The position numbers and the translations under genes were made by a program. From Sulfobacillus acidophilus DSM 10332 (lineage in GTDB: Bacteria > Bacillota > Sulfobacillia > Sulfobacillales > Sulfobacillaceae), in assembly GCA_000237975.1 (NCBI GenBank), contig CP003179.1, positions 2,696,270 through 2,760,269 on the forward strand: 64,000 nt of DNA, in the 5' to 3' direction. Below the pieces are notes generated by a model that saw only the letters and a list, made by a program, of their open reading frames with translations, made no database searches and was not told the origin of the DNA. Shown here one piece after another: positions 1 through 64,000 of the stretch (positions are counted from its first letter, which is position 1; the number at the start of each line of letters is the position of its first letter).

Positions 1-223
1 TCAGGGGATGCGACCAAACCGAAGGACTGATGAGAATGGCCCACAGTTTTGCCCCAATTGCGGCAGCCACTACCAACCGGAGAAAAAAGTCGCCGCCGAA
101 GCGATCGGCCGTCGACGGTTCGTGTCGCTGTAGCAAAAACCATACCAGCCCCAAGCCCCCCAGGATTTCCAGCTGGCTCGTAATCAGTTGCAACGGACCG
201 AGTTCTAGGCTAGACGGAATCAT
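1..223 (-). CDS. Lgt-like integral membrane protein, partial (C-terminus outside window)
   Basis: The open frame starts at ATG 223 and runs off the left edge, so only about 74 N-terminal residues are seen. They show two hydrophobic segments: a first around residues 20-33, then a basic/polar loop, then a second around residues 50-68 with an AAIGAKLW stretch. The pattern of GPL near the start and IGA(K/R)L(W/Y) at the start of the second helix recalls prolipoprotein diacylglyceryl transferase (Lgt), but the catalytic region is not in view. The start codon overlaps the stop of the upstream thioredoxin gene (ATGA), so the two are probably translationally coupled. Membrane protein is seen directly. 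The Lgt relationship is inference, and a CcdA-like electron carrier is an alternative that would suit the TlpA neighbour. Confidence 0.55.
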   Translation of the reverse strand, partial: MIPSSLELGPLQLITSQLEILGGLGLVWFLLQRHEPSTADRFGGDFFLRLVVAAAIGAKLWAILISPSVWSHPL

Positions 224-759
224 GACCGAGCGGCCTCCTGGATATGGGCCTTCATCGCTGCATAGGTCTCCGCACCATAGACAATGGCGACAATCCGGCC
301 TTGCCGGTTAATATAAAAGGTCGTGGGTAAGACCGTCACTTGATAGGCTCGTTGAATGGCACCCGAAGAATCCAACAGGACCGGGGCGGCAAGATGATAG
401 CGGGCGGCGAATTGGCGCGCCGCCGTGACGCTGTCGTGAGCCGTAATATCGACGGTGACCACTTGATACTGCCCATCTGCGCGGGCTCCCATTTCAGCCA
501 CCGCCGGCGCTTCCACTTGACAAAACTCACACCAGCTGGCCCAAAAGTTCACCATTAACGGACGGCCGGGCGTGAGATGCCAGGGCTGTCCAGTTAAGGT
601 GCGAACCGTAATCGGTGGCGCCGGACGACCGACCGCCACGGTGGCAGATGGTCCGAGGGTCAACCGAAATCCCGGGAGCGGACGAAGACCGATCACACTC
701 ACGGCGGCGAGTACCCCGAATACCAGCCAACCCCAACCGCTTTGTCGAGTATGTACCAC
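220..759 (-). CDS. TlpA/ResA-type membrane-anchored thioredoxin
   Basis: This is a thiol-disulfide oxidoreductase of the TlpA/ResA/AhpC-TSA family, about 180 residues long. An N-terminal hydrophobic segment (residues ~12-27) acts as signal anchor, so the catalytic domain faces outside. The redox motif WCEFC lies near residue 78 and the cis-proline signature VLPTTF near residue 147. Such proteins reduce extracytoplasmic disulfides, for example in apocytochrome c maturation; the actual client is unknown. An ATG at 765 directly abuts the GGAGGG ribosome binding site and cannot use it. The GTG at 759 has 7-base spacing and is preferred. The gene is followed with a 4-base overlap by the Lgt-like membrane protein, an arrangement that suggests one functional unit. 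Confidence 0.85.
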   Translation of the reverse strand: MVHTRQSGWGWLVFGVLAAVSVIGLRPLPGFRLTLGPSATVAVGRPAPPITVRTLTGQPWHLTPGRPLMVNFWASWCEFCQVEAPAVAEMGARADGQYQVVTVDITAHDSVTAARQFAARYHLAAPVLLDSSGAIQRAYQVTVLPTTFYINRQGRIVAIVYGAETYAAMKAHIQEAARS

Positions 760-852
760 CCTCATCCCTCCGCGAGGTCATGGTACCCAAAGCGCCCGTT
801 TATGACAAGCCTGGGAGTATGTCGGCTCCCCTCTCGGGTTACCCTACTCTCC

Positions 853-2001
853 ATGTTATACTTATCACGAACAGCCCTCATCAGCCTTGGTCTGAGTGTT
901 ATCGTCGGCGGTGTCCCGTCGCCAAAAGCCGCGCTGGTGCCTCTCACACCGGCCGAACAAGCCGTCAAGCAGGCGCTCACCGCTCTGGTCACGCAAGAAG
1001 ACCAAGCCATTTTAGCGCAAAATCCAAAGGCGCTACGGGCCGTATTTGTGCCCGGGGCGTCCTCGGCAGAAGACGCCTTCGACCACGCGCACGATCGGGA
1101 GGCATTTTTGGCCGCGTGGGCCAAAGCCCGTCAAATCCGGTTACAGGCGGTCACGGTCACATTACGCACCCCGCATATCACGTTCCAGTCACCGGAACGG
1201 GTCAAAGTCTTTGCCGTGGTGTCGGAAAACTACACCTATCGCTATCTACCGACCGGTCCGCTTCAGCATTTTGGGCTGGGTATCCGCCACGACTATGTCT
1301 TGCAGGCCGTCGACCGCCAGTGGCGCATTCGAGCGGACGATTTTACCGATCCCTTAGATCAAGACACGCGGATTCCCCAAGCCGCCAAGCCGGCTACCGA
1401 CACCCCTCGGGTTTCCGGGCCGCACCAACCGCCGGCTCCCCTGAATAAAAACGCCGAAGCCGCCGTCCACTATGCCGACGAATACTGCGGGGCGGCCCCG
1501 GGCTGCGGGAATCACGGCTTTTACAATCGGGCCTACAATAACTACAACGGGGAAGGCGGGGATTGCACCAATTTTATTTCTCAAGCCTTAAAAGCCGGCG
1601 GATTTCGGGAGACCTGCGGCTGGAGCTACGACCGCCACCGGGGTGAAGGGAGTTACGCTTGGTCGAATGCGGTGGGACTCGCCGAATACCTGGCCGCGAG
1701 CGGGCGGGCTACATCGTATGCCGAAGGCCGCTACCCGTCCATCACGCGGCCTACCGAACGCTTTCCCCACGGATCTATCGCCGCCTTGCGGCCCGGTGAC
1801 CTGATTTCCTATGTCGAACGCGGTCGCCCCATCCATACCGCCATGGTTACCGGATTCGACTCAAAGGGGGTTCCGTTGGTCGATTCCCACACGTCGGACC
1901 GCTACCATGTGCCCTGGGACTTGGGTTGGGATCGCTCGACCCGGTATATTTTGTGGCATGTCCACTATCCCAATCCGTCACGGCAAAAGACTTTGCCATA
2001 A
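853..2001 (+). CDS. Secreted amidase-domain protein (Amidase_6 type)
   Basis: The product is about 382 residues, with a hydrophobic signal-like N-terminus (from MLYLSRTAL) followed by an alanine-rich export region. Residues ~20-170 form a poorly conserved NTF2-like region. The C-terminal ~180 residues match the putative amidase domain PF12671: a YN repeat, then GGDCTNFISQ with the presumed catalytic cysteine, a PGDLI segment, IHTAMVTG with the presumed catalytic histidine, and VDSHTSDR. This is an NlpC/P60-like fold, so a peptidoglycan or peptide amidase role is likely, but the substrate is unknown. No clear ribosome binding site precedes any start. ATG 853 was chosen for its signal peptide, and 802 or 742 remain possible. 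The 3' end overlaps the convergent AlkA gene by 24 bases. Confidence 0.75.
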   Translation: MLYLSRTALISLGLSVIVGGVPSPKAALVPLTPAEQAVKQALTALVTQEDQAILAQNPKALRAVFVPGASSAEDAFDHAHDREAFLAAWAKARQIRLQAVTVTLRTPHITFQSPERVKVFAVVSENYTYRYLPTGPLQHFGLGIRHDYVLQAVDRQWRIRADDFTDPLDQDTRIPQAAKPATDTPRVSGPHQPPAPLNKNAEAAVHYADEYCGAAPGCGNHGFYNRAYNNYNGEGGDCTNFISQALKAGGFRETCGWSYDRHRGEGSYAWSNAVGLAEYLAASGRATSYAEGRYPSITRPTERFPHGSIAALRPGDLISYVERGRPIHTAMVTGFDSKGVPLVDSHTSDRYHVPWDLGWDRSTRYILWHVHYPNPSRQKTLP

Positions 2002-2868
2002 ATAGAGCGTGGCCAAACTACGCCACGGTTGAAACGGAGCCAAAACCTCCCGCACCTCCGACTCCGACGGCTTCTGTGACCACCCGTAAAGACGCTGAAG
2101 GGCCCGCTGGAGTCCTAAATCTCCGGCGGGCACCACATCCAAGCGTCCTAAACCAAAAATCAAAAAGCATTCCGCGGTCCAACGTCCAATCCCCGGCAAC
2201 GGCAATAGCCGTTTCATCACCGCGTCATCCGACATCTCCTGAAACGTCTTCCCGTTCCACCCTTCGTCCGCCGCTACCGCGGCCAATGTCGTGAGATAGC
2301 GGGCTTTTGGGGCACTAAACCCGAGAGCCGTCCATTCCTCGGAAGACCAGTGCCGGAGGGTGTCCGCCCGCGGAAACACCCCCAAAGAAATGTCCTCAAA
2401 CGTGATACGTCGACCGGCCCGGACGACCAACCGATCGACCAGTTTGGCGGCGACCGCCACGTGAATCTGCTGACCGATGACGGTCCGCACGAGGGATTCG
2501 AAGGGATCCCCGTCAAGAATCACGCGGTATCCGGCCCACCGACTCAACACGGTAATCCACTCCGGCCTTAAAGCCGCTTGGGCCAGAAAAGGCTCTAACG
2601 GGACCTCGACCGACAAAAGCCGACGGACCTCGGCCAATATGAGCGCCTGCCGATTGCCGACAATCGGAGACTCGACCAAGAGTCGCGGCTTTTCCACGGT
2701 ACCGGAAAAGCTGACGCGCACCGGAACCGGTTCGCCTTCAACATAAAGCACCCGGGCCCACTGTCCCGCCGTCATATCGACCCAAGTGAGGGAAGTCGGC
2801 CGGGATTGGATGCGCGTCAGCATCCGGCGAAAGTCGTAAGGGGCGCGCACCTCGATAGCTTCCCGCAT
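1978..2868 (-). CDS. DNA-3-methyladenine glycosylase II (AlkA-like)
   Basis: This base-excision repair glycosylase of the HhH-GPD superfamily has 296 residues, within the usual AlkA range. The N-terminal ~100 residues form an AlkA-type region, followed by the helical domain with the VRTVIGQQI motif that is typical of the family. The helix-hairpin-helix LPGIGRWTAE and the catalytic aspartate in PAGDLGLQ lie in the last third. AlkA enzymes remove alkylated purines and make an abasic site in the cytoplasm. The start at ATG 2868 follows GGAGG with 5-base spacing; a GTG 12 bases upstream lies inside that site. The gene stands alone and converges on the amidase gene. Assignment to the family is firm, but exact substrate range cannot be read from sequence. 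Confidence 0.9.
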   Translation of the reverse strand: MREAIEVRAPYDFRRMLTRIQSRPTSLTWVDMTAGQWARVLYVEGEPVPVRVSFSGTVEKPRLLVESPIVGNRQALILAEVRRLLSVEVPLEPFLAQAALRPEWITVLSRWAGYRVILDGDPFESLVRTVIGQQIHVAVAAKLVDRLVVRAGRRITFEDISLGVFPRADTLRHWSSEEWTALGFSAPKARYLTTLAAVAADEGWNGKTFQEMSDDAVMKRLLPLPGIGRWTAECFLIFGLGRLDVVPAGDLGLQRALQRLYGWSQKPSESEVREVLAPFQPWRSLATLYLWQSLLP

Positions 2869-2928
2869 GAAATCCTCCACCGCTCGTTTGCTCTCATGGT
2901 GCCAAAAGCCTTGAAACTTGTCGAGGGC

Positions 2929-3087
2929 CTATTCACGGGACGACTCGTCTGATCGCACCACCCGCTTTTTGAGCGTTGGCCAATGCTTATCGATGACCAT
3001 TTGATGAACCAACGGCATCGGTTCCGGTAATTTCCTCCGAAGGCTCTTCAGGATTTCGGCCTTCTCGTTTTCGTCCCGATGCAGCAT
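2929..3087 (-). CDS. Small basic hypothetical protein (52 aa)
   Basis: A short charged protein of 52 residues with no membrane segment and no recognised motif. It is rich in lysine, arginine and glutamate at both ends and has a proline-containing middle (EPMPLVHQM). A strong GAGGAGG site at 3096-3102 sits 8 bases before ATG 3087, and it overlaps the stop codon of the upstream membrane-protein gene. This placement favours real translation and coupling of the two. A longer frame from 3117 would ignore the ribosome binding site. Function is unknown; a cytoplasmic partner of the preceding membrane protein is a guess from position only. Confidence 0.55.
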   Translation of the reverse strand: MLHRDENEKAEILKSLRRKLPEPMPLVHQMVIDKHWPTLKKRVVRSDESSRE

Positions 3088-3100
3088 CGGGTTCGCCTCC

Positions 3101-3535
3101 TCATACGATACTGCCAATTCCCGCGACCACTAATGAACAGACCAACAATCCGGCCGACAAAAGGCAATACCACCCTTTTTGCGCTAAAGGCAGGGCATTT
3201 ATCGCGTAATTACGGCCTAAATCAGCCACCAATTGGGCCGTTATCGGTTCTTCCGCCGGCTGACGATTCAACGCATATAGCCGGCGAGCATCCGGCCCTA
3301 AATAGATTCGCCCAATCCGTAAAGCCTGTAACCCGGCCAGCGCACTAAAAAATAAGCCGATAAAAAACGCCAATCGATATCCGGTCATTAAAGCATGCGC
3401 TTGGGCCATGAGGGCCCCTAACCCGACGTTAAACCCTAATAGACCAATGGCTTTGGTATCTAGGGCATTAAACGTGTCAAGCTGCCAACCGATCAACCGG
3501 AGGGAATAATAGGCCAGCATAAAGTAATCATCCAT
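3101..3535 (-). CDS. Three-TM membrane protein resembling Pycsar effector (PycTM-like)
   Basis: A 144-residue membrane protein. An amphipathic N-terminus leads into a DTKAIGLLGFN motif (residues ~26-36), which begins the first membrane helix. A second helix spans residues ~54-70, a polar stretch of ~40 residues follows, and a third helix ends the protein (residues ~121-142). The order (DTKA motif, helix pair, cytosolic segment with N and K residues before a last helix) recalls the PycTM/DUF5706 domain of Pycsar cyclic-nucleotide defence effectors. No nucleotide cyclase is adjacent, so the resemblance may only reflect a shared membrane fold. AGGAGG lies 6-7 bases before ATG 3535. The small gene downstream starts on its stop codon. 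The membrane topology is well supported; the family call is tentative. Confidence 0.55.
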   Translation of the reverse strand: MDDYFMLAYYSLRLIGWQLDTFNALDTKAIGLLGFNVGLGALMAQAHALMTGYRLAFFIGLFFSALAGLQALRIGRIYLGPDARRLYALNRQPAEEPITAQLVADLGRNYAINALPLAQKGWYCLLSAGLLVCSLVVAGIGSIV

Positions 3536-3652
3536 CGTAACCCTCCTGCAACACTTCGGGGATTCACCATTGATCTATGTAAAAAATTCCCAAGTGTGAG
3601 GGGTTGCTACGATATCCCGAAAGACCTATTGGCCATACCCGAAATCCTGTCG

Positions 3653-4837
3653 TTAGAGACGGATCGGCAGAGTGCTTAACCCGCGTAACACGATATTGGA
3701 ATTCCAGACCGGCAACCCCGCCAATCGGGGCTTTTCTGATCCCCAAACCAAAGGAAAGCCGATTCCGGCCTCCAGCCGGGCGAGACCGGCCCCCAAACAA
3801 AAGTGAATGCCGCGACCGAAGGCCATGTGGGGATTCGTCGGCCGATCCCACCAGAGCCCGTCCGGACGCGAAAACACGGCCGGATCATGATTGGCCGAAC
3901 CGATCACCAACGTCACCCGGGATCCCTCCGGGATTTCCACGCCTCCTAACGTCAGGGATTCTCGTGCCATGCGGGCATCGATCTGAACCGGGGACGTAAA
4001 CCGTAAAAGCTCTTCTACGGCACGGGCCCAATCCGTCGGTTCTTCGGCCTCTTCGGTTATCAGCGCCAACGTACCCATACTCAACAAATTGGTGGTCGTT
4101 TCATGCCCGGCCACCAACAAGAGCAGCGCCGTGGACAAGAGTTCCCCCGGACTCAATCGGTCCCCGGCTTCTTCCGCTTGGATCAGTTCGCTCAATAGAT
4201 CGTTGCCCTTTTGCGTCCGCTTGGTCTCAATTAACCGGTGAAAGTAGTCGAGCAGTTCCCACCGGGCGGCTACCCCGTCTTGCCGAGCCGTGGGGGATTG
4301 CGACGGATCCAAAATTTTTGCAATACGCTGCGACCACGACCGAAACTTCGGTTGATCGCTTTTCGGCACGCCCAACAACTCCGCAATAACCAAAGCCGGC
4401 AACGGGAAAGCAAAATCCGCGACAAAGTCCCCGCCGCCCTCCGCCCGGATCTTTTGCCATAAGGCTTCGGCGGTCGCTTCGATATAGGGGGCCAGCCGGG
4501 TCAGATGACGGGGCTGGAACACCTGATTGACGAGCCCTCGAAGCCTCGTATGGGCAGGCGGATCGGACATGAGCATACTGGGCTCGATTAACGGCAAATG
4601 CCGATATTCGGCAGGAGCCGGCATCGTACCGTTCGTCGCGCCTTTTATAAAACGGCCATCTTGAAAGACTTCTCGAACGGCCGCATAATCCAATATCAGA
4701 TAATGCCCGTCGGCTACCCGCCATATGGGATGCGTTTCCCGCCATTCTTGGTAGACCGGATAGGGATTGGCCATAAATTCCGCTTGGGAGAGACCTAGGT
4801 GGCTAAACCAAGACGCATCCCCAAACCAGGTTGCCAT
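3653..4837 (-). CDS. Cytochrome P450
   Basis: A soluble bacterial P450 monooxygenase of 394 residues, which is the usual length. The I-helix oxygen-binding motif AGHETTT is present, as is the ExxR K-helix motif in EELLRF. The heme-ligand loop FGRGIHFCLGAGLAR holds the axial cysteine. There is no membrane anchor, as expected for class I bacterial enzymes of the CYP107/CYP109 kind. Electron partners (ferredoxin, reductase) are not encoded nearby and the substrate is unknown. The start at ATG 4837 follows AAGGAGGGG with good spacing; a frame extending to 4933 lacks such a signal. The gene is divergent from the BNR-repeat protein, and the shared intergenic region carries a perfect 8-bp inverted repeat. 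Confidence 0.95.
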   Translation of the reverse strand: MATWFGDASWFSHLGLSQAEFMANPYPVYQEWRETHPIWRVADGHYLILDYAAVREVFQDGRFIKGATNGTMPAPAEYRHLPLIEPSMLMSDPPAHTRLRGLVNQVFQPRHLTRLAPYIEATAEALWQKIRAEGGGDFVADFAFPLPALVIAELLGVPKSDQPKFRSWSQRIAKILDPSQSPTARQDGVAARWELLDYFHRLIETKRTQKGNDLLSELIQAEEAGDRLSPGELLSTALLLLVAGHETTTNLLSMGTLALITEEAEEPTDWARAVEELLRFTSPVQIDARMARESLTLGGVEIPEGSRVTLVIGSANHDPAVFSRPDGLWWDRPTNPHMAFGRGIHFCLGAGLARLEAGIGFPLVWGSEKPRLAGLPVWNSNIVLRGLSTLPIRL

Positions 4838-4899
4838 ATCGTACCCCTCCTTTTGCAATGAGGCTGACCCGATTCCCACCACATTATTCTTCTTCTCCC

Positions 4900-4927
4900 G
4901 TAACGCCGCGTCGGCCCTTGGCGTTAC
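4900..4927. promoter_or_regulatory. Perfect 8-bp inverted repeat in divergent intergenic region
   Basis: GTAACGCC at 4900-4907 and GGCGTTAC at 4920-4927 are exact inverted copies with a 12-base spacer. The repeat lies between the P450 start (4837) and the start of the BNR-repeat gene (4948). Position and symmetry suit an operator for a dimeric repressor serving one or both genes. In the minus transcript it could instead form a hairpin. No adjacent regulator gene points to a specific protein. Confidence 0.4.
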
Positions 4928-4947
4928 AACCATGAGGAGGAAACCCT

Positions 4948-6834
4948 ATGGGAAAATGGCGACGCCTATGGCCCTTGATGGCCCTCATCGCACTCGGTAC
5001 ACTCGGAGGTGTCGGCGGATCCCCGCCATCCCCGGCAATCCGGCCGGCCATCACGTTCATAGGGGGAAGTCGGCAATCTAATAGCATCTTCTCGACTCTT
5101 GGGATGTCTCCTACCGGCGCATTACTCTACGCGGATCAAAATGTCCTCGGATTATACCAAAAACGCCGGTGGCAATGGTTGACGTTCCCCGCCCCGGATC
5201 TCATCACCCACATCGTATGGACATCATCCCGCCGTGCGTTCCTTTTCCTGCAACGGGTGGGGCCACGTAATACAAGTTTTTGGCTATATGAGACCGTTGA
5301 TGACGGCCGCCATTGGCGTCGTTGGGCCCGCTTATCTTCCACCGAAGCGGATCCCTGGCTGAGTGACACGATTATCCCCGTCGCCCATCACCTGGTGGCG
5401 GTGAACTCTTTAAATGCCACCTTTCAATTGAGCCAAAAAGACGCACAAATGAGTCCTAACGGCATCCATTGGAGCCCCATCCCCCATTTACCGTCCCCTT
5501 TTATCCCCACCGCGGCGGTCGCCGGTCCGGACCATGTCCTCTGGCTAGCCGGGCTCTGGGGAGCTCAACACGGGGCCGTCCTTGCCTGGACCCCCCATCA
5601 CGTCCACCTCCTTCTCCAGGCTCCTCTCCCCTTAACCGGACTCGCTTGGCAAGACGGTCAACTGGTAGCCGTCGGTGGACAACCCGGTGGCAACATCCGG
5701 TTCGGTTTACCCGGCAGTCAAGTGGTCTATCTCAGTACCGACGACGGTCGTCATTGGCGGTTAATGCGGCAGGCTCAACAAGCCCATAACTTGACCGCCG
5801 TGTGGATCGCCAATACGGGTGTCCTCTATGCGACCGAAGGACAGGTGCCGCCGGGCGGAAATGGCCCAGGCTTTTGCTGTCTTTTGGTCAGTCATGACGG
5901 CGGCCAAACCTGGCACCCTATCGACCAAGGCATCATCAGCAGTCTGGCTTTCGAAACGAAAGACAAACTGGCTACCGTGACCAATGGCGTTCTCCTTTTA
6001 TCGTCTGATGGCGGGAGGCATTGGAACCCCGCTTTTCCTGCCGATTTACCCGTGCTGTGGGCTTATTTTTCGGGCTCTCCACTCACCCACGGATGGGCGG
6101 AAATCAATACCGGTGAGGTTAATCGTCTTGTCCATACGGCCGGTCGGCATCATGCATGGGGAATCGGCCCGTCAATCGGTGAAACCACCCCCCTCAGTTG
6201 GTTTTCCCAGGGAATCGGCATTTTACAAAGCCCGAGCGGATCTCTGGAACGCATCGATCCGACCGGTCGGTTGCAGATCATTACGCCTCTCGCATCGTCT
6301 GTCAGCACGGGTCCTGTCAGTTTTATCTCGCCGTCCCAGGGCTGGGCCGTGATCCAACTTCCCGGCCCTAGGGCCAAAAAAGGTCCCCCCATCCAATGGT
6401 TAATGGCCACCCGGAACGGCGGCCGCCATTGGATTCGGGTAGAAACCGTCCCATACCTCACCACCCTGGTCATGATAAATTCTCGTGAAGGTTATGGCGT
6501 GGGTTTTTCGGCCTGGTACCACACGGATAACGGCGGCATGACATGGACACGTTATCCGCTTCCCCCCAACCTCTTTGTCAGTGCTTTGGCCTGGAACCCG
6601 AACGGCAGCCTTTGGATGGCTGCCACCCGCAGTCAAGGGAGCCCGGTCATTTTGATCGCACGGGGTCACACCCTTACCATCACACCCGTTCCCCGGGTCA
6701 TTACCGGGCTCGGTTTTGTCAATCGCCAAAACGGGTGGGCGGTCACCGACCGCGGGTTATACGTCACCCCGGATGGTGGCCGCCGTTGGATCTTTCAACC
6801 GCTACGTTTTTCTACATTAAATGGCTTAACCTAA
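4948..6834 (+). CDS. Exported BNR/YCF48-like beta-propeller protein
   Basis: A 628-residue protein with an N-terminal signal peptide (basic MGKWRR then a hydrophobic core to about residue 25). Repeated Asp-box/BNR-type motifs occur along its length: DDGRHW, HDGGQTWH, SDGGRHW, RNGGRHW, DNGGMTW and PDGGRRW. This spacing is typical of sialidase-like or YCF48-like beta-propellers. No catalytic sialidase residues were recognised, so a structural or binding role outside the membrane is more likely than an enzyme. GAGGAGG lies about 7 bases before ATG 4948. The last ~100 bases, with the stop region, are duplicated at 8311-8419. The original 3' end overlapped the convergent PQQ-propeller gene by about 9 bases. 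Confidence 0.8.
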   Translation: MGKWRRLWPLMALIALGTLGGVGGSPPSPAIRPAITFIGGSRQSNSIFSTLGMSPTGALLYADQNVLGLYQKRRWQWLTFPAPDLITHIVWTSSRRAFLFLQRVGPRNTSFWLYETVDDGRHWRRWARLSSTEADPWLSDTIIPVAHHLVAVNSLNATFQLSQKDAQMSPNGIHWSPIPHLPSPFIPTAAVAGPDHVLWLAGLWGAQHGAVLAWTPHHVHLLLQAPLPLTGLAWQDGQLVAVGGQPGGNIRFGLPGSQVVYLSTDDGRHWRLMRQAQQAHNLTAVWIANTGVLYATEGQVPPGGNGPGFCCLLVSHDGGQTWHPIDQGIISSLAFETKDKLATVTNGVLLLSSDGGRHWNPAFPADLPVLWAYFSGSPLTHGWAEINTGEVNRLVHTAGRHHAWGIGPSIGETTPLSWFSQGIGILQSPSGSLERIDPTGRLQIITPLASSVSTGPVSFISPSQGWAVIQLPGPRAKKGPPIQWLMATRNGGRHWIRVETVPYLTTLVMINSREGYGVGFSAWYHTDNGGMTWTRYPLPPNLFVSALAWNPNGSLWMAATRSQGSPVILIARGHTLTITPVPRVITGLGFVNRQNGWAVTDRGLYVTPDGGRRWIFQPLRFSTLNGLT

Positions 6835-6972
6835 ATGCGGATCGATGAGGGTTAGCGGGATCGCTTGCATCCAATCGTAGGAGTTGTCGAGGTACATCGT
6901 GTGGCCCACAATGACCGGATTGACGATGCCGAATCGCCCACCCGGCGTGTATTGGCCGATTTCTTGCCCCGT
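6726..6972. repeat. Direct repeat copy A flanking the Abi_2 insert
   Basis: These 247 bases are repeated at 8311-8557 in the same orientation, offset 1585, without gaps and with about 7 mismatches counted by eye. Copy A holds the true 3' end of the BNR gene followed by a truncated 3' tail of the PQQ-propeller gene. Weak similarity to the PQQ gene continues to roughly 7030 and then ends. Because each copy contains the junction of the same two convergent genes, the pair marks the ends of an inserted segment. Confidence 0.85.
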
Positions 6973-7051
6973 AAGGGGAGCTAACGCCTAACCGGGGCGT
7001 TGGCCAATCAAAAGGCTCCAATCCGCCCGTACAATATTTTTCCTTGCGATC

Positions 7052-7080
7052 TTGACTCTTGAACAATGCTTAACAATAAT
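7052..7080 (+). promoter_or_regulatory. Candidate sigma-A promoter for the Abi_2 gene
   Basis: TTGACT at 7052-7057 and AATAAT at 7075-7080 are separated by 17 bases, close to the consensus. The transcript would start near 7087 and run through the 7093-7130 hairpin into the Abi_2 coding region. Confidence 0.5.
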
Positions 7081-7092
7081 GAAATTAATAGA

Positions 7093-7140
7093 GTCCACCA
7101 CGCCTCTTAACAATGCGAACCAGGGTGGACCATTTTATTT
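7093..7140 (+). promoter_or_regulatory. Leader hairpin with U-rich tail before Abi_2
   Basis: GTCCACC at 7093-7099 pairs exactly with GGTGGAC at 7124-7130, and CATTTTATTT follows. This is the shape of a weak intrinsic terminator or attenuator in the leader of the Abi_2 gene, which begins at 7153. The loop is long (24 bases), which weakens the case. Confidence 0.35.
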
Positions 7141-7152
7141 GGGGTTAAAACC

Positions 7153-8103
7153 ATGGACAGGAAAGCGCCTCCTCATAAGGAGCCAAAGACCTTCACAGAA
7201 CAACTCGAAATCTTGAAAGCCCGGAATATCGTGATAAAAAACGACGAACGAGCCATAGACGCACTCCGCCATATAAACTACTACAGGCTATCCGGTTACA
7301 TGCTTCCCTTCAAACAGTCAAAAGAGAACGTATACGACGAAGGGACCTCTTTAGAACGCATTCTGCGCATTTATGATTTCGACCATCGACTTCGAAACCT
7401 CCTATTGAGCCTACTCGAACACATCGAAATTTCTGCAAGAACCAGCATAGCGTATCATTTGGCTCATAAACATGGTCCCTTATGTTATGAAAACCATAAG
7501 CTGTTCATAAATCTGGACCGACATCAAAAACTACTTGAAGCGATAGAAAAATCAATCAAGGACGCTCGTGCTGGCCACGAACCTTTCATCATCCACCACG
7601 ACAACCGATATGACGGCAAATTGCCAATTTGGTCTTTGGTTGAGGTATTGTCCTTTGGAACTTTATCAAAGCTCTATGCGAACCTTGCAAATGAGGACAA
7701 GAAAATTATCTCAAAGACCTACTTTGGCATCCCGCCTCTTTACTTTGAAAGTTGGTTAAGAAACTTGTCCTATATACGGAATATTTGCGCCCATCATTCC
7801 CGCATCTACCATCATCCACTTACCCATCAACCGAAACTCTACGCCGACGACAAAATGTACAACGGCATTTTCGCTTCTATATTGATTGCGGGTGTACTAT
7901 GTCCACGTGATCGTGACTGGGTTGCCTTTCGGGGTGGACTGGAATCCCTGGTTGAGGAATACGAGGATTCAATTGATTTAAATCACATCAAGTTTCCGCC
8001 GGATTGGAAAGACGTCCTCTACGGAACAATTTCCAAGCGTCGCCAAAGTGCAGCAGAAAGTCGAAAAGAACATCGTAAGAGCAGCCGGTCAAGTCCCTTA
8101 TAG
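7153..8103 (+). CDS. Abi_2 family (AbiD/AbiF-like) HEPN abortive-infection protein
   Basis: A 316-residue protein of the Abi_2 family (PF07751). The conserved N-terminal motif is INYYRLSGYMLPF (residues ~48-60), followed by LERILRIYDFDHRLRNLL. Near residue 209 stands RNICAHHSR, which fits the R-x4-6-H signature of HEPN ribonucleases. Family members cause abortive phage infection, presumably by cleaving RNA. The coding sequence is clearly richer in A and T, with many AAA, ATA and GAA codons, than the flanking genes. That is a sign of horizontal acquisition. The gene is the only one between two direct copies of the host junction. The ribosome binding site is weak (GGGG about 11 bases upstream). 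No second component (methylase, antitoxin) lies beside it. Confidence 0.85.
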   Translation: MDRKAPPHKEPKTFTEQLEILKARNIVIKNDERAIDALRHINYYRLSGYMLPFKQSKENVYDEGTSLERILRIYDFDHRLRNLLLSLLEHIEISARTSIAYHLAHKHGPLCYENHKLFINLDRHQKLLEAIEKSIKDARAGHEPFIIHHDNRYDGKLPIWSLVEVLSFGTLSKLYANLANEDKKIISKTYFGIPPLYFESWLRNLSYIRNICAHHSRIYHHPLTHQPKLYADDKMYNGIFASILIAGVLCPRDRDWVAFRGGLESLVEEYEDSIDLNHIKFPPDWKDVLYGTISKRRQSAAESRKEHRKSSRSSPL

Positions 8104-8310
8104 ACCTACCCGAAATGAATCTTAGCCACAATCGTACCGGTCCCGGGTTTCCCCCTCACTCCGCCGAATGAGACCCCTCCCGTGCGCCACCATGAGGTCG
8201 ACCAATTGCCCTTTCGGTGAATCACTTCAATTCCTCGAAAATCTTCCTTAAACATCCTTATCTTCAACTTAAAAGTGCCCTTAGGCGGCATTTTGCTCGA
8301 TCGGGAGTCC
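8104..8310. other. Right end of insert, no supported gene
   Basis: About 207 bases lie between the Abi_2 stop and repeat copy B. A 61-codon minus-strand frame (8106-8291) is open but has no convincing ribosome binding site and no recognised motif. It could be a remnant of another insert gene. No terminal inverted repeats or transposase fragments were recognised. Confidence 0.4.
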
Positions 8311-8557
8311 CCAAAACGGGTGGGCGGTCACCGACCGCGGGTTATACGTCACCCGGGATGGTGGCCGCCGTTGGATCTTTCAACCGCTACGTTTTTCTAG
8401 ATTAAATGGCTTAACCTAAATGCGGATCGATGAGGGTGAGCGGAATCGCTTGCACCCAATCGTAGGAGTTGTCGAGGTACATCGTGTGGCCCACAATGAC
8501 CGGATTGACGATGCCGAATCGCCCACCAGGCGTGTATTGGCTGATTTCTTGCCCCGT
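8311..8557. repeat. Direct repeat copy B flanking the Abi_2 insert
   Basis: This is the second copy of the 247-base segment at 6726-6972. It begins abruptly at 8311 with the last ~34 codons of the BNR gene, including its stop, as an orphan tail. It continues into the true 3' end of the PQQ-propeller gene (stop at 8411-8413). About 7 scattered substitutions separate the copies, so the duplication is not brand new. Confidence 0.85.
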
Positions 8558-10261
8558 GGCAGGATTTAACGCATAGATACTGGGACCGGCCGCCAACCAA
8601 AGGACCCCGTCCGCCAGGACGGCATTGCCACGACCTGCCCCCGCCGGCCCGGCTTTGGGAATGGCAAAGCTCCAGAGTACCTGACCGGTAGATTCATTGA
8701 GGGCGTAAAAGGTCGAGGTGACCGGGCTCCCCACATAGACGACCCCGTTGGCCACCATCGCCACCCCGGCTTTATAGGCTGGCGGGGCAGCCCCCCGGCC
8801 GAGATCGGTAGACCATAGCATTTGGCCGGTGGCCGCGTTCATGGCGTACACCGCTAAATTACACGTCCCGTTGGCATGGTTGAAGTCGACCACGGAATCT
8901 TGAATCACGATGCCGTTTTGGGGATCGACCGTCGGCGAATTATCTCCCATGCCGGTATTAAAGATCGCCAAATTGGTCGGCTGGGTCCATATAATCTGCC
9001 CGGTGGCCGCGTTTACGGCCACCACATGGTTGGCATCCGAGGTGCCTACGATGACTTCCCCGGCGTGGGTTTCGGGATTGTACCAGTAGTTGGGTGACGA
9101 CATACTGTCAAACCCGCCCAGGTTGGTTTTCCACAAGACGTGGCCCGTGGTCGCCGACATGGCCCATAGGTTACCGCCACCGGTAGGTTGATAGACGGTG
9201 TTGCCGACGACGATAGGGGTGGCCATGGCATTACCATGAAAGTCCTGGCGCCAGACCAACCGGCCGGTTTGAGCATTAAAGGCATACAGTGCGGCATAGC
9301 CTAACCCTCGAACCAAGGGCGCCGTGCCCCCCGACAAATCGTACTTTAGTAGTTGGGAAAAGGGAAACCCGGTATCCCCGGCAGAGACAAATACCAATCC
9401 GTCCGCCACCAGCGGGTTACCCATAAGCGCATTAACGGTCGGTCCTGCCGTCCACAACACTTGTCCGGTGCGGGCATCCATGGCGTATAAATGATAGTCG
9501 TCCGATTCCGCATAGATGATACCGTTGACTGCCGTCACACCGACCGCGTTGCCCAAGTCCTGGGTCATCTTGACCGGTGCCGACCGTTCTCCCAAATTCA
9601 AAAGATCAGGATAGTTGGCACTAAAGGGAACCGCCGCCATTTCGGGAGTTTGCCAATGGACGCCGGCCGTTTCCCAAAGAGGGGCACCCGGCGGTGCCGG
9701 AAACACCGCATTATGGGTAGGTCCTCCGGCATAGCTCGTCCAGCTGGACGGAAAGCCCGCCATTTGGCTCGGCACCGGCGGGGCCACCCATTGGTTTACC
9801 GCTTTGAGTAAGGCATTGGGTGCCAGATTGTTCAGAGCGGTAACCGTATAGCCTTCCGCCTGAAGCGTCGCCACCGCGATCGAAGTCAATCCAATCGCGT
9901 ACACCGCCGGCTTCCCGGCGGGGGGTTGAAACGGCTGGGTGGTTTGCGACACGGCGGGAATCGCCATTTGGCTCAAGGCTTCATTCACCGTGGGGCCCAA
10001 TTGGGCCGGATTGGGCGTCGCCAACACCGGCCCGTTCAAGTGGGCCGCTAATGCCGAAGCCGCCATCCAATCCGCCGGCGGAGCATTCCCGGCTACCAAT
10101 ACCACCGCTTGCGTGCCGCTCGGAAAATTACGCTCCGCCATCTGGGCCATCATCGCAACCGACGGATCGGTGGGCTGAGGAGACATGGCACTGACTCCGG
10201 TTACCGCCATTAAAGAAACCATCCCTAGAATTCCGGCCGATGCCAGCATCGTCCGTCTCAT
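8411..10261 (-). CDS. Exported PQQ-like beta-propeller protein with cell-wall-binding-like N-domain
   Basis: A 616-residue protein with a signal peptide (MRRTML, then a hydrophobic core to ~residue 25). Residues ~45-165 contain ALAAHLNGPVLAT and VYAIG stretches typical of cell-wall-binding repeat 2 (PF04122). The remainder is a PQQ-type propeller with recurring blades such as LYAMDARTGQVLW, LYAFNAQTGRLVW, LWAMSATTGHVLW and VYAMNAATGQMLW. No cofactor-binding or catalytic residues of quinoprotein dehydrogenases were identified, so a scaffold or binding role is as likely as an enzyme. AAGGAGG lies about 10 bases before ATG 10261. The 3' end is duplicated at 6826-6972. The gene diverges from the LuxR-type regulator, which may control it. 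Confidence 0.8.
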   Translation of the reverse strand: MRRTMLASAGILGMVSLMAVTGVSAMSPQPTDPSVAMMAQMAERNFPSGTQAVVLVAGNAPPADWMAASALAAHLNGPVLATPNPAQLGPTVNEALSQMAIPAVSQTTQPFQPPAGKPAVYAIGLTSIAVATLQAEGYTVTALNNLAPNALLKAVNQWVAPPVPSQMAGFPSSWTSYAGGPTHNAVFPAPPGAPLWETAGVHWQTPEMAAVPFSANYPDLLNLGERSAPVKMTQDLGNAVGVTAVNGIIYAESDDYHLYAMDARTGQVLWTAGPTVNALMGNPLVADGLVFVSAGDTGFPFSQLLKYDLSGGTAPLVRGLGYAALYAFNAQTGRLVWRQDFHGNAMATPIVVGNTVYQPTGGGNLWAMSATTGHVLWKTNLGGFDSMSSPNYWYNPETHAGEVIVGTSDANHVVAVNAATGQIIWTQPTNLAIFNTGMGDNSPTVDPQNGIVIQDSVVDFNHANGTCNLAVYAMNAATGQMLWSTDLGRGAAPPAYKAGVAMVANGVVYVGSPVTSTFYALNESTGQVLWSFAIPKAGPAGAGRGNAVLADGVLWLAAGPSIYALNPATGQEISQYTPGGRFGIVNPVIVGHTMYLDNSYDWVQAIPLTLIDPHLG

Positions 10262-10365
10262 GTGACCAACGCCTCCTTCGAGATATGGTAGAAACTGGCG
10301 TCACCATAGCATGACTCTCTTCTGATCCGCCATTAGTCATGGTTCTGATTTTCTCTCAGAAGGCG

Positions 10366-10394
10366 TTGAATTGTTCTACTAGATGAAGTATTAT
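10366..10394 (+). promoter_or_regulatory. Promoter of the membrane LuxR-type regulator gene
   Basis: TTGAAT at 10366-10371 and TATTAT at 10389-10394 are separated by 17 bases. The element covers the in-frame ATG at 10383, so translation must start further down, at GTG 10419. Just upstream, TTCTGA (10343-10348) and TCAGAA (10356-10361) form an inverted repeat that could bind a regulator. Confidence 0.6.
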
Positions 10395-10418
10395 GACTTA
10401 TCAGGAGGAGAAAAACGA

Positions 10419-11351
10419 GTGGAGTTGTCCCTTTATCGTCCGTTCGGGGTATCCATCTCTGTCTTTCGCCTAGTTCTCCCCGTCCTATGTTTCATCGCCG
10501 TCATCAGTCACCCTCATTTCGCCTTTTGGGCGGTAACCATTGGGGTCGTCACTTTTATCGACGCCTTGACCCAATGGCGCTGGGGCAAAACCCCGGACGA
10601 CCCCCATGTGCTCCGGCATTGGACATGGCGGGATGCCGGGTATGCGCTATGGTTTTATCTCGCCTATTTGAAAGATGCTCAGGTACCCGCTTTATTGTTG
10701 GCACCTCTGGTCATTATGGAAGCATACTTCGCCTATCCTCGGCGTTTTACCCTTTGGTTCATGGCTATTGAAGGAATTCTCTTGGGCATTCGGATGAGCG
10801 TCATGGCTTGGTTGGGTCATCCCTTGATTCATCCCGGATGGCCGATTGGCATCATATTAGCCACCGGGATAGCGTGCCTATTAGCGGGAACAATCCAAGA
10901 ACGGCATCACGCTCTGGTCAAGTCGGCACGGGTGCAACAGCACGCTCGATGGGTGGTTTCGTCCATTTTACATCACACCGGACAATTAACCGGAATCGGA
11001 GAACTCTTGGCCTTATCCCAGAGATGGGAACATCTGGTCACAACGGAACCTGAACTCCCCGATCCGCGCCTATGCCAAGAACTCGCTCAGCAATTGGCCG
11101 GATTAATCCTGATGGTCGAGCGACAACAACAACTCTTAACCGAACGCGAACGGGACGTACTGCAGCTGATCCAAAAAGGCTTAAGTTACCGGGAAATTGC
11201 CACCCGTTTACGGGTCAGCGACGGCACGGTTCGCGCCCATGCAGGAAATCTGATGCGTAAAGCCAACGTCCACACCCGTCAGGAATTGGTCGACTGGGCA
11301 CAAAGCCATTATCTACTACCAAAACCGTTAGATACGGAAAGGAGAACTTAG
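10419..11351 (+). CDS. Membrane-anchored LuxR-family transcriptional regulator
   Basis: About 310 residues in two parts. The N-terminal ~165 residues contain about five or six hydrophobic segments (from LVLPVLCFIAVI to GIILATGIACLLAG), so the protein sits in the membrane. A coiled, charged linker follows. The C-terminal ~60 residues are a LuxR/GerE helix-turn-helix: LTERERDVLQLI, LSYREIATRL, and VSDGTVRAHAGNLMRKA. No receiver domain with a phosphorylatable aspartate is present, so the membrane part probably senses the signal. GTG 10419 was chosen because AGGAGGAG lies ~10 bases upstream, while the ATG at 10383 lies inside the promoter. The gene diverges from the PQQ-propeller gene and overlaps the next minus-strand gene by 4 bases at its end. 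Confidence 0.8.
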   Translation: MELSLYRPFGVSISVFRLVLPVLCFIAVISHPHFAFWAVTIGVVTFIDALTQWRWGKTPDDPHVLRHWTWRDAGYALWFYLAYLKDAQVPALLLAPLVIMEAYFAYPRRFTLWFMAIEGILLGIRMSVMAWLGHPLIHPGWPIGIILATGIACLLAGTIQERHHALVKSARVQQHARWVVSSILHHTGQLTGIGELLALSQRWEHLVTTEPELPDPRLCQELAQQLAGLILMVERQQQLLTERERDVLQLIQKGLSYREIATRLRVSDGTVRAHAGNLMRKANVHTRQELVDWAQSHYLLPKPLDTERRT

Positions 11352-11548
11352 CGTCTAAAAAACCAGAGATTTATCGAATCGGCCCCGTGATCCACCTTCG
11401 CTTTGGCAGTGCCCTTTATCCGTTGACAACGCCAACACACTTCTTGTCCCGCTACAGCCCTAACATACTCCCATGGTGGCTGGACCTGTAAAATATCGTC
11501 ATGGCCGCATCGTCGCCGAACCCGAAGCGGCTCAATTTCGGCCATCAT
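11348..11548 (-). CDS. Small zinc-ribbon-like protein coupled to the glutamate synthase genes
   Basis: A 66-residue basic protein with CGHDD near residue 14 and CWRC near residue 38. This gives three cysteines and a histidine in a spacing that could bind zinc or an iron-sulfur cluster. Its start codon overlaps the stop of the FMN-domain glutamate synthase gene (ATGATGG around 11546-11548), so it should be translationally coupled to it. No family was recognised. A small accessory or electron-transfer subunit for the adjacent enzyme is an inference from position and cysteines. The last 4 bases overlap the convergent LuxR-type gene. Confidence 0.55.
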   Translation of the reverse strand: MMAEIEPLRVRRRCGHDDILQVQPPWEYVRAVAGQEVCWRCQRIKGTAKAKVDHGADSINLWFFRR

Positions 11549-12897
11549 CCGAGTGTCCCTCGCAACAGTTCTTCCACACGGCCGGAACCCGATGACTGAT
11601 GCCGCCTTCGTTGGCCTACCAACGGTACCCCCGTAATCAAAGACGCTTCCAGCGTGAGCGATCGTAAATCGGTTTCATCTAAGTGATGCACATTCGATTT
11701 GCCACACGACCGGGCTAATGTCTGGATTTCGAGGGTCATCGCATAGAGAAAATTGGCAACCCGCTCAGCCGCTTCCTCAACATTAAGTCGTGCCATGAGC
11801 GCGGGATCTTGGGTCGTTATACCGGCCGGACATCGACCCGTATGACACGCATGACACAAGTAAGGGGCGGTCCCCATTTGATGGAAATCTTCGGAATAAC
11901 GAGGGTTATTGCACCCCATTGCTAACAGGGATGCCGTGCCGATTGATACCGCAGTGGCGCCCAGCGCCAGTGCTTTAGCCGCATCAACCCCACTGCGAAT
12001 GCCTCCAGAAACAATGAGTTGTACATCATCCTCCAGGCCGAGGCCACGGAGGGCGTCCCGGGCTTCTACTACCGCCGCCAACGTAGGGATGCCGGTGTGT
12101 TCAGTTTGAATCTCGACGGACGCGGCGGTGCCTCCCTCCATCCCATCGACAACGACGACATCCGCCCCGGCCTTGGCCGCTAATGTTACATCTTCATAAA
12201 CCCGGCTAGCGCCGATTTTCACATAGATTGGCACACGCCACCCAGTAATTTCCCGCAGTTCTTCAATTTTAATCGCCAAATCATCCGGCCCCATCCAATC
12301 CGGATGGCGTACCGGGCTGCGTTGGTCAACCCCCGGAGGTAAATCACGAATATTGGCAATTTCCGATGAGATTTTCTGACCTAGAAGCAGACCACCAGCC
12401 CCTGGTTTAGCACCCTGACTAACCACAATTTCAATGGCGTCAGCTCGTTTCATATCGTGAGGGTTTTGACCATACCGCGCCGGCAGGTATTGATAGATTA
12501 AGGTTTTTGAAGCCCGACGCTCTTCCGGATGCATGCCTCCGTCCCCAGTGGTCGTCGACGTGCCCATTCGGGTCGCCGCTAAGCCCAACGCCTGTTTAGC
12601 GGGCAAAGACAATGCGCCATAACTCATTCCGGCGATGGTAATCGGAATATCTAACGTGATCGGTTGGTCGGCATACCGCCTGCCCAAAATAGTCTGGGTG
12701 TCACATCGTTCCCGATATCCTTCAAGAGGAATCCGTGTCAGCCCTGCCGGTACAACCACCAAATCATCGAAGCTGGGAACCCGGTGAGAACGTCCCATGC
12801 CACGAATCCGATAACGTCCTAACTCCGCTTTCTCTTGAATTTCTTCCATGACCTCGGGGGTCCAAACTTGGTTGGGATTTATAAAGCCGTTTTCCAT
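11545..12897 (-). CDS. FMN-binding glutamate synthase domain protein (GlxD/MgsC-like)
   Basis: A 450-residue stand-alone FMN/synthase domain of the glutamate synthase large subunit. It contains the TIM-barrel segments GGMHPEERRASK, SQGAKPGAGGLL, YVKIGA, VVVDGMEGGTA and VSGGIRSGVDAAKAL. Near residue 330 the cysteine cluster CHACHTGRCPAGI should hold a [3Fe-4S] centre. The domain transfers ammonia, or an amine, to 2-oxoglutarate. Such separate proteins occur in archaeal-type GltS, in rhizobial glxBCD, and as the large subunit of N-methylglutamate synthase (MgsC). It follows the GXGXG-domain gene with a 19-base overlap and belongs to the same operon as the GATase gene. Which amine it uses is not visible in the sequence. 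Confidence 0.85.
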   Translation of the reverse strand: MENGFINPNQVWTPEVMEEIQEKAELGRYRIRGMGRSHRVPSFDDLVVVPAGLTRIPLEGYRERCDTQTILGRRYADQPITLDIPITIAGMSYGALSLPAKQALGLAATRMGTSTTTGDGGMHPEERRASKTLIYQYLPARYGQNPHDMKRADAIEIVVSQGAKPGAGGLLLGQKISSEIANIRDLPPGVDQRSPVRHPDWMGPDDLAIKIEELREITGWRVPIYVKIGASRVYEDVTLAAKAGADVVVVDGMEGGTAASVEIQTEHTGIPTLAAVVEARDALRGLGLEDDVQLIVSGGIRSGVDAAKALALGATAVSIGTASLLAMGCNNPRYSEDFHQMGTAPYLCHACHTGRCPAGITTQDPALMARLNVEEAAERVANFLYAMTLEIQTLARSCGKSNVHHLDETDLRSLTLEASLITGVPLVGQRRRHQSSGSGRVEELLRGTLG

Positions 12898-13595
12898 CGA
12901 GCCATCTCCTTTTTGTCAAAATGATGCAGTGTTCCCGCACTGACGACCTTCCGAAACGCTGAAGGAATGGTAAGAATATCGGCAAACGGCATTAACAACC
13001 CATTCAGCTCATCATATTCCGCATCGGTGACGGCTTCGATTTGTGCATCATTGCCTAATTCGGCAATGTGGCCCGCAACAAAGATTCGACCCGCATACAT
13101 CGAGTCTCCGAGGCCGGGGCCAGCGTTACCTAAAACCACCATGGTGCCTTTTTGCATCATAAAGCCACTCATGTAACCCACATCGCCCCCCACAATGATC
13201 GTGCCGCCTTTCATGGCAATTCCGGTACGGGGTCCAGAATCACCCGCAATTACTACCGTGCCACCCCGAATGGTCGGAGCCGCACTAGAACCAGCATGAC
13301 CCTCGACGATAATTAAGCCGGACATCAAATTTTCCGCCAATCCCCATCCTACGTGACCACTAATCCGTACCTCCACCCCGTCACACATGGCGAACGCGTA
13401 ATATCCCAGGTCGCCCTGCACATCAAACGCTGCCCGTTCTGTGATCCCGACCCCGATATTGTGCTGACCCGCCAATGATTGGAGCACAAAACGGGTGACG
13501 TGCCGAGAGAGGCCGTGTCGTACCGATTGATTAATGTCTCGGGCCGATAGTCCCGAACAGTCTAATTCCATAACGCCAAGGATTGTTTCATCCAT
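12879..13595 (-). CDS. GXGXG-motif glutamate synthase domain protein (GlxC/MgsB-like)
   Basis: A 238-residue right-handed beta-helix protein equal to the C-terminal GXGXG domain of glutamate synthase. The glycine-rich turns recur as GHAGSSAAP, GGTVVIAGDSGPRTG, GGTIIVGGDVGYMSG and KGTMVVLGNAGPGLG. The domain is structural in GltS and connects the glutaminase and synthase halves. The start at ATG 13595 follows GGGGAGG with 8-base spacing; the ATG at 13616 lies upstream of that site. It overlaps the GATase gene by 34 bases and the FMN gene by 19, so all three should be made together. Confidence 0.85.
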   Translation of the reverse strand: MDETILGVMELDCSGLSARDINQSVRHGLSRHVTRFVLQSLAGQHNIGVGITERAAFDVQGDLGYYAFAMCDGVEVRISGHVGWGLAENLMSGLIIVEGHAGSSAAPTIRGGTVVIAGDSGPRTGIAMKGGTIIVGGDVGYMSGFMMQKGTMVVLGNAGPGLGDSMYAGRIFVAGHIAELGNDAQIEAVTDAEYDELNGLLMPFADILTIPSAFRKVVSAGTLHHFDKKEMARWKTAL

Positions 13596-14485
13596 GTTCG
13601 TGCCTCCCCTGGCCATGCTTCATGAATTGATACCTCGGGTACTCCTAATTGTCGAATCGCTTGGCTTTCGGACGCCATGAATACCGCCCCATCGGATTCG
13701 GCGATCATGAGCGGTTTTAATCCAAAACCGTCGCGGACATAGCCGATTTCATCCTGGGTTAAGGCCAGAACGCTAAACGATCCGTCCAAATCCACCAACA
13801 TGGCATCAAGGGATTCTTTCAATGACAGTCCACAGGATAGCCGGTAGGATATATAAGCAGCAATGACTTCCGAATCGTTCTCACTGATAAAGCATCTTCC
13901 CTGCCGGGTCAGCCGGCGACGCCACTGCTCATAGTTGGTAATATGGCCATTATGCACAATAGTCACTGTCGGGCCGTCTGCTGTAAAAGGCTGCGAATGG
14001 ATTAAATCGATATCACTTTCGGTCGCTAATCGGGTATGGCCGATTGCCATCACTCCAGGGGTGTCGCTCAAATAAAACAACGCATTAAGCCGTTCAGGAC
14101 TCCCCATTACCTTCATTACTCTCAATCCCATATAAATTCCCACAAGCTCCCTTATGTCGGCTAACTGCCGGTCCAACTCTTCCCTCACCGCCAGGGTCGG
14201 CATGGCCGTTGAGTGAAACAACGCCGTAGCGTCACGGCCTCCCCCTAACCAGTTCCCGACGACACCCTGATCGGCCAGAGTTTTCCGCACCCGTAGACGC
14301 TCATTTTCCCCACCATTCACCGTCACAACGAACCCCGAGGCCCCATCAATCGCTGCGCCGACCGAATCCGGGCCGCGTTTTTGCAAGGCCTGCAACATTT
14401 GATACAGCCAGCGGCCGGTTGCCAATTGGTCTAACGGCGATGCGTCCTCGTGGGCTTTTAACATTACCCCGGCAATACCACACAT
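13562..14485 (-). CDS. Class II glutamine amidotransferase (GlxB/MgsA-like)
   Basis: A 307-residue glutaminase of the Ntn-hydrolase type, like the N-terminal domain of GltB or PurF. Processing exposes the catalytic cysteine of the start MCGIAGVM. GHTRLATES, HNGHITNYE and ENDSEVIAAY are the usual glutamine-site motifs. It would release ammonia from glutamine, or act on a gamma-glutamyl amide, for the FMN subunit. ATG 14485 is fixed by the need for cysteine at position 2 and by AAGGAGGG upstream; a frame extending to 14524 is not used. This is the first gene of the split glutamate synthase operon, with a promoter about 50 bases upstream. Confidence 0.88.
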   Translation of the reverse strand: MCGIAGVMLKAHEDASPLDQLATGRWLYQMLQALQKRGPDSVGAAIDGASGFVVTVNGGENERLRVRKTLADQGVVGNWLGGGRDATALFHSTAMPTLAVREELDRQLADIRELVGIYMGLRVMKVMGSPERLNALFYLSDTPGVMAIGHTRLATESDIDLIHSQPFTADGPTVTIVHNGHITNYEQWRRRLTRQGRCFISENDSEVIAAYISYRLSCGLSLKESLDAMLVDLDGSFSVLALTQDEIGYVRDGFGLKPLMIAESDGAVFMASESQAIRQLGVPEVSIHEAWPGEARTWMKQSLALWN

Positions 14486-14522
14486 TTTGTTCACCCTCCT
14501 TATCCGACGGAATAACGACATC

Positions 14523-14552
14523 AATATATTCGATTCGTCGGTTCATAGTCAA
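14523..14552 (-). promoter_or_regulatory. Promoter of the split glutamate synthase operon
   Basis: On the minus strand TTGACT (14552-14547) and TATATT (14528-14523) are separated by 18 bases, followed by AAGGAGGG and the GATase start at 14485. Confidence 0.5.
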
Positions 14553-14619
14553 TAACAGCGACTTATTGTTTTTAACAAATTATTTTTGCCGACGTTTCGA
14601 AGACACAAGGATCCGTTCG

Positions 14620-14652
14620 CCAAAAATAAAAAGCTCCCCACTCCGGGGAGCT
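14620..14652 (-). terminator. Intrinsic terminator of the Lrp-family gene
   Basis: Read on the minus strand, AGCTCCCC and GGGGAGCT form a perfect 8-bp stem with a 5-base loop, followed directly by TTTTTATTTTT. It ends the Lrp transcript before the glutamate synthase promoter. Confidence 0.85.
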
Positions 14653-14668
14653 ACATGTTCGCATCGAC

Positions 14669-15139
14669 TTAAGATGACTGATACAGTTTGGGATCCAATG
14701 CCCCTTTATCCACAGCCGCGGATAGAACCACCATTGTCTCGGAACGCTGAAATCCGTGCACTTGATCGATTTTCTCAAATAGAAGTTGTTGTAAATGGGC
14801 GTTATTTCGGGCCCGAACTTTGACCAAAAAGTCAAAATGTCCCGTAACCACGTAAGCCGCCTCAATTTCAGGAATCTGGCTCAAATCTTCCAGGGTTTGA
14901 TAGGCTTCCGTGCCTTGAACAGTCAGCAACCCGATCCAAGCCAGTACCGGATATCCTAATAGATCCGGATCCAATCGGAGTTCAAATCCGCGAATTACGC
15001 CCGATTGAATCAATTTCTTGACCCGATCATGTACAGCGGCCCGCGATAAGCCAATCCGCGTAGCCAATTCTTGTAACGGCATGCGCGCTTGATCATGGAG
15101 TAATACGAGGATTTGTCGGTCAATATCGTCGAGTTCCAA
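14669..15139 (-). CDS. Lrp/AsnC family transcriptional regulator
   Basis: A 156-residue regulator of the Lrp/AsnC family and of typical length. The N-terminal winged helix-turn-helix (LDDIDRQILVLL, LATRIGLSRAAVHDRVKKL) binds DNA. The C-terminal RAM/ligand domain (YVVTGHFDFLVKV) binds an amino acid and controls oligomer state. Translation appears to begin at TTG 15139 after AAAAGGGG. It stands between the split glutamate synthase operon and the sarcosine-oxidase-like gene, all on the minus strand, and has its own terminator. It most likely controls this amino-acid/amine cluster; the effector is unknown. Confidence 0.9.
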   Translation of the reverse strand: MELDDIDRQILVLLHDQARMPLQELATRIGLSRAAVHDRVKKLIQSGVIRGFELRLDPDLLGYPVLAWIGLLTVQGTEAYQTLEDLSQIPEIEAAYVVTGHFDFLVKVRARNNAHLQQLLFEKIDQVHGFQRSETMVVLSAAVDKGALDPKLYQSS

Positions 15140-15206
15140 GTCGCCGTCCCCTTTTTTGGGTTGGTTGGCGGTTTGCCTTGAAATTCATACTACCATATCA
15201 CGACCC

Positions 15207-16391
15207 TTATCGCATTTGTCCGGCTTTTCCATACGCGTATTGGCTTTTCAACAGATCGTGCTCCTCAAAACGACTTAAACGAAACACATAACTCTCCAAT
15301 GACGGATATCGGTTACCGGCGTTCAGAATCTCTGCCATCATCGGGCCTATTACCGGACTTAGTTTGAACCCATGTCCACTAAAACCGGCCGCTATATAGA
15401 GCCCCGAATTTGGGGATGGACCGATGATAGGGTTATAGTCGGGTGTAACTTCGTAACACCCGCTGTAACCTCCCAAAAATTGAGCCCCCTCCCACCGAGG
15501 AAAGCGATGCATAAGCCGCTCAATGGCTCGCTGTACAAAATCGTCTGTTACGCCCTGTGGACACGGGCCTTTACTTACCCACTCAGGATCCCGATGGTCA
15601 CTATTGCCGATCAAAAGCGTACCGTTAACTTCAGACCGCCCATATTGCAATTGAACCAAGTCCGAAAAAACCGGCCGCTTTCCCACGTTAACCCCGGGAT
15701 TGATTAGCATTAATTGAGCCCGTTGAGCACGAATCGGAACTTCGATACCTAATGGGTCGAATAATCCCGGCGTATTGGTTCCTGCTGCGACGATGACGAC
15801 ATTAGCCATCCAGCGTGAGCCGTCCGCCATTTCGACTCCTATCACCCGATCGCCTTGAGTTAATAACTGCGTTACCGGCTGACCAAATTGATAGCGGACT
15901 CCAAGCTGTTTTCCCATCTCATAAAATGCAGTAGCCGTCAATGTGGGATCGGCCACTCCTCCCTCAGGTTCATAAGCCATTATGGCAAAATCGGAAACCT
16001 CCATGTCTGGCCATAATTCCTTGGCCTCGTGAGGGAGCATTAGATTGGTGCGAATATTTAAGGCTTGTTGCATGGCAATATTGGATCGAAAAGCTTCTTC
16101 GTCGTCGGGACCCGCCCCTACCAAATAGCCGATTCCTCGGTAACCCACATCGACGCCATATTGCGCTTTAGCGTGCTTAAACCACGAAAGCCCTTGATTA
16201 GCCATTTTCGCCAACACCGGGATTCCATAATGACACCGCAGAACACCGCTCGACTGACCAGTCGCAGCAGCGGCCAACGCGGTCTGTTCCACCACAACAA
16301 CCTGACCAAATTGGCGCTCTGCCAGCGCATGCGCGATACTAGCCCCCATGACCCCGGCCCCAACCACGATGATATCCGCCAGTTGCCCCAT
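15207..16391 (-). CDS. FAD-dependent oxidoreductase, sarcosine oxidase beta/DAO family
   Basis: A 394-residue flavoprotein of the D-amino-acid oxidase (DAO) family. The dinucleotide-binding GAGVMGASIAHALAER opens the protein. TGQSSGVLRCHY is a substrate/FAD segment. GGYSGCYEVTPDYNPIIG and GFSGHGFKLSP near the C-terminus are typical of the sarcosine oxidase beta subunit. It should oxidise a secondary amine such as an N-methyl amino acid, giving an imine that hydrolyses. No alpha, gamma or delta subunit genes are present, so it is monomeric or uses other partners. ATG 16391 is preceded by GGGAGGGG. It diverges from an IclR-family gene; a CTCAT/ATGAG dyad lies between them. With a glutamine synthetase-like enzyme and glutamate synthase parts nearby, an N-methylglutamate or gamma-glutamylamine oxidase role is plausible. 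Confidence 0.85.
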   Translation of the reverse strand: MGQLADIIVVGAGVMGASIAHALAERQFGQVVVVEQTALAAAATGQSSGVLRCHYGIPVLAKMANQGLSWFKHAKAQYGVDVGYRGIGYLVGAGPDDEEAFRSNIAMQQALNIRTNLMLPHEAKELWPDMEVSDFAIMAYEPEGGVADPTLTATAFYEMGKQLGVRYQFGQPVTQLLTQGDRVIGVEMADGSRWMANVVIVAAGTNTPGLFDPLGIEVPIRAQRAQLMLINPGVNVGKRPVFSDLVQLQYGRSEVNGTLLIGNSDHRDPEWVSKGPCPQGVTDDFVQRAIERLMHRFPRWEGAQFLGGYSGCYEVTPDYNPIIGPSPNSGLYIAAGFSGHGFKLSPVIGPMMAEILNAGNRYPSLESYVFRLSRFEEHDLLKSQYAYGKAGQMR

Positions 16392-16408
16392 GACAACCCC
16401 TCCCAATT

Positions 16409-16421
16409 CTCATATAATGAG
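16409..16421. promoter_or_regulatory. Short dyad, candidate IclR or Lrp operator
   Basis: CTCAT and ATGAG flank a 3-base centre in the AT-rich region between the divergent flavoprotein and IclR-family genes. It is short and could be chance, but its location immediately upstream of the flavoprotein ribosome binding site suits repression. Confidence 0.3.
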
Positions 16422-16508
16422 ATATGATTCTTATCAAAAGAGATGTTGGCACATTCTAGATAGTAAAAAAGATGTTTGTCAAGATCCTCTCGCAGGAGGT
16501 AATAACCC

Positions 16509-17279
16509 ATGCGAATATCACGCACCGATTCCTCCGATTCCGGCATCGTCGCGCGACTCATTCGCGTTATGGACCGTTTGGCCGACTCTCCTGCATTTGA
16601 GGGGCTTAGCGCGACCGAACTCAGTCGCCTCACGGGACTGGCAGTGCCAACAGTTCATCGACTTTTACTTCAGTTGGCCCAAGGAGGGTTAACCTATCAA
16701 CACCCGCACACCAAACGATGGTATCTGGGCTTACGAACAGCTGCATACGGTCAAGCAGCCTTACAACATTTTCCCTTTGTACGGCTCGCACAGCCGATTC
16801 TTTATGATGTGGTGGCCACCACACGCGAAACGGCTGTTTTCACTCTTCGCGACGGCGATTACGGTATATACGCAGCCATTGTCGAAAGTCCGGAAAAACT
16901 TCGCTTAACGGAAACCATTGGTATGCGATTACCACTAACGGTCGGCGCATCCCGCCGGGTTATTCTCGCCTTTTTACCCCCAAACGAACAATCCGCGATT
17001 ATCGCCCGAATCTGCGCCAATGATCCCTCGTTAAGCGTGGCTGCCCTTAAATCCGAATGTCAGCGCATCGCCCAAGAAGGTTATGCCGTTAGCTTCGGAG
17101 AGGTGACCCCCCATACCGTAGGAGTCACCGTCCCCGTTCGGTCGAACCAAAACACATTCGGAAGCCTCATGCTCGCTGGACCCGACACCCGGGTCACTAG
17201 CGACAAAATTTCTGACCTGGTCACTAAACTTAAGCACGCCGCACAGCGATTCGAAACGGCCGCCTCACCAGATCTTTAG
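16509..17279 (+). CDS. IclR family transcriptional regulator
   Basis: A 256-residue IclR-type regulator. The N-terminal winged helix (FEGLSATELSRLTGL, VPTVHRLLLQL) binds DNA, and the rest is the GAF-like effector domain with TVGASRRVILAFLP and EGYAVSFGE motifs. AGGAGG stands 9 bases before ATG 16509. It lies upstream of the glutamine synthetase-like and permease genes in the same direction and diverges from the flavoprotein gene, so it probably regulates amine uptake and use. The effector is unknown. Confidence 0.9.
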   Translation: MRISRTDSSDSGIVARLIRVMDRLADSPAFEGLSATELSRLTGLAVPTVHRLLLQLAQGGLTYQHPHTKRWYLGLRTAAYGQAALQHFPFVRLAQPILYDVVATTRETAVFTLRDGDYGIYAAIVESPEKLRLTETIGMRLPLTVGASRRVILAFLPPNEQSAIIARICANDPSLSVAALKSECQRIAQEGYAVSFGEVTPHTVGVTVPVRSNQNTFGSLMLAGPDTRVTSDKISDLVTKLKHAAQRFETAASPDL

Positions 17280-17344
17280 AAATCAGTCACAACTCCAATC
17301 TTTGTGTTAGGCTTTGGTTTTTTATGAAATATTTTTGTTATCTA

Positions 17345-17374
17345 TTGACGCTTTTCTGACACCACCCGTATAAT
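17345..17374 (+). promoter_or_regulatory. Strong promoter of the glutamine synthetase-like gene
   Basis: TTGACG (17345-17350) and a perfect TATAAT (17369-17374) with an 18-base spacer. Transcription would start near 17381, leaving a leader of about 90 bases. One arm of an 11-bp inverted repeat fills part of the spacer. Confidence 0.75.
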
Positions 17375-17467
17375 CCAATCGAAGTTACGTTACGACGTCT
17401 AATTTAAATATCCGTCTACGTTTTGTCGTTTTTTCCGGCATTCAATAGACAGAAATGGTGGTGTCAG
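17356..17467. promoter_or_regulatory. Paired 11-bp inverted repeat over promoter and ribosome binding region
   Basis: CTGACACCACC at 17356-17366 lies between the -35 and -10 boxes. Its exact reverse complement, GGTGGTGTCAG, lies at 17457-17467, just before the start codon at 17472. Two half-sites 90 bases apart could bind a regulator that loops the DNA. The downstream copy also overlaps the place where ribosomes bind. Confidence 0.5.
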
Positions 17468-17471
17468 CGCC

Positions 17472-18797
17472 ATGTTATCCAGAATTTCCGACATCTTTGA
17501 GAGTCCCGTTCGCTATGTCATGGTATCCTTCACCGACTTGCATGGTGTACTACGTGCCAAATTAGTTCCAAAATCCCATCTGAATTCTGTCTTAGAAACT
17601 GGCGCGGGCTTTGCGGGTTTTGCAATTGGTAGTGTCGGTCAAGGACCCCATGATCCGGATTTGACGGTCCGGCCTGATCTATCTCATTGGATTCCCTTGA
17701 ACGATGCGCCGGACATCGCTTGGACCATCGGAAATCTTCTGTTAGATGGTCAGCCCTGGCATTTTTGCACCCGAAGCCTGCTTCAAAAAGTGACGGAAGA
17801 GTTGCGTCAACAAGGGATCCAAGCCAAAGTCGGTATCGAAGCCGAGTTTTATTTGGTCAAAGAAACCGAGAACGGACACATTATCCCTGCCGACACTTAT
17901 GATCGCGCCGCCAAAACATGTTATCAACTGGATGTCTTAGCTCGTCATTTACCGTTTTTAACCGACGCCATCGACGGCTTGGAATCGTTAGGAATTGACG
18001 TCTATCAAGTCGATCATGAAGACGGGCCTAGCCAATTCGAAATTAATTGGGTTTATGACGACGCGCTAGTTACCGCCGATCGGTTTAGTTTCCTGAGGTT
18101 TTGGGTTAAACGAGTAGCCCAGCGGGAGGGGCTCATCGCCACATTTATGCCGAAACCTTTTTCCCATTTAACCGGCAGTGGAGCACACGTCCATTTATCT
18201 CTATGGGATACGCACACCGGTCGGAATCTCTTTGACGATCCGACTGACCCATCGGGACTTAGTATGATGGCGCACCACTTTATTGCAGGGGTTTTGTCAC
18301 ATGCGGCCGCCCTCACCGCCTTTGTTGCCCCTACCGTAAATTCGTATAAACGGTTAAGCAGTCCCACCAGTCTCTCAGGGGCCACCTGGTCTCCCACGAC
18401 CATTACCGTAGGGGCCAACAACCGAACCCATCTTATTCGTATTCCCGGCCCGGGTCGGTTTGAATTCCGGGCGATGGATTCCTCTGTTAATCCCTACCTG
18501 GGGTTGGCCGCCTTGTTGGTGGCCGGGTTCGATGGGATTCGGCGCCGCCTACCCAATATAGAACCTTCTAAAGAAAACATGTACGGCCTTTCTTCCACCG
18601 AAATCGTAGACCGTCACATTTCCCGTCTACCGGGATCGCTCGATCGTGCTCTGGATGCCTTAGAAGCTGACCCGCTCTTTTCGGACGCGTTTGGTGATGC
18701 CTTTATCAAAGGCTTTCTCGCCTATAAGCGCTCCGAGTGGGACGAATATCACCAAACCGTATCCCCCCAGGAAATTCAACACTATTTGTTTCAATAA
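17472..18797 (+). CDS. Type III glutamine synthetase / gamma-glutamylmethylamide synthetase-like
   Basis: A 441-residue member of the glutamine synthetase superfamily. Metal-site motifs are IEAEFYL near residue 122 and DGPSQFEIN near 180. Further features are GSGAHVHLSLW, NSYKRL, NNRTHLIRIPG and the C-terminal FRAMDSSVNPYL. The length and the association with a split GltS suggest the type III/GlnT group, which includes gamma-glutamylmethylamide synthetase (GmaS) and gamma-glutamylpolyamine synthetases. It ligates glutamate to ammonia or an amine using ATP. The usual adenylylation-loop tyrosine was not looked for in detail. No canonical ribosome binding site precedes ATG 17472; GGTGGTG, part of an inverted repeat, is nearest. 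The permease gene follows 42 bases downstream. Confidence 0.85.
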   Translation: MLSRISDIFESPVRYVMVSFTDLHGVLRAKLVPKSHLNSVLETGAGFAGFAIGSVGQGPHDPDLTVRPDLSHWIPLNDAPDIAWTIGNLLLDGQPWHFCTRSLLQKVTEELRQQGIQAKVGIEAEFYLVKETENGHIIPADTYDRAAKTCYQLDVLARHLPFLTDAIDGLESLGIDVYQVDHEDGPSQFEINWVYDDALVTADRFSFLRFWVKRVAQREGLIATFMPKPFSHLTGSGAHVHLSLWDTHTGRNLFDDPTDPSGLSMMAHHFIAGVLSHAAALTAFVAPTVNSYKRLSSPTSLSGATWSPTTITVGANNRTHLIRIPGPGRFEFRAMDSSVNPYLGLAALLVAGFDGIRRRLPNIEPSKENMYGLSSTEIVDRHISRLPGSLDRALDALEADPLFSDAFGDAFIKGFLAYKRSEWDEYHQTVSPQEIQHYLFQ

Positions 18798-18839
18798 TTG
18801 GTCGCTCGACGGTTTTTGGATTACGTAAGGAGGTCAACC

Positions 18840-20252
18840 ATGCAATCGCTTAACCTCACGCCAACACCATCCCGTCACCGAGAACTTCGCCAAAACTATT
18901 TAGCGTTTCCCGAGACCATCGCCCAATCCATTGCCAATATTTCACCCACATTAACCCCAGTACTGTCTATACCTTTGGTGGTGGCCAGTGCCGGGAATGG
19001 CACCTGGTTGGCATATCTCATCGCCACTCTGGGACTATTACTGGTTGGATTAAATGTCGCGTCGTTTGCCCAACGGCATGCCTCGGCGGGCGCCTTATAT
19101 GATTATATATTCGAAGGTCTAGGACAAAGTCCGGGATTTCTTGGCGGCTGGGCCATGCTGGCCGCCTATTTAAGCACGGCAATGGCCTTATTGGTTGGGT
19201 TTGCCATTTTCGCGGTGCAAATCCTTAACCAATTTCATATTCGGATTCCCTATCTACCGGTCGAAGTCGTTGGCCTCTTGATTGCAGCCACCTTGGCTTA
19301 TAAAGATATCCGCGTCTCCTCTATTACGGCGTTAATTATGGAGTTCAGTTCCGTCCTGCTGATAAGCATCCTCAGCATCATATTACTTGTTCGACATAAA
19401 ACCCTATGGGACTCGGCTCAACTTTCATTGGCCCATGTGCATCCGTCTGGCATAGCCCTGGGACTGGTGCTGGGGGTCTTCTCCTTCGTGGGATTTGAAA
19501 GCTCGACAACTTTAGGCCAAGAAGCGAAAAATCCACACCGCTCCATTCCGGCAGCCGTCATTATCAGTGTGTTGATCGCGGGAGTGTTCTTTACCTCCAT
19601 GGCTTATTTTGAAGTGCTGGCCTTCCCCGGGGGGATCACGTCTCTTTCGCAAAGTACGGCACCCCTGAATGCCATGGCCATCACCTATCATCTGTCCGGA
19701 TTTTCCTTATTAATTGATTTGGGGGCGATGATTAGCTTATTCTCCTGTGCCTTGGCATCATTAAATGCCGGCGCGCGGATTCTTTTCGCCATGGGACGGA
19801 ACCAACACATTCATGACTGGGTTGGACAAACCCACACCGTCAACCGCACCCCCCATATTGCGGTCGTTATAGCCTCTGGGGTCACGTTAGTGGCATTGAT
19901 TGCTCTGGCAGGCTCTAAACCGCTCAACGCCTATGGTTATTTTGGGACTTATGCCACCTATGGGTTTTTGGTGGCGTATATGTTGGTATCGATTGCGAGC
20001 CCTGTTCTCGACCGACGACAAAATCGGCCATGGGTGGGCAGTCTTCTTCGTTCAACCGGAGCAGTGATCTTTCTATTAATTCCAATTATCGGCAGCGTCT
20101 ATCCGGTTCCCGCCTATCCCTATAATATCTTACCCTATTTATTTCTTGGTTATCTGGGTATTGGTTTCATATGGAATCGCTTGGTTGCATCAGGCAAGCC
20201 ATCACTTCACCTAATATCGCAAACGTCGCCTAAAGAGATCGAGCCGACGTAG
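18840..20252 (+). CDS. APC-superfamily amino acid/amine permease
   Basis: A 470-residue transporter with about 12 hydrophobic segments. The first helices carry ANISPTLTPVLSIPLVVASAG and the typical FAQRHASAGALYDYI segment; FVGFESSTTLGQEAKNPHRSIP is a hallmark of the APC family. It should import an amino acid or amine by proton or sodium symport. AAGGAGG lies 8 bases before ATG 18840; the frame extends upstream to the stop of the previous gene without a signal. It is cotranscribed with the glutamine synthetase-like gene, which suggests that the imported compound is its substrate. A stem-loop follows the gene. Confidence 0.88.
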   Translation: MQSLNLTPTPSRHRELRQNYLAFPETIAQSIANISPTLTPVLSIPLVVASAGNGTWLAYLIATLGLLLVGLNVASFAQRHASAGALYDYIFEGLGQSPGFLGGWAMLAAYLSTAMALLVGFAIFAVQILNQFHIRIPYLPVEVVGLLIAATLAYKDIRVSSITALIMEFSSVLLISILSIILLVRHKTLWDSAQLSLAHVHPSGIALGLVLGVFSFVGFESSTTLGQEAKNPHRSIPAAVIISVLIAGVFFTSMAYFEVLAFPGGITSLSQSTAPLNAMAITYHLSGFSLLIDLGAMISLFSCALASLNAGARILFAMGRNQHIHDWVGQTHTVNRTPHIAVVIASGVTLVALIALAGSKPLNAYGYFGTYATYGFLVAYMLVSIASPVLDRRQNRPWVGSLLRSTGAVIFLLIPIIGSVYPVPAYPYNILPYLFLGYLGIGFIWNRLVASGKPSLHLISQTSPKEIEPT

Positions 20253-20266
20253 ATTGCTCAAAACAT

Positions 20267-20297
20267 CCGGGCCTCGCTGGAATATGGCGGGGCCCGG
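20267..20297 (+). terminator. Stem-loop after the permease gene
   Basis: CCGGGCC and GGCCCGG, with an inner CGC/GCG pairing, form a strong GC hairpin 15 bases past the permease stop. Only CTTTG follows, so the U tract is poor. It may end transcription from both sides, as the convergent E2 gene ends at 20407. Confidence 0.55.
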
Positions 20298-20406
20298 CTT
20301 TGATTATGCGCTCGATCCTGTATTCCCTAACCCATGCGGAAGAAGGCTACCTAGACGCCCCCTTTGATGTGTACTCTCTCTGAATCGAATCTAGCGGGCT
20401 CTTCAC

Positions 20407-21451
20407 TCAAGGGACTTCACCCTTCTCCTTGCTATAGAGCGACACCGTCAGAACCTGGTCCAATGTTTGAAGAAACGCCGCGGCATCCGCCCCATCCAGT
20501 GCACGATGATCAAAGGTCAGGGAAACCGGCAAGAGTCCTTCCGATGCTTGACCAAGTCCCAGAACCGCTATGGTGGGGGGGCATTAATCGAGGAGTAAAG
20601 TATTCAATCCCCCAAGGGCCTAAATTACTGATGACAAATGACGGGTCGGTAAACTCCCAACCCTCCCAGCGATCGGTTCGAGCCGCTTCCCGTAAGGTGT
20701 GAAGCGCCTCCACCCACCCCTCCAGCGAACGATTGCCCGAAATGACCGGAACGATGAGGCCCCGAGGGGTTTGTACGGCGATTCCGAGCCTCAGCGTTGT
20801 CGCCAAGGTAATCCCCTCGTGTGTGGCCCATCCATGAATACCCGGATGGTCGCCGAGCGCTTTTTCCAAGGCTTTCGCAACCTGGGCCAAAATCGGGACC
20901 TGCCGGTTACCTAGCCGCACTCGACGTTGCAGCGTCGTCGGCAATGCCTCAGAATCGGTGAGATGGCGAATCACCTGCTGCCGAAACGGAGAATAGGGCT
21001 GACTTTGCACAGGCCGGCTTCGAGCTAACCAGTCGTCAATATCCTGAACCGTGAGGGAACGACCCGATATCCGACGGGCCACCTCCCGTAAGTCGACGCC
21101 CCGTTCTTGGGCATAACGACGTACCCGAGGAGGAGCCGGCACAAAGTCGTCGGCAGATGACGGATGTTTGTCGAAGTCGTCCTTAGCGACCGGCGTCCGT
21201 CCCTCTACCGTCGGCTCCGAGGTGACTTCCGCAATGGCGTCCTGGCTGTGAAAAACGGCATTTTCGTCGATGCGGGGTTGAAAATAGCCGTCCATCGGTG
21301 CTTCGATGGCAATGGTCACTTTGTCTAGCATCGCTTCGCCAATCACCGTGCCTTGCCGAACAAACGCGCCGGGTTGATACATCCAATGCACCAACACAGC
21401 CTCGGCGTCGGCCCGTTCTCCCAAGTCAACCCGAATCACGGTGTTCGCCAT
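20407..21451 (-). CDS. 2-oxoacid dehydrogenase E2 (dihydrolipoyl acyltransferase), frameshifted
   Basis: Core acyltransferase of a PDH/acetoin/branched-chain type complex. Lipoyl domain residues ~1-80, with the lipoylated lysine expected in LDKVTIAIEAP. Peripheral subunit-binding domain (PPRVRRYAQERGVDLREVA) at ~107-145. Catalytic domain to the end. The first frame stops at 20510 after GFPDL. The catalytic motif FDHRALDGADAA lies in another frame from about 20533 down to a stop at 20407. Removing one base from a run of seven C (minus strand; 20575-20581) restores a continuous protein with PPTIAVLGLG, as expected for the family. Either the gene is damaged, or phase-variable, or the run is a sequencing error. 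It follows E1-beta closely. Confidence 0.8.
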
Positions 21452-21476
21452 GATGTGTCCTCCCCGTATGATAACG

Positions 21477-22490
21477 TTAGACTAATTCCCGAATCGCCGC
21501 GGAAATCGCGTCAACCGAAGGAATCACGGCTTGCTCCAACACCCGGCTATAGGGAATCGGCACGTCGGGTACCGCGAGTCGGCGAATCGGCGCATCCAGG
21601 TAATCTAACGCGTGTTCGGCCACCATGGCGGCAATTTCACCGCTCATGCCAAAGGACCGGTAATCTTCGTCGACCACTAACAGGCGGTGGGTTTTTTTGA
21701 CACTATTGAGCACGGTCTCCTGGTCGAGTGGGACAAGAGTACGAAGATCAATCACTTCAACCGAAATCCCTTCTTGACGCAATCGATCCCGAGCCCGGAG
21801 ACTTTTGGGGACCATCGCGCCAATGGTCACCACCGTCACGTCTTGACCTTCGCCTGCGATGTGCGCCTGGCCAAACGGGATGGTATACGGCTCTTCCGGC
21901 ACGTGCACCTCGGCGAGGTCATCGGACGGCATCCATCCAAGCCCCAACAGTCCCTTATGGAAAAAGTACATCACCGGGTCGTCATCTCGAATCGCTGTCA
22001 ACATCAGTCCTTTGGCATCATATGCATTAGACGGGACGACCACTTTGAGTCCGGGCACATGGGCAAAAAGTCCGTAGAGGCTTTGGCTATGTTGGGCCGC
22101 ATCGCTATAGCCGCCACCGATGGCGGTCATCAAGACGACCGGATGACGAAAGCTTCCCCCCGACATGTAATGATTTTTAGCCAAATGATTATAAATTTGA
22201 TCCATAGCCACACCGAAAAAGTCGACGAACATGAGTTCGACAATGGGCCGCAAACCTTCTGCACTGGCCCCGATGGCGGCTCCAATAAAGGCACTTTCCG
22301 AAATGGGTGTGTCAATGACCCGGCTTTCGCCAAATTTCTGATAGAGGCCTTGGGTCGCCCCAAAAATTCCCCCATAGATTCCGACATCTTCTCCCCATAC
22401 CAGTACCCGAGGATCCTGCTCCATTTCTTGGGCGATGGCTTCGCTAATAGCCCGCGCCATAGTTAATTTCCGCATGGTGGTCGACGACAT
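21477..22490 (-). CDS. 2-oxoacid dehydrogenase E1 component, beta subunit
   Basis: A 337-residue transketolase-like subunit (PDH/AcoB/BkdB family). Typical motifs are VLVWGEDVGIYGGIFGAT, ESRVIDTPISESAFIGAAIGASAEG, VELMFVDF and the C-terminal transketolase domain with VIDLRTLVPLD. With the alpha subunit it decarboxylates a 2-oxoacid, or acetoin, with thiamine diphosphate and passes the acyl group to E2. It lies 19 bases after E1-alpha and 25 bases before E2. Substrate cannot be fixed by reading alone; the overall look is close to acetoin dehydrogenase AcoB. Confidence 0.9.
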   Translation of the reverse strand: MSSTTMRKLTMARAISEAIAQEMEQDPRVLVWGEDVGIYGGIFGATQGLYQKFGESRVIDTPISESAFIGAAIGASAEGLRPIVELMFVDFFGVAMDQIYNHLAKNHYMSGGSFRHPVVLMTAIGGGYSDAAQHSQSLYGLFAHVPGLKVVVPSNAYDAKGLMLTAIRDDDPVMYFFHKGLLGLGWMPSDDLAEVHVPEEPYTIPFGQAHIAGEGQDVTVVTIGAMVPKSLRARDRLRQEGISVEVIDLRTLVPLDQETVLNSVKKTHRLLVVDEDYRSFGMSGEIAAMVAEHALDYLDAPIRRLAVPDVPIPYSRVLEQAVIPSVDAISAAIRELV

Positions 22491-22509
22491 GACTCACTCC
22501 TCCTCACTT

Positions 22510-23490
22510 TTAGCGTGCGACAAACACATCGGTTAACGCCTCGGCCGGCGACGGCTCGTCCGATTCCCGCGCAAATGATATGGCTTCTTCCACCACCTGA
22601 GCGACCTCGTTCTGAATGTTCTCGTCTTCCGATTCGGTGAGGTATTGATGCTCAATGAGGAACTCCCGAAAATGCCGAATGGGATCTTGAGCTCGCCACG
22701 CCTCTTTTTCGCCCGCCTTTAGATAGGCCTCGGCATCCCCTTGGAAATGACCATAAAGTCGCGTGGTTTCCACTTCCAACAAAGTCGGACCTTCTCCCCG
22801 GCGCGCCCGCTCAACCGCCTCTTGGGCCGCTTCCGAAATCGCTAACACGTCATTACCGGACACATAGACCCCGGGAATGCCATAGGCACCCGCCCGATCG
22901 CTGTTGCGCGCCACCGCGGTGGAATGATCTTTCGCTACCGATATGGCGTAATGGTTGTCCTCAATCACAAACACCACCGGAACCTTCCAGAGAGCCGCCA
23001 GATTCAGACTCTCATGAAAGGTCCCTTGGTTGGCCGCCCCTTCGCCCGCGAACGCCACCGCCACACTATCCCGACCTTGTCGCCGGAAAGCCAGCGCAGC
23101 CCCTACAGCTGGAGGAAAGCCGGCTCCGACAATCCCGGAGCAACTAAAATGCACCACCGGATCAAAAAGATGCATGTGCCCGCCTTTACCGTGTGACAGG
23201 CCGGTCCGACGGCCAAAAATTTCGGCGGTCATTCGGCGCAAATCGACGCCTTTGGCTATCGCCAAATGGTGGGGACGATGGGGGGCGGTCACGATATCAT
23301 CAGGCCGCAAATGCCGTATCACTCCCACCGCCACCGGTTCCTGACCGGCAGCCAGATGCATTTCTCCCGGGACGGTTCCGGCCGCAATACTGAAGAGAGG
23401 AGTTTTACCTTCGGTATAGATTTCGGCCATTCGATCTTCGTAACGCCGAATAAGACACATCATCCGGTACATCTCACGGTAGCTGTCCAT
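22510..23490 (-). CDS. 2-oxoacid dehydrogenase E1 component, alpha subunit
   Basis: A 326-residue thiamine-diphosphate subunit. GHMHLFD and the ThDP/Mg motif GEGAANQGTFHESLNLA are present, plus EDNHYAISV. The segment SHGKGGHMH followed by a central phosphorylation-loop-like region resembles acetoin dehydrogenase AcoA and bacterial PDH E1a alike. ATG 23490 follows AAGGAGG with 7-base spacing. It is the first gene of the E1a-E1b-E2 operon. No E3 (dihydrolipoamide dehydrogenase) is encoded with it, so E3 must come from elsewhere. An IclR-family gene lies just upstream. Confidence 0.9.
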   Translation of the reverse strand: MDSYREMYRMMCLIRRYEDRMAEIYTEGKTPLFSIAAGTVPGEMHLAAGQEPVAVGVIRHLRPDDIVTAPHRPHHLAIAKGVDLRRMTAEIFGRRTGLSHGKGGHMHLFDPVVHFSCSGIVGAGFPPAVGAALAFRRQGRDSVAVAFAGEGAANQGTFHESLNLAALWKVPVVFVIEDNHYAISVAKDHSTAVARNSDRAGAYGIPGVYVSGNDVLAISEAAQEAVERARRGEGPTLLEVETTRLYGHFQGDAEAYLKAGEKEAWRAQDPIRHFREFLIEHQYLTESEDENIQNEVAQVVEEAISFARESDEPSPAEALTDVFVAR

Positions 23491-23558
23491 CAAACATCCT
23501 CCTTGTCGTTCTTTTCTGACATCTCATAGACGAGATTCCTCCCGTCCGCCAACGGCGG

Positions 23559-24335
23559 TTATTGGGCCGCTTGCGCCCACCCCAATCTCGACGAGGCCCA
23601 ACGGGCTTCTTGTTGCAGATAGTTGATGACGGCCGGGTTTAAGCGGTCAAACCGACTGCGGGGCAAGGAAATGGCCAAGGATCCCCAAATTCCGCCGGTA
23701 TAATCAAAAATCGGTACCCCCACACAGCACACGCCCGTCGCCCATTCTTCTTCATCCAAACTATAACCGCGTTCCCGCGTCCTCAGCCGTTCCCGTTGGA
23801 GGGCGTCCCATTCGACCCGGGAATACGGTGTACGGGGTTCAGGCGGGTGGGACACGTAATAGGCTCGAAAGTCTTTCGGACTCAAATGAGCCAGCACCGA
23901 TTTTCCCAAGGCATGCAAAAACGCATGGTCACGGTAACCGACGTACAAGGACCGTACCTTCACGGCTTGGTCTCCCTCGACAATGTGGTGAATCACAATT
24001 TCCTGATGCTCCCATTTCGCAACATACGTCGTTTCCTGGGTCTCTCGCGCTATCCGGTGAGCAACGGTCGGCAAATCATCGGGAAGTGCCCGACCCATTT
24101 GTAGCTGGTGATGTAAATAGGACACTTTGTAGGACAGCGTGTAAAGTTGGCGATGCGCGTCTTTTTGCACATAACCGGCTTCCGCTAACGTATTGATCAG
24201 GTGATAGCACGTACTGAGCGGTATACCGGAAACGGCACTCAACCACTTAACCGTGGTCCCCTCGGGTTGTTCCGCAATTAAATCGAGCAGTTGTAATCCG
24301 CGTGACAAGCTTTGGATTGTCCACGATGGGGCCAT
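23559..24335 (-). CDS. IclR family transcriptional regulator
   Basis: A 258-residue regulator with an N-terminal winged helix (LIAEQPEGTTVKWLSAVSG, PLSTCYHLINTLAEAG) and a GAF-like effector domain (HALGKSVLAHL, GYSLDEEEWATGVCCVGVP). The last cysteine-containing motif is usual for the family. The start at ATG 24335 follows AGGGGGTAGG; the TTG at 24353 is upstream of that. It precedes the E1a-E1b-E2 operon in the same orientation with only 68 bases between, so it probably controls it and may be read into it. A TATAAT box lies at 24387-24382 on the minus strand. Confidence 0.9.
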   Translation of the reverse strand: MAPSWTIQSLSRGLQLLDLIAEQPEGTTVKWLSAVSGIPLSTCYHLINTLAEAGYVQKDAHRQLYTLSYKVSYLHHQLQMGRALPDDLPTVAHRIARETQETTYVAKWEHQEIVIHHIVEGDQAVKVRSLYVGYRDHAFLHALGKSVLAHLSPKDFRAYYVSHPPEPRTPYSRVEWDALQRERLRTRERGYSLDEEEWATGVCCVGVPIFDYTGGIWGSLAISLPRSRFDRLNPAVINYLQQEARWASSRLGWAQAAQ

Positions 24336-25242
24336 GATCCTACCCCCTGGCAATTTTAGTCAAGCGAATGATTCTGTTCTGATTATACTGCCATCTTTTA
24401 TTGATAACCGGAAACTATTTCAAATGGTGATAATGGCACCCGTTTACGTATCACGCCGCGAGAACCTACAAGAATCGATAAGGTCATCAACCTTCTTTGA
24501 GAGAAGCGCGAAATTTTGCCGAGTGGGCTTTCGGGAGGAAATCACCCTCATCTAAGCAGACAACTCGCCCCACGCATCCCCATTCGGATACCACTTCCTG
24601 TTCGTCCCGCCAAAGGTTTGCCGCCGCGCCACCTCCGATTCGAGCGGTTAAGCAATGGCCGATGCGGTTACTCTGACCCGGCTCCCGTCCCCTTCTTGAT
24701 CATTAATCTTTTGGTGCTGAAGATTCACGCACACAGGGCCCAGCGGTCCGGGTCCCGGAGCAGGTATATGGTGACCGGTATTAATGCTGCGAGGTATCGC
24801 GTCTCAATTCGCGGCATCCACAATTTAGAGCAACATCCAAAAAACGCCGCCTTGCCCCGTGGCTAACCGCTTGGCGCTGCCGATCATACCGCCCCTTGGA
24901 CCCCCGCAAGCTAATCCACTTCATCATCCGGTGCAAAGACTTGCAATCCACCGCGTACGGGCAGAACCAACAGTCCATATGAAGGCATCGCGCACAATAT
25001 CGACCCATGGCACGGTCCGAATCTGTTCAGGACGGGAATTGTTCTTTATACTGGGAGTCACAAGCGGTTTCTCCCGAGATGGAAGTCCCCTCTAGTAAAA
25101 CCAAGAGCCATCGGAATCGCTCTTTCAATTTTCACGCAAACGGGACATTTTTCTGGATTATCGTACGTCTACGAACGTTAAAGACATACCATAAATGAGC
25201 TGGCTCATGGCTCAATGTAGGGTGTCCAGTGACTTAACTCCA
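24336..25242. other. About 0.9 kb without a recognisable gene
   Basis: Apart from the IclR promoter region (TATAAT on the minus strand at 24382-24387) nothing here could be assigned. Several frames of 60-116 codons are open on both strands, but none has a good ribosome binding site or a known motif. A minus-strand frame at 24781-25008 has a cysteine-rich beginning (MGRYCARCLHMDCWFC) and a basic end; it could be a decayed transposase or other gene. A short hairpin (ATGAGC/GCTCAT, 25195-25208) precedes the next operon. Confidence 0.4.
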
Positions 25243-25270
25243 TTCGATGTCGAAGGATTAGTAATACAAT
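25243..25270 (+). promoter_or_regulatory. Candidate autoregulated promoter of the XRE-ImmA gene pair
   Basis: TTCGA and TCGAA (25243-25254) form a perfect dyad with a TG centre. It overlaps the expected -35 region for the TACAAT box at 25265-25270. An operator in this place would fit autoregulation by the XRE domain of the first gene. Confidence 0.4.
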
Positions 25271-25315
25271 TGTAGCGTGGGTGCGGTACAAAGAGAAGGG
25301 AAGGAGGTAACCTCA

Positions 25316-26461
25316 GTGGGGGTCGAACTAACGGTTAATCCTGATAGATTGATCTGGGCGATTACCCGGAGCGGAAAGGATACCGAGTCGTTGGCGGAAT
25401 CGCTCCCCCACATTCACGAATGGTTATCTGGTGCGCGAAGGCCTACTATGGCACAATTACGGCTACTCGCGCAGAAGACCTCTACTCCGTTGGGATTCTT
25501 CTTCTTGATGGAACCGCCAAAAAATGAGGATCTACCGATTCCATACTATCGTACTATGGTTGTCGGAAGTCCTGTAAAGCCAAGCCTCGACTTGATGGAT
25601 ACGCTGAAGAGCATGAGACTGCGCCAACAATGGATGCGCGAGTTTCTCACATCGGAAGGCGCCGAGCCGATCGGTTTCGTGGGACGCGCACGTCGAGACA
25701 TGCCCATTTCGGCTATTGTGGAGATTTTACGTGATGCTCTAGGCTTGACCGTAGACTGGGCAGCCAAGGAACCAAACTGGGAGTCCTCTCTACACAAGTT
25801 GGTGATTGCGGCAGAACGGGCTGGAATTCTTGTGGTGGTTAACGGCATTGTTGGGTTCAATAGTCATCGACCGTTGGATCCGGAAGAATTCAGGGGCTTT
25901 GCCCTAGTTGACAACTATGCACCGTTAATCTTTATAAACGGGAAGGACTCCAAAGCGGCGCAGATGTTCACTATCGCACATGAACTGGCCCATATCGTGC
26001 TGCAACAAAGTGCTATCTTCGATTTAAGGAACATGCAAGCATCGGAAGAACCGACTGAGCAGTTGTGTAACCAAGTTGCTGCCGAATTTCTCGTGCCATC
26101 TGAGCGGTTGCGTAAGCATTTTAACGTTACGATACCTCTTCATATTCTGGCACGGCGCTTCAAGGTAAGCGAGTTAGTGATTGCGCGGCGTGCCCTAGAC
26201 TTAGGATTAATCAAGCGCGATCAATTCTTCGAGTTTTACAAGGCCTATCGGAGTCGGGAGAGTGTTGGACGCAAGGAATCCGGCGGAAACTTTCTTTCCA
26301 CAGCTCGATATCGCATCGGCTTACCATTCAGTCATGCCATAATACAAGCAGTCCGAGAAGGAACAACGTTATATTCGGAAGCATATCACCTAACCGGGCT
26401 GAAGGGTGAGACGTTTGAAAAATACGCCAAGTTTGTGGCCAACTTGGGAAAGGACGGATAA
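25316..26461 (+). CDS. XRE-ImmA/IrrE fusion: HTH domain plus metallopeptidase
   Basis: A 381-residue protein with an N-terminal XRE-type helix-turn-helix (RLIWAITRSGKDTESLAESL, then LRLLAQKTSTPLGFFFL) and a C-terminal ImmA/IrrE zinc peptidase domain. The metal motif HELAHIVL lies near residue 222, followed by ANQVAAEFLVP-like sequence (NQVAAEFLVPSE). Family members (COG2856) cleave or regulate repressors in mobile elements and in predicted toxin-antitoxin modules. The start is GTG 25316, 8 bases after AAGGAGG; the upstream ATG-like frame start at 25277 lacks a signal. The DUF4411 gene follows after 6 bases. Base composition is lower in GC than the housekeeping genes, which suggests horizontal transfer. 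Confidence 0.88.
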   Translation: MGVELTVNPDRLIWAITRSGKDTESLAESLPHIHEWLSGARRPTMAQLRLLAQKTSTPLGFFFLMEPPKNEDLPIPYYRTMVVGSPVKPSLDLMDTLKSMRLRQQWMREFLTSEGAEPIGFVGRARRDMPISAIVEILRDALGLTVDWAAKEPNWESSLHKLVIAAERAGILVVVNGIVGFNSHRPLDPEEFRGFALVDNYAPLIFINGKDSKAAQMFTIAHELAHIVLQQSAIFDLRNMQASEEPTEQLCNQVAAEFLVPSERLRKHFNVTIPLHILARRFKVSELVIARRALDLGLIKRDQFFEFYKAYRSRESVGRKESGGNFLSTARYRIGLPFSHAIIQAVREGTTLYSEAYHLTGLKGETFEKYAKFVANLGKDG

Positions 26462-26467
26462 TCTTCG

Positions 26468-26975
26468 TTGTCCGTTTACGTTCTTGATACCAACGTCTTT
26501 ATTCAAGCCCACCGTCTCTATTACCCGTTCGATGTAGCTCCCGGATTTTGGGATAGCTTGATCGAATTCGGCCAGAAGGGAATTATTCAAAGCATTGATT
26601 GGGTCCGAAACGAAATAATCGACGGCAAAGATGCGTTGGCGGGATGGGTCAAGGGCGAGGGGGCTATTTTGTTCCGCGCCACCATCACGTCGGACGAATC
26701 CAACACAATTATAGCAGCGTACGGACGAGTCGGCTCACTCGTTAAGGCGACCGCCCGTTATCAGGATATCCATCGAGAAGGCTTTTTAGCAGGGGCAGAC
26801 GGCTGGGTGATAGCTTACGCACTAGTGATCGGAGGTACGGTTGTGACCATGGAACAACCCGCTCGCATAGGAACCAAGGGTGAAAATCCCCGATGTATGC
26901 GAAGCCATCGGTGTACCGTGGATTACTACGTACGACATGTTACGTAATTTAGGAGTTCGTCTCGGTTTTATATGA
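26468..26975 (+). CDS. DUF4411 PIN-like protein, frameshifted near the C-terminus
   Basis: A PIN-fold family (DUF4411) protein of about 168 residues. It starts at TTG 26468 with VYVLDTNVFIQ, where the aspartate is the first PIN acidic residue; FLAGADGWVIAYALV holds the later acidic residues. The reading frame as given diverges after IGTKG and ends at 26947. Removing one base near the GGG at 26878-26880 restores the family's C-terminus, KIPDVCEAIGVPWITTYDMLR, with a stop at 26973-26975 (motif split here as KIPDVCEAIG and VPWITTYDMLR). The pair with an XRE-ImmA/IrrE gene is a recurrent predicted toxin-antitoxin-like arrangement in which the PIN protein would be the nuclease. Either the toxin is inactivated, or one base is a sequencing error. 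Confidence 0.75.
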
Positions 26976-27050
26976 TCGCGTTGCAAAAGGTGACCCTTGA
27001 AATGAACGTTCTCCAGCAGCGAATGGAAGATACTTCGTCATAACGCTAAA

Positions 27051-27068
27051 CGCCGGGTTTCCCCGGCG
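27051..27068 (-). terminator. GC hairpin between DUF4411 and glmS 3' ends
   Basis: CGCCGGG and CCCGGCG pair across a short loop in the gap between the two convergent genes. On the minus strand TTTAGC follows, a weak U tract. It may serve as the glmS terminator. Confidence 0.4.
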
Positions 27069-27120
27069 CCAGCGAAGAACATTATTGCCAAACATCACAT
27101 TACGACTGACCCATCTGTTC

Positions 27121-28935
27121 CTACTCCACCGTGACGGATTTGGCCAAATTCCGCGGCTTATCCACGTCTTCTCCGCGAAATACGGCGGTCCAGTAGGCTA
27201 ACAATTGGAGAGGCAAGGCCGCTATAGCAGGTGCCAACAAGGGGTCGGGCGTATCAATCACGATTTGATGGTCCACCGGAATGTCGCCCGTAATTTGCCG
27301 ATCCAAAATCCCCCACGCTTCCGCCCCCCGGGCTTTGACTTCTAGAATGTTGGAGATGGTTTTTTCCGCCACATCGCGTTCGGTGACGATCGCCACCACG
27401 GGCGTGCCGTCTTCAATCAACGCCAAGGTCCCATGCTTCAACTCCCCGGCGGCGTAGGCTTCGGCATGAATGTAGGCAATTTCTTTGATTTTCAACTGGC
27501 CTTCCATAGCCAAAGCATAGTCGAGACCCCGACCGATATAAAATACGTCACGCTTCAACGATAGGCTCTCGGCCATTTGCCGGACCGACTCCAGTTGCCC
27601 CAAGAGGGTCTGGCCGATGTGGGGTAAACTCAAGAGATGCTGCACCAAATCAGGACGACCGCGACCTTTCAGATCCGCCAATCCCAACGCCAGCAAAGTC
27701 AACACCAACAATTGGGTCGTATACGCCTTGGTCGACGCCACGGCGATTTCTGGACCTGCATGGGTGTAAACCACATAGTCGCTTTCGCGCGCCAAGGTAG
27801 ACCCCACCTGATTGACCACCGCATAGGTGGGCACCCCCAGCTCATGCGCCAAACGCACGGATGCCAGCGTATCGGCCGTTTCCCCCGACTGGGAGATCGC
27901 CATTACCAGTGTGCCGGGCTCAAAGATGGGCGTGCTATAGCGAAATTCGGAGGCCACCTCTACCTCCACCGGAATGCGCGCCAGGCGCTCGATCAGCATT
28001 TTGCCGACTAACCCGGCGTGATAGGCGGTCCCGGCGGCGACAATCCGGATTCGGCGCACCGTTTCCGCCACCGAGGCCGGCAGACCCATCTCCCGCCACA
28101 CCACCCGCTGGTTTTGAACCCGCCCCAAAAGGGCATCGGACCAGACATCGGGCTGCTCCATAATTTCTTTCAGCATAAAATGGGGATAACCGCCGCGCTC
28201 GGCTTGGGAAATGTCCCAGTCGACCACCATAACCGGACGATTCAACGGTTCACCGTGAGTGGTGGTAATCGAGACGTTTTGGGGCGTCACCACCGCCATA
28301 TCCCCGTTTTCCAACACAATCGCCCGTCGCGTCAAATCTAAAAAGGCGCTAAAATCGGAGGCCAGGTAATTTTGGCCCTCCCCTAAGCCCACCACCAACG
28401 GGCTAGACCGGCGCACCGCCACAATCTTATCCGGCTCGTGGGACGACACCGCCAAAAAAGCGTACGCGCCCCGAAGCCGCGCCTCGGCCGCCTGAACGGC
28501 TCCGACCAAATCAGTGAGTCCACCGTATTCTTCCAACAAATGGGGGATCACTTCCGTATCGGTATCCGACAAGAACCGATGCCCTTTGGCGATCAATTCT
28601 TCTTTCAGGTCTTGAAAATTCTCGATGATCCCGTTGTGCACGGTCGCAATGGTGCCGGTGCAATCCATATGCGGGTGCGCATTTTCATCGGTGGGTCGGC
28701 CATGAGTCGCCCACCGGGTATGTCCGATGCCACACGGGACGTGTCCCGGCAACGTCGCCACACGTTTTTCCAATTGAGCGAGCCGACCCCGCGTCTTTTG
28801 AATCACAATCCCGTCGTGAGCGGCCAGCGCAATCCCGGCGGAATCATAACCACGGTATTCCAGCCGCTTTAATCCAGCCATTAAAAAAGGCAACGCATCA
28901 TCCTGATCGCCGACGAAGCCGACAATTCCACACAT
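27121..28935 (-). CDS. glmS: Glutamine--fructose-6-phosphate aminotransferase (isomerizing)
   Basis: A 604-residue enzyme making glucosamine-6-phosphate from fructose-6-phosphate and glutamine, the first step of UDP-GlcNAc and peptidoglycan synthesis. The N-terminal Ntn glutaminase starts MCGIVGFVGD, with catalytic cysteine 2, GHTRWATHG and HNGIIENF. Two SIS domains follow (SQSGETADTLASVR; ELKHGTLALI), and the C-terminus ends LAKSVTVE as usual. ATG 28935 is required to place cysteine second and has GGAGGCGAG upstream. The leader between glmM and glmS carries a glmS ribozyme, so expression should fall when glucosamine-6-phosphate is abundant. Confidence 0.97.
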   Translation of the reverse strand: MCGIVGFVGDQDDALPFLMAGLKRLEYRGYDSAGIALAAHDGIVIQKTRGRLAQLEKRVATLPGHVPCGIGHTRWATHGRPTDENAHPHMDCTGTIATVHNGIIENFQDLKEELIAKGHRFLSDTDTEVIPHLLEEYGGLTDLVGAVQAAEARLRGAYAFLAVSSHEPDKIVAVRRSSPLVVGLGEGQNYLASDFSAFLDLTRRAIVLENGDMAVVTPQNVSITTTHGEPLNRPVMVVDWDISQAERGGYPHFMLKEIMEQPDVWSDALLGRVQNQRVVWREMGLPASVAETVRRIRIVAAGTAYHAGLVGKMLIERLARIPVEVEVASEFRYSTPIFEPGTLVMAISQSGETADTLASVRLAHELGVPTYAVVNQVGSTLARESDYVVYTHAGPEIAVASTKAYTTQLLVLTLLALGLADLKGRGRPDLVQHLLSLPHIGQTLLGQLESVRQMAESLSLKRDVFYIGRGLDYALAMEGQLKIKEIAYIHAEAYAAGELKHGTLALIEDGTPVVAIVTERDVAEKTISNILEVKARGAEAWGILDRQITGDIPVDHQIVIDTPDPLLAPAIAALPLQLLAYWTAVFRGEDVDKPRNLAKSVTVE

Positions 28936-28973
28936 CCTGACTCGCCTCCACATTGAGTTGAGTCGGTCTCAAC

Positions 28974-29112
28974 CGCACGGTTTTGTGTCGCCTTTGCAAA
29001 CGACCTTTGTCCGTGATTTGACGGCTGTTGAGAAGCCGGAGGTCACCCGCCGAATAATTTCGAGATCCCTCTCCTCGTCAACCCCCATCGGGGGTTCCGG
29101 CGCTCCTTATCT
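28974..29112 (-). promoter_or_regulatory. glmS ribozyme riboswitch
   Basis: The minus-strand leader of glmS contains the core of the glucosamine-6-phosphate-activated self-cleaving ribozyme. The cleavage site is A|GCGCC, with A at 29104 and G at 29103. A hairpin with AACCCCC and GGGGGTT arms follows, then TGACGAGG, later ATTATTCGGCGGGTGACCTCC (in pieces: ATTCGGCGG, then GTGACCTCC), a CGGC/GCCG hairpin, and a final CACGG...CCGTG helix ending at 28976. This order matches the known Bacillus and Thermoanaerobacter ribozymes. Cleavage in the 5' leader destabilises glmS mRNA. Both conserved segments and position directly upstream of glmS support the call. Confidence 0.88.
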
Positions 29113-29116
29113 TGCG

Positions 29117-30451
29117 CTACGCCTTAGCCGACTCCAAAGCGTCGCGCACCACCGTGGTTAGCCGGTGGGCCCAAGCCTCGATTTGATCGACATCCCTCCC
29201 TTCCAGCATGATTCGCAATAAGGGCTCCGTCCCGGAAGGACGAATCAAAACCCGCCCTTGATCGCCGAGATCGCGCGTCGCTTCCTCGACCAGGGCGGAA
29301 AGCCCCGGGATCCGCTGCCACGGTCCCGTCAAAGGAGCCGGCAAGCGAACATTATGCAATACCTGCGGGAATCGTTCCACCGGTGCCACCGCTTCCGCCA
29401 ATGTCATATCCCGACGGTCCAGCTCGGCCAAAAGTTCGAGTCCGGTCAAAAGCCCGTCACCGGTTTCGGTCCATTGTTTAATAATAATATGGCCCGATTG
29501 CTCGCCCCCCAACGTAGCCCCGTGTTCCGCCATCGCCTTCGCGACCCAGCGATCACCCACCGGCGTCCGCATCAAACGAATGCCCTGCCGGTCTAATGCT
29601 TGTTCAAGCCCCAGATTGGACATCACCGTGGCGACAACCAAATTGTGCGGCAACTGGCCCCGCATGTGCAAGCCCGTGCCTAGAGTGTAAAGAATTTCAT
29701 CACCGTCCACAATCCGGCCCTGACCGTCGACCGCAATCACCCGATCCGCATCCCCGTCAAACGAAAGCCCTAAATCGGCCCCTTGAGCCAGCACGTGCTG
29801 CCGCAAGACGTCGGGATGGGTCGCCCCCGATCCTTGATTAATCCGTTCCCCCAACGGTTCGGCATGCAGCACCATAACTTTGGCCCCTAATTGCTGCAAT
29901 ACGGCGGGAGCCGTTTCGGTGGCCGCACCATGGGCGACGTCCATGACAATCGACAAGGGCGGAATCCGGCCGGCAAAAATGCCTAATAAATATCGGCGGT
30001 AGGCTTCCACGGCGATCCCTTCGTGGTGCCAGACTTGGCCCACGTGCCGGGTATAGCTCCATTCGGTCCGCGTCATCACTTCTTCCAACAGCCGCTCTTG
30101 TTCCGGCTCCCACTTTCTCCCCTGTCCGTCCAACAGTTTAATCCCGTTATATTCCGGCGGATTATGCGAAGCGGAAATCATTACCCCGGCATCGGCGCGA
30201 TAGTGGCGAATCAAAAAAGATAGCGCCGGGGTGGGCACAATACCGGCCAAAAAAACATCCACACCGCGAGCCGTAAGTCCCGCGGTGAGCGCCGCCTCCA
30301 GCATCGGGCTGGAGACCCGGGTGTCACGGCCGAGGACGACCCGCGCCCCACTCGGCAAATATTCCGCGGCGGCCCGTCCAATAGCCATCGCCACGTCTAT
30401 GGTCAATTCTTCATTGGCTACCCCACGGGCGCCATCCGTGCCAAACAGCAT
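29117..30451 (-). CDS. glmM: Phosphoglucosamine mutase
   Basis: A 444-residue alpha-D-phosphohexomutase converting glucosamine-6-phosphate to glucosamine-1-phosphate. It begins MLFGTDGARGVAN. The phosphoserine loop is ISASHNPPEYNGIKL near residue 100, the metal site DGDADR near 240, the sugar-specific loop GGEQSGH near 320 and the phosphate-binding RPSGTEPLLR near the end. A start four codons upstream would abut AAAGGAGG, so ATG 30451, with a 12-base spacing, is preferred. The gene lies between cdaR and glmS, the order conserved in many Gram-positives. GlmM is often inhibited by CdaA in this operon type. Confidence 0.97.
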   Translation of the reverse strand: MLFGTDGARGVANEELTIDVAMAIGRAAAEYLPSGARVVLGRDTRVSSPMLEAALTAGLTARGVDVFLAGIVPTPALSFLIRHYRADAGVMISASHNPPEYNGIKLLDGQGRKWEPEQERLLEEVMTRTEWSYTRHVGQVWHHEGIAVEAYRRYLLGIFAGRIPPLSIVMDVAHGAATETAPAVLQQLGAKVMVLHAEPLGERINQGSGATHPDVLRQHVLAQGADLGLSFDGDADRVIAVDGQGRIVDGDEILYTLGTGLHMRGQLPHNLVVATVMSNLGLEQALDRQGIRLMRTPVGDRWVAKAMAEHGATLGGEQSGHIIIKQWTETGDGLLTGLELLAELDRRDMTLAEAVAPVERFPQVLHNVRLPAPLTGPWQRIPGLSALVEEATRDLGDQGRVLIRPSGTEPLLRIMLEGRDVDQIEAWAHRLTTVVRDALESAKA

Positions 30452-30563
30452 GCTTGGCCCCATCCTCCTTTGGTCCTCTCCTTGGCATCCTCCGGAAACG
30501 TCCGTCTATCATCCTTTAGCAGTATCTCCCGGCGAGCGGAAAATCCGTCGGTACCGTACCATA

Positions 30564-31499
30564 TTATCCCTGGTGCTGAATGGTGACGGTCACCGTCACC
30601 GTCCCTGAATTGACTAACGCCACGCCGCCGGGTAACGTGACCGACACGGTTTTCGACACGGTGCCGGTAGCGCCGGCAACCGAAATGGCCGGCGTATTCA
30701 AGTGCGTCAACCCGTTTAATATCGAACTGGGCCCCGTAACCGTCACGGTCGCAGGATAGACGGCAATTTGCGTAATCTTATACCCGGGTGCCGGCTGGCC
30801 GGTATACTGGCCGACGACCGGCAACACTTTCTGAGGCGGAATCGCTTGCACCGTAGCGCTCACGGTGACGGTGGGCGGATTGACCTCCACATGGGGCACC
30901 AGACGGCCGGCCGCGTTAACCGGTTCTAACACCACGGGGGATTGAAAAGACGAGGTCTGCCCGTTTAATACCAGCGTTCCGACCACTTGCCGCACTTGAT
31001 TCAAGTCGTTGACAGGCCCGGAAATCGTCGCGCTTTTGACCGCCGTGTCAGTTCCGGTGAGCTGATATCCGGGAGCCAGCGTACCGCTGGTCCGAATCGC
31101 CACCGGCGCTCGGCTGGCGCCGAGCCGCGCCACCGTCACAATCACCCGATTCGGGGAAACACTGACCAGGCTCGTATTGGGCGGCACCGAGGCCACCACC
31201 TTAAGCGAGTACGTGCCGGATTTGGTCAACCCGGCCAAATTGACAATGGCATACACGTCGCTGGCCGCCGTTCCGGTAAAGGCGGCCGGGGGCCCCTTGA
31301 CCGTCACCGTTACCGTGCTCGGCTGAATGGAAATCACGGTCAAATGGGGATTAGGGGTTGGAAACCCGACCGGAATCGGCCCAATTTCGTGATTAATCGG
31401 CTGGGTTTGCAAAGGGCCCGCCTGAAACCACAAAAAAATCGCCGCGATCACCGAAAGGATTTTCAATACCGTATCATTTTCCAACAAGCGATCCATCAT
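30564..31499 (-). CDS. cdaR: CdaR (YbbR-domain) regulator of diadenylate cyclase
   Basis: A 311-residue protein with one N-terminal membrane helix (LKILSVIAAIFLWF) and an extracellular part made of about three or four YbbR repeats, recognisable by recurring P-x-V-x-V-x-G segments (PSTVTVTVKGP, PATVTVTGP). CdaR binds the cyclase CdaA and modulates c-di-AMP synthesis. The start ATG 31499 overlaps the cdaA stop (ATGA), so the two are translationally coupled. The following gene is glmM. Confidence 0.9.
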   Translation of the reverse strand: MMDRLLENDTVLKILSVIAAIFLWFQAGPLQTQPINHEIGPIPVGFPTPNPHLTVISIQPSTVTVTVKGPPAAFTGTAASDVYAIVNLAGLTKSGTYSLKVVASVPPNTSLVSVSPNRVIVTVARLGASRAPVAIRTSGTLAPGYQLTGTDTAVKSATISGPVNDLNQVRQVVGTLVLNGQTSSFQSPVVLEPVNAAGRLVPHVEVNPPTVTVSATVQAIPPQKVLPVVGQYTGQPAPGYKITQIAVYPATVTVTGPSSILNGLTHLNTPAISVAGATGTVSKTVSVTLPGGVALVNSGTVTVTVTIQHQG

Positions 31500-32317
31500 G
31501 AGGGCGCACCTCGATGCCATAGCCGGATGGACGTATGCTGTCGGGGTTTCAAATAGCGTGCCAGCATTTCCCGGAGCGTCCGGTCTTCCAAACGCCGAAA
31601 CAACCGCCCTTCCACCGCCACGGAAATCCAGCCGGTCTCCTCGGATACCGCCACCGCCACCGCATCGGATTGCTCGGTAATCCCGATGGCCGCCCGGTGA
31701 CGGCTGCCCAGTTCACTGCCCGGTTGGGCGGAATCGGTCAAGGGCAAAAAAGCCGCGGCGGCAATCACCCGATCCCCGCGAATAATGCAAGCACCGTCAT
31801 GAAGGGGTGTATTCGGCACAAAAATATTTTCCAAAAGTTGTGAGCTGACGACGGCATCCAAGGGGGTGCCGGTCGCCGCATATTCATTGAGGCCGGTATG
31901 GCGTTCGAGTACGAACAGAGCTCCCGTCCGGCTACGTGAGAGGCGGTCACACGCCCGTGCCACTTCATCAATCGTTTTGGCAACATCCGCCGGTTCATTT
32001 CGGAGCAGGCTTTCGGAAAAGAACCGGCCTTGGCCCAATTGCTCCAGCGCGCGCCGCAGTTCCGGCTGAAAGACGATCGGCAAGGCCACCACCAACATGG
32101 TCTGAATGTCCTTGAGCACCATATGGGTGGCATTGAGCCGAAGCCAGCTACTCACCGGCACCGCCAACAACAACAAGATGATGCCCTTAATCAACTGGAT
32201 CGCCCGTGTCCCGCGAATCAAGAGAAACAAGCGATAGATGCCGTAGGCGACGATGGCGACGTCGGCGACAGACAAAAACCAGGATAAGGGCGTCATGTTT
32301 TGTAAAAACGCGAACAC
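31496..32317 (-). CDS. cdaA: Diadenylate cyclase CdaA
   Basis: A 273-residue membrane enzyme that makes cyclic di-AMP from two ATP. Three hydrophobic segments occupy residues ~10-85, then the DAC domain follows. Catalytic motifs DGACIIRGD near residue 175 and GSRHRAAIG near 205 are intact. c-di-AMP controls potassium transport and cell-wall balance in Gram-positives. GTG 32317 is used; an ATG at 32296 is an alternative, and neither has a strong ribosome binding site. It is the first gene of the cdaA-cdaR-glmM-glmS block. Confidence 0.93.
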   Translation of the reverse strand: MFAFLQNMTPLSWFLSVADVAIVAYGIYRLFLLIRGTRAIQLIKGIILLLLAVPVSSWLRLNATHMVLKDIQTMLVVALPIVFQPELRRALEQLGQGRFFSESLLRNEPADVAKTIDEVARACDRLSRSRTGALFVLERHTGLNEYAATGTPLDAVVSSQLLENIFVPNTPLHDGACIIRGDRVIAAAAFLPLTDSAQPGSELGSRHRAAIGITEQSDAVAVAVSEETGWISVAVEGRLFRRLEDRTLREMLARYLKPRQHTSIRLWHRGAPS

Positions 32318-32448
32318 GCCGACACCACCCGCTCACATTAGGTCCTCTCTTAGGTTACCACAGTTACTCACGAATGCCATGCATCCTAAGCGCATCCGTA
32401 CGAATTCGAAATGGAACATGTTAGACTAAACGGGAGGGAGAGGATGCC

Positions 32449-34098
32449 ATGCCAAATGCCAGCCCACGCCATCCGCGCCGCCCGGCTTCGGTGATTTGGC
32501 GCAGCTACCGGATTACGTCCTTATTCTTGGGTCTTCTTCTCGAGCTTGTATGGAACTCGCTATGGGCCCGAAACCAAATGCCGGATGCCGCCGACGCCTT
32601 CTGGAACGCCGTGTATCACCGGCAAGCGGCCCGCTTTCGCAAAGTCGCCGAAGAAATGGGCGGCCTCTTGATTAAAGTCGGACAGTTTTTATCCAGCCGG
32701 GTGGATTTGTTGCCCCGGCCTTACATTGATGAGCTGGCCCATTTACAAGACCACGTCGCGGAAGCGCCGTGGGAGGCCGTTCGAGCGGTACTGACGGAAG
32801 AAATCGGCCCCTTGGCGGACCATTTTCTCTGGTTTAGCGACCGCCCACTGGCTTCGGCGTCCCTCGGGCAAGTCTATCAAGCGCATTTGCTGGACGGAAC
32901 GCCGGTCGCGGTCAAAGTGCAACGACCGGGCATCCGGGAGATAGTCGAGGCCGATTTACGCGCCCTCACCTGGGTCGTGGCGCTCATCACCCGATTGACC
33001 CGCTTTGGCCGAACCTTCGACCTTTTCACCGTCCTGCGGGAGTTTCGCAAGATGGTGTTCGAAGAGCTGGACTACCAACGAGAACTCAACAATACCGAAG
33101 TCATCCGAAATGAACTCCGGGACATCCCTTGGGTACGCGTCCCGTATACGGTGCCCACGTTGTCGACGCGTCGGGTCCTGGTCATGGAGTTCTGTCAAGG
33201 CACCAAAATCGACCAGGTCGGCGCCTTACAAGCGGCGGGTATCGCGCCCGGCGACGTCGCCGAGCGGGTAATCAAGCTCTATCTTCACCTGGTATTCGAG
33301 TCCGGCGTCTACCATGCCGATCCGCATGCCGGCAATATTTTGGTTGATGCCCAAGGATCCCTGATTTTATTGGACTATGGCATGGTCGGATCGCTGGATG
33401 CCGCCACCCGGCACAATATCCGCAAACTGTTCATCGCCGTGTCCCAACGAAATCCGCAAGGCATTGTCGACGCCATTGCCAGTTTAGGGATGCTGCGACC
33501 GGAAGCGGATATGGCCAAGCTGAAGAAAACCGTCGCCTATTTGTTCGACCGCTACTATGCGGAAACCTTAAATCAACTAACCGACTTAAATGTGGGAGAA
33601 CTCTTACGGGACTTTGAACGGCTATTGCGCGACGAAGCCATTCAGGTGCCTGGGCATTTTGCCTTTTTAGGACGCGCCATTGCCATCCTCGTCGGGTTAG
33701 CCACCCTCCTCGATCCCAATATCAATTTAGTGACGTTGTTTGCTCCCTATGCCCAGCGGTTTATCTTGGAGGATGCAGGCGGACCCGTGGGCTATGCGCG
33801 CCGGCAAACCGAGACCTGGGTTAAAAATGCGGTCACCTTGCCTTTGCTGGCACACCACGTGCTCACCCGCTTAGACCAAGGGGATGTAGAAACGCAGGTG
33901 ACCTGGACCCGAGGCGAACGCGAACTCAAACAATTGGCCCGCTCCGTGCGTGGATTGACAGAAGCCCTTTATGTGATTGGCTTTACCATTGCGGGCACGC
34001 TCCTTCTCAACACCCATCCCTGGACCGCCCGCATTCTCTTCTTGTTAGCGGCCGCGAGTCTTCTTTGGAGCTGGCGGGATCGCGGGCGCAGCCATTAG
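32449..34098 (+). CDS. ABC1/AarF/UbiB family atypical kinase
   Basis: A 549-residue protein of the UbiB/ADCK family. The KVGQFLSSR motif (KxGQ) is near residue 78, then the nucleotide loop PLASASLGQVYQA, the lysine in VAVKVQRPG, and the catalytic HADPHAGNIL and LLDYGMVG segments. Two hydrophobic segments at the C-terminus (LYVIGFTIAGTLLL; ILFLLAAASLLW) should anchor it in the membrane. UbiB proteins support biosynthesis or handling of isoprenoid quinones and lipids through ATPase activity. GAGAGG and GGAGG lie upstream of ATG 32449. It converges with the EamA gene, overlapping by 4 bases. Confidence 0.92.
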   Translation: MPNASPRHPRRPASVIWRSYRITSLFLGLLLELVWNSLWARNQMPDAADAFWNAVYHRQAARFRKVAEEMGGLLIKVGQFLSSRVDLLPRPYIDELAHLQDHVAEAPWEAVRAVLTEEIGPLADHFLWFSDRPLASASLGQVYQAHLLDGTPVAVKVQRPGIREIVEADLRALTWVVALITRLTRFGRTFDLFTVLREFRKMVFEELDYQRELNNTEVIRNELRDIPWVRVPYTVPTLSTRRVLVMEFCQGTKIDQVGALQAAGIAPGDVAERVIKLYLHLVFESGVYHADPHAGNILVDAQGSLILLDYGMVGSLDAATRHNIRKLFIAVSQRNPQGIVDAIASLGMLRPEADMAKLKKTVAYLFDRYYAETLNQLTDLNVGELLRDFERLLRDEAIQVPGHFAFLGRAIAILVGLATLLDPNINLVTLFAPYAQRFILEDAGGPVGYARRQTETWVKNAVTLPLLAHHVLTRLDQGDVETQVTWTRGERELKQLARSVRGLTEALYVIGFTIAGTLLLNTHPWTARILFLLAAASLLWSWRDRGRSH

Positions 34099-34973
34099 AG
34101 GGACTTCAGGCGGTTAGTCGCCCGCCGAAACCCCACGCGGCCTTCGCCCACGATGACTCCGCTCACAATCAAAAGAGCCCCCAGACCCTCCGTCCAGCCA
34201 ATCCGTTCGCCTAACCAGAGCCACCCGGATAGGGCCGCCACCACCGGAATGACATAGAGATAGAGGCTGGCCCGCCCGGCTCCTTCCGTCTCCACCGCGC
34301 GCTGCCACAACGACAATCCCAATACGGTCACAAACAAGATCGTATACAATAAGGGTCCCCAGGTCGAAAACCCGAGTCGCCAGGGCTCGGTTATGCGGAT
34401 AAAGGGTAATAGCCCGAGGCTCCCCACCGCGGCCATCCAACCGGTTTGGGCAAGCCCTTTCACCGGCAGTTGGAACCGATCGGTCATCACGGTGAAAGCC
34501 GACCAGGCCATGGCCGCCAAAAGAGCCATGAGGTCACCGAGCCACCCGCCGTTTAAGGAGGCGTGCGCCAAGAGCAATACCCCGAGCACCGCCAGCCCGG
34601 CCCCCCAAAACATGAACCGGGTGACCGGCCGCCGGCCCGTAACACTTTGAACCGCCAGGGTCATGAGGGGGCTGAGGTTAAAAAGAAATGCCACATCGGC
34701 AGCGGTTGTCAAAGACAAGGCGGTCGCAAACAGCCATTGGTAGAGAGAGACGCCCACCAGCCCCATGAGGGCTAATTTCCCCCAGTCGACCCATCGCCGC
34801 GGGAGGTCCTTCACCATCCAGGGCAGCATGGCCGCCGCCGTCCCTAAAAATCGCCAAAAGACAAAGTTGACGGGCGCTAGCCGCTCGACCCCAATCTTGG
34901 TCATCGCGTAGTTCATACCCCAGGTGAGTACGACCAGGGCCATGCTGATGCCAAATTGCGAACGTCGGCTCAT
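34095..34973 (-). CDS. EamA family (DMT superfamily) transporter
   Basis: A 292-residue membrane protein with about ten helices arranged as two EamA repeats. The first repeat includes TWGMNYAMTKIGVERL and FVFWRFLGTAAAM; the second starts around WLGDLMALLAAMAWSAFTV. Such proteins export metabolites, often amino acids or nucleotides; the substrate is unknown. The start overlaps the rex stop by 4 bases, so it is cotranslated with rex, a slightly unusual partner. Confidence 0.88.
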   Translation of the reverse strand: MSRRSQFGISMALVVLTWGMNYAMTKIGVERLAPVNFVFWRFLGTAAAMLPWMVKDLPRRWVDWGKLALMGLVGVSLYQWLFATALSLTTAADVAFLFNLSPLMTLAVQSVTGRRPVTRFMFWGAGLAVLGVLLLAHASLNGGWLGDLMALLAAMAWSAFTVMTDRFQLPVKGLAQTGWMAAVGSLGLLPFIRITEPWRLGFSTWGPLLYTILFVTVLGLSLWQRAVETEGAGRASLYLYVIPVVAALSGWLWLGERIGWTEGLGALLIVSGVIVGEGRVGFRRATNRLKSL

Positions 34974-35620
34974 GATCGCGTGCGTTCGCGGGGTCCCACG
35001 AAATACGCCAAGGCTTGCATTTCCAAGGTCAGATCGATGTGCTGGACAAAGACTTGGGGATCGCCCACAGTCAAGCTGGTCGGGGCAAAATTCAAAATGG
35101 CCCGCACCCCCGCCTGTACGAGCCGATCCAGCACCGCCTGGGCTCCGCTGGGCGGCACCGCAATAATCCCCATTCCGATGTCCCGCTCATCCACCACGGC
35201 CTCCAAACGATCTAACGGCTCGACCCGCAAATGATCGAGTTCCCGGCCGATAATCCGGGGATCGATATCAAGCACGGCCGCAATGACGACATCGCTGTGG
35301 GTTTCCGACGCATGACGGACAAGGGCGGTGCCTAATCGTCCGGCCCCGATCACCACCGCCCGCACCCCTTGGTCCAACTGGAGGATCCGGCGGATCTCTT
35401 CGCGCAGAAGTTCGACATCGTAGCCGACCCCGCGGGTGCCGAACGCGCCGAAATAGGCCAAATCCTTACGCACTTGCTCCGACGAGTATCCCGCCGCGAC
35501 CCCTAACGCGTCCGAGGTCATGCGATCCTCGTTGGTCATGCTAAGAGCCCGTAAATAAGCCGGCAACCGCCGAATGGTCGTTTCCGGAATGCGCCGGGTT
35601 TTTGCATCATACCGTTCCAT
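34970..35620 (-). CDS. rex: Redox-sensing transcriptional repressor Rex
   Basis: A 216-residue Rex protein. The N-terminal winged helix (IPETTIRRLPAYLRAL, ALGVAAGYSSEQVRKDLAYFG) binds operators of the form TTGTGAA-N4-TTCACAA. The Rossmann domain with VIGAGRLGTALVRH binds NADH/NAD+, and the C-terminal helix swaps in the dimer. A high NADH/NAD+ ratio releases it from DNA. A near-perfect Rex site lies in the leader of the nuo operon in this window, so complex I is a likely target. The gene follows the polyprenyl synthase gene (TGATG overlap) and precedes the EamA transporter. Confidence 0.96.
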   Translation of the reverse strand: MERYDAKTRRIPETTIRRLPAYLRALSMTNEDRMTSDALGVAAGYSSEQVRKDLAYFGAFGTRGVGYDVELLREEIRRILQLDQGVRAVVIGAGRLGTALVRHASETHSDVVIAAVLDIDPRIIGRELDHLRVEPLDRLEAVVDERDIGMGIIAVPPSGAQAVLDRLVQAGVRAILNFAPTSLTVGDPQVFVQHIDLTLEMQALAYFVGPRERTRS

Positions 35621-36570
35621 CAGTGATCACGCGCCATAATAAATTCCGCTACATCCTGCAACGCCGAGCGCGCGTTACCGGGCGGTAGGGTTTCTAACAC
35701 TTGGAGGGCTTTTTCGATATGCTCACGCGCCCGTTCGCGCGCCTGGTTCAATGCTCCGCTCTCGACTAACACGTTTCGCACCGCCTCCACTGAAGGATGA
35801 TCCTCCGCCAACAATTGGGCCAACGTCGGACCAAAGGTCGGGTCGGCCAGAGCCGCAATAATCGGCAGGGTATAGATGCCCGCCTGAATATCTTCGCCCA
35901 CCGCCTTACCTAACTTTTCCGGATCCGCCACCCAATCGAGCACATCGTCGACCACTTGATAGGCGAGGCCGATATGATGTCCATATTGGCCCAACACTTC
36001 AACCACCGTATCCGAAGCATTCGCCGCCATAGCACCCAGCCGACAGCTGGCCTCTAAAAAGTACCCGGTTTTGGCTTCAATACGGCGCCAGTAGCCGATT
36101 TCCGTTGCAACCCGGCCTTGGTCTAAATGCTGGGCGATTTCTCCGGTGCACATCACGTAGACGACTTCCGCAGCCAACGAGAGGATATCGGGCCGACCGG
36201 TCATCGCGAACAATTGAAAGGCCCGAGCAAATAAAAAGTCCCCGGTCAGGACCGCCACCGGATTGCTGAAACGAGTGCGGACGGCCGGCAATCCCCGGCG
36301 CACGTCGGCGTCGTCGATGACATCGTCATGCACCAGGGTTGCCATATGGATCATTTCCACCGCTGCCGCCACGCTCACAAGGTTTTCCAACGACTGTTGC
36401 GGTCCGAATTGACCCGCCAACAGCACCAGGGCAGGCCGCAACCGCTTGCCGCTCGCCTGTTCCAGATAGTCCGAGACTTGGCGCACCAAAGAATTTTCGT
36501 CGGCTAAGGTCTGCTTCAACCGGCGGTCGACCTCAACCATCTCGCCTTGTATAAGCGAAAACAGTGACAA
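35620..36570 (-). CDS. Polyprenyl diphosphate synthase (heptaprenyl diphosphate synthase-like)
   Basis: A 316-residue trans-isoprenyl diphosphate synthase. First aspartate-rich motif LVHDDVIDDADVRRG near residue 86; second DDVLDWVAD near 215; GKRLRPALVLLAG near the N-terminus. It extends isopentenyl diphosphate chains for menaquinone or undecaprenyl lipids. The chain length is not obvious from sequence. Translation likely starts at TTG 36570 after AGGAG. Directly upstream are the nuo genes, for which it could supply the quinone tail. Confidence 0.9.
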   Translation of the reverse strand: MSLFSLIQGEMVEVDRRLKQTLADENSLVRQVSDYLEQASGKRLRPALVLLAGQFGPQQSLENLVSVAAAVEMIHMATLVHDDVIDDADVRRGLPAVRTRFSNPVAVLTGDFLFARAFQLFAMTGRPDILSLAAEVVYVMCTGEIAQHLDQGRVATEIGYWRRIEAKTGYFLEASCRLGAMAANASDTVVEVLGQYGHHIGLAYQVVDDVLDWVADPEKLGKAVGEDIQAGIYTLPIIAALADPTFGPTLAQLLAEDHPSVEAVRNVLVESGALNQARERAREHIEKALQVLETLPPGNARSALQDVAEFIMARDH

Positions 36571-36654
36571 CCTGCTTGCTCCTATCTTACCGATACAAAT
36601 AATGGCCTTGACTTTCTTAGTGTACCATGATTCCCAAAGTTCGCGACAGCGAGG

Positions 36655-38055
36655 CTAGGGAAGTCCCATAAATTGTGCCGAATGATTGACAATATGCACA
36701 ATCGGGGCCGGATAGACACCGAGACCAATCGTGCCTAGGACCGCCACCGTCAGGACAATGGCGGCCCCGATGGGAAGGCTCACGCGCGACGAAGCCTCCG
36801 AGGAGCGCCGAAGCCCGGCTTGAATCGGCCGCAAATAAGCCACCAGTCCGATCATGGTCGCCACCGCCAACCCAATCGCGATTCCCGGCTGGTCCGCCAT
36901 TAACGAGGCTTGCACCAGATAGAACTTCCCGACAAAGCCACCCGTCAAAGGAATGCCGGCTAATGATAAGAGGGCGACGCTAAGTCCCGCATAAAGCCAG
37001 GGGGATCGGTACGCCAATCCTTCAACGTCTTTCATGGTCACGCCCTGATCGCCCTGTCCGACCATTTGCACCACGCTAAAAGCGCCGACGGCCGCCAAGC
37101 CGTAGGGCAACAGGTAAAACAGCGCCGCCGCCGTACCGAGCGTGCTATGAGCCGCCGGACCCATCAAAATATATCCGGCGTTGCCAATCCCGGAATAGGC
37201 TAAGAGGCGCTTCAAATCATTTTGGGGGATCGCCAATAAATTACCGACGACCATGGTCAATACCGCCAAATAGCCCAATGCCGGACTCCACCAGCCAGGT
37301 GCCTGGGCAAAGCCCAGCATCAAAAACCGGAGTAAAATCGCAGCGGCCCCGACTTTGGTGCCGAACGCCATAAAGCTCGTCACCGGCGTGGGCGATCCCT
37401 CATAGACATCCGGTAACCACATGTGAAAGGGTACGATGCCCAATTTGAATAAAAGGCCCACTAACGTCAGGGCCAAACCGGCGGCGACCAAGGGCAAAGC
37501 GGTGGCCGTCAGGTTCAACGCGGTAAACACCAGTGTTCCCGACGCCCCGTATAACAGCGCCAGCCCAAACAGCATAATCCCGGAAGAAAAGGCTCCCAGC
37601 AGCAAATATTTCAAAGCGGCTTCCTTGCCGGCCGGGGTTTCCCGGAGAGCCGCCAAGATGTAAAGCGGCAACGACAAGAGTTCAATGCCCAGAAACAGCA
37701 CGATAAAGCTATTGGCAAGCCCTAGCACCATCATGCCCACGCTGGCCACCAAGACCAAGGGGGGAAATTCGGCTCCGTAACGCGCGTCGTTCCACCCCAA
37801 CAGAAGCGTGGTCAAAGCCGCCAGCAGGACGAGTCCATTTACGACCACGCTAAATCCGTCGACCACGACGGCATTGCCAAATAGATGCGGCGGGGCCGAT
37901 CCGGCTAGCCCGACGGTAGCCCAAGCACTCGCCAACACCGCAATGAGCGCAATCCAATAACCTTGAATCGATCGGCGATCATGCAGCATCACGGAGACCA
38001 TCGAGAGCAAGGCGCCGACAATCATCAAATCTTCCGGCCAAAGTCCGCGTGCCAT
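36655..38055 (-). CDS. nuoN: NADH-quinone oxidoreductase subunit N
   Basis: A 466-residue antiporter-like membrane subunit of complex I with about 13-14 helices. Conserved are LPDVYEGSPTPVTSF and FKLGIVPFHMW with the key lysine, and KRLLAYSGIGNAGYILMG. It is the last gene of the operon; its ATG follows the nuoM stop directly, with AAAGGGGG inside the end of nuoM. Confidence 0.96.
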   Translation of the reverse strand: MARGLWPEDLMIVGALLSMVSVMLHDRRSIQGYWIALIAVLASAWATVGLAGSAPPHLFGNAVVVDGFSVVVNGLVLLAALTTLLLGWNDARYGAEFPPLVLVASVGMMVLGLANSFIVLFLGIELLSLPLYILAALRETPAGKEAALKYLLLGAFSSGIMLFGLALLYGASGTLVFTALNLTATALPLVAAGLALTLVGLLFKLGIVPFHMWLPDVYEGSPTPVTSFMAFGTKVGAAAILLRFLMLGFAQAPGWWSPALGYLAVLTMVVGNLLAIPQNDLKRLLAYSGIGNAGYILMGPAAHSTLGTAAALFYLLPYGLAAVGAFSVVQMVGQGDQGVTMKDVEGLAYRSPWLYAGLSVALLSLAGIPLTGGFVGKFYLVQASLMADQPGIAIGLAVATMIGLVAYLRPIQAGLRRSSEASSRVSLPIGAAIVLTVAVLGTIGLGVYPAPIVHIVNHSAQFMGLP

Positions 38056-39489
38056 TTAAAAGGAGCCCCCTTTCGCCAGATGCACTGCGTGATAGAGCGA
38101 GGGCACCGCATGCGTCGTAATGGCAGCCGGCCACACCCCCAAGAGAGCCACCAACCCGGCCAACGGCACCAACCACACCACCTGGGTTGCCACAATATCG
38201 CGCAAAGTCTTTTGCCGTACGGGCCCTTGCATCACTCCTTGGAATACCCGAATCATGTACCAGGCGGCCAAGGTCAGCACCACACCCGCGATTAGCGCAA
38301 AGACCAATTGATGGGCGACCAGTCCTTGAATAATCATGTACTCTCCGGCAAATCCCGGCAGTCCGGGCAACCCCAAGGCACCTAAAGCGAAGAACAAGAA
38401 ATAGGCAGCCAGCCGCGGGGCCGTATGGTTAAGGCCGCCCAATTCCCGAATATCCCGCGTTCCGGTGCGGTTTTCGATCATGCCCAAGACCAGGAAGAGC
38501 CCCCCGATCATCAGTCCGTGAGCCACCATATAAAAGGTCGCCCCCAGCACTCCCACCGAGGTCAGGGAAAAAATGCCGAGAGCCATCATCCCCATATGCG
38601 ACAAGGATCCATAAGCGGTCACCATTTTCATGTCCTGTTGGCGAAGCGCCATTAACGCCCCAAACACCAGGCCGGCCGCGGCAAAGATCAAAAGGCCCAA
38701 CTGGTAGGCGTGAAATTGGGGCAAAAAAAGCGGCAACATGACCCGCAATATCCCGTAAATCCCGGCTTTGGACAAAACCCCGGAAATGAGCGCGGTCACC
38801 GGTGGAGCGGATTTGCCGTACGCATCCGGCATCCATCCGTGAAAAGGCCACAAGGGGGACTTGATGGCAAAAGCCAACAGGAAGGCAAAGAACAGCCACG
38901 GTGCCGATCCCGGTCCAAAATGCGTGCCGGCCAGCTGACTGATATCAAAGGTCAGCCCGCCTCCCTGATGGTTATGAATCACCGCCACCGCAATAATCGC
39001 CACTAACATGAACAAGCTACCGACCAAGTTCATAATGAGCCATTTTAAGGCCGCCGGTCGTCCGTCGGGCCCCGACCATCCACTCAGTAAGAAGAACACC
39101 GGAATCAAGAGGACTTCCCAGAAGATATAGAACAAGAACAAGTCCAAGGCCATAAAGAGCCCTAAGCTGGCGAATTCCAAAAACACCAGCCAGAAATAGT
39201 AACTGCGGCTCGCCAGCGGGTCCGAGGCAAAAATCGCCAGCGGGAACAACACGGCCGTTAGCCCGAGCAAAAAGAGGGAGAGCCCGTCCGCCGCCACGTG
39301 GAAATGAACGCCCCAAGCGGGAATCCAACTCCAGTCCACGCCGCTTGGTGCCCCGGCCAAAATGGCCACGAACACCCCTAACGTCACCAAACTGACCACG
39401 GCCGCCACCCCTTTGCTAGCCCGGGCAGGCACCGCCAACGTAACCAGCGATCCTATCAGGGGGATGACCAATAGCCAAACCACCACCAT
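38056..39489 (-). CDS. nuoM: NADH-quinone oxidoreductase subunit M
   Basis: A 477-residue antiporter-like membrane subunit with about 14 helices. IKSPLWPFHGWMPDAYGKSAPPVT (quoted in part: WPFHGWMPDAYG) and DMKMVTAYGSLSHMG carry the conserved lysine and histidine residues; FYIFWEVLLIPVFFL carries the conserved glutamate. AGGAGG lies 8 bases before ATG 39489. Confidence 0.96.
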   Translation of the reverse strand: MVVVWLLVIPLIGSLVTLAVPARASKGVAAVVSLVTLGVFVAILAGAPSGVDWSWIPAWGVHFHVAADGLSLFLLGLTAVLFPLAIFASDPLASRSYYFWLVFLEFASLGLFMALDLFLFYIFWEVLLIPVFFLLSGWSGPDGRPAALKWLIMNLVGSLFMLVAIIAVAVIHNHQGGGLTFDISQLAGTHFGPGSAPWLFFAFLLAFAIKSPLWPFHGWMPDAYGKSAPPVTALISGVLSKAGIYGILRVMLPLFLPQFHAYQLGLLIFAAAGLVFGALMALRQQDMKMVTAYGSLSHMGMMALGIFSLTSVGVLGATFYMVAHGLMIGGLFLVLGMIENRTGTRDIRELGGLNHTAPRLAAYFLFFALGALGLPGLPGFAGEYMIIQGLVAHQLVFALIAGVVLTLAAWYMIRVFQGVMQGPVRQKTLRDIVATQVVWLVPLAGLVALLGVWPAAITTHAVPSLYHAVHLAKGGSF

Positions 39490-39519
39490 GTTGACGCCTC
39501 CTTAACCCAATCGTCCGAT

Positions 39520-41400
39520 CTATGAAATGAGGCCCACGCGCAGCAGATAGTAGGCAAACAGCGCGACCAGCCCCACCATGATGGATAAGGCGTAACGCCT
39601 CACCAATCCCGTTTCGAGAGGCCGTAAATCTTCCGCCCACATCCAGACACCGGATGCGATACCGACCACCGCAGCCAAAATCCCGCGTTCCACGGTTAGG
39701 AAGAAGGTTCCCAACGCCTTCAAGGGATCGACCACCAATACCGTCCACGCCGTGTCCATTCCCCACGCCGCCAACATCCAACGCCCGGGGGGCCGGTCAA
39801 TACCGGCTTGAGGCGCCACTCCGAGGCGGACATAAAGCCAAGCGGCAATCGCGATTCCCACCAACGCCAATCCCACCGTCAGGACGGTAGACCACAGGGG
39901 GCCGGCTTCCAAGGGCGCCAGTCGGCCACCCGCGTATGTTTGAAAGGCCGGTACCAACCAATGGTTAAGGCCGGTATCGAGGAATCCGCCAAACACCGAT
40001 AAAACGGCTAACAGGACCACCGGCACCGTCATCACGGCCGGTGCCTCATGGGCGTGATCATACAGATGCTGATTACGCGGCTTGCCCAGAAACGTGACGA
40101 AGAACAGCCGGAACATATAAAAAGCGGTCATTCCGGCGGTGATCACCCCGACCGCCCAAAGGCCGTAATGGCCCGTGTTAAACGCCTGGCCTAAGAGTGC
40201 TTCTTTACTCCAGTAACCCGACAAGGGCGGAATGCCGGCAATCGCCAGGGTGGCGAATAGAAAACTCCAGGTTGTCCAAGGCATCTTCTTGGCCAATCCG
40301 CCCATTTGGCCGATGTCCTGTTCCCCGCCCAGCGCATGGATGACGCTCCCGGCGGCCAAGAAGAGCGTGGCTTTAAAGAACGCGTGGGTCATGAAATGAA
40401 ACACGCTCGCGATATAGGCGCTGGCGCCAATCCCTAAAAACATGTATCCGAGCTGACTAAGCGTAGAGTAGGCCAAGACTTTCTTGATATCTTGCTGGAA
40501 GAATGCGATACTCGCCGCGAAGATCGCGGTAAACGCCCCAATCACCCCTATCGCTTCGTGGGTGACCGGCGCCAACCGTAAAAGCGGATAGAGACGGGCC
40601 ATCAAATAGACCCCGGCCGTCACCATGGTTGCGGCGTGGATTAATGCCGAAACCGGCGTGGGCCCTTCCATGGCGTCCGCAAGCCACATGTGTAACGGGA
40701 ACTGGGCCGACTTGGCCATCGCGCCCACATATAACAAGAATGCGGTCCATTCAAAGAACGGGCTCCCCGGTTGGGCAGTACTGAACGCCTGAAAAAGCGT
40801 TTGGTACCCTACGCCGTGATATCGCACGAACAAGAGCGCCAATCCCAAAAGGATCCCGACGTCTCCCAGCGTATTCATCACAAAAGCCTTTTTGGCCGCC
40901 CGTACGGCGGAAGGCCGCGTGTACCAAAACCCGATGAGGAAGTAGGACGCCAACCCCACTAACGCCCACCCGATTATCAACACAATCAAGTTACCGGCCA
41001 AAACCAACAGTAACATGGAGAAAATAAAGAAGTTCAGATAGGAGAAAAAGCGTGCCTCTCCCGGATCGTCATGCATGTAGCCGATAGAATATATATGAAT
41101 GAGCATACCCACGCCGGTTATCACCAACAACCAGACCGCCGATATGGGGTCGAGGTAAAGACGCCAGTGAATCGGCGGACCGAACCCGGTCGCCCAATTC
41201 CATAAGCTGCCGGTAATCCAGCGGTGAGTCACCGGCAAGGTGGCGAGGTGTCGATCGGCTTGAATACTGATCAAAAAGCTAATCCCGACCAATAGGCTGG
41301 CCCAGATACCGGGAAGCTTTTTCGGCATTAATCCTTTAAATGCCGTAATGGTTCCCGCACCAATCAGCGGTAATAAGAGGATTTCCACTAGGCCTTGCAT
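39520..41400 (-). CDS. nuoL: NADH-quinone oxidoreductase subunit L
   Basis: A 626-residue antiporter-like subunit at the tip of the membrane arm, with a C-terminal extension for the lateral helix. Motifs are LHMWLADAMEGPTPVSALIHA (in part WLADAMEGPTPVSAL), QQDIKKVLAYSTLSQLGYM and KSAQFPLHMW. Its length is usual. AAGGAGC lies upstream of ATG 41400. Confidence 0.96.
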   Translation of the reverse strand: MQGLVEILLLPLIGAGTITAFKGLMPKKLPGIWASLLVGISFLISIQADRHLATLPVTHRWITGSLWNWATGFGPPIHWRLYLDPISAVWLLVITGVGMLIHIYSIGYMHDDPGEARFFSYLNFFIFSMLLLVLAGNLIVLIIGWALVGLASYFLIGFWYTRPSAVRAAKKAFVMNTLGDVGILLGLALLFVRYHGVGYQTLFQAFSTAQPGSPFFEWTAFLLYVGAMAKSAQFPLHMWLADAMEGPTPVSALIHAATMVTAGVYLMARLYPLLRLAPVTHEAIGVIGAFTAIFAASIAFFQQDIKKVLAYSTLSQLGYMFLGIGASAYIASVFHFMTHAFFKATLFLAAGSVIHALGGEQDIGQMGGLAKKMPWTTWSFLFATLAIAGIPPLSGYWSKEALLGQAFNTGHYGLWAVGVITAGMTAFYMFRLFFVTFLGKPRNQHLYDHAHEAPAVMTVPVVLLAVLSVFGGFLDTGLNHWLVPAFQTYAGGRLAPLEAGPLWSTVLTVGLALVGIAIAAWLYVRLGVAPQAGIDRPPGRWMLAAWGMDTAWTVLVVDPLKALGTFFLTVERGILAAVVGIASGVWMWAEDLRPLETGLVRRYALSIMVGLVALFAYYLLRVGLIS

Positions 41401-41432
41401 CGCGTGATGCTCCTTTAACCCGTAGTTACCAG

Positions 41433-41732
41433 CTAGCCTTTTAGCTGGGCAATCTCATCGATATCCAACCGATGCCGATGATGATAAACCGTTACGATAA
41501 TGGCGAGACCAATGCCCACTTCGGCCGCCGCGGTTCCAATAATCAGAAACGCCATCACTTGTCCGTTCATCACGTGAAAGGCGCGAGCGTAGGCGATAAA
41601 CACCAGTGCCGCGGCATTCCACATCATTTCCGAGGCCATAAAGATGATCAACGGGTTTTTACGGATGAGTACCCCGACCGCCCCGATGACAAATAACGCA
41701 GCTCCTAAGCCGACCACCCAATTTAGCGGCAT
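41433..41732 (-). CDS. nuoK: NADH-quinone oxidoreductase subunit K
   Basis: A 99-residue, three-helix subunit. Conserved acidic residues occur in FMASEMMWNAA and AAAEVGIGLAIIV. It shares one base with the nuoJ stop (TAATG), so the two are coupled. Confidence 0.95.
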   Translation of the reverse strand: MPLNWVVGLGAALFVIGAVGVLIRKNPLIIFMASEMMWNAAALVFIAYARAFHVMNGQVMAFLIIGTAAAEVGIGLAIIVTVYHHRHRLDIDEIAQLKG

Positions 41733-42265
41733 TATGACTGACCCTCCTCAGTGCGCGGTTGGCGTGGCCGCCGCACGGCGGGTCGGTTGAGGACCAAAAC
41801 CCCAACAGCAGCCGTCAAAAGCATGATGGCCACCGCCATCAGATAGATAAAGTCGGGCCCCCATAACAACTGCCCAATGCCATGAAGATTCCCGTAATTA
41901 GGCGGTAGACCGGTCACCACCGCTTTGCCGGGATAGCGAATCCCCAAATACACCAGACCGATTCCCGACAAGACGCCTAAAATGCCGGCCCACAGACGTT
42001 GGCCCGGCAGGCCGTCTTTAGGCTCGCGATCATCTTTACCCGCCGTCAATAGCGTCACCACAAACAGGAACAGCACCATGATAGCCCCGGCGTACACAAT
42101 GACTTGCGCCACTCCGAGAAATTCCGCGTTCATCACGATGTAGAAAATCGCCAACGCCAAAATATTGACAATGAGGTATAACGCGCTATGCACCGGTTGA
42201 CGGGCGGTAATGACACCAATACCGCCCACCAATGCCATGGCTGCAAGAATGAGAAATCCTACCAT
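41732..42265 (-). CDS. nuoJ: NADH-quinone oxidoreductase subunit J
   Basis: A 177-residue, five-helix membrane subunit. The helix FLGVAQVIVYAGAIMVLFLFV with the conserved pi-bulge region (AGAIMVLFLF) is diagnostic. It lies between nuoI and nuoK. Confidence 0.95.
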   Translation of the reverse strand: MVGFLILAAMALVGGIGVITARQPVHSALYLIVNILALAIFYIVMNAEFLGVAQVIVYAGAIMVLFLFVVTLLTAGKDDREPKDGLPGQRLWAGILGVLSGIGLVYLGIRYPGKAVVTGLPPNYGNLHGIGQLLWGPDFIYLMAVAIMLLTAAVGVLVLNRPAVRRPRQPRTEEGQS

Positions 42266-42280
42266 GCCCGTTCTGTCCCC

Positions 42281-42718
42281 TCATTTCCGTATCGCCGGAT
42301 GCAACAACTCGTCCTTGTCGGCAATCATGGACAAGCGGTCGTACGCGGCCAATTCATTAAACGGTGTCAATCGCACCGCATTCGTGGGACATGCCTCTTC
42401 ACACATGCCGCAGAAGATGCACCGAATCAGATCCACCTCATAGTCGATGGAATAACGATTGGTCCAGGACACCGGTTGCCCTTCCGGCGCTTCGGCCGCC
42501 ACCACGCGAATGGCATGGGCCGGACACACCGCTTCACAAAGCCCGCATCCCACGCAGAGTTCATGCCCCTCTTCGTCACGCGCCAACATATGCTTGCCGC
42601 GAAAACGCGGGGAGTACTCACGGCGCTTTTCGGGATATGGATAGGTGTCCCGTGGTTCGGTCAATGCTTTGAAGGTGGTGCCGAGACCTTTGGCGATCGC
42701 CTTAATCCCCTCAAACAT
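42281..42718 (-). CDS. nuoI: NADH-quinone oxidoreductase subunit I
   Basis: A 145-residue ferredoxin-like subunit with two [4Fe-4S] cluster motifs, CVGCGLCEAVCP and CIFCGMCEEACP, which pass electrons towards the quinone site. The start is ATG 42718 with AAGGAGG eight bases upstream; a frame extending to 42838 runs back into nuoH and lacks a signal. Confidence 0.95.
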   Translation of the reverse strand: MFEGIKAIAKGLGTTFKALTEPRDTYPYPEKRREYSPRFRGKHMLARDEEGHELCVGCGLCEAVCPAHAIRVVAAEAPEGQPVSWTNRYSIDYEVDLIRCIFCGMCEEACPTNAVRLTPFNELAAYDRLSMIADKDELLHPAIRK

Positions 42719-42765
42719 AGGGTTTCCTCCTTTGTTCTGATCTTTTCTCCGTCGTCTGCCCCGCC

Positions 42766-43755
42766 TTATATCAGTCCGCTCACAAACGCGGCCGTGCCCA
42801 AAAAGTACACCAACGCTACGGGCACCAGGACTTTCCAACCAAAGTTCATCAGTTTGTCATACCGAAAACGGGGCAAGGTCGCCCGAATCCAAATGAAGAC
42901 GAAGATAAAGACGCCGACTTTGATGAAGAACCAAATAATCGGGGGCAATATCGGCCCTAGCCAACCGCCGAAGAACAAGGTGACAGCAAGGCCGCTCACC
43001 GTAATCATGTTGATGTATTCGGCCACCACAAAGCTGGCGAAGCGCATTCCGGAGTATTCGGTATGGTACCCTGCCACCAACTCCGATTCGGCTTCCGGCA
43101 AGTCAAAGGGTGTGCGGTTGGTTTCGGCTATCGCCGTGATGAAGTAGATGAGAAAGGGAATGATCTGGGACCACCAAAGCCAACCATGGGTCTTTTGATA
43201 TAACACAATCTGCTCGAGATTGGCGGTCCCCGTAATCATCAGGACCCCCATAACGGCTAACCCCATGGCCAGCTCATAGGAGATAATCTGGGCTGAGGCC
43301 CGGATGCCGCCCAAGAGGGAATATTTATTCTGCGATGCCCAACCGCCCAACACCAAGCCATAAACCCCGAGTGAGCTCAAGGCAAACGCGATTAAAAGGC
43401 CCACCGACGGATTGGCAATATCCAGGCTGACGGTGAGCCCAAATACATGAATGGGGGCTCCGAACGGGATGACCGCGTCCACCGCCAACGCGGTAAAAAG
43501 CGAGATTACCGGGGCCAATTTGTACACGAAGGGATCTGCTCCGGCCGGGATTAAATCTTCTTTCGTCATCATTTTTAACCCGTCCGCCAGCGGCTGCAGC
43601 AATCCGCCCGGCCCCACCCGGTTCGGACCCAGCCGCAATTGGAAGAATCCTAAGAGCCGCCGTTCCAACAACATCGTATAGGCAAATCCGCCCATCAGAA
43701 TGGCGATCAAGAGAATAATTTTGATGATGAGCAAAATCAGCTCTAATGCCGTCAT
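42766..43755 (-). CDS. nuoH: NADH-quinone oxidoreductase subunit H
   Basis: A 329-residue, eight-helix subunit forming part of the quinone chamber. Conserved segments are RLGPNRVGPGGLLQPLADG (19 residues), AETNRTPFDLPEAESELV and PRFRYDKLMNFGWKV. Its ATG overlaps the nuoG stop (ATGA). Confidence 0.96.
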   Translation of the reverse strand: MTALELILLIIKIILLIAILMGGFAYTMLLERRLLGFFQLRLGPNRVGPGGLLQPLADGLKMMTKEDLIPAGADPFVYKLAPVISLFTALAVDAVIPFGAPIHVFGLTVSLDIANPSVGLLIAFALSSLGVYGLVLGGWASQNKYSLLGGIRASAQIISYELAMGLAVMGVLMITGTANLEQIVLYQKTHGWLWWSQIIPFLIYFITAIAETNRTPFDLPEAESELVAGYHTEYSGMRFASFVVAEYINMITVSGLAVTLFFGGWLGPILPPIIWFFIKVGVFIFVFIWIRATLPRFRYDKLMNFGWKVLVPVALVYFLGTAAFVSGLI

Positions 43756-46064
43756 GCGCTATGGACCTCCTCCAGGCTGGTGACGTCCACGGGGCCCGTA
43801 CCAATGAAGTTCACCGGCATATCGGGAACCCCGAGCGGAATCCAAATAACGCCCTCCGGCATCCGCGCATCGACGGTCACGCGAACCGCCAATTGTTTGC
43901 CGTCCCGGGTCAATTGCAACCGCCCGGTTTCGCCGATACCCCATTTTTCGGCATCCTCAGGCGAAATTCGGGCCGGATATTCGGGCCGACGATGCTGGAG
44001 GATATCGGAAGGATAACCGCCCTCAAACACCCATTGTCCGGTGATAAGCCAGGGTTTTTCCGAGCCGACAGGAGGTTCCGATAAGGGCTCCCACTCCTCC
44101 GACGCGGTCGTCATCGGTAACAAATCGCCGCCTTCGGGATCGTAAGGATCGAAGTCTTCGACGCCGGGGAAAACATGGCCCAACGTCCGCGTAAAGGCCG
44201 TGATATAGGTTTTGGTCGGTCGCGCTTGCCCCGGCGGATTGACGGAGGCGGTGGCCGTTTGAAGGCGTGCCTCCATATTGACATAGGTGCCGGTCACTTC
44301 GCCCCAGGTGGCGCCCGGTAACCACGCATCGATCAGATCGCCGCCGCCCGGTGGAACGACGCCCTCGTAGACCACATACCGCACGCGACTCAACGCGTCT
44401 TGGACCAGCGCTTGATCCGGATATTCGTTCCAGAGATCGGCCCCCCAGAGCACCAACAAGTCCAGTTCGCCGTCCCGAGCCTTTTGTAAGACCCGAGTCA
44501 GCGCCTCAAACCGGGCCGGAAACCCGGCGGCTTCAAAGCCCCGCCAGTTACTCGGCCGCCAGGTGGGAAGCACTTTGGTCGGAGCAGTCCGAATAGACTG
44601 AATGGCTTGCAGGACCGATTCGAGTTCCGGATGGAGGCCATCCCACAAGAAGACAAGATGGGCGCTTTTATCCAGCAGATCCGCCAAGCGCTCGGCGACT
44701 TCGGACGCCAACTGGCCGGACGCCAAGTGCCGTCCGGCGGTTAACCGGGCCACTGCCGGATGGTCGGGATGCTTCAGCCGCAACACTTCCGCCAAAACCC
44801 ACGCCTCCGAACCCGGCGCCACCAAAATATCCTCCCCCGGCAAGGTCTCCCGGGTCAGGCGGCGAGCTCCGATACCGACAATATTTAACGTCGGGAAATG
44901 CCGCCGACGTTCCCGGAGCTTCAGATGCACCACCGGCACCGCCTCGTACGGATCCACACCCAGATAAATCACCGTATCGGCTTGCTTCACGTCGTCAAAT
45001 GTCCCGTTTAAGGGCCTCGGAAGATACCCTGGAACGTTCCGGCTGACCGCAAGGTTCGGACTACCGACGATTTCGTGGGCGAAGTGCCATAATTCCCGAG
45101 CCTCTTCAACCGTGTGGCTGCCCCCGATAATCCAGCCGGTACGGTCGCCGCCCCCTTGGGTTACGACCTCTTTGAGCCATTGGCCGACTTCCCGGGTCGT
45201 GTAGGCGGCCGCTTGCGAGACTCCCCGTAGAGACGAGGTGGTGAGACGCGAAGCGTGGTAGGTGTAGTCATACCCAAAACGACCGCGGTCACAGAGCCAT
45301 CCCCATTCGCGGTCGGGTACGGGACGGCCTTCGGTGCGCACAATCCGCCCGTCTCGTCCTGTGACGAGCATTGTGCAGCCTACCGGGCAATGGGGACAAA
45401 CCGATTCTTGCCGTTCGATATTCCAAGGTCGCGCTTTATAATGGTAGGGTTTGGACAACAAGGCGCCGACCGGGCATAAATCAATGACATTACCGGTAAA
45501 CTGACTGGTGGCCGGTTGGTGATCCACCGTCGTCACCACGGTTTCAACCCCGCGTCCTTCCAGCAACAATTGCGGTTCGCCGACGTATTCGCCCATAAAC
45601 CGCACACACCGCTGACAAAGCACGCACCGTTCTTGGTCCACCAGCACAAATTCGTTAATCGGCCCGTCTTTGACTTTTTGGATTTTGGGTTCCAAAAAGC
45701 GGCCTTTCGGTGCCCCATATTCAAAAGTGTAATCTTGGAGAAAACATTCCCCACCTTTGTCACAGACGGGACAATCGAGAGGATGGTTAATCAAAAGAAA
45801 TTCCAGCATGCCTTGACGGCCTTTGTCCACTTGGGGACCGTGGGTATGCACGACCATCCCCTCCTGGACGGCCGTCGTGCAAGCGGTGGCCAATTTCGGC
45901 ATTTTTTCGACTTGCACCAGACACATCCGGCACGCTCCCAAGGGCCCTAACGCTTCATGATAGCAATATACCGGGATTTCAATTCCCAACCGCGCGGCGG
46001 CATCGGCAATCATGGTGCCTTCCGGCACCGTCACTTCCTGACCGTCAATAGTTAACCGTATCAT
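43752..46064 (-). CDS. nuoG: NADH-quinone oxidoreductase subunit G
   Basis: A 770-residue iron-sulfur subunit. An N-terminal ferredoxin domain has CYCHEALGPLGACRMC for the [2Fe-2S] cluster. HPLDCPVCDKGGEC and ERCVLCQRCVRF follow for [4Fe-4S] centres, and a further CPHCPVGC motif resembles the N7-type cluster. The rest is a molybdopterin-oxidoreductase-like domain with no cofactor expected. ATG 46064 follows GGGAGCG; an upstream start at 46112 lies within nuoF without a signal. It overlaps nuoF by 20 bases. Confidence 0.94.
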   Translation of the reverse strand: MIRLTIDGQEVTVPEGTMIADAAARLGIEIPVYCYHEALGPLGACRMCLVQVEKMPKLATACTTAVQEGMVVHTHGPQVDKGRQGMLEFLLINHPLDCPVCDKGGECFLQDYTFEYGAPKGRFLEPKIQKVKDGPINEFVLVDQERCVLCQRCVRFMGEYVGEPQLLLEGRGVETVVTTVDHQPATSQFTGNVIDLCPVGALLSKPYHYKARPWNIERQESVCPHCPVGCTMLVTGRDGRIVRTEGRPVPDREWGWLCDRGRFGYDYTYHASRLTTSSLRGVSQAAAYTTREVGQWLKEVVTQGGGDRTGWIIGGSHTVEEARELWHFAHEIVGSPNLAVSRNVPGYLPRPLNGTFDDVKQADTVIYLGVDPYEAVPVVHLKLRERRRHFPTLNIVGIGARRLTRETLPGEDILVAPGSEAWVLAEVLRLKHPDHPAVARLTAGRHLASGQLASEVAERLADLLDKSAHLVFLWDGLHPELESVLQAIQSIRTAPTKVLPTWRPSNWRGFEAAGFPARFEALTRVLQKARDGELDLLVLWGADLWNEYPDQALVQDALSRVRYVVYEGVVPPGGGDLIDAWLPGATWGEVTGTYVNMEARLQTATASVNPPGQARPTKTYITAFTRTLGHVFPGVEDFDPYDPEGGDLLPMTTASEEWEPLSEPPVGSEKPWLITGQWVFEGGYPSDILQHRRPEYPARISPEDAEKWGIGETGRLQLTRDGKQLAVRVTVDARMPEGVIWIPLGVPDMPVNFIGTGPVDVTSLEEVHSA

Positions 46065-47340
46065 AGGCTTTCGCTCCCATCGGACATCTGTGCTCCCGAA
46101 TATGTGCCTCAAACTCTTCGCGGAAGTGTTTTACGGCACTCACCATAAACCCTAAGGCCGCATCCCCTAGCGGGCAAAACGACTTGCCGCTGATGTTGTC
46201 GGCAATGTCCAACAGCACCGTCAAATCATCCGCCTCACCGAGACCCGCTTCAATCCGTTCGAGCACATCGGTCATCCAGTAGGTCCCTTCCCGACACGGT
46301 GTGCACTTGCCGCACGACTCCTCACGGTAGAATTTCACCAACCGGGCAGCGGCTTTGACAATACAGGTCTGATCATCCAATACGATGCAACCGCCGGAGC
46401 CTAACATGGTGCCGGCTGCCATCATGGACTCATAATCGAGGGGGGTATCCAATTGATCGGCAGTCAAAAGAGGGACTGAACTTCCGCCCGGAATCACGGC
46501 TTTAATTTGATAGCCGGGCAGCATCCCTCCCGCGTATTCTTCCAATAGCGTGCGTAGCGGGGTGGCTAAAGGTACTTCATAGTTGCCGGGGCGCCGGACT
46601 TTGCCGCTGACGGACATAATTTTAATTCCGGGACTTTTTTCCGTCCCCATGCTGGTGTACCACTCCGCCCCGTACATCACAATCGGCGGCACATTACAAA
46701 TGGTCTCGACGTTATTGACGATGGTCGGGAGGCCATACAAGCCGGCCACGGCGGGAAACGGGGGCTTTAACCGCGGGTTGCCCCGTTTGCCTTCCAGAGA
46801 CTCCAAAAGTGCCGACTCTTCACCGCATATATAAGCCCCGGCCCCTCGATACACGTGAATGTCCAACGAAAAGTCGGAACCTAAAATCCGCTCGCCTAAA
46901 AACCCGTGGGCGTAGGCCTCGCGAACGGCGCGCCGGAGTTGTTCGGCCCCGCGTAAGAATTCTCCCCGTACATAAACGTATGCTTCTCGGGCCCCGATCG
47001 CATAACTGGCTATGATCATGCCCTCGATTAATTGATGGGGATTATGCTCGATCAACTCACGGTCCTTAAATGTTCCGGGTTCGGCTTCGTCGGAATTTAC
47101 GACCAGATAGCGGGGACGGCCGTCTTTGGGCAAAAACCCCCATTTAACGCCGGTCGGAAATCCTGCCCCGCCGCGCCCCCGAAGCCCTGAGCGCTTGACC
47201 AGATCGACGAGGGCCTCGGGTTCGTATTCCGCCAAGGCTTTTTTCAGGGCATCATAGCCGCCGTGCGCCATATAGACGTCAAATTGGTCAATATCGGGAA
47301 TCTCTTGATTACGCAGCAAGACATGGCGGGGTACACTCAC
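46045..47340 (-). CDS. nuoF: NADH-quinone oxidoreductase subunit F
   Basis: A 431-residue NADH-binding flavoprotein subunit. GRGGAGFPTGVKW forms the FMN/NADH site, AYICGEESALLESLEGKRG is characteristic, and ESCGKCTPCREG binds the N3 [4Fe-4S] cluster. It takes hydride from NADH. The start overlaps the nuoE stop by 4 bases. Confidence 0.96.
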   Translation of the reverse strand: MSVPRHVLLRNQEIPDIDQFDVYMAHGGYDALKKALAEYEPEALVDLVKRSGLRGRGGAGFPTGVKWGFLPKDGRPRYLVVNSDEAEPGTFKDRELIEHNPHQLIEGMIIASYAIGAREAYVYVRGEFLRGAEQLRRAVREAYAHGFLGERILGSDFSLDIHVYRGAGAYICGEESALLESLEGKRGNPRLKPPFPAVAGLYGLPTIVNNVETICNVPPIVMYGAEWYTSMGTEKSPGIKIMSVSGKVRRPGNYEVPLATPLRTLLEEYAGGMLPGYQIKAVIPGGSSVPLLTADQLDTPLDYESMMAAGTMLGSGGCIVLDDQTCIVKAAARLVKFYREESCGKCTPCREGTYWMTDVLERIEAGLGEADDLTVLLDIADNISGKSFCPLGDAALGFMVSAVKHFREEFEAHIREHRCPMGAKAYDTVNY

Positions 47341-47807
47341 GACGACACCTCCTCCTCTTTTAAGAGGCGGTCGGGCTCTTCAGGAGGAATCGGCCCGCGA
47401 TAGCGCAAATTGACTTGCGCCACCGGCGCCAAATCACACGCCGCCAAACATTCGGCCTCTAAAAGGGTGTACTCGCCGTCCGGCGTAGTCTGCCCTTGCT
47501 TAATGCCCAATTTGTCTTCCAGATTGTGCATCAACCGGTCGGAGCCCGCTAACATGCAGGAAAGCCCCACACAAACATGCACGACTTTCTTCCCCACCGG
47601 TTCCTTATAGAACAAGGTATAAAAAGACGCCACCGATTCCACATACTGCACCGGCAGGTTCAGTAGAGACGCCACGTCCTGTAACGTCTCGGGGCTCAGC
47701 CAGCCTTCCGCCGATTGAATCCGATGCAAAAGCGGTAATAAGGCCGAATTGGCTTTCGGGAACTCGCGTTTGGCCTCTTCAGCCCATTGTTGCCATTCGG
47801 GTTTCAT
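47337..47807 (-). CDS. nuoE: NADH-quinone oxidoreductase subunit E
   Basis: A 156-residue thioredoxin-like [2Fe-2S] subunit. The cluster ligands are in CVGLSCMLAG and EAECLAACDLAP. It overlaps nuoD and nuoF by 4 bases on either side. Confidence 0.95.
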   Translation of the reverse strand: MKPEWQQWAEEAKREFPKANSALLPLLHRIQSAEGWLSPETLQDVASLLNLPVQYVESVASFYTLFYKEPVGKKVVHVCVGLSCMLAGSDRLMHNLEDKLGIKQGQTTPDGEYTLLEAECLAACDLAPVAQVNLRYRGPIPPEEPDRLLKEEEVSS

Positions 47808-49009
47808 TTGTCGACATCTCCCAGCATAATGTCAATGCTTCCGATTGCGGTAATCACGTCCGCTACGAGACCGCCCCGGCAAATGGTCGGCATCGTTTGC
47901 AAGTTATAAAAGGACGGAGTCCGTGCGCGCCAACGATAGGGTTTGGGGCCGCCATCGGAAACAATGTAGAAGCCGATTTCCCCACGAGGGCCTTCCACCG
48001 CTTGATAGACCTCCCCGACCGGCACCGGAAATCCCGCGGTCACGAGCTTAAATTGATGAATCAACGCTTCCATGTTGCCGTAGATTTCGTCGCGGGGCGG
48101 GAGGGCCACCTTCCGGTCTTTCGTGGCGTATTCCCCACGAGGCGTAATTTTCGGCAACACTTGCTCGATGATTTTATGGGATTCGATCATTTCATCAAAC
48201 CGTACCCAAAAGCGGGCATATGCATCGCCTTCAGTCCGCGTGGGAACATTAAAATCAAATTCGTCATAATAGCAATAGGGTTCCACTTTGCGGAGATCCA
48301 AAGGCAGACCGGTGGCCCGAAGATTGGGGCCGGTGACCGATAAGGCTAACGCCTCTTCTTGGGAAAGCAAAGAGACGCCTTCCAAACGCTCATTAATCAA
48401 CGGATTTCCTTCCACTAAATTGCGGTACATTTGAATCCAGCGGGGAAAGTCCTTCACAAATTGTTCCGCCTTGACGTGAAACCCGTCGGGTAAATCATAA
48501 GCTAACCCCCCCACCCGAAAATAACTGGGGTTCATGCGCACACCCGACGCGGCTTCAACCAGATCTAAAATAATCTCCCGTTCCCGCATGGTGTAAAAGA
48601 AAAGGCTCATCGCCCCCAAGTCCATGACATGGGTACCCAACCAGACCAAATGACTGGCGATTCGGGTTAATTCCGAAAATAACACACGAATGTATTGCGC
48701 GCGTTTGGGGACCTCCAGCTGCATCAGCTTTTCCACTGCCAGCACATACGCCAGGTTGTTGGTCATCGGAGCCAGGTAGTCTAACCGGTCGGTAATCGTA
48801 TTGCACTGTTGATAGGTGAGGGTCTCTGCGGTTTTTTCAAATCCGGTGTGCAAATAACCAATCACCGGTTGGGCATCAACCACCCGTTCCCCGTCCAAAA
48901 TCAACCGAACCCGCAATACCCCGTGAGTACTCGGGTGTTGGGGCCCCAAGTTAATCACCATGGTTTCTTCTGAAGGGGCTACTTCCGGTGGCAAATTTTC
49001 AATGGCCAT
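47804..49009 (-). CDS. nuoD: NADH-quinone oxidoreductase subunit D
   Basis: A 401-residue 49-kDa-type subunit forming the quinone site together with NuoB. The start region LGPQHPSTHGVLR and the C-terminal DVITAIGSIDIMLGDVDK are typical. ATG 49009 is 7 bases after AGGAGG; a frame extending to 49078 runs into nuoC. Confidence 0.96.
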   Translation of the reverse strand: MAIENLPPEVAPSEETMVINLGPQHPSTHGVLRVRLILDGERVVDAQPVIGYLHTGFEKTAETLTYQQCNTITDRLDYLAPMTNNLAYVLAVEKLMQLEVPKRAQYIRVLFSELTRIASHLVWLGTHVMDLGAMSLFFYTMREREIILDLVEAASGVRMNPSYFRVGGLAYDLPDGFHVKAEQFVKDFPRWIQMYRNLVEGNPLINERLEGVSLLSQEEALALSVTGPNLRATGLPLDLRKVEPYCYYDEFDFNVPTRTEGDAYARFWVRFDEMIESHKIIEQVLPKITPRGEYATKDRKVALPPRDEIYGNMEALIHQFKLVTAGFPVPVGEVYQAVEGPRGEIGFYIVSDGGPKPYRWRARTPSFYNLQTMPTICRGGLVADVITAIGSIDIMLGDVDK

Positions 49010-49020
49010 ACCCATACCTC

Positions 49021-49482
49021 CTAGTCGATGCGATTTCCGCCGGTCGGATAATCCTTGCGCAAAGGATGCCCTTCCCAATCATCCGGGAGATAGATGCGCG
49101 TCAGGTTCGGATGTCCGTCAAACGTCACGCCAAATAGGTCATACGCTTCACGCTCTGGCCAATTGGCGCCGGGCCATACGGAGACGACCGACGGCAAGGA
49201 CTCTTCTTCACCGACCCAGGCCTTAACCCGCAACCGGGCAAACTTTTGGGGATGATATAAATGGTAGACCACTTCAAATCGCGGCCGGGCAGGAAACCAG
49301 TCTACCGCACAGACGTCCAGCAAGAGGTGATACCCTTCCTGCTCCTTCAGATATTGACTGACCTCAAGAATGGTGTCTTTGGGTACGATAACGGTCGGTT
49401 GGTCAACCGCCTCTACCGGGGTAACGGCCTCGGGAAAACGGGATTGGAGTCGTGCGATAATATCCGGATCATGCGTGCTCAC
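49021..49482 (-). CDS. nuoC: NADH-quinone oxidoreductase subunit C
   Basis: A 153-residue 30-kDa-type subunit. The signature [20 protein letters not shown] (20 residues) and [13 protein letters not shown] are present. It begins at GTG 49482, 6 bases after AAGGAGG, and overlaps the end of nuoB by 14 bases. Unlike in enterobacteria, nuoC and nuoD are separate genes. Confidence 0.94.
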
Positions 49483-50017
49483 CGTGATCCTCCTTAAGGG
49501 CCGCCAAATGTTGTTCGACTTCAAGATATTTCGGCGGCAAGCCTTGCTCAATTTTTTCTCGGAGTTTCAAGATGCCAAACATGAGCGCTTCCGGGGTGGG
49601 CGGACAACCAGGTACATAGACGTCAACCGGTACCACGTGGTCAACCCCTTGGATAATGGCGTAGTTATCAAATACGCCTCCTGACGACGCACAGGCGCCC
49701 ATCGAAATCACCCATTTCGGTTCCGGCATCTGTTCCCAAATGGTCCGCAACACCGGAGCCATTTTTTGGCTCACGCGGCCGGCCACAATCATCAGGTCCG
49801 CTTGCCGCGGCGACGCACGAAACGCTTCGGAACCAAAACGCGCCAAATCATATCGCGAGTTGGTCACGCTCATCATCTCGATGGCGCAACAGGCCAATCC
49901 GAAGGTGGCGGGCCATACCGACGACTTGCGGGCCCAGCGCACCATTTTGTCCACCGACGTCAATAAAATTGACCGCTCGGCTTCTTGCTGGACAGACCGG
50001 GTCGGGTTTAATCCCAT
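49469..50017 (-). CDS. nuoB: NADH-quinone oxidoreductase subunit B
   Basis: A 182-residue PSST-type subunit that binds the terminal N2 [4Fe-4S] cluster with [10 protein letters not shown], the GACASSGG segment and [12 protein letters not shown]. It overlaps nuoA by 10 bases. Confidence 0.96.
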
Positions 50018-50364
50018 TGGAATCCCCCCCTATTCCAGACGTAAATGAAGGCAATGCCCACAACAACAAGAAAAGCGAAGGCTCGCTCCACCCCCGCTTG
50101 ATGTAATTCCCTGATGCTGGTGGCCCATGGATAGAGAGCCATAACCGCGACATCGAAAATCATAAAAAACATGGCGACTCGGTAAAACCGTACCGAGAAA
50201 TACTTGACCGGCGCTTCGGGAATAATTCCCGACTCATAGGTCACCTCTTTTAATCCACCGGGTGCCTTGGGTCCCAGTAAGCTCGACGATGAAGCGACTC
50301 CAAAAGCCACCGCAAAGGCCACAATAATATACAGCAATAAGGCCCCATAACCGTGAGTCAGCAT
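50008..50364 (-). CDS. nuoA: NADH-quinone oxidoreductase subunit A
   Basis: A 118-residue, three-helix subunit, first in the 14-gene operon. The signature [19 protein letters not shown] (19 residues) and [12 protein letters not shown] identify it. ATG 50364 is preceded by GGAGCGGAGG. The leader upstream carries a Rex operator. Confidence 0.94.
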
Positions 50365-50423
50365 AAAGCCTCCGCTCCTAGCTTCTCCATGTGAAGAACA
50401 TGATACCTCGGGCCGGAAAAAAT

Positions 50424-50441
50424 TTGTGACATCGTTCACAA
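50424..50441. promoter_or_regulatory. Rex operator in the nuo leader
   Basis: TTGTGAC-ATCG-TTCACAA matches the Rex consensus TTGTGAA-N4-TTCACAA at all but one position, and the flanking A/T runs extend the dyad. It lies about 60 bases upstream of nuoA and roughly 27-44 bases after the predicted transcription start, so bound Rex would block elongation. rex itself is encoded at 34970-35620. Confidence 0.82.
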
Positions 50442-50474
50442 AAAATTTCGGATATCTCCCCCCGCTCTAGTGTT

Positions 50475-50502
50475 ATTGTACCAATCTTTTTCCCCTAATC
50501 AA
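50475..50502 (-). promoter_or_regulatory. Candidate nuo operon promoter
   Basis: On the minus strand TTGATT (50502-50497) and TACAAT (50480-50475) are separated by 16 bases. The start would be near 50468, in the gap between nuoA and whiA. Confidence 0.5.
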
Positions 50503-50526
50503 CGGACCCGCGTCGAAATCCGCATA

Positions 50527-51375
50527 TTATTGCTGATGACCCAACCACTGTCTCAGGCGTCGCAACCGATGGTTGACCACCGATTTGGATACCGGCGGGG
50601 ACAGATGGCGGCCCAGTTCGGCCAATGTCCATTCCGGATGCCGCCAACGCAACTCCGCCAACGGCATCAAGTCTGCCGGCAATTGTGCAAAGCCCCGGGA
50701 CACGCGCCACTCTTCCAACCGTTCGCGGTCGTTGAGTCCGGCGTTAATCGCCCGCTTAAGGTTGGCCGTTTCCGAATTCACCAATCGATTGACCTGGTTT
50801 TTCATTTGCCGGACCACATCTTGGCTTTCAAGGGTTAGCATGGCCTGATGTGCCCCCATAATACCTAAAACACGCGCAATTTGCTGCCGATCTTTTAAAT
50901 AAATAACGGTGAGCCGTCGCCGCTCGGTCATCCGGGCGGCCACTTTTTCCTGGGCCAGTGCCCATAAAAGGCCTTCGGCGGCCTCCTTTTCGGTCGCCGT
51001 CACCTCCCAATGGGCTGGTCGTTCGTGATCCGCCACGTAGCCGCGGGCCAAAAATGCCCCGCGAATATAGGCCGGAGCACAATCGGCCAAATACGTATCC
51101 CAATCCGGCGGCGATCCGTCCCCCACCCATAATTCAAACCGTAACCGATGGCCTTCAGGTCGGACCCGCACCGCCGGATGAAAATCGACCTGTTTCAATA
51201 ACCGGTAGGCCCGGCGCGCGACCAGCGCCGACCCCGTAACAATCCACCGCGAGCCCGCTTCCGGCATGCGGGTGGTCCCGGCCAATCCCCACAGCTCCGT
51301 CCAGATCCAGGGAATGGCGGCCAGCGGCTGATGGACTAATTCGGTTTTCACTTGGCGGGAATAGGACCAAGCCAT
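50527..51375 (-). CDS. whiA: DNA-binding protein WhiA
   Basis: A 282-residue WhiA homologue, a bit shorter than the usual ~315. The N-terminal LAGLIDADG-like domain (YSRQVKTELVH, GAFLARGYVAD) and the C-terminal helix-turn-helix (LPLAELRWRHPEWTLAELG, then VSKSVVNHRLRRL) are both present. WhiA is linked to cell division and sporulation control in Gram-positives. It overlaps yvcK by 28 bases within the conserved rapZ-yvcK-whiA cluster. Confidence 0.92.
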   Translation of the reverse strand: MAWSYSRQVKTELVHQPLAAIPWIWTELWGLAGTTRMPEAGSRWIVTGSALVARRAYRLLKQVDFHPAVRVRPEGHRLRFELWVGDGSPPDWDTYLADCAPAYIRGAFLARGYVADHERPAHWEVTATEKEAAEGLLWALAQEKVAARMTERRRLTVIYLKDRQQIARVLGIMGAHQAMLTLESQDVVRQMKNQVNRLVNSETANLKRAINAGLNDRERLEEWRVSRGFAQLPADLMPLAELRWRHPEWTLAELGRHLSPPVSKSVVNHRLRRLRQWLGHQQ

Positions 51376-52634
51376 GATTTGGACCGCCTCTCACGAAGTC
51401 TCGCTTCCAGCCAGAGCGAGTCGAACGGATGCTTACTGGCCCATCCCGGCCGGTTACGGATCAGAAGCCGCAAAAGCGCCCGTGCCAACTTATCGGGATC
51501 GTGACGCACCACCGCCCCCACATCCACCAAGGGCTCGGCGATAATCTGAGGACCGCCTTCCCAGCGGGTGGGCAACACCGGCTCGGCCCCTTCTCGCTGA
51601 TAGCGGGCCAACACGTCACCCGACACCGGCTGGTTATTCACCAACACCACGTCAATCAAACCCGGTCCCACCTGCTCCTCAATGGCCCGCACATGATCCC
51701 GGACACTGAAATGGGCGGTTTCTCCCGGTTGGGTCATCACGTTGGCGACATACACCCGAAGGGCGCCTGTCGCCCGAATGGCATCGGCAATCGGCCGCAC
51801 CAAAAGATTCGGAATGACCGACGTATAGAGGCTCCCCGGGCCCAAAACCACCATATCGGCATGCATAATCGCGGACACCGCTTCGGCCAGCGGGGTCGCA
51901 TCGGGCGGATCCATCCAGATTTTCTGAATGCGCTGCCGACTGTGTCCGATGGCGCTTTCGCCTGCAATTTCCGTACCGTCTTCTAACCGCGCCATCAAGG
52001 TTACCCGATCCAGCGTGGCGGGCAGCACCGTGCCGCGAACCGCCAGCACCCGGCTCGACTCCCGTAAGGCGGTGACAAAATCGCCGGCGGTCTTTTCCAT
52101 AGCCGCCAAGAATAAATTGCCAAAACTATGACCGGCCAATTCGCCTTGATCAAAGCGCAACTGGAACAAATCTTCCATCAAGGGCTCGGTATCGGCCAAA
52201 GCGACCAGGCAATTCCGGATGTCCCCGGGCGGCAACATGCCCAACGCGCCGCGAAGACGACCCGAACTGCCTCCGTCGTCGGCGACCGTCACCACCGCCG
52301 TCAAATTGGCGGTAAATTGTTTCAGGCCGCGCAAGACCACCGGTAATCCGGTACCCCCGCCCAAAGCGACAATTTTAGGTCCGCGAGCCAACTGGCGGCG
52401 CGAATAGAGGAGGCCCGCCCAACGATCCGATCCCAAAACTTCCGTAACGGATCCCCATAGCTTGGCCGCACCCACAATCACCGCCACCAGCCCCAAGCCG
52501 CCCAACAGCGCCACGGGCCCGAACGGCTGATGGTCAATCCAACGCCCAACCCCCATGCCGATGGCCATAAACCCGACTGCCACCAGAGCCGCGTAGCGTT
52601 TTAATTTCAGTCCCGGCAGCAACATCCGCCACAT
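51348..52634 (-). CDS. yvcK: YvcK/GlmR family (CofD-like) protein
   Basis: A 428-residue protein. Two N-terminal membrane helices (residues ~12-60) precede the CofD-like Rossmann domain, which begins with IVALGGGTGLPVVLRGLK and continues with TVADDGGSSGRLR and LGPGSLYTSVIPNLLV. YvcK/GlmR binds UDP-GlcNAc and supports carbon flow to cell-wall precursors by stimulating GlmS, which is encoded elsewhere in this window. It lies between rapZ and whiA. Confidence 0.92.
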   Translation of the reverse strand: MWRMLLPGLKLKRYAALVAVGFMAIGMGVGRWIDHQPFGPVALLGGLGLVAVIVGAAKLWGSVTEVLGSDRWAGLLYSRRQLARGPKIVALGGGTGLPVVLRGLKQFTANLTAVVTVADDGGSSGRLRGALGMLPPGDIRNCLVALADTEPLMEDLFQLRFDQGELAGHSFGNLFLAAMEKTAGDFVTALRESSRVLAVRGTVLPATLDRVTLMARLEDGTEIAGESAIGHSRQRIQKIWMDPPDATPLAEAVSAIMHADMVVLGPGSLYTSVIPNLLVRPIADAIRATGALRVYVANVMTQPGETAHFSVRDHVRAIEEQVGPGLIDVVLVNNQPVSGDVLARYQREGAEPVLPTRWEGGPQIIAEPLVDVGAVVRHDPDKLARALLRLLIRNRPGWASKHPFDSLWLEARLRERRSKSWLGPIPAK

Positions 52635-52636
52635 GC

Positions 52637-53509
52637 TTATGCATCCTCACTTGTCATTTTGCTCACATCCCGGTGGTCGACGAACACCGCCTCTCCTTGT
52701 TCCGCCAGATGGCGCGCCAACAAGTTCGCAAATACCACCGACCGGTGCTGGCCTCCGGTACAGCCGACCGCAATCGTTACATGAGGCTTCCCTTCGGCCT
52801 TGAACTGAGGGATTAAATAGTCGACCAACGAGGATAGTCGCGTTAAGGTTTCTTGTGCGAGCGGAAATTGCATCACATACCCCTCCACCGCCGGATCCTG
52901 GCCTGTTTTGTCCCGCAGGTCAGGAACATAATGGGGATTGGGTAAGAATCGTACGTCAAACACCAAATCCGCATCTTTGGGCAATCCATGTTTAAACCCA
53001 AAGGATACAAACCGAATTTGAAACGGTAAGGTTTCCACCAAGCGGAACGATTCCGTCAAGCGTTGACGTAACTGGGCCGGGGACATACGGGAGGTATCAA
53101 TCACTAAATCCGCGCGCCCGCGCAATTCTTTTAACGCCTGCCGTTCGGCACGAATCGCATCGACCAGCCGGGAGGCACTTTCCAGGGGATGACGCCGGCG
53201 CGACAATTTGTATCGTCGAATGAGCGTTTCTTCGTCGGCTTCCAAAAAAAGAATGTGATAGTGGAGGCCGGATTGGTCAAATTGGTCTAACACGGCCAAC
53301 AGCTCGGCAAAAAACCGCCCGCCGCGAATATCCATCCCCATGGCCGCGCCGGGCACATCAGGACTTCTCTGAATCAGCTCGGCAAATTTCCATGCCAACG
53401 ACGGAGGTAAATTGTCGACACAAAAATACCCCAAATCCTCAAAAATCCGAATCGCTTCCGTTCGCCCGGCCCCCGAGAGACCGGTAATGATGACAAAGCG
53501 CCCTGACAT
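52637..53509 (-). CDS. rapZ: RNase adapter/NTPase RapZ (YvcJ)
   Basis: A 290-residue P-loop protein. The nucleotide-binding GLSGAGRTEAIRIFEDLG opens the protein, YFCVDNLPPSL follows, and the C-terminal domain has VAVGCTGGQHRSV-like sequence (IAVGCTGGQHRSV). The family links nucleotide or glucosamine-6-phosphate sensing to cell-envelope metabolism; in Bacillus YvcJ acts on competence. ATG 53509 follows GGGGGAG. Confidence 0.93.
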   Translation of the reverse strand: MSGRFVIITGLSGAGRTEAIRIFEDLGYFCVDNLPPSLAWKFAELIQRSPDVPGAAMGMDIRGGRFFAELLAVLDQFDQSGLHYHILFLEADEETLIRRYKLSRRRHPLESASRLVDAIRAERQALKELRGRADLVIDTSRMSPAQLRQRLTESFRLVETLPFQIRFVSFGFKHGLPKDADLVFDVRFLPNPHYVPDLRDKTGQDPAVEGYVMQFPLAQETLTRLSSLVDYLIPQFKAEGKPHVTIAVGCTGGQHRSVVFANLLARHLAEQGEAVFVDHRDVSKMTSEDA

Positions 53510-53571
53510 CGGCACTCCCCCCCTTGAGCCGCCCGACTGAGCTTTCACCCAGAGAAAATTTTAGACGGATA

Positions 53572-53601
53572 TTGACAGCTCTCTCCCCATTATTGTCGAA
53601 T
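53572..53601 (+). promoter_or_regulatory. Candidate promoter for the small membrane protein gene
   Basis: A perfect TTGACA (53572-53577) and TCGAAT (53596-53601) with an 18-base spacer. A short hairpin GAGAG/CTCTC (53620-53633) lies in the leader. Confidence 0.4.
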
Positions 53602-53639
53602 ATGAGCAAGGATTCGAGGGAGAGTGAGCTCTCAGCGCC

Positions 53640-53864
53640 ATGTCATCCAAATTACCGGATTTACCACGGCGCAAACCCGCCATCTCGCCAGTGCCGGCCC
53701 CGGAACCTCTAAGCCGTCGCGAGCGCGGGCGATTGCGCCGGGAAAAAGCGGTTGAACAGGGATTCCGCTGGGTTTTCTATCTGGCGGTTCTCCTGTTGGC
53801 GACCTATATGATTGGGCATAGTCCGTGGCTAGCCGCCCTGATTCAATGGGCGCACGCCCTCTAA
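53640..53864 (+). CDS. Small single-TM membrane protein (74 aa)
   Basis: A proline- and arginine-rich cytoplasmic N-terminus of about 44 residues (including LSRRERGRLRREK) is followed by one membrane helix (FYLAVLLLATYMIG). No family was recognised. It is the only plus-strand gene in this stretch. A good -35 box lies upstream, but the ribosome binding site is poor. Its end overlaps the convergent HAD phosphatase gene by 36 bases, which lowers confidence. Confidence 0.5.
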   Translation: MSSKLPDLPRRKPAISPVPAPEPLSRRERGRLRREKAVEQGFRWVFYLAVLLLATYMIGHSPWLAALIQWAHAL

Positions 53865-54674
53865 TACCCATCGCTCAATCGCCACCGCGGCCCCGTCCTC
53901 CGTCAAGGGCAGAGTTACCCAGTCCGCCGCGCTTTGGACGGATTCGGGCGCCTGGCCCATAGCCACCCCGAGACCGGCCCATCGAATCATATCCACATCA
54001 TTCTCGGCATCCCCGATGGCCATCACCTGAGCCTGGGGAATCCCTAAAAGGTCGGCCGCCACCTTTAAAGCCGGGCCTTTTCCGACGCCCTCGGGCACCA
54101 TCTCTAAATAATCGCGTTGCGATTTGAATACGCGAATCCCATGCTGTTCCGCCTCACTTTGGATCAGGCGGCGAAACCCGTCTAACATGTCCGGTTCGCC
54201 TTGCAATAACAATTTAATGGGCGGCTCGGGCCAGTCCAGTAATTCTTCCCCGTTCCGGACCCAAGCCGCAATATGATGTTGCTCGACATATCGGCGAACC
54301 CGCGCATCTTCCCGGGACACCCACAGTTCTTGGCCAATATAGACTTGTACCAGCAATTCGGCCGCTAAGGCCCGGTTCACCATGAGGCGGGCGCCGGTAT
54401 CAGGCAGGGTTCTTTTAAACCGCACTTCGCCTTCCGGCATCCACGCCACCACTCCGCCGTTGTAGGCGACTAAGGGACCCGGCTCAAGCGACAAAGCCTG
54501 CCAATAGGGGGCCGCCGACTGCACCATCCGCCCGGTGGCCAATATCACCCGGACGCCCGCGGCCCGCGCCTTTTCGACGGCCGCGACCAATCGAGGCGTC
54601 AATTGTCCGTCAGGGCCGACGGTGGTCCCGTCTAAATCTAATGCGATTAACGCGATGCGCGGTAAATGATCCAA
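53829..54674 (-). CDS. Cof-type HAD-IIB family phosphatase
   Basis: A 281-residue HAD hydrolase. Motif I is ALDLDGTTVGPDG, motif II VILATGRM, and motifs III/IV are the C-terminal lysine region and AIGDAENDVDMIRWAGLG. A cap of the IIB type lies between. Such enzymes dephosphorylate sugar phosphates or similar small molecules; the substrate is unknown. Translation likely begins at TTG 54674, 8 bases after GGGGG; frames extending to 54797 have no signal and overlap the holin-like gene. It overlaps that gene by 28 bases. Confidence 0.85.
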   Translation of the reverse strand: MDHLPRIALIALDLDGTTVGPDGQLTPRLVAAVEKARAAGVRVILATGRMVQSAAPYWQALSLEPGPLVAYNGGVVAWMPEGEVRFKRTLPDTGARLMVNRALAAELLVQVYIGQELWVSREDARVRRYVEQHHIAAWVRNGEELLDWPEPPIKLLLQGEPDMLDGFRRLIQSEAEQHGIRVFKSQRDYLEMVPEGVGKGPALKVAADLLGIPQAQVMAIGDAENDVDMIRWAGLGVAMGQAPESVQSAADWVTLPLTEDGAAVAIERWVLEGVRPLNQGG

Positions 54675-54997
54675 TGAAATACCCCCGTTACCAGTGCTAA
54701 TACGACAGCGCCGATCACCGCGGCGCCAAACCCGGCCAAATGAAAGCCGGGCACCAGCCAAGACACGATATATAACATAAACCCGTTGATGACCCAACCG
54801 AATAAGCCAAACGTGGCCAGAGTCAACGGCAATGCCAAGAGCCGAATGAGCGGCCGGATCAAGAGGTTGACTAATCCTAACATAATGGCGGCTGTCAGCA
54901 CCGTACTGAGATGCTGAGCGGTAATACCGAGATGTAACCGCGTCACCAACCAGAGCGCCAAGGCGCTACTGAGCCACAATATCAGACGGCGTCCCAT
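54647..54997 (-). CDS. Phage holin family / four-TM superfamily IV membrane protein
   Basis: A 116-residue protein with four hydrophobic helices, including LGLVNLLIRPLIRLLALPLTL (in part NLLIRPLIRLLALPL) and FGLFGWVINGFMLYIVSW, which are diagnostic of PF04020. Despite the name these are chromosomal membrane proteins of unknown role rather than phage remnants. ATG 54997 has GGAGG 6 bases upstream. It sits between uvrC and the HAD gene, overlapping both. Confidence 0.85.
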   Translation of the reverse strand: MGRRLILWLSSALALWLVTRLHLGITAQHLSTVLTAAIMLGLVNLLIRPLIRLLALPLTLATFGLFGWVINGFMLYIVSWLVPGFHLAGFGAAVIGAVVLALVTGVFHWIIYRASR

Positions 54998-56843
54998 GCG
55001 CATCCTCCCGTAAATAGTGCCAGAGCTCTTCCGCCGCTTTAGCGGTCATCCCCGGTACTTGGGCCAATTCTTCCACACTGGCTTGCCGCATCGCGTGCAA
55101 ATCGGGATAGGCCCGCAGAAGGGCCCGTTTTCGTTTGGGACCGATGCCGGGCACATCATCCAGTAACGACCGCAAATTGCGTTTGGTGCGCAGTTGGCGA
55201 TGAAACGTAATGGCAAACCGATGCGCTTCGTCCCTGAGATGCTGAAGCGTTTTTAACGCGGGAGAATCCCGGTCCAGGATGATCGGATGCGGATCCCCCG
55301 GCTGGTAAAGCCATTCATGCTCCTTAGCCAACCCGAAGACCGGGATATGACCCACTCCCGCCTCTTCCATCGCCTTCACGGCATAGCCGAGCTGCCCCTT
55401 GCCTCCGTCAATAATGACTAAGTCCGGCATCACCGCAAACTTCTTGAGATGCGGAGCCTCCTCGGCCAAATCGCGATGGCGAAACCGCCGAGAGATGACC
55501 TCATACATTGACTGAAAGTCATTAGGACCTTCCACGGTTTGAATTTTAAACCGCCGATATTGGCTCTTGTCGGGCTGGCCATGAGTAAAGACCACCATGG
55601 ACGCAACCGATTCCGTTCCCTGGGTATTGGAAATATCATAACATTCCATGCGCTCGGGTAGTTTTTCTAATCCCAGCGCATGTTGAATCCCCAATAAGGC
55701 CTCCTCCCGGTCACGTTCACGGACCGCCAGCCGCCGTAAACTCTCGTCTCGTGCCAGTTCGGCGTTTTTCCGGACCAACTCCAATAGCCGAGCTTTTTCG
55801 CCCCGTTTGGGTACCGTCAGGCTCACACTTCGCCCCCGCCGTTCCCGAAGCCACTGCACCATCGGCCCGTGATCGTCCGGTAGTCGAGGCACTAAAATTT
55901 CTTCCGGAATATCGACGGTCTGGGCGTAATATTGGAAGAAAAACGCCCGGGCAATATCGGCGTCCTCGGCTCCTGCCACCCCCGTGAGCGTCAACGCCTC
56001 CCGTCCGGTTAACCGGCCTTGCCGAACCCGAAACACTTGCACCCAAGCCTCGTCGCCCGCCACCGCCCAATGAATCGCATCCAACTCGCGGCCCGCCCCC
56101 TGGGCCAGCTGTTGTTGCTGCGTCACTTCGCGGACCGCTTTGAGTTGGTCGCGCAGTTCCGCCGCCCGTTCGAAGGCCAGCGCCGCGGCCGCCTCTTCCA
56201 TCCGCTTCAGCAAGTCCCGCTCCACGTCATCGGTCCGGCCTTCCAAAAATTGCTCCACCGCCCGCATCATCTGCCGATAGTCGGCGCTTGTCACCCATCC
56301 TTGGCATGGCGCTTGACATCGTTGAATGTGGTATTGCAAACAGGGACGAGCGGCGTTGGCAAATTTCTGGTTGGTGCAATTACGAATGGGAAAAATCCGG
56401 CGCAAAAGCCGAATCGTATCGCGGACCGCCTGCGCGCGCGGAAAGGGTCCGAAATAGCGGCTGCCGTCGTTTTGGGGCCGCCGGGCCACCAAAATCCGCG
56501 GGAATTCTTCTTCCCAGGTGAGCCGTAAATACGGATAGGCCTTGTCGTCTTTAAGCCGGATGTTATAGTGCGGTTGCATTTGTTTGATCAAAGTCGCTTC
56601 CAAAATTAGCGCTTCGACCTCGGTCTCCGTCACAATGATCTCGAAGTCCGCCACATGCCGCATCATCGCCGCCACTTTGGGCGCCAGTTTCTCCCGCTCT
56701 TGGAAATATGACCGTACCCGGTTTTTTAAGACCAAAGCCTTCCCGACATAAATCACCCGACCCTCGGAATCTTTCATCAGATAGACCCCCGGCGCGTCAG
56801 GCAACCCCGCCAGTTTCTCCCGCCACTGTTCAGCCGACTGCAT
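54966..56843 (-). CDS. uvrC: Excinuclease ABC subunit C
   Basis: A 625-residue nuclease of nucleotide excision repair. The N-terminal GIY-YIG domain (GVYLMKDSEGRVIYVGKA) makes the 3' incision, then a Cys-rich/UVR region (FLEGRTDDVERDLL), the RNase H-like domain (CYDISNTQGTESVASMVVF, 19 residues) makes the 5' incision, and a C-terminal helix-hairpin-helix pair (VPGIGPKRKRALL) follows. It forms an operon with uvrA and uvrB. Confidence 0.96.
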   Translation of the reverse strand: MQSAEQWREKLAGLPDAPGVYLMKDSEGRVIYVGKALVLKNRVRSYFQEREKLAPKVAAMMRHVADFEIIVTETEVEALILEATLIKQMQPHYNIRLKDDKAYPYLRLTWEEEFPRILVARRPQNDGSRYFGPFPRAQAVRDTIRLLRRIFPIRNCTNQKFANAARPCLQYHIQRCQAPCQGWVTSADYRQMMRAVEQFLEGRTDDVERDLLKRMEEAAAALAFERAAELRDQLKAVREVTQQQQLAQGAGRELDAIHWAVAGDEAWVQVFRVRQGRLTGREALTLTGVAGAEDADIARAFFFQYYAQTVDIPEEILVPRLPDDHGPMVQWLRERRGRSVSLTVPKRGEKARLLELVRKNAELARDESLRRLAVRERDREEALLGIQHALGLEKLPERMECYDISNTQGTESVASMVVFTHGQPDKSQYRRFKIQTVEGPNDFQSMYEVISRRFRHRDLAEEAPHLKKFAVMPDLVIIDGGKGQLGYAVKAMEEAGVGHIPVFGLAKEHEWLYQPGDPHPIILDRDSPALKTLQHLRDEAHRFAITFHRQLRTKRNLRSLLDDVPGIGPKRKRALLRAYPDLHAMRQASVEELAQVPGMTAKAAEELWHYLREDAHGTPSDIVAQ

Positions 56844-56857
56844 ATCCCTCTCCTCGC

Positions 56858-59704
56858 CTAGGACGGTACGGAAACAGACGACGAACGCCCGGCCAGATAC
56901 CGTTTTAAATAGACGCCGGTATAAGACTCGGGCACCTCCATCAACTGTTCCGGCGTACCCGCTGCAATCACGCGGCCTCCGGCCTCCCCGCCTTCCGGAC
57001 CCAAATCAATAACCCAATCAGCCGTTTTGATCACATCGAGATTGTGCTCAATGACTAAGACCGTGTCACCCTGATCCACCAGCCGTTCCAGGACCCGTAG
57101 CAAATGCCGGATATCTTCCGCATGAAGCCCGGTGGTCGGCTCGTCCAAGATATATAACGTACGCCCTTCGGACCGACGGGACAGTTCGGTCGCCAATTTC
57201 ACCCGCTGCGCTTCCCCGCCGGATAGGGTCGTCGCCGGCTGTCCCAAGTGAATATACCCCAATCCGACGTCTTTCAGCGTTTCCAACTTCCGCTTCAGGC
57301 GGGGATGATGCTGAAAGAAATCGAGCGCCTCATCCACCGTCATATCGAGCACGTCGGCAATGTTTTTCCCCCGATACGTCACTTCGAGGGTTTCCCGATT
57401 GTACCGTCGTCCTTTGCAGACTTCACACGGGACGTAGACGTCCGGTAAAAAGTGCATTTCGATGCGTAAAATGCCGTCGCCTTTACAGGCCTCACAACGG
57501 CCGCCGCGCAAGTTGAACGAAAAGCGACCCGCCTTATACCCGCGGACATTGGCTTCCGGCGTGTGGGCAAAGATTTCGCGAATGAGGTCAAAGGCTCCCG
57601 TATACGTGGCCGGGTTCGACCGAGGGGTCCGCCCAATCGGACTCTGGTCAATGGCAATCACCTTATCCAACTCGTCGAGCCCCAAAATCCCCCGGTGCAT
57701 CCCCACCCGGCGGTTACGGGCTCCGTTTAATTCCACTTCCAACCGGCGACGGATAATATCGTTCACTAACGTCGATTTGCCGGATCCCGAAACCCCGGTG
57801 ACAACGACAAAGAGTCCTAGGGGAATGGGTACGGTAATATCTTTCAGGTTGTGCTCCCGAGCCCCTTCGACCGTCAGCCACCGTGATCCGGGAGGACGCC
57901 GCGTCGCCGGCAACGGAATTTCCCGGCGCCCCGACAAATACTCCGCCGTCAATCCCTGTCCGTGGCGCACCACCTCGGCCGGCGTGCCGGCCGCCACGAC
58001 CTGACCGCCATATCGACCCGGCCCGGGACCGATATCGATGAGATAATCCGCAGCCCGCATGGTATCTTCATCGTGTTCGACGACCAACACGGTATTGCCT
58101 AAATCGCGCAAACGCTTCAAGGTCGCAATTAAGCGGTCGTTATCCCGTTGATGAAGACCGATGGACGGTTCGTCCAGAATATACAGCACTCCCATCAACG
58201 AAGACCCGATTTGGGTAGCCAACCGAATCCGTTGGGCTTCACCACCGGACAGCGTGCCGGCCGCCCGCGATAACGTCAGGTAACCGAGCCCGACATCAAT
58301 CAAAAATCCTAGCCGTTCCAACACCTCTTTTAAGATGGGCCGGGCGATCCGCATCGCCCGATCGCCCAACGTCAGCTCCGTGAGAAACGTGCGCGCTTGA
58401 TCAATCGACAAATCGGTCAGTTGGGCAATCGACAGTCCCCCGACCGTGACCGCCAACACTTCGGGCTTAAGCCGCTGACCGTGACACGCTTGGCAGGGGC
58501 GTGCCGTCATGTATTCTTCAATCTCCGCTTTTTGGGCATCGGACTGCGCTTCCCGATACCGCCGCTCCAAAATGGGAATCAAGCCCTGCCACCGAATGGT
58601 TTCGTGCCGCCGCTGACCGAATAGACTCTCATATTCAAAAGGGATCGGCTCGTTATAGCCGTACAAAAAGATGTGCTGAGCCTCCGGGGATAGCTCCCGA
58701 AACGGCACATCGAGCGGTGACCCGATGGTCCGAGCCACTGCCGTCACCAAATCCGGGTAAAATCGACTCGTCCCGCGATATAAGGGCGCGAGCGCACCCT
58801 CGGCCAATGATTTGGTCGGGTCAACCGCCAGTTCCGGGTCAATTTCTTGCTTAAATCCGAGTCCGGTACATTCCGGACACGCCCCATACGGCGCGTTAAA
58901 CGAAAACATCCGGGGCGTTAATTCCTCCAGGGAAATCCCACATCGCGGGCACGCCAAGTCGCGGGCGTAGAGCTCCCCCGGCTCCTCGGGCGCGCCAATT
59001 TCCACGACCCCGCCGGCCACCGTCCATGCCGTTTCGATGGCTTCTGCCAATCGAGGGGCGACCTCCGGCCGTAAAATCAAACGATCGACAATCACCGAAA
59101 TGGTGTGTTTGGTGTTCTTATTCAACGCGGGAGGCGATTCGAGTTCAATTAACGTGCCATCGACCCGTGCTCGGGTAAACCCTTGGCGCCGCGCTTCTTC
59201 CAAGACCTTTTCATGCGTGCCTTTGCGGCCCCGCACCAGCGGGGCACGGACTTCCAGCCGAGCCCCGGCAGGCCCGGCCAGCACGCGGTCCACGATCTGT
59301 TCAACCGTTTGCTGACTAATCGGGTCGCCGCAACGAGGACAATGGGGCTCCCCGGCCCGGGCATAGAGTACCCGCAGATAATCATAAATCTCAGTCACGG
59401 TGCCGACGGTACTGCGCGGGTTATGACTGGTCGTCTTTTGATCGATGGAGATGGCCGGTGACAACCCTTCGATGGCATCCACCTCGGGCTTATCCATTTG
59501 CCCGAGAAATTGCCGGGCATAGCTGGACAACGACTCGACATACCGCCTTTGACCTTCCGCATAAATGGTGTCAAAAGCCAAAGACGATTTACCGGAACCC
59601 GAAACCCCGGTAATAACCACCAGCTGATCCCGGGGAATTTCCAGCGAGATGTTTTTTAAATTATGCTGCCGAGCCCCAATGACTCGAATCACGTCGCTAG
59701 CCAC
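56858..59704 (-). CDS. uvrA: Excinuclease ABC subunit A
   Basis: A 948-residue ATPase that recognises DNA damage with UvrB. Two ABC modules: Walker [15 protein letters not shown] near residue 33 and [13 protein letters not shown] near 640; signatures [14 protein letters not shown] and [15 protein letters not shown]. Zinc modules CPRCGD/CPRCG and [17 protein letters not shown] 59704 is 8 bases after GGGAGG and overlaps the uvrB stop by 8 bases; a frame extending to 59788 lies within uvrB. Confidence 0.96.
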
Positions 59705-61703
59705 GCCGCCTGCCTCCCGAGACCTTCTTGACCGGCTGTTCTTTTTCCAATTCCAGTAACATGTCACGCAGCATCGCCGCCCGTTCAAACTCCCAATTGC
59801 GGCTGGCTTCCTTCATCTCCTTGCGAATCTGGTTAATCAGTTTTACCCGTTCCCGAGCCGTGAGGTCTTGCACCTTTTTATCGGGTAACGCCGGGCCGGT
59901 CTGCCGAGTGGCTTGAATGACGTCGCGCACCGCTTTTTGAACCGTCTGGGGGGTAATGTGATGCGCTCGATTATACTCTTCTTGAATCCGACGGCGCCGC
60001 TCGGTCTCCGAAATGGCGTGCTGCATGGATTCGGTGACGCGATCGGCATACATAATGACCGTTCCGTCCACATTGCGGGCCGCCCGCCCAATCGTCTGCA
60101 CCAAGGACGTGACCGAGCGCAGATAACCTTCTTTATCCGCATCTAAAATCGCCACCAACCCCACTTCCGGCAGATCGAGGCCCTCGCGCAACAAGTTGAT
60201 GCCCACGAGAACGTCGAATTCTCCGAGGCGCAAATCCCGAATGATGGCCATCCGTTCCAGAGCATCAATATCCGAATGCAAATAGCGCACACGAATGCCG
60301 TGCTCGCGCAGGTATTCGGTCAGGTCTTCCGCCATGCGTTTGGTCAACGTGGTGACCAAGACCCGAAGCCCGCGATCGACCCGATGGCGGATCTCGCCTA
60401 AAAGATCGTCAATTTGACCGGTCGTGGGCCTCACGTCAATTCGGGGATCCAATAGCCCGGTCGGCCGCACGATTTGTTCCACAGTTTTTTCCGTGACGGA
60501 CAATTCATAGGGGCCGGGCGTGGCCGAGACGAAGAGCACTTGATCAATGCGCTGCGTGAACTCCTCAAATGTCAGCGGTCGGTTATCAAATGCCGACGGC
60601 AGACGAAACCCATGCTCCACCAGACTCTCTTTCCGCGAGCGATCCCCGGCATACATCCCCCGAATTTGCGGTACGCTCACATGCGATTCGTCGACAATGG
60701 TGAGAAAGTGGTCGGGAAAATAATCAAGTAACGTAAACGGGGGCTCGCCGGGCCGGCGACCGGTAAAATGTCGGGAATAATTTTCAATACCGGAGCAAAA
60801 TCCCACTTCCTGTAACATCTCGAGATCATAACGGGTACGATTTTCCAGCCGTTGAGCTTCGAGGTCTTTGCCCTGGGCCTTCAGTTCCCGTAGACGCTCC
60901 TCCAATTCCCGTTCAATGGACTGTAACGCCGGTTGGAGCCGATTTTGGCCCATTACGTAGTGCGACGCGGGATAAATCGCAACATGCTCCCGATCGCCGA
61001 GAATTTCGCCGGTTAAGACATCGAACTCCCGAATCCGTTCGATTTCGTCGCCGAACATTTCGATACGGATGGCTTGTTCACTGCGGTTGGCCGGAAACAC
61101 CTCAATGACGTCGCCCCGCACGCGAAACTTCCCACGAACAAAATTCACGTCGTTACGATCGTATTGAATCTCCACCAATTTTCGTAATATCGCTTGCCGA
61201 TCCCGCTCCATGCCCACCCGTAAAGACAACACCAAATCGCGATAGTCCTCGGGCGAGCCTAACCCGTAAATACACGATACCGACGCCACCACAATCACGT
61301 CGGGCCGTTCCAGCAAAGCCGAAGTGGCCGAGTGGCGTAACTTGTCAATTTCGTCGTTAATTTGGGCGTCTTTTTCGATATAAAGATCCGTTTGTGGGAT
61401 ATAGGCTTCCGGCTGATAGTAATCATAGTAGCTGACGAAATACTCGACGGCATTATGCGGAAAAAACGCTTTTAACTCGCCGGCCAACTGGGCCGCCAAC
61501 GTCTTATTGGGAGCCAGCACCAACGTCGGTACGCCCATCTCTTGAATGACGTTCGCCATGGTAAACGTTTTTCCCGATCCGGTCACCCCTAAAAGTACCT
61601 GTCGGGTGAGGCCGGCTTGAAATCCCTCTAAGAGCTCCCGAATCGCTTTCGGTTGATCCCCTGTGGGTTCATAGGGGCTAACGAGTTGGAACGGACTCTG
61701 CAT
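59697..61703 (-). CDS. uvrB: Excinuclease ABC subunit B
   Basis: A 668-residue helicase-like damage-verification protein. Walker [16 protein letters not shown] near residue 38, beta-hairpin [19 protein letters not shown]-box [17 protein letters not shown], helicase motif IGRAARN and the C-terminal UVR domain ([11 protein letters not shown]-like). ATG 61703 follows GGGGGTGG. It is the first gene of uvrB-uvrA-uvrC. Confidence 0.97.
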
Positions 61704-61727
61704 CAAATCCACCCCCATCCATCGTGC

Positions 61728-62909
61728 TTAGGATTGGCCCATCCGTTGGCGAAGAATGTCGTACGCTTTCATCAACTGCGGATCCTGCCCGAGAATATCC
61801 GACGGCACTACGGAACCGGGCTCCGGCACCACGACATTCGGTTTGAGTCCCACATGTTCGATATAGCTACCATTAGGAGTTAAATACTTGGCCACCGTCA
61901 ATTTTAAGCTGGCGCCATTCCCTAGCGGAATAATTTCTTGAACGATACCTTTTCCATACGTGCGAGTCCCGACGAGCCACCCGCCCTGTCGCTCCTGAAT
62001 CGCCGCCGCCAGAATCTCGGCGGCCGATGCCGTATTCCCGTTGACGGCCACCACCACCGGCAAATGGGTTCCAGGCCCCGTGGAATCATAGGTTTTATCT
62101 TGTGCCGGGTTCTTATATTTTAACGTGACGACCGGCCCGCGGGGGACAAACAAATTGGCCACCGCCAGTGCTTGCGTGACCTCACCGCCCGGATTATTGC
62201 GGAGATCGAGCAAAATTCCCCGGGCCCCTTGCGCCATCAGCCAATGAAACTCCGTGACCGCCTCGGCACCGGTTTGATTGCCAAACTCGGTTATGGCGAG
62301 ATAGCCGACATGCCCGGGAAGCATTTGAGCAAACACGGTCGGATAAGCAATGACTTGGCGAATCAACCGAACCGTCTTCGTCCGCCCGGCTTGGGATACG
62401 GTCAGGGTCACGGCCGTTCCCGGCTTCCCATGGATCAGATTAACCGCTGCCAGCGGATTCATCCCGTTTACCGAATGCCCGTCAATCGCATCAATCCGCT
62501 CTCCGGCCGCCAGGCCGGCATGAAACGCCGGCGTATCCGGGAAGACGGCCTGAATCATGAGCGGATGTCCCACCGACAACTGGATCCCGACCCCCACATA
62601 GGTGGGTGCCAATAACCCCTCTAAGGCCTGAGTTTGGGACGGATTGAGGTAGTTGGTAAATTGATCGTGTAGCGTCGCCACCATGCCGTTGGTCGCTCCC
62701 GTCAGCAACTGCTTGGGGGTGTTATGCCAGATGGAATCGTGCCGGATCAATTCATAGGTATCGACGAACTGGCGAAATTGCGGGCTGGCCAAGAGACTTT
62801 CAGGAATCGCATCCGACCGGTGATTCGCATACTCCCAGGTAATGCCCGCCGACCCGGCCATTAAAACCACCGTCATGACGGCCCACCAAAAGACATGCCG
62901 TGGCTTCAT
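61728..62909 (-). CDS. ctpA: C-terminal processing protease CtpA (S41 family)
   Basis: A 393-residue periplasmic/extracellular serine protease with an N-terminal membrane anchor (VFWWAVMTVVLMAGSAG). A PDZ domain (residues ~100-185, with GERIDAIDGHSVNGM) is followed by the S41 catalytic domain: LDLRNNPGGE, the serine in NGNTASAAEILAAA, and the lysine in GTRTYGKGIVQE. It cleaves exported proteins, often wall hydrolases regulated by FtsEX, whose genes lie just upstream. AAAGGGGG precedes ATG 62909, inside an inverted repeat. Confidence 0.93.
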   Translation of the reverse strand: MKPRHVFWWAVMTVVLMAGSAGITWEYANHRSDAIPESLLASPQFRQFVDTYELIRHDSIWHNTPKQLLTGATNGMVATLHDQFTNYLNPSQTQALEGLLAPTYVGVGIQLSVGHPLMIQAVFPDTPAFHAGLAAGERIDAIDGHSVNGMNPLAAVNLIHGKPGTAVTLTVSQAGRTKTVRLIRQVIAYPTVFAQMLPGHVGYLAITEFGNQTGAEAVTEFHWLMAQGARGILLDLRNNPGGEVTQALAVANLFVPRGPVVTLKYKNPAQDKTYDSTGPGTHLPVVVAVNGNTASAAEILAAAIQERQGGWLVGTRTYGKGIVQEIIPLGNGASLKLTVAKYLTPNGSYIEHVGLKPNVVVPEPGSVVPSDILGQDPQLMKAYDILRQRMGQS

Positions 62910-62945
62910 AGGAGGCCCCCTTTAATCATTCCTCCTATTATAGCA
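62908..62945 (-). promoter_or_regulatory. Extended -10 box and start-codon hairpin of ctpA
   Basis: On the minus strand TGCTATAAT (62945-62937) is an extended -10 box in the ftsX-ctpA gap. Right after it ATAGGAGG (62938-62931) pairs exactly with CCTCCTAT (62915-62908), which overlaps the ctpA start codon, with the AAAGGGGG ribosome binding site in the loop. The hairpin could limit translation. Confidence 0.4.
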
Positions 62946-62956
62946 TGCCGCCATCT

Positions 62957-63844
62957 TTAGATTTTGAGGAAACGCCGCAGGGCAATCAGGCTGGCCAACC
63001 CGCCCACCACAATTCCGCCTAATCCGGTAAAGAGCGAGGTGCGCACCATGACGGCATGCCAGGACGCCATCGGCCAAAACGGCAACGAGATAGCCGCCGC
63101 ATTAATCACCCAACGGTATCCGGCACCAACCAAGCCGTCGGCTACAATGGCCCCGACCAACCCCAAAGTCAATCCCTCGACAATGAACGGCCAACGGATA
63201 AACCAATCGGTCGCTCCCACCAGTTTCATGACCTGCACCTCCCGACGTCGGGCAAACACCGCTAAACGAATGGTGTTCACGATAATGAGGAGGGTCGCAA
63301 TGGTCAACAGGCCTTCCAGCACCCAGCCGGCACCGCGCAATACGGCGGTCAACCGGGTAAGACGGGATACCACCGTGCCCTGATAAACGACGTTGTGGAC
63401 TAACGGATTACGGGCAAAGCGGGCGGCGATCCGCGGGATCTCGGTGGCCTGCACGGCATAGACATCCATGCCGTCAAAAAGCGGATTCGATTTGGTAATC
63501 ACCTGCAACAAGTCCGCTTGATTGGGAAATTCGGCTTTAAGCTGGTTAGCCGCTTGGGCTTTGGTAAAATAATGAATTTGGCGTATGCCCGGCCAATGGC
63601 GGGCGTCTCGCACCAGCGTCAGCTCCTGAGCTTGGCGGAGGTCCGGCTTAAAAAACACGCGCACCTCGACCTGGTTTTGGAGTAACCCCGTCACATGATT
63701 AATATTGACGGTTACCACCACAAAAAACGCCAACACAAACAGCGCGATGGTGACGGTCGATACCGAGGCTAGCGCCATCCATAAATTACGCCACAAGCTT
63801 TGCCCCGCTTCACGCAAAATATAGACCAGGCTACTAAGCTTCAT
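62957..63844 (-). CDS. ftsX: Cell division ABC transporter permease FtsX
   Basis: A 295-residue membrane protein with four helices: one near residues 21-45, a large extracellular loop, and three in the C-terminal half. It works with FtsE to control peptidoglycan hydrolases at the division site. ATG 63844 overlaps the ftsE stop by 11 bases; the AAGGGG upstream is spaced rather far. A frame extending to 63898 lies within ftsE. Confidence 0.93.
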   Translation of the reverse strand: MKLSSLVYILREAGQSLWRNLWMALASVSTVTIALFVLAFFVVVTVNINHVTGLLQNQVEVRVFFKPDLRQAQELTLVRDARHWPGIRQIHYFTKAQAANQLKAEFPNQADLLQVITKSNPLFDGMDVYAVQATEIPRIAARFARNPLVHNVVYQGTVVSRLTRLTAVLRGAGWVLEGLLTIATLLIIVNTIRLAVFARRREVQVMKLVGATDWFIRWPFIVEGLTLGLVGAIVADGLVGAGYRWVINAAAISLPFWPMASWHAVMVRTSLFTGLGGIVVGGLASLIALRRFLKI

Positions 63845-64000
63845 ACCCGTAGACGCCCCTTGCCTCGTCGCGCACAATGCGTCCTTTTTCGATGGCAATC
63901 ACCCGTTTATGCAATTGATTGACCACATCCCGCGCATGCGTGGCCATCACCACCGTAGCGCCCCGCCGATTAATCTCGGTAAAGAGTTTCATAATGTCCC
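63834..64000 (-). CDS. ftsE: Cell division ATP-binding protein FtsE, partial
   Basis: Only the last ~55 residues are inside the window. They show the end of an ABC ATPase with the H-loop VVMATHARDVVNQL and a typical C-terminal tail (RVIAIEKGRIV). The frame ends at TAG 63836-63834, overlapping ftsX by 11 bases. The gene continues past the right edge. Confidence 0.9.
   Translation of the reverse strand, partial: DIMKLFTEINRRGATVVMATHARDVVNQLHKRVIAIEKGRIVRDEARGVYGYEA

Follow-up and report, generated by a model that had tools for sequence, protein, structure and literature searches.

An AbiF-type defence unit in the chromosome of the acidophilic bacterium Sulfobacillus acidophilus DSM 10332 lies between two direct copies of a 247-bp stretch of host DNA. 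The left junction of the insert is homologous to the host and the right junction is abrupt, with the 247 bp being the tract between them. The duplication around the cassette is real, and the cassette's entry was most likely driven by recombination. As a tentative account, to which we give somewhat less than an even chance, the AbiF toxin/RNA-antitoxin cassette entered between two convergent genes, at their 3'–3' junction, by recombination with homology on one side and without transposition, from a donor that carried a diverged piece of one of these genes. The stretch of DNA that was analysed, hereafter the window, spans 64 kb (positions 2,696,270–2,760,269 of contig CP003179.1) of a genome of 3,557,831 bases in two contigs, the larger of which measures 3,472,898 bases (PMC3558970).

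A convergent gene junction is duplicated around the insert

The two copies occupy positions 6726–6972 and 8311–8557 and align without gaps at an offset of 1585, with 97.2% identity. An earlier note on this DNA had placed the copies at these positions with about seven mismatches counted by eye, and the alignment gives exactly seven, at 6770, 6815, 6853, 6859, 6870, 6943 and 6957. The pair is the sole repeat detected in the window by self-BLAST at a cut-off of at least 40 bp and E ≤ 1e-6 (E = 2e-116 for the pair), and genome-wide the 247-bp sequence occurs in these two copies only.

Each copy spans a 3'–3' host junction and consists of one complete host gene end and one orphan tail. The gene for a BNR/Asp-box repeat protein (4948–6834, plus strand; Pfam BNR and PSII_BNR) forms a complete open reading frame, whose final 109 bp fall within the left copy. 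The gene for a PQQ β-propeller protein (8411–10261, minus strand; Pfam PQQ_2) is also complete and has its 3' end within the right copy, and the earlier description of two intact host genes accompanied by orphan tails thus stands. The near-identical stretch of the orphan PQQ tail (6826–6972, minus strand) covers the stop and roughly the final 48 codons, and the orphan BNR tail occupies 8311–8419 on the plus strand. The BNR and PQQ 3' ends overlap by 9 bp, at 6826–6834 in the left copy and at 8411–8419 in the right copy.

Changes have accumulated on both copies. The orphan PQQ tail retains the ancestral Gly at codon 574, where the functional gene has a derived Ser, and carries the derived state at codon 603; the orphan BNR tail shows P-to-R and T-to-R changes relative to the intact gene. 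This pattern does not decide between one-sided entry and an older, converted duplication.

The surroundings are mostly ordinary chromosomal genes, as seen in the 23 window proteins scanned against Pfam, with the other open reading frames judged by reading. PQQ orthologues with 60–69% identity are present in sister genera, and the BNR gene has distant relatives only (best 35% identity). A weak Rfam match to Virus_CITE_4 inside the BNR gene falls under the gathering score and was put down to chance.

The insert carries all parts of a predicted AbiF unit

The insert measures 1338 bp (6973–8310). Its only sizeable open reading frame (7153–8103, plus strand) encodes an AbiF/AbiD-type Abi_2 (HEPN) toxin/defence protein of 316 amino acids, identified by Pfam (PF07751, E = 4.6e-57) and PADLOC (AbiD, E = 4.6e-95). 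With a GC content of 44% versus 58–59% in the flanking genes, it is the AT-rich Abi_2 gene of the HEPN type that had been proposed. The HEPN RxxxxH motif is intact (RNICAH, residues 209–214), and Arg209, Asn210, Cys212, Ala213 and His214 are invariant in an alignment of seven proteins. A non-coding 3' spacer (8104–8310) follows the gene and meets the BNR tail abruptly, at a junction without homology. Nothing else in the genome matches the stretches on either side of the Abi gene.

The cassette had been described as the Abi_2 gene; the gene is confirmed, and its content extends further, since an abiF RNA and a promoter are included. The abiF RNA motif (Rfam RF03085), a putative RNA antitoxin, matches at 7095–7129 on the plus strand with 28.6 bits (E = 0.02), short of the gathering score of 37. 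We accept it as a predicted abiF RNA despite the sub-threshold score, because the same motif is found upstream of plasmid Abi genes, where one copy exceeds the Rfam gathering threshold, and because its stem shows compensatory pairing, with such changes in 4 of 10 pairs and 96% of the cells of the stem alignment paired, against at most 41% when the alignment is slid. A promoter-like, sigma-70-like element, TTGACT-17-AATAAT (7052–7080, plus strand; 10/12 in a consensus scan), precedes the RNA at a position common to the plasmid relatives. No Rho-independent terminator was recognised between the RNA and the Abi gene. Taken together, these elements make up a full AbiF unit, with a predicted promoter, abiF RNA and Abi_2/AbiD-F HEPN protein that would form a type III-like RNA antitoxin/toxin pair.

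AbiF of Clostridioides difficile is toxic and is neutralised through direct binding of RNA with abiF motifs, an arrangement likened to a type III toxin-antitoxin pair (PMC12373285). By homology, S. acidophilus AbiF is probably a HEPN ribonuclease toxin restrained by its abiF RNA, and this restraint would be released upon infection. As in the C. difficile prophage pair AbiF/RCd22 (PMC12373285), the Abi_2/AbiD-F protein is encoded after an abiF RNA motif and a promoter. Unlike that pair, the S. acidophilus unit is chromosomal and lies outside any recognised prophage, has one recognised abiF motif instead of two, and lacks a recognisable Rho-independent terminator between RNA and gene. In comparison with plasmids, the insert DNA matches solely in the abiF RNA region; the Abi protein is less than 47% identical to its best plasmid and phage matches, and a first viral scan returned no match for a donor of the insert.

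The two junctions are unlike

The orphan PQQ tail of the left copy extends past 6972, in register, to about 7033–7053, a further ~57–80 bp. This fringe (6973–7053, minus strand) is a strongly diverged, decayed continuation of the tail and was recovered by tblastn in a match to PQQ residues 541–616 that contains one stop. Its clear alignment (6977–7033) has ~66% identity, with gaps and one in-frame TAG, and was equalled by 4 of 20,000 dinucleotide shuffles. The sequence left of 8311, searched for decayed remnants of the BNR gene, gave no convincing match (p = 0.15 for the longer stretch). The fringe is thus confined to the sequence beyond 6972, with no BNR-side counterpart at the right copy, which argues for homology-driven entry. 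Because the junctions are unlike, homologous recombination on one side is favoured over a clean staggered break. The target duplication of about 250 bp proposed in the earlier note accordingly holds in length, at 247 bp; it is not a clean target repeat, given the diverged PQQ fringe on one side.

The route that we infer from these junctions has two steps. The incoming DNA would have carried a diverged PQQ gene piece beside the cassette, within which homologous (homeologous) exchange would have linked donor to host at the left junction, 6972/6973. The other end of the donor would have been attached by a non-homologous join at 8310/8311, further back in the same stretch of host DNA and probably on the sister chromosome. 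Because this second join lies before the first, the intervening 247 bp would have been duplicated, with both host genes left whole. An end-joining step is possible because the S. acidophilus genome encodes Ku. Homology-facilitated illegitimate recombination has been seen in transformable bacteria; one paper cites it and also describes duplications that arise from interchromatid integration (PMC3784515). The two 247-bp copies could now recombine with each other, excising the cassette as a circle.

An empty, single-copy site was not found, and none of the 60 relatives searched keeps the BNR–PQQ pair. The search compared the BNR gene, the PQQ gene and the 4.6-kb locus with 60 relatives or the family, among which there is no other species of the genus Sulfobacillus, and both proteins with GTDB contigs. 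This outcome is explained by the distance of the BNR relatives and by the PQQ orthologues, which in the loci that were read never stand beside a BNR homologue. With no empty or alternative allele found, insertion and duplication could also be separate events.

Direct repeats often bracket other Abi_2 genes

We surveyed Abi_2 loci of Bacillota, of sister genera, of viral contigs and of a small number of plasmids, leaving out the S. acidophilus window, for direct repeats of at least 25 bp (E ≤ 1e-3) within 500 bp on either side of the Abi gene. As controls we took the other open reading frames of these loci. Several criteria had been tried on the first set before this one was chosen, and it was then kept unchanged. 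Repeats bracketed 6/55 Abi genes versus 5/269 control frames in that first set, 3/36 versus 3/187 in the viral and plasmid set, and 10/63 versus 7/245 in the third. Pooled, 19 of 154 Abi_2 genes are bracketed, compared with 15 of 701 neighbouring frames (Mantel-Haenszel odds ratio 6.3; within-locus permutation p = 5e-5), with the proviso that loci drawn from one class are incompletely independent. When only repeats of at least 200 bp are counted, the difference between Abi genes and control frames is not significant (3/154 vs 7/701). The check suggested in the earlier note, for duplications of similar size at other Abi_2 genes, therefore yields an enrichment of repeats in general and no significant one of long repeats.

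A host-tail or host-terminator reading is clear in about 9 of the 19 bracketing cases. One cassette lies between duplicated guaA tails (L310), and another between duplicated rlmH tails, with SCC-like TATCATAAGTGA (L209). Two further loci are independent parallels with the same orientation as S. acidophilus, with the Abi 3' end towards the intact host gene and part of that gene repeated upstream of Abi: a queA tail with a 279-bp repeat adjoining a large serine recombinase (L280), and, in a genome from the family of S. acidophilus, a methyltransferase gene with a decayed repeat of ~400 bp (L230). Among the remaining cases, the repeats at L335, L333 and L362 are apparently dispersed or of low complexity, the flanks of L188 resemble IS3-type transposase gene ends (recognised by eye, with no Pfam match), and the repeats at L363, L218, L263 and L334 may be the cassette's own terminators. 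The guaA and rlmH genes are classical integrase targets, and because some of the cases sit at such targets, more than one route probably underlies the flanking repeats across Abi_2 loci. The guaA and rlmH cases themselves favour site-specific recombination at those loci.

Other routes of entry

These integrase targets bring up a reading that we hold to be rather unlikely for the S. acidophilus locus, namely a CIME-like element without an integrase, whose repeats would be attL/attR-type copies of host 3' ends, whose recombinase would have acted in trans or since been deleted, and whose leftover cargo would be AbiF. An element that integrates at the 3' end of a gene copies that end and restores it, and CIMEs retain their att sites though they have no integrase (PMC5704250). 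The S. acidophilus locus shares with such elements at guaA and at the 3' end of rlmH (SCC) a duplicated gene end, an intact gene and cargo between them, and the Abi_2 cassettes between guaA, rlmH and queA tails, the last beside its serine recombinase, fit the same scheme. It differs from them in that its 247-bp repeat far exceeds the usual att core and covers two gene ends. Furthermore, neither an att core nor a recombinase turned up in the insert or in the 23 window proteins scanned against Pfam, and there is no third copy of the repeat in the genome. The diverged PQQ fringe, too, is left unexplained by site-specific recombination.

The fringe can also be read as the remnant of an old, originally longer duplication whose flanks have decayed and whose 247-bp core has been kept alike by gene conversion between the BNR-end-coding and PQQ-end-coding copies. 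We regard this as improbable. It would account for the contrast between a gapped fringe of ~66% identity with a stop and a core of 97%, and it accords with the mismatches on both copies, including the derived Ser574 of the functional PQQ gene and the ancestral Gly of the orphan; against it, no decayed BNR sequence was found on the left side of the right copy. The fringe is short, at ~57 bp, and a converted 247-bp core within an older, longer duplication could leave such a remnant.

Transposition was rejected in favour of recombination: no terminal inverted repeats were found at the insert ends, the absence of a recognisable transposase or integrase from the insert noted earlier was confirmed, and the duplication is 247 bp rather than short. 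An integron gene cassette was likewise set aside, as an attC-like fold is absent (insert ends at z of -0.2 to 0.9 against shuffles). Also improbable is the repair of a widely staggered break, a route put forward in the earlier note and taken here with filled-in overhangs and capture of the cassette by end joining, which could give a direct duplication of any length and suits both the presence of Ku and the non-homologous right junction, but does not predict the in-register PQQ continuation of the insert's left end, as good a match to which arose in only 4 of 20,000 shuffles.

Discussion

Insertion with long target duplication has reportedly been described for restriction-modification systems by Nobusato et al. 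in 2000 and Furuta et al. in 2010. Three papers describe how such systems insert with long, variable target duplications (PMC3874152, PMC1643837, PMC3031569), one of them giving lengths "in the order of 100 bp" (PMC3874152). The earlier statement that known transposons duplicate only a few bases is right for transposons and incomplete as a survey of mobile units, since these accounts of restriction-modification units report long duplications. The S. acidophilus locus probably belongs with this kind of insertion. Like restriction-modification insertions, it consists of a small addictive or defence unit with no transposase between long direct duplications of host DNA; unlike them, its cargo is an AbiF toxin with its RNA, and one of its junctions shows diverged homology on one side only. 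Insertion with long duplication itself has been described before, and what is new here is the one-sided fringe and the enrichment of repeats at Abi_2 genes.

It has long been asked how single defence or toxin-antitoxin genes spread when they have neither transposase nor integrase. The S. acidophilus locus displays the two junctions of such an entry, of which the left is homologous and the right abrupt. The 154 further Abi_2 loci surveyed provide a testable, statistically supported hint that duplicated host sequence often bounds AbiF units, extending to AbiF a pattern reported until now mostly for restriction-modification systems. More speculatively, AbiF cassettes may be mobile in their own right, entering repeatedly at gene 3' ends and bounded by direct repeats of neighbouring gene tails, by a recombination route that they share with restriction-modification units. 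If so, addiction and one-sided homologous recombination would stand in for a transposase in the spread of AbiF.

Repeated gene ends and Abi_2 genes at other loci

At locus L209 (4590–6107), an Abi_2 gene is bracketed by a duplicated rlmH 3' end, and no recombinase lies between the copies. Both copies include TATCATAAGTGA, which is likewise present in SCC attachment sites. Another Abi_2 neighborhood, L372 (2690–4862), contains a 40-bp tail coding KFTPKKYRKE-stop that occurs on a Bro-N gene, on an HTH-like gene and, as an orphan, next to Abi_2; different genes bear one and the same C-terminal end. At L230 (6158–6799), in a related genome, the Abi_2 gene has been shortened by an internal deletion and retains its abiF RNA.

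Genes of the window locus and its surroundings

Elsewhere in the window (25277–26947), a gene for an IrrE/M78 peptidase-like protein is paired with one for a DUF4411 protein, in a layout resembling a toxin-antitoxin or stress pair.

The PQQ gene flanking the AbiF cassette and the adjoining LuxR-type gene (10383–11351; together 8411–11351 of the window) are also linked in sister genera, for example at L087–L096. Because this pairing is kept in sister genera, the PQQ end of the locus is old; the BNR side, by contrast, lacks such conservation.
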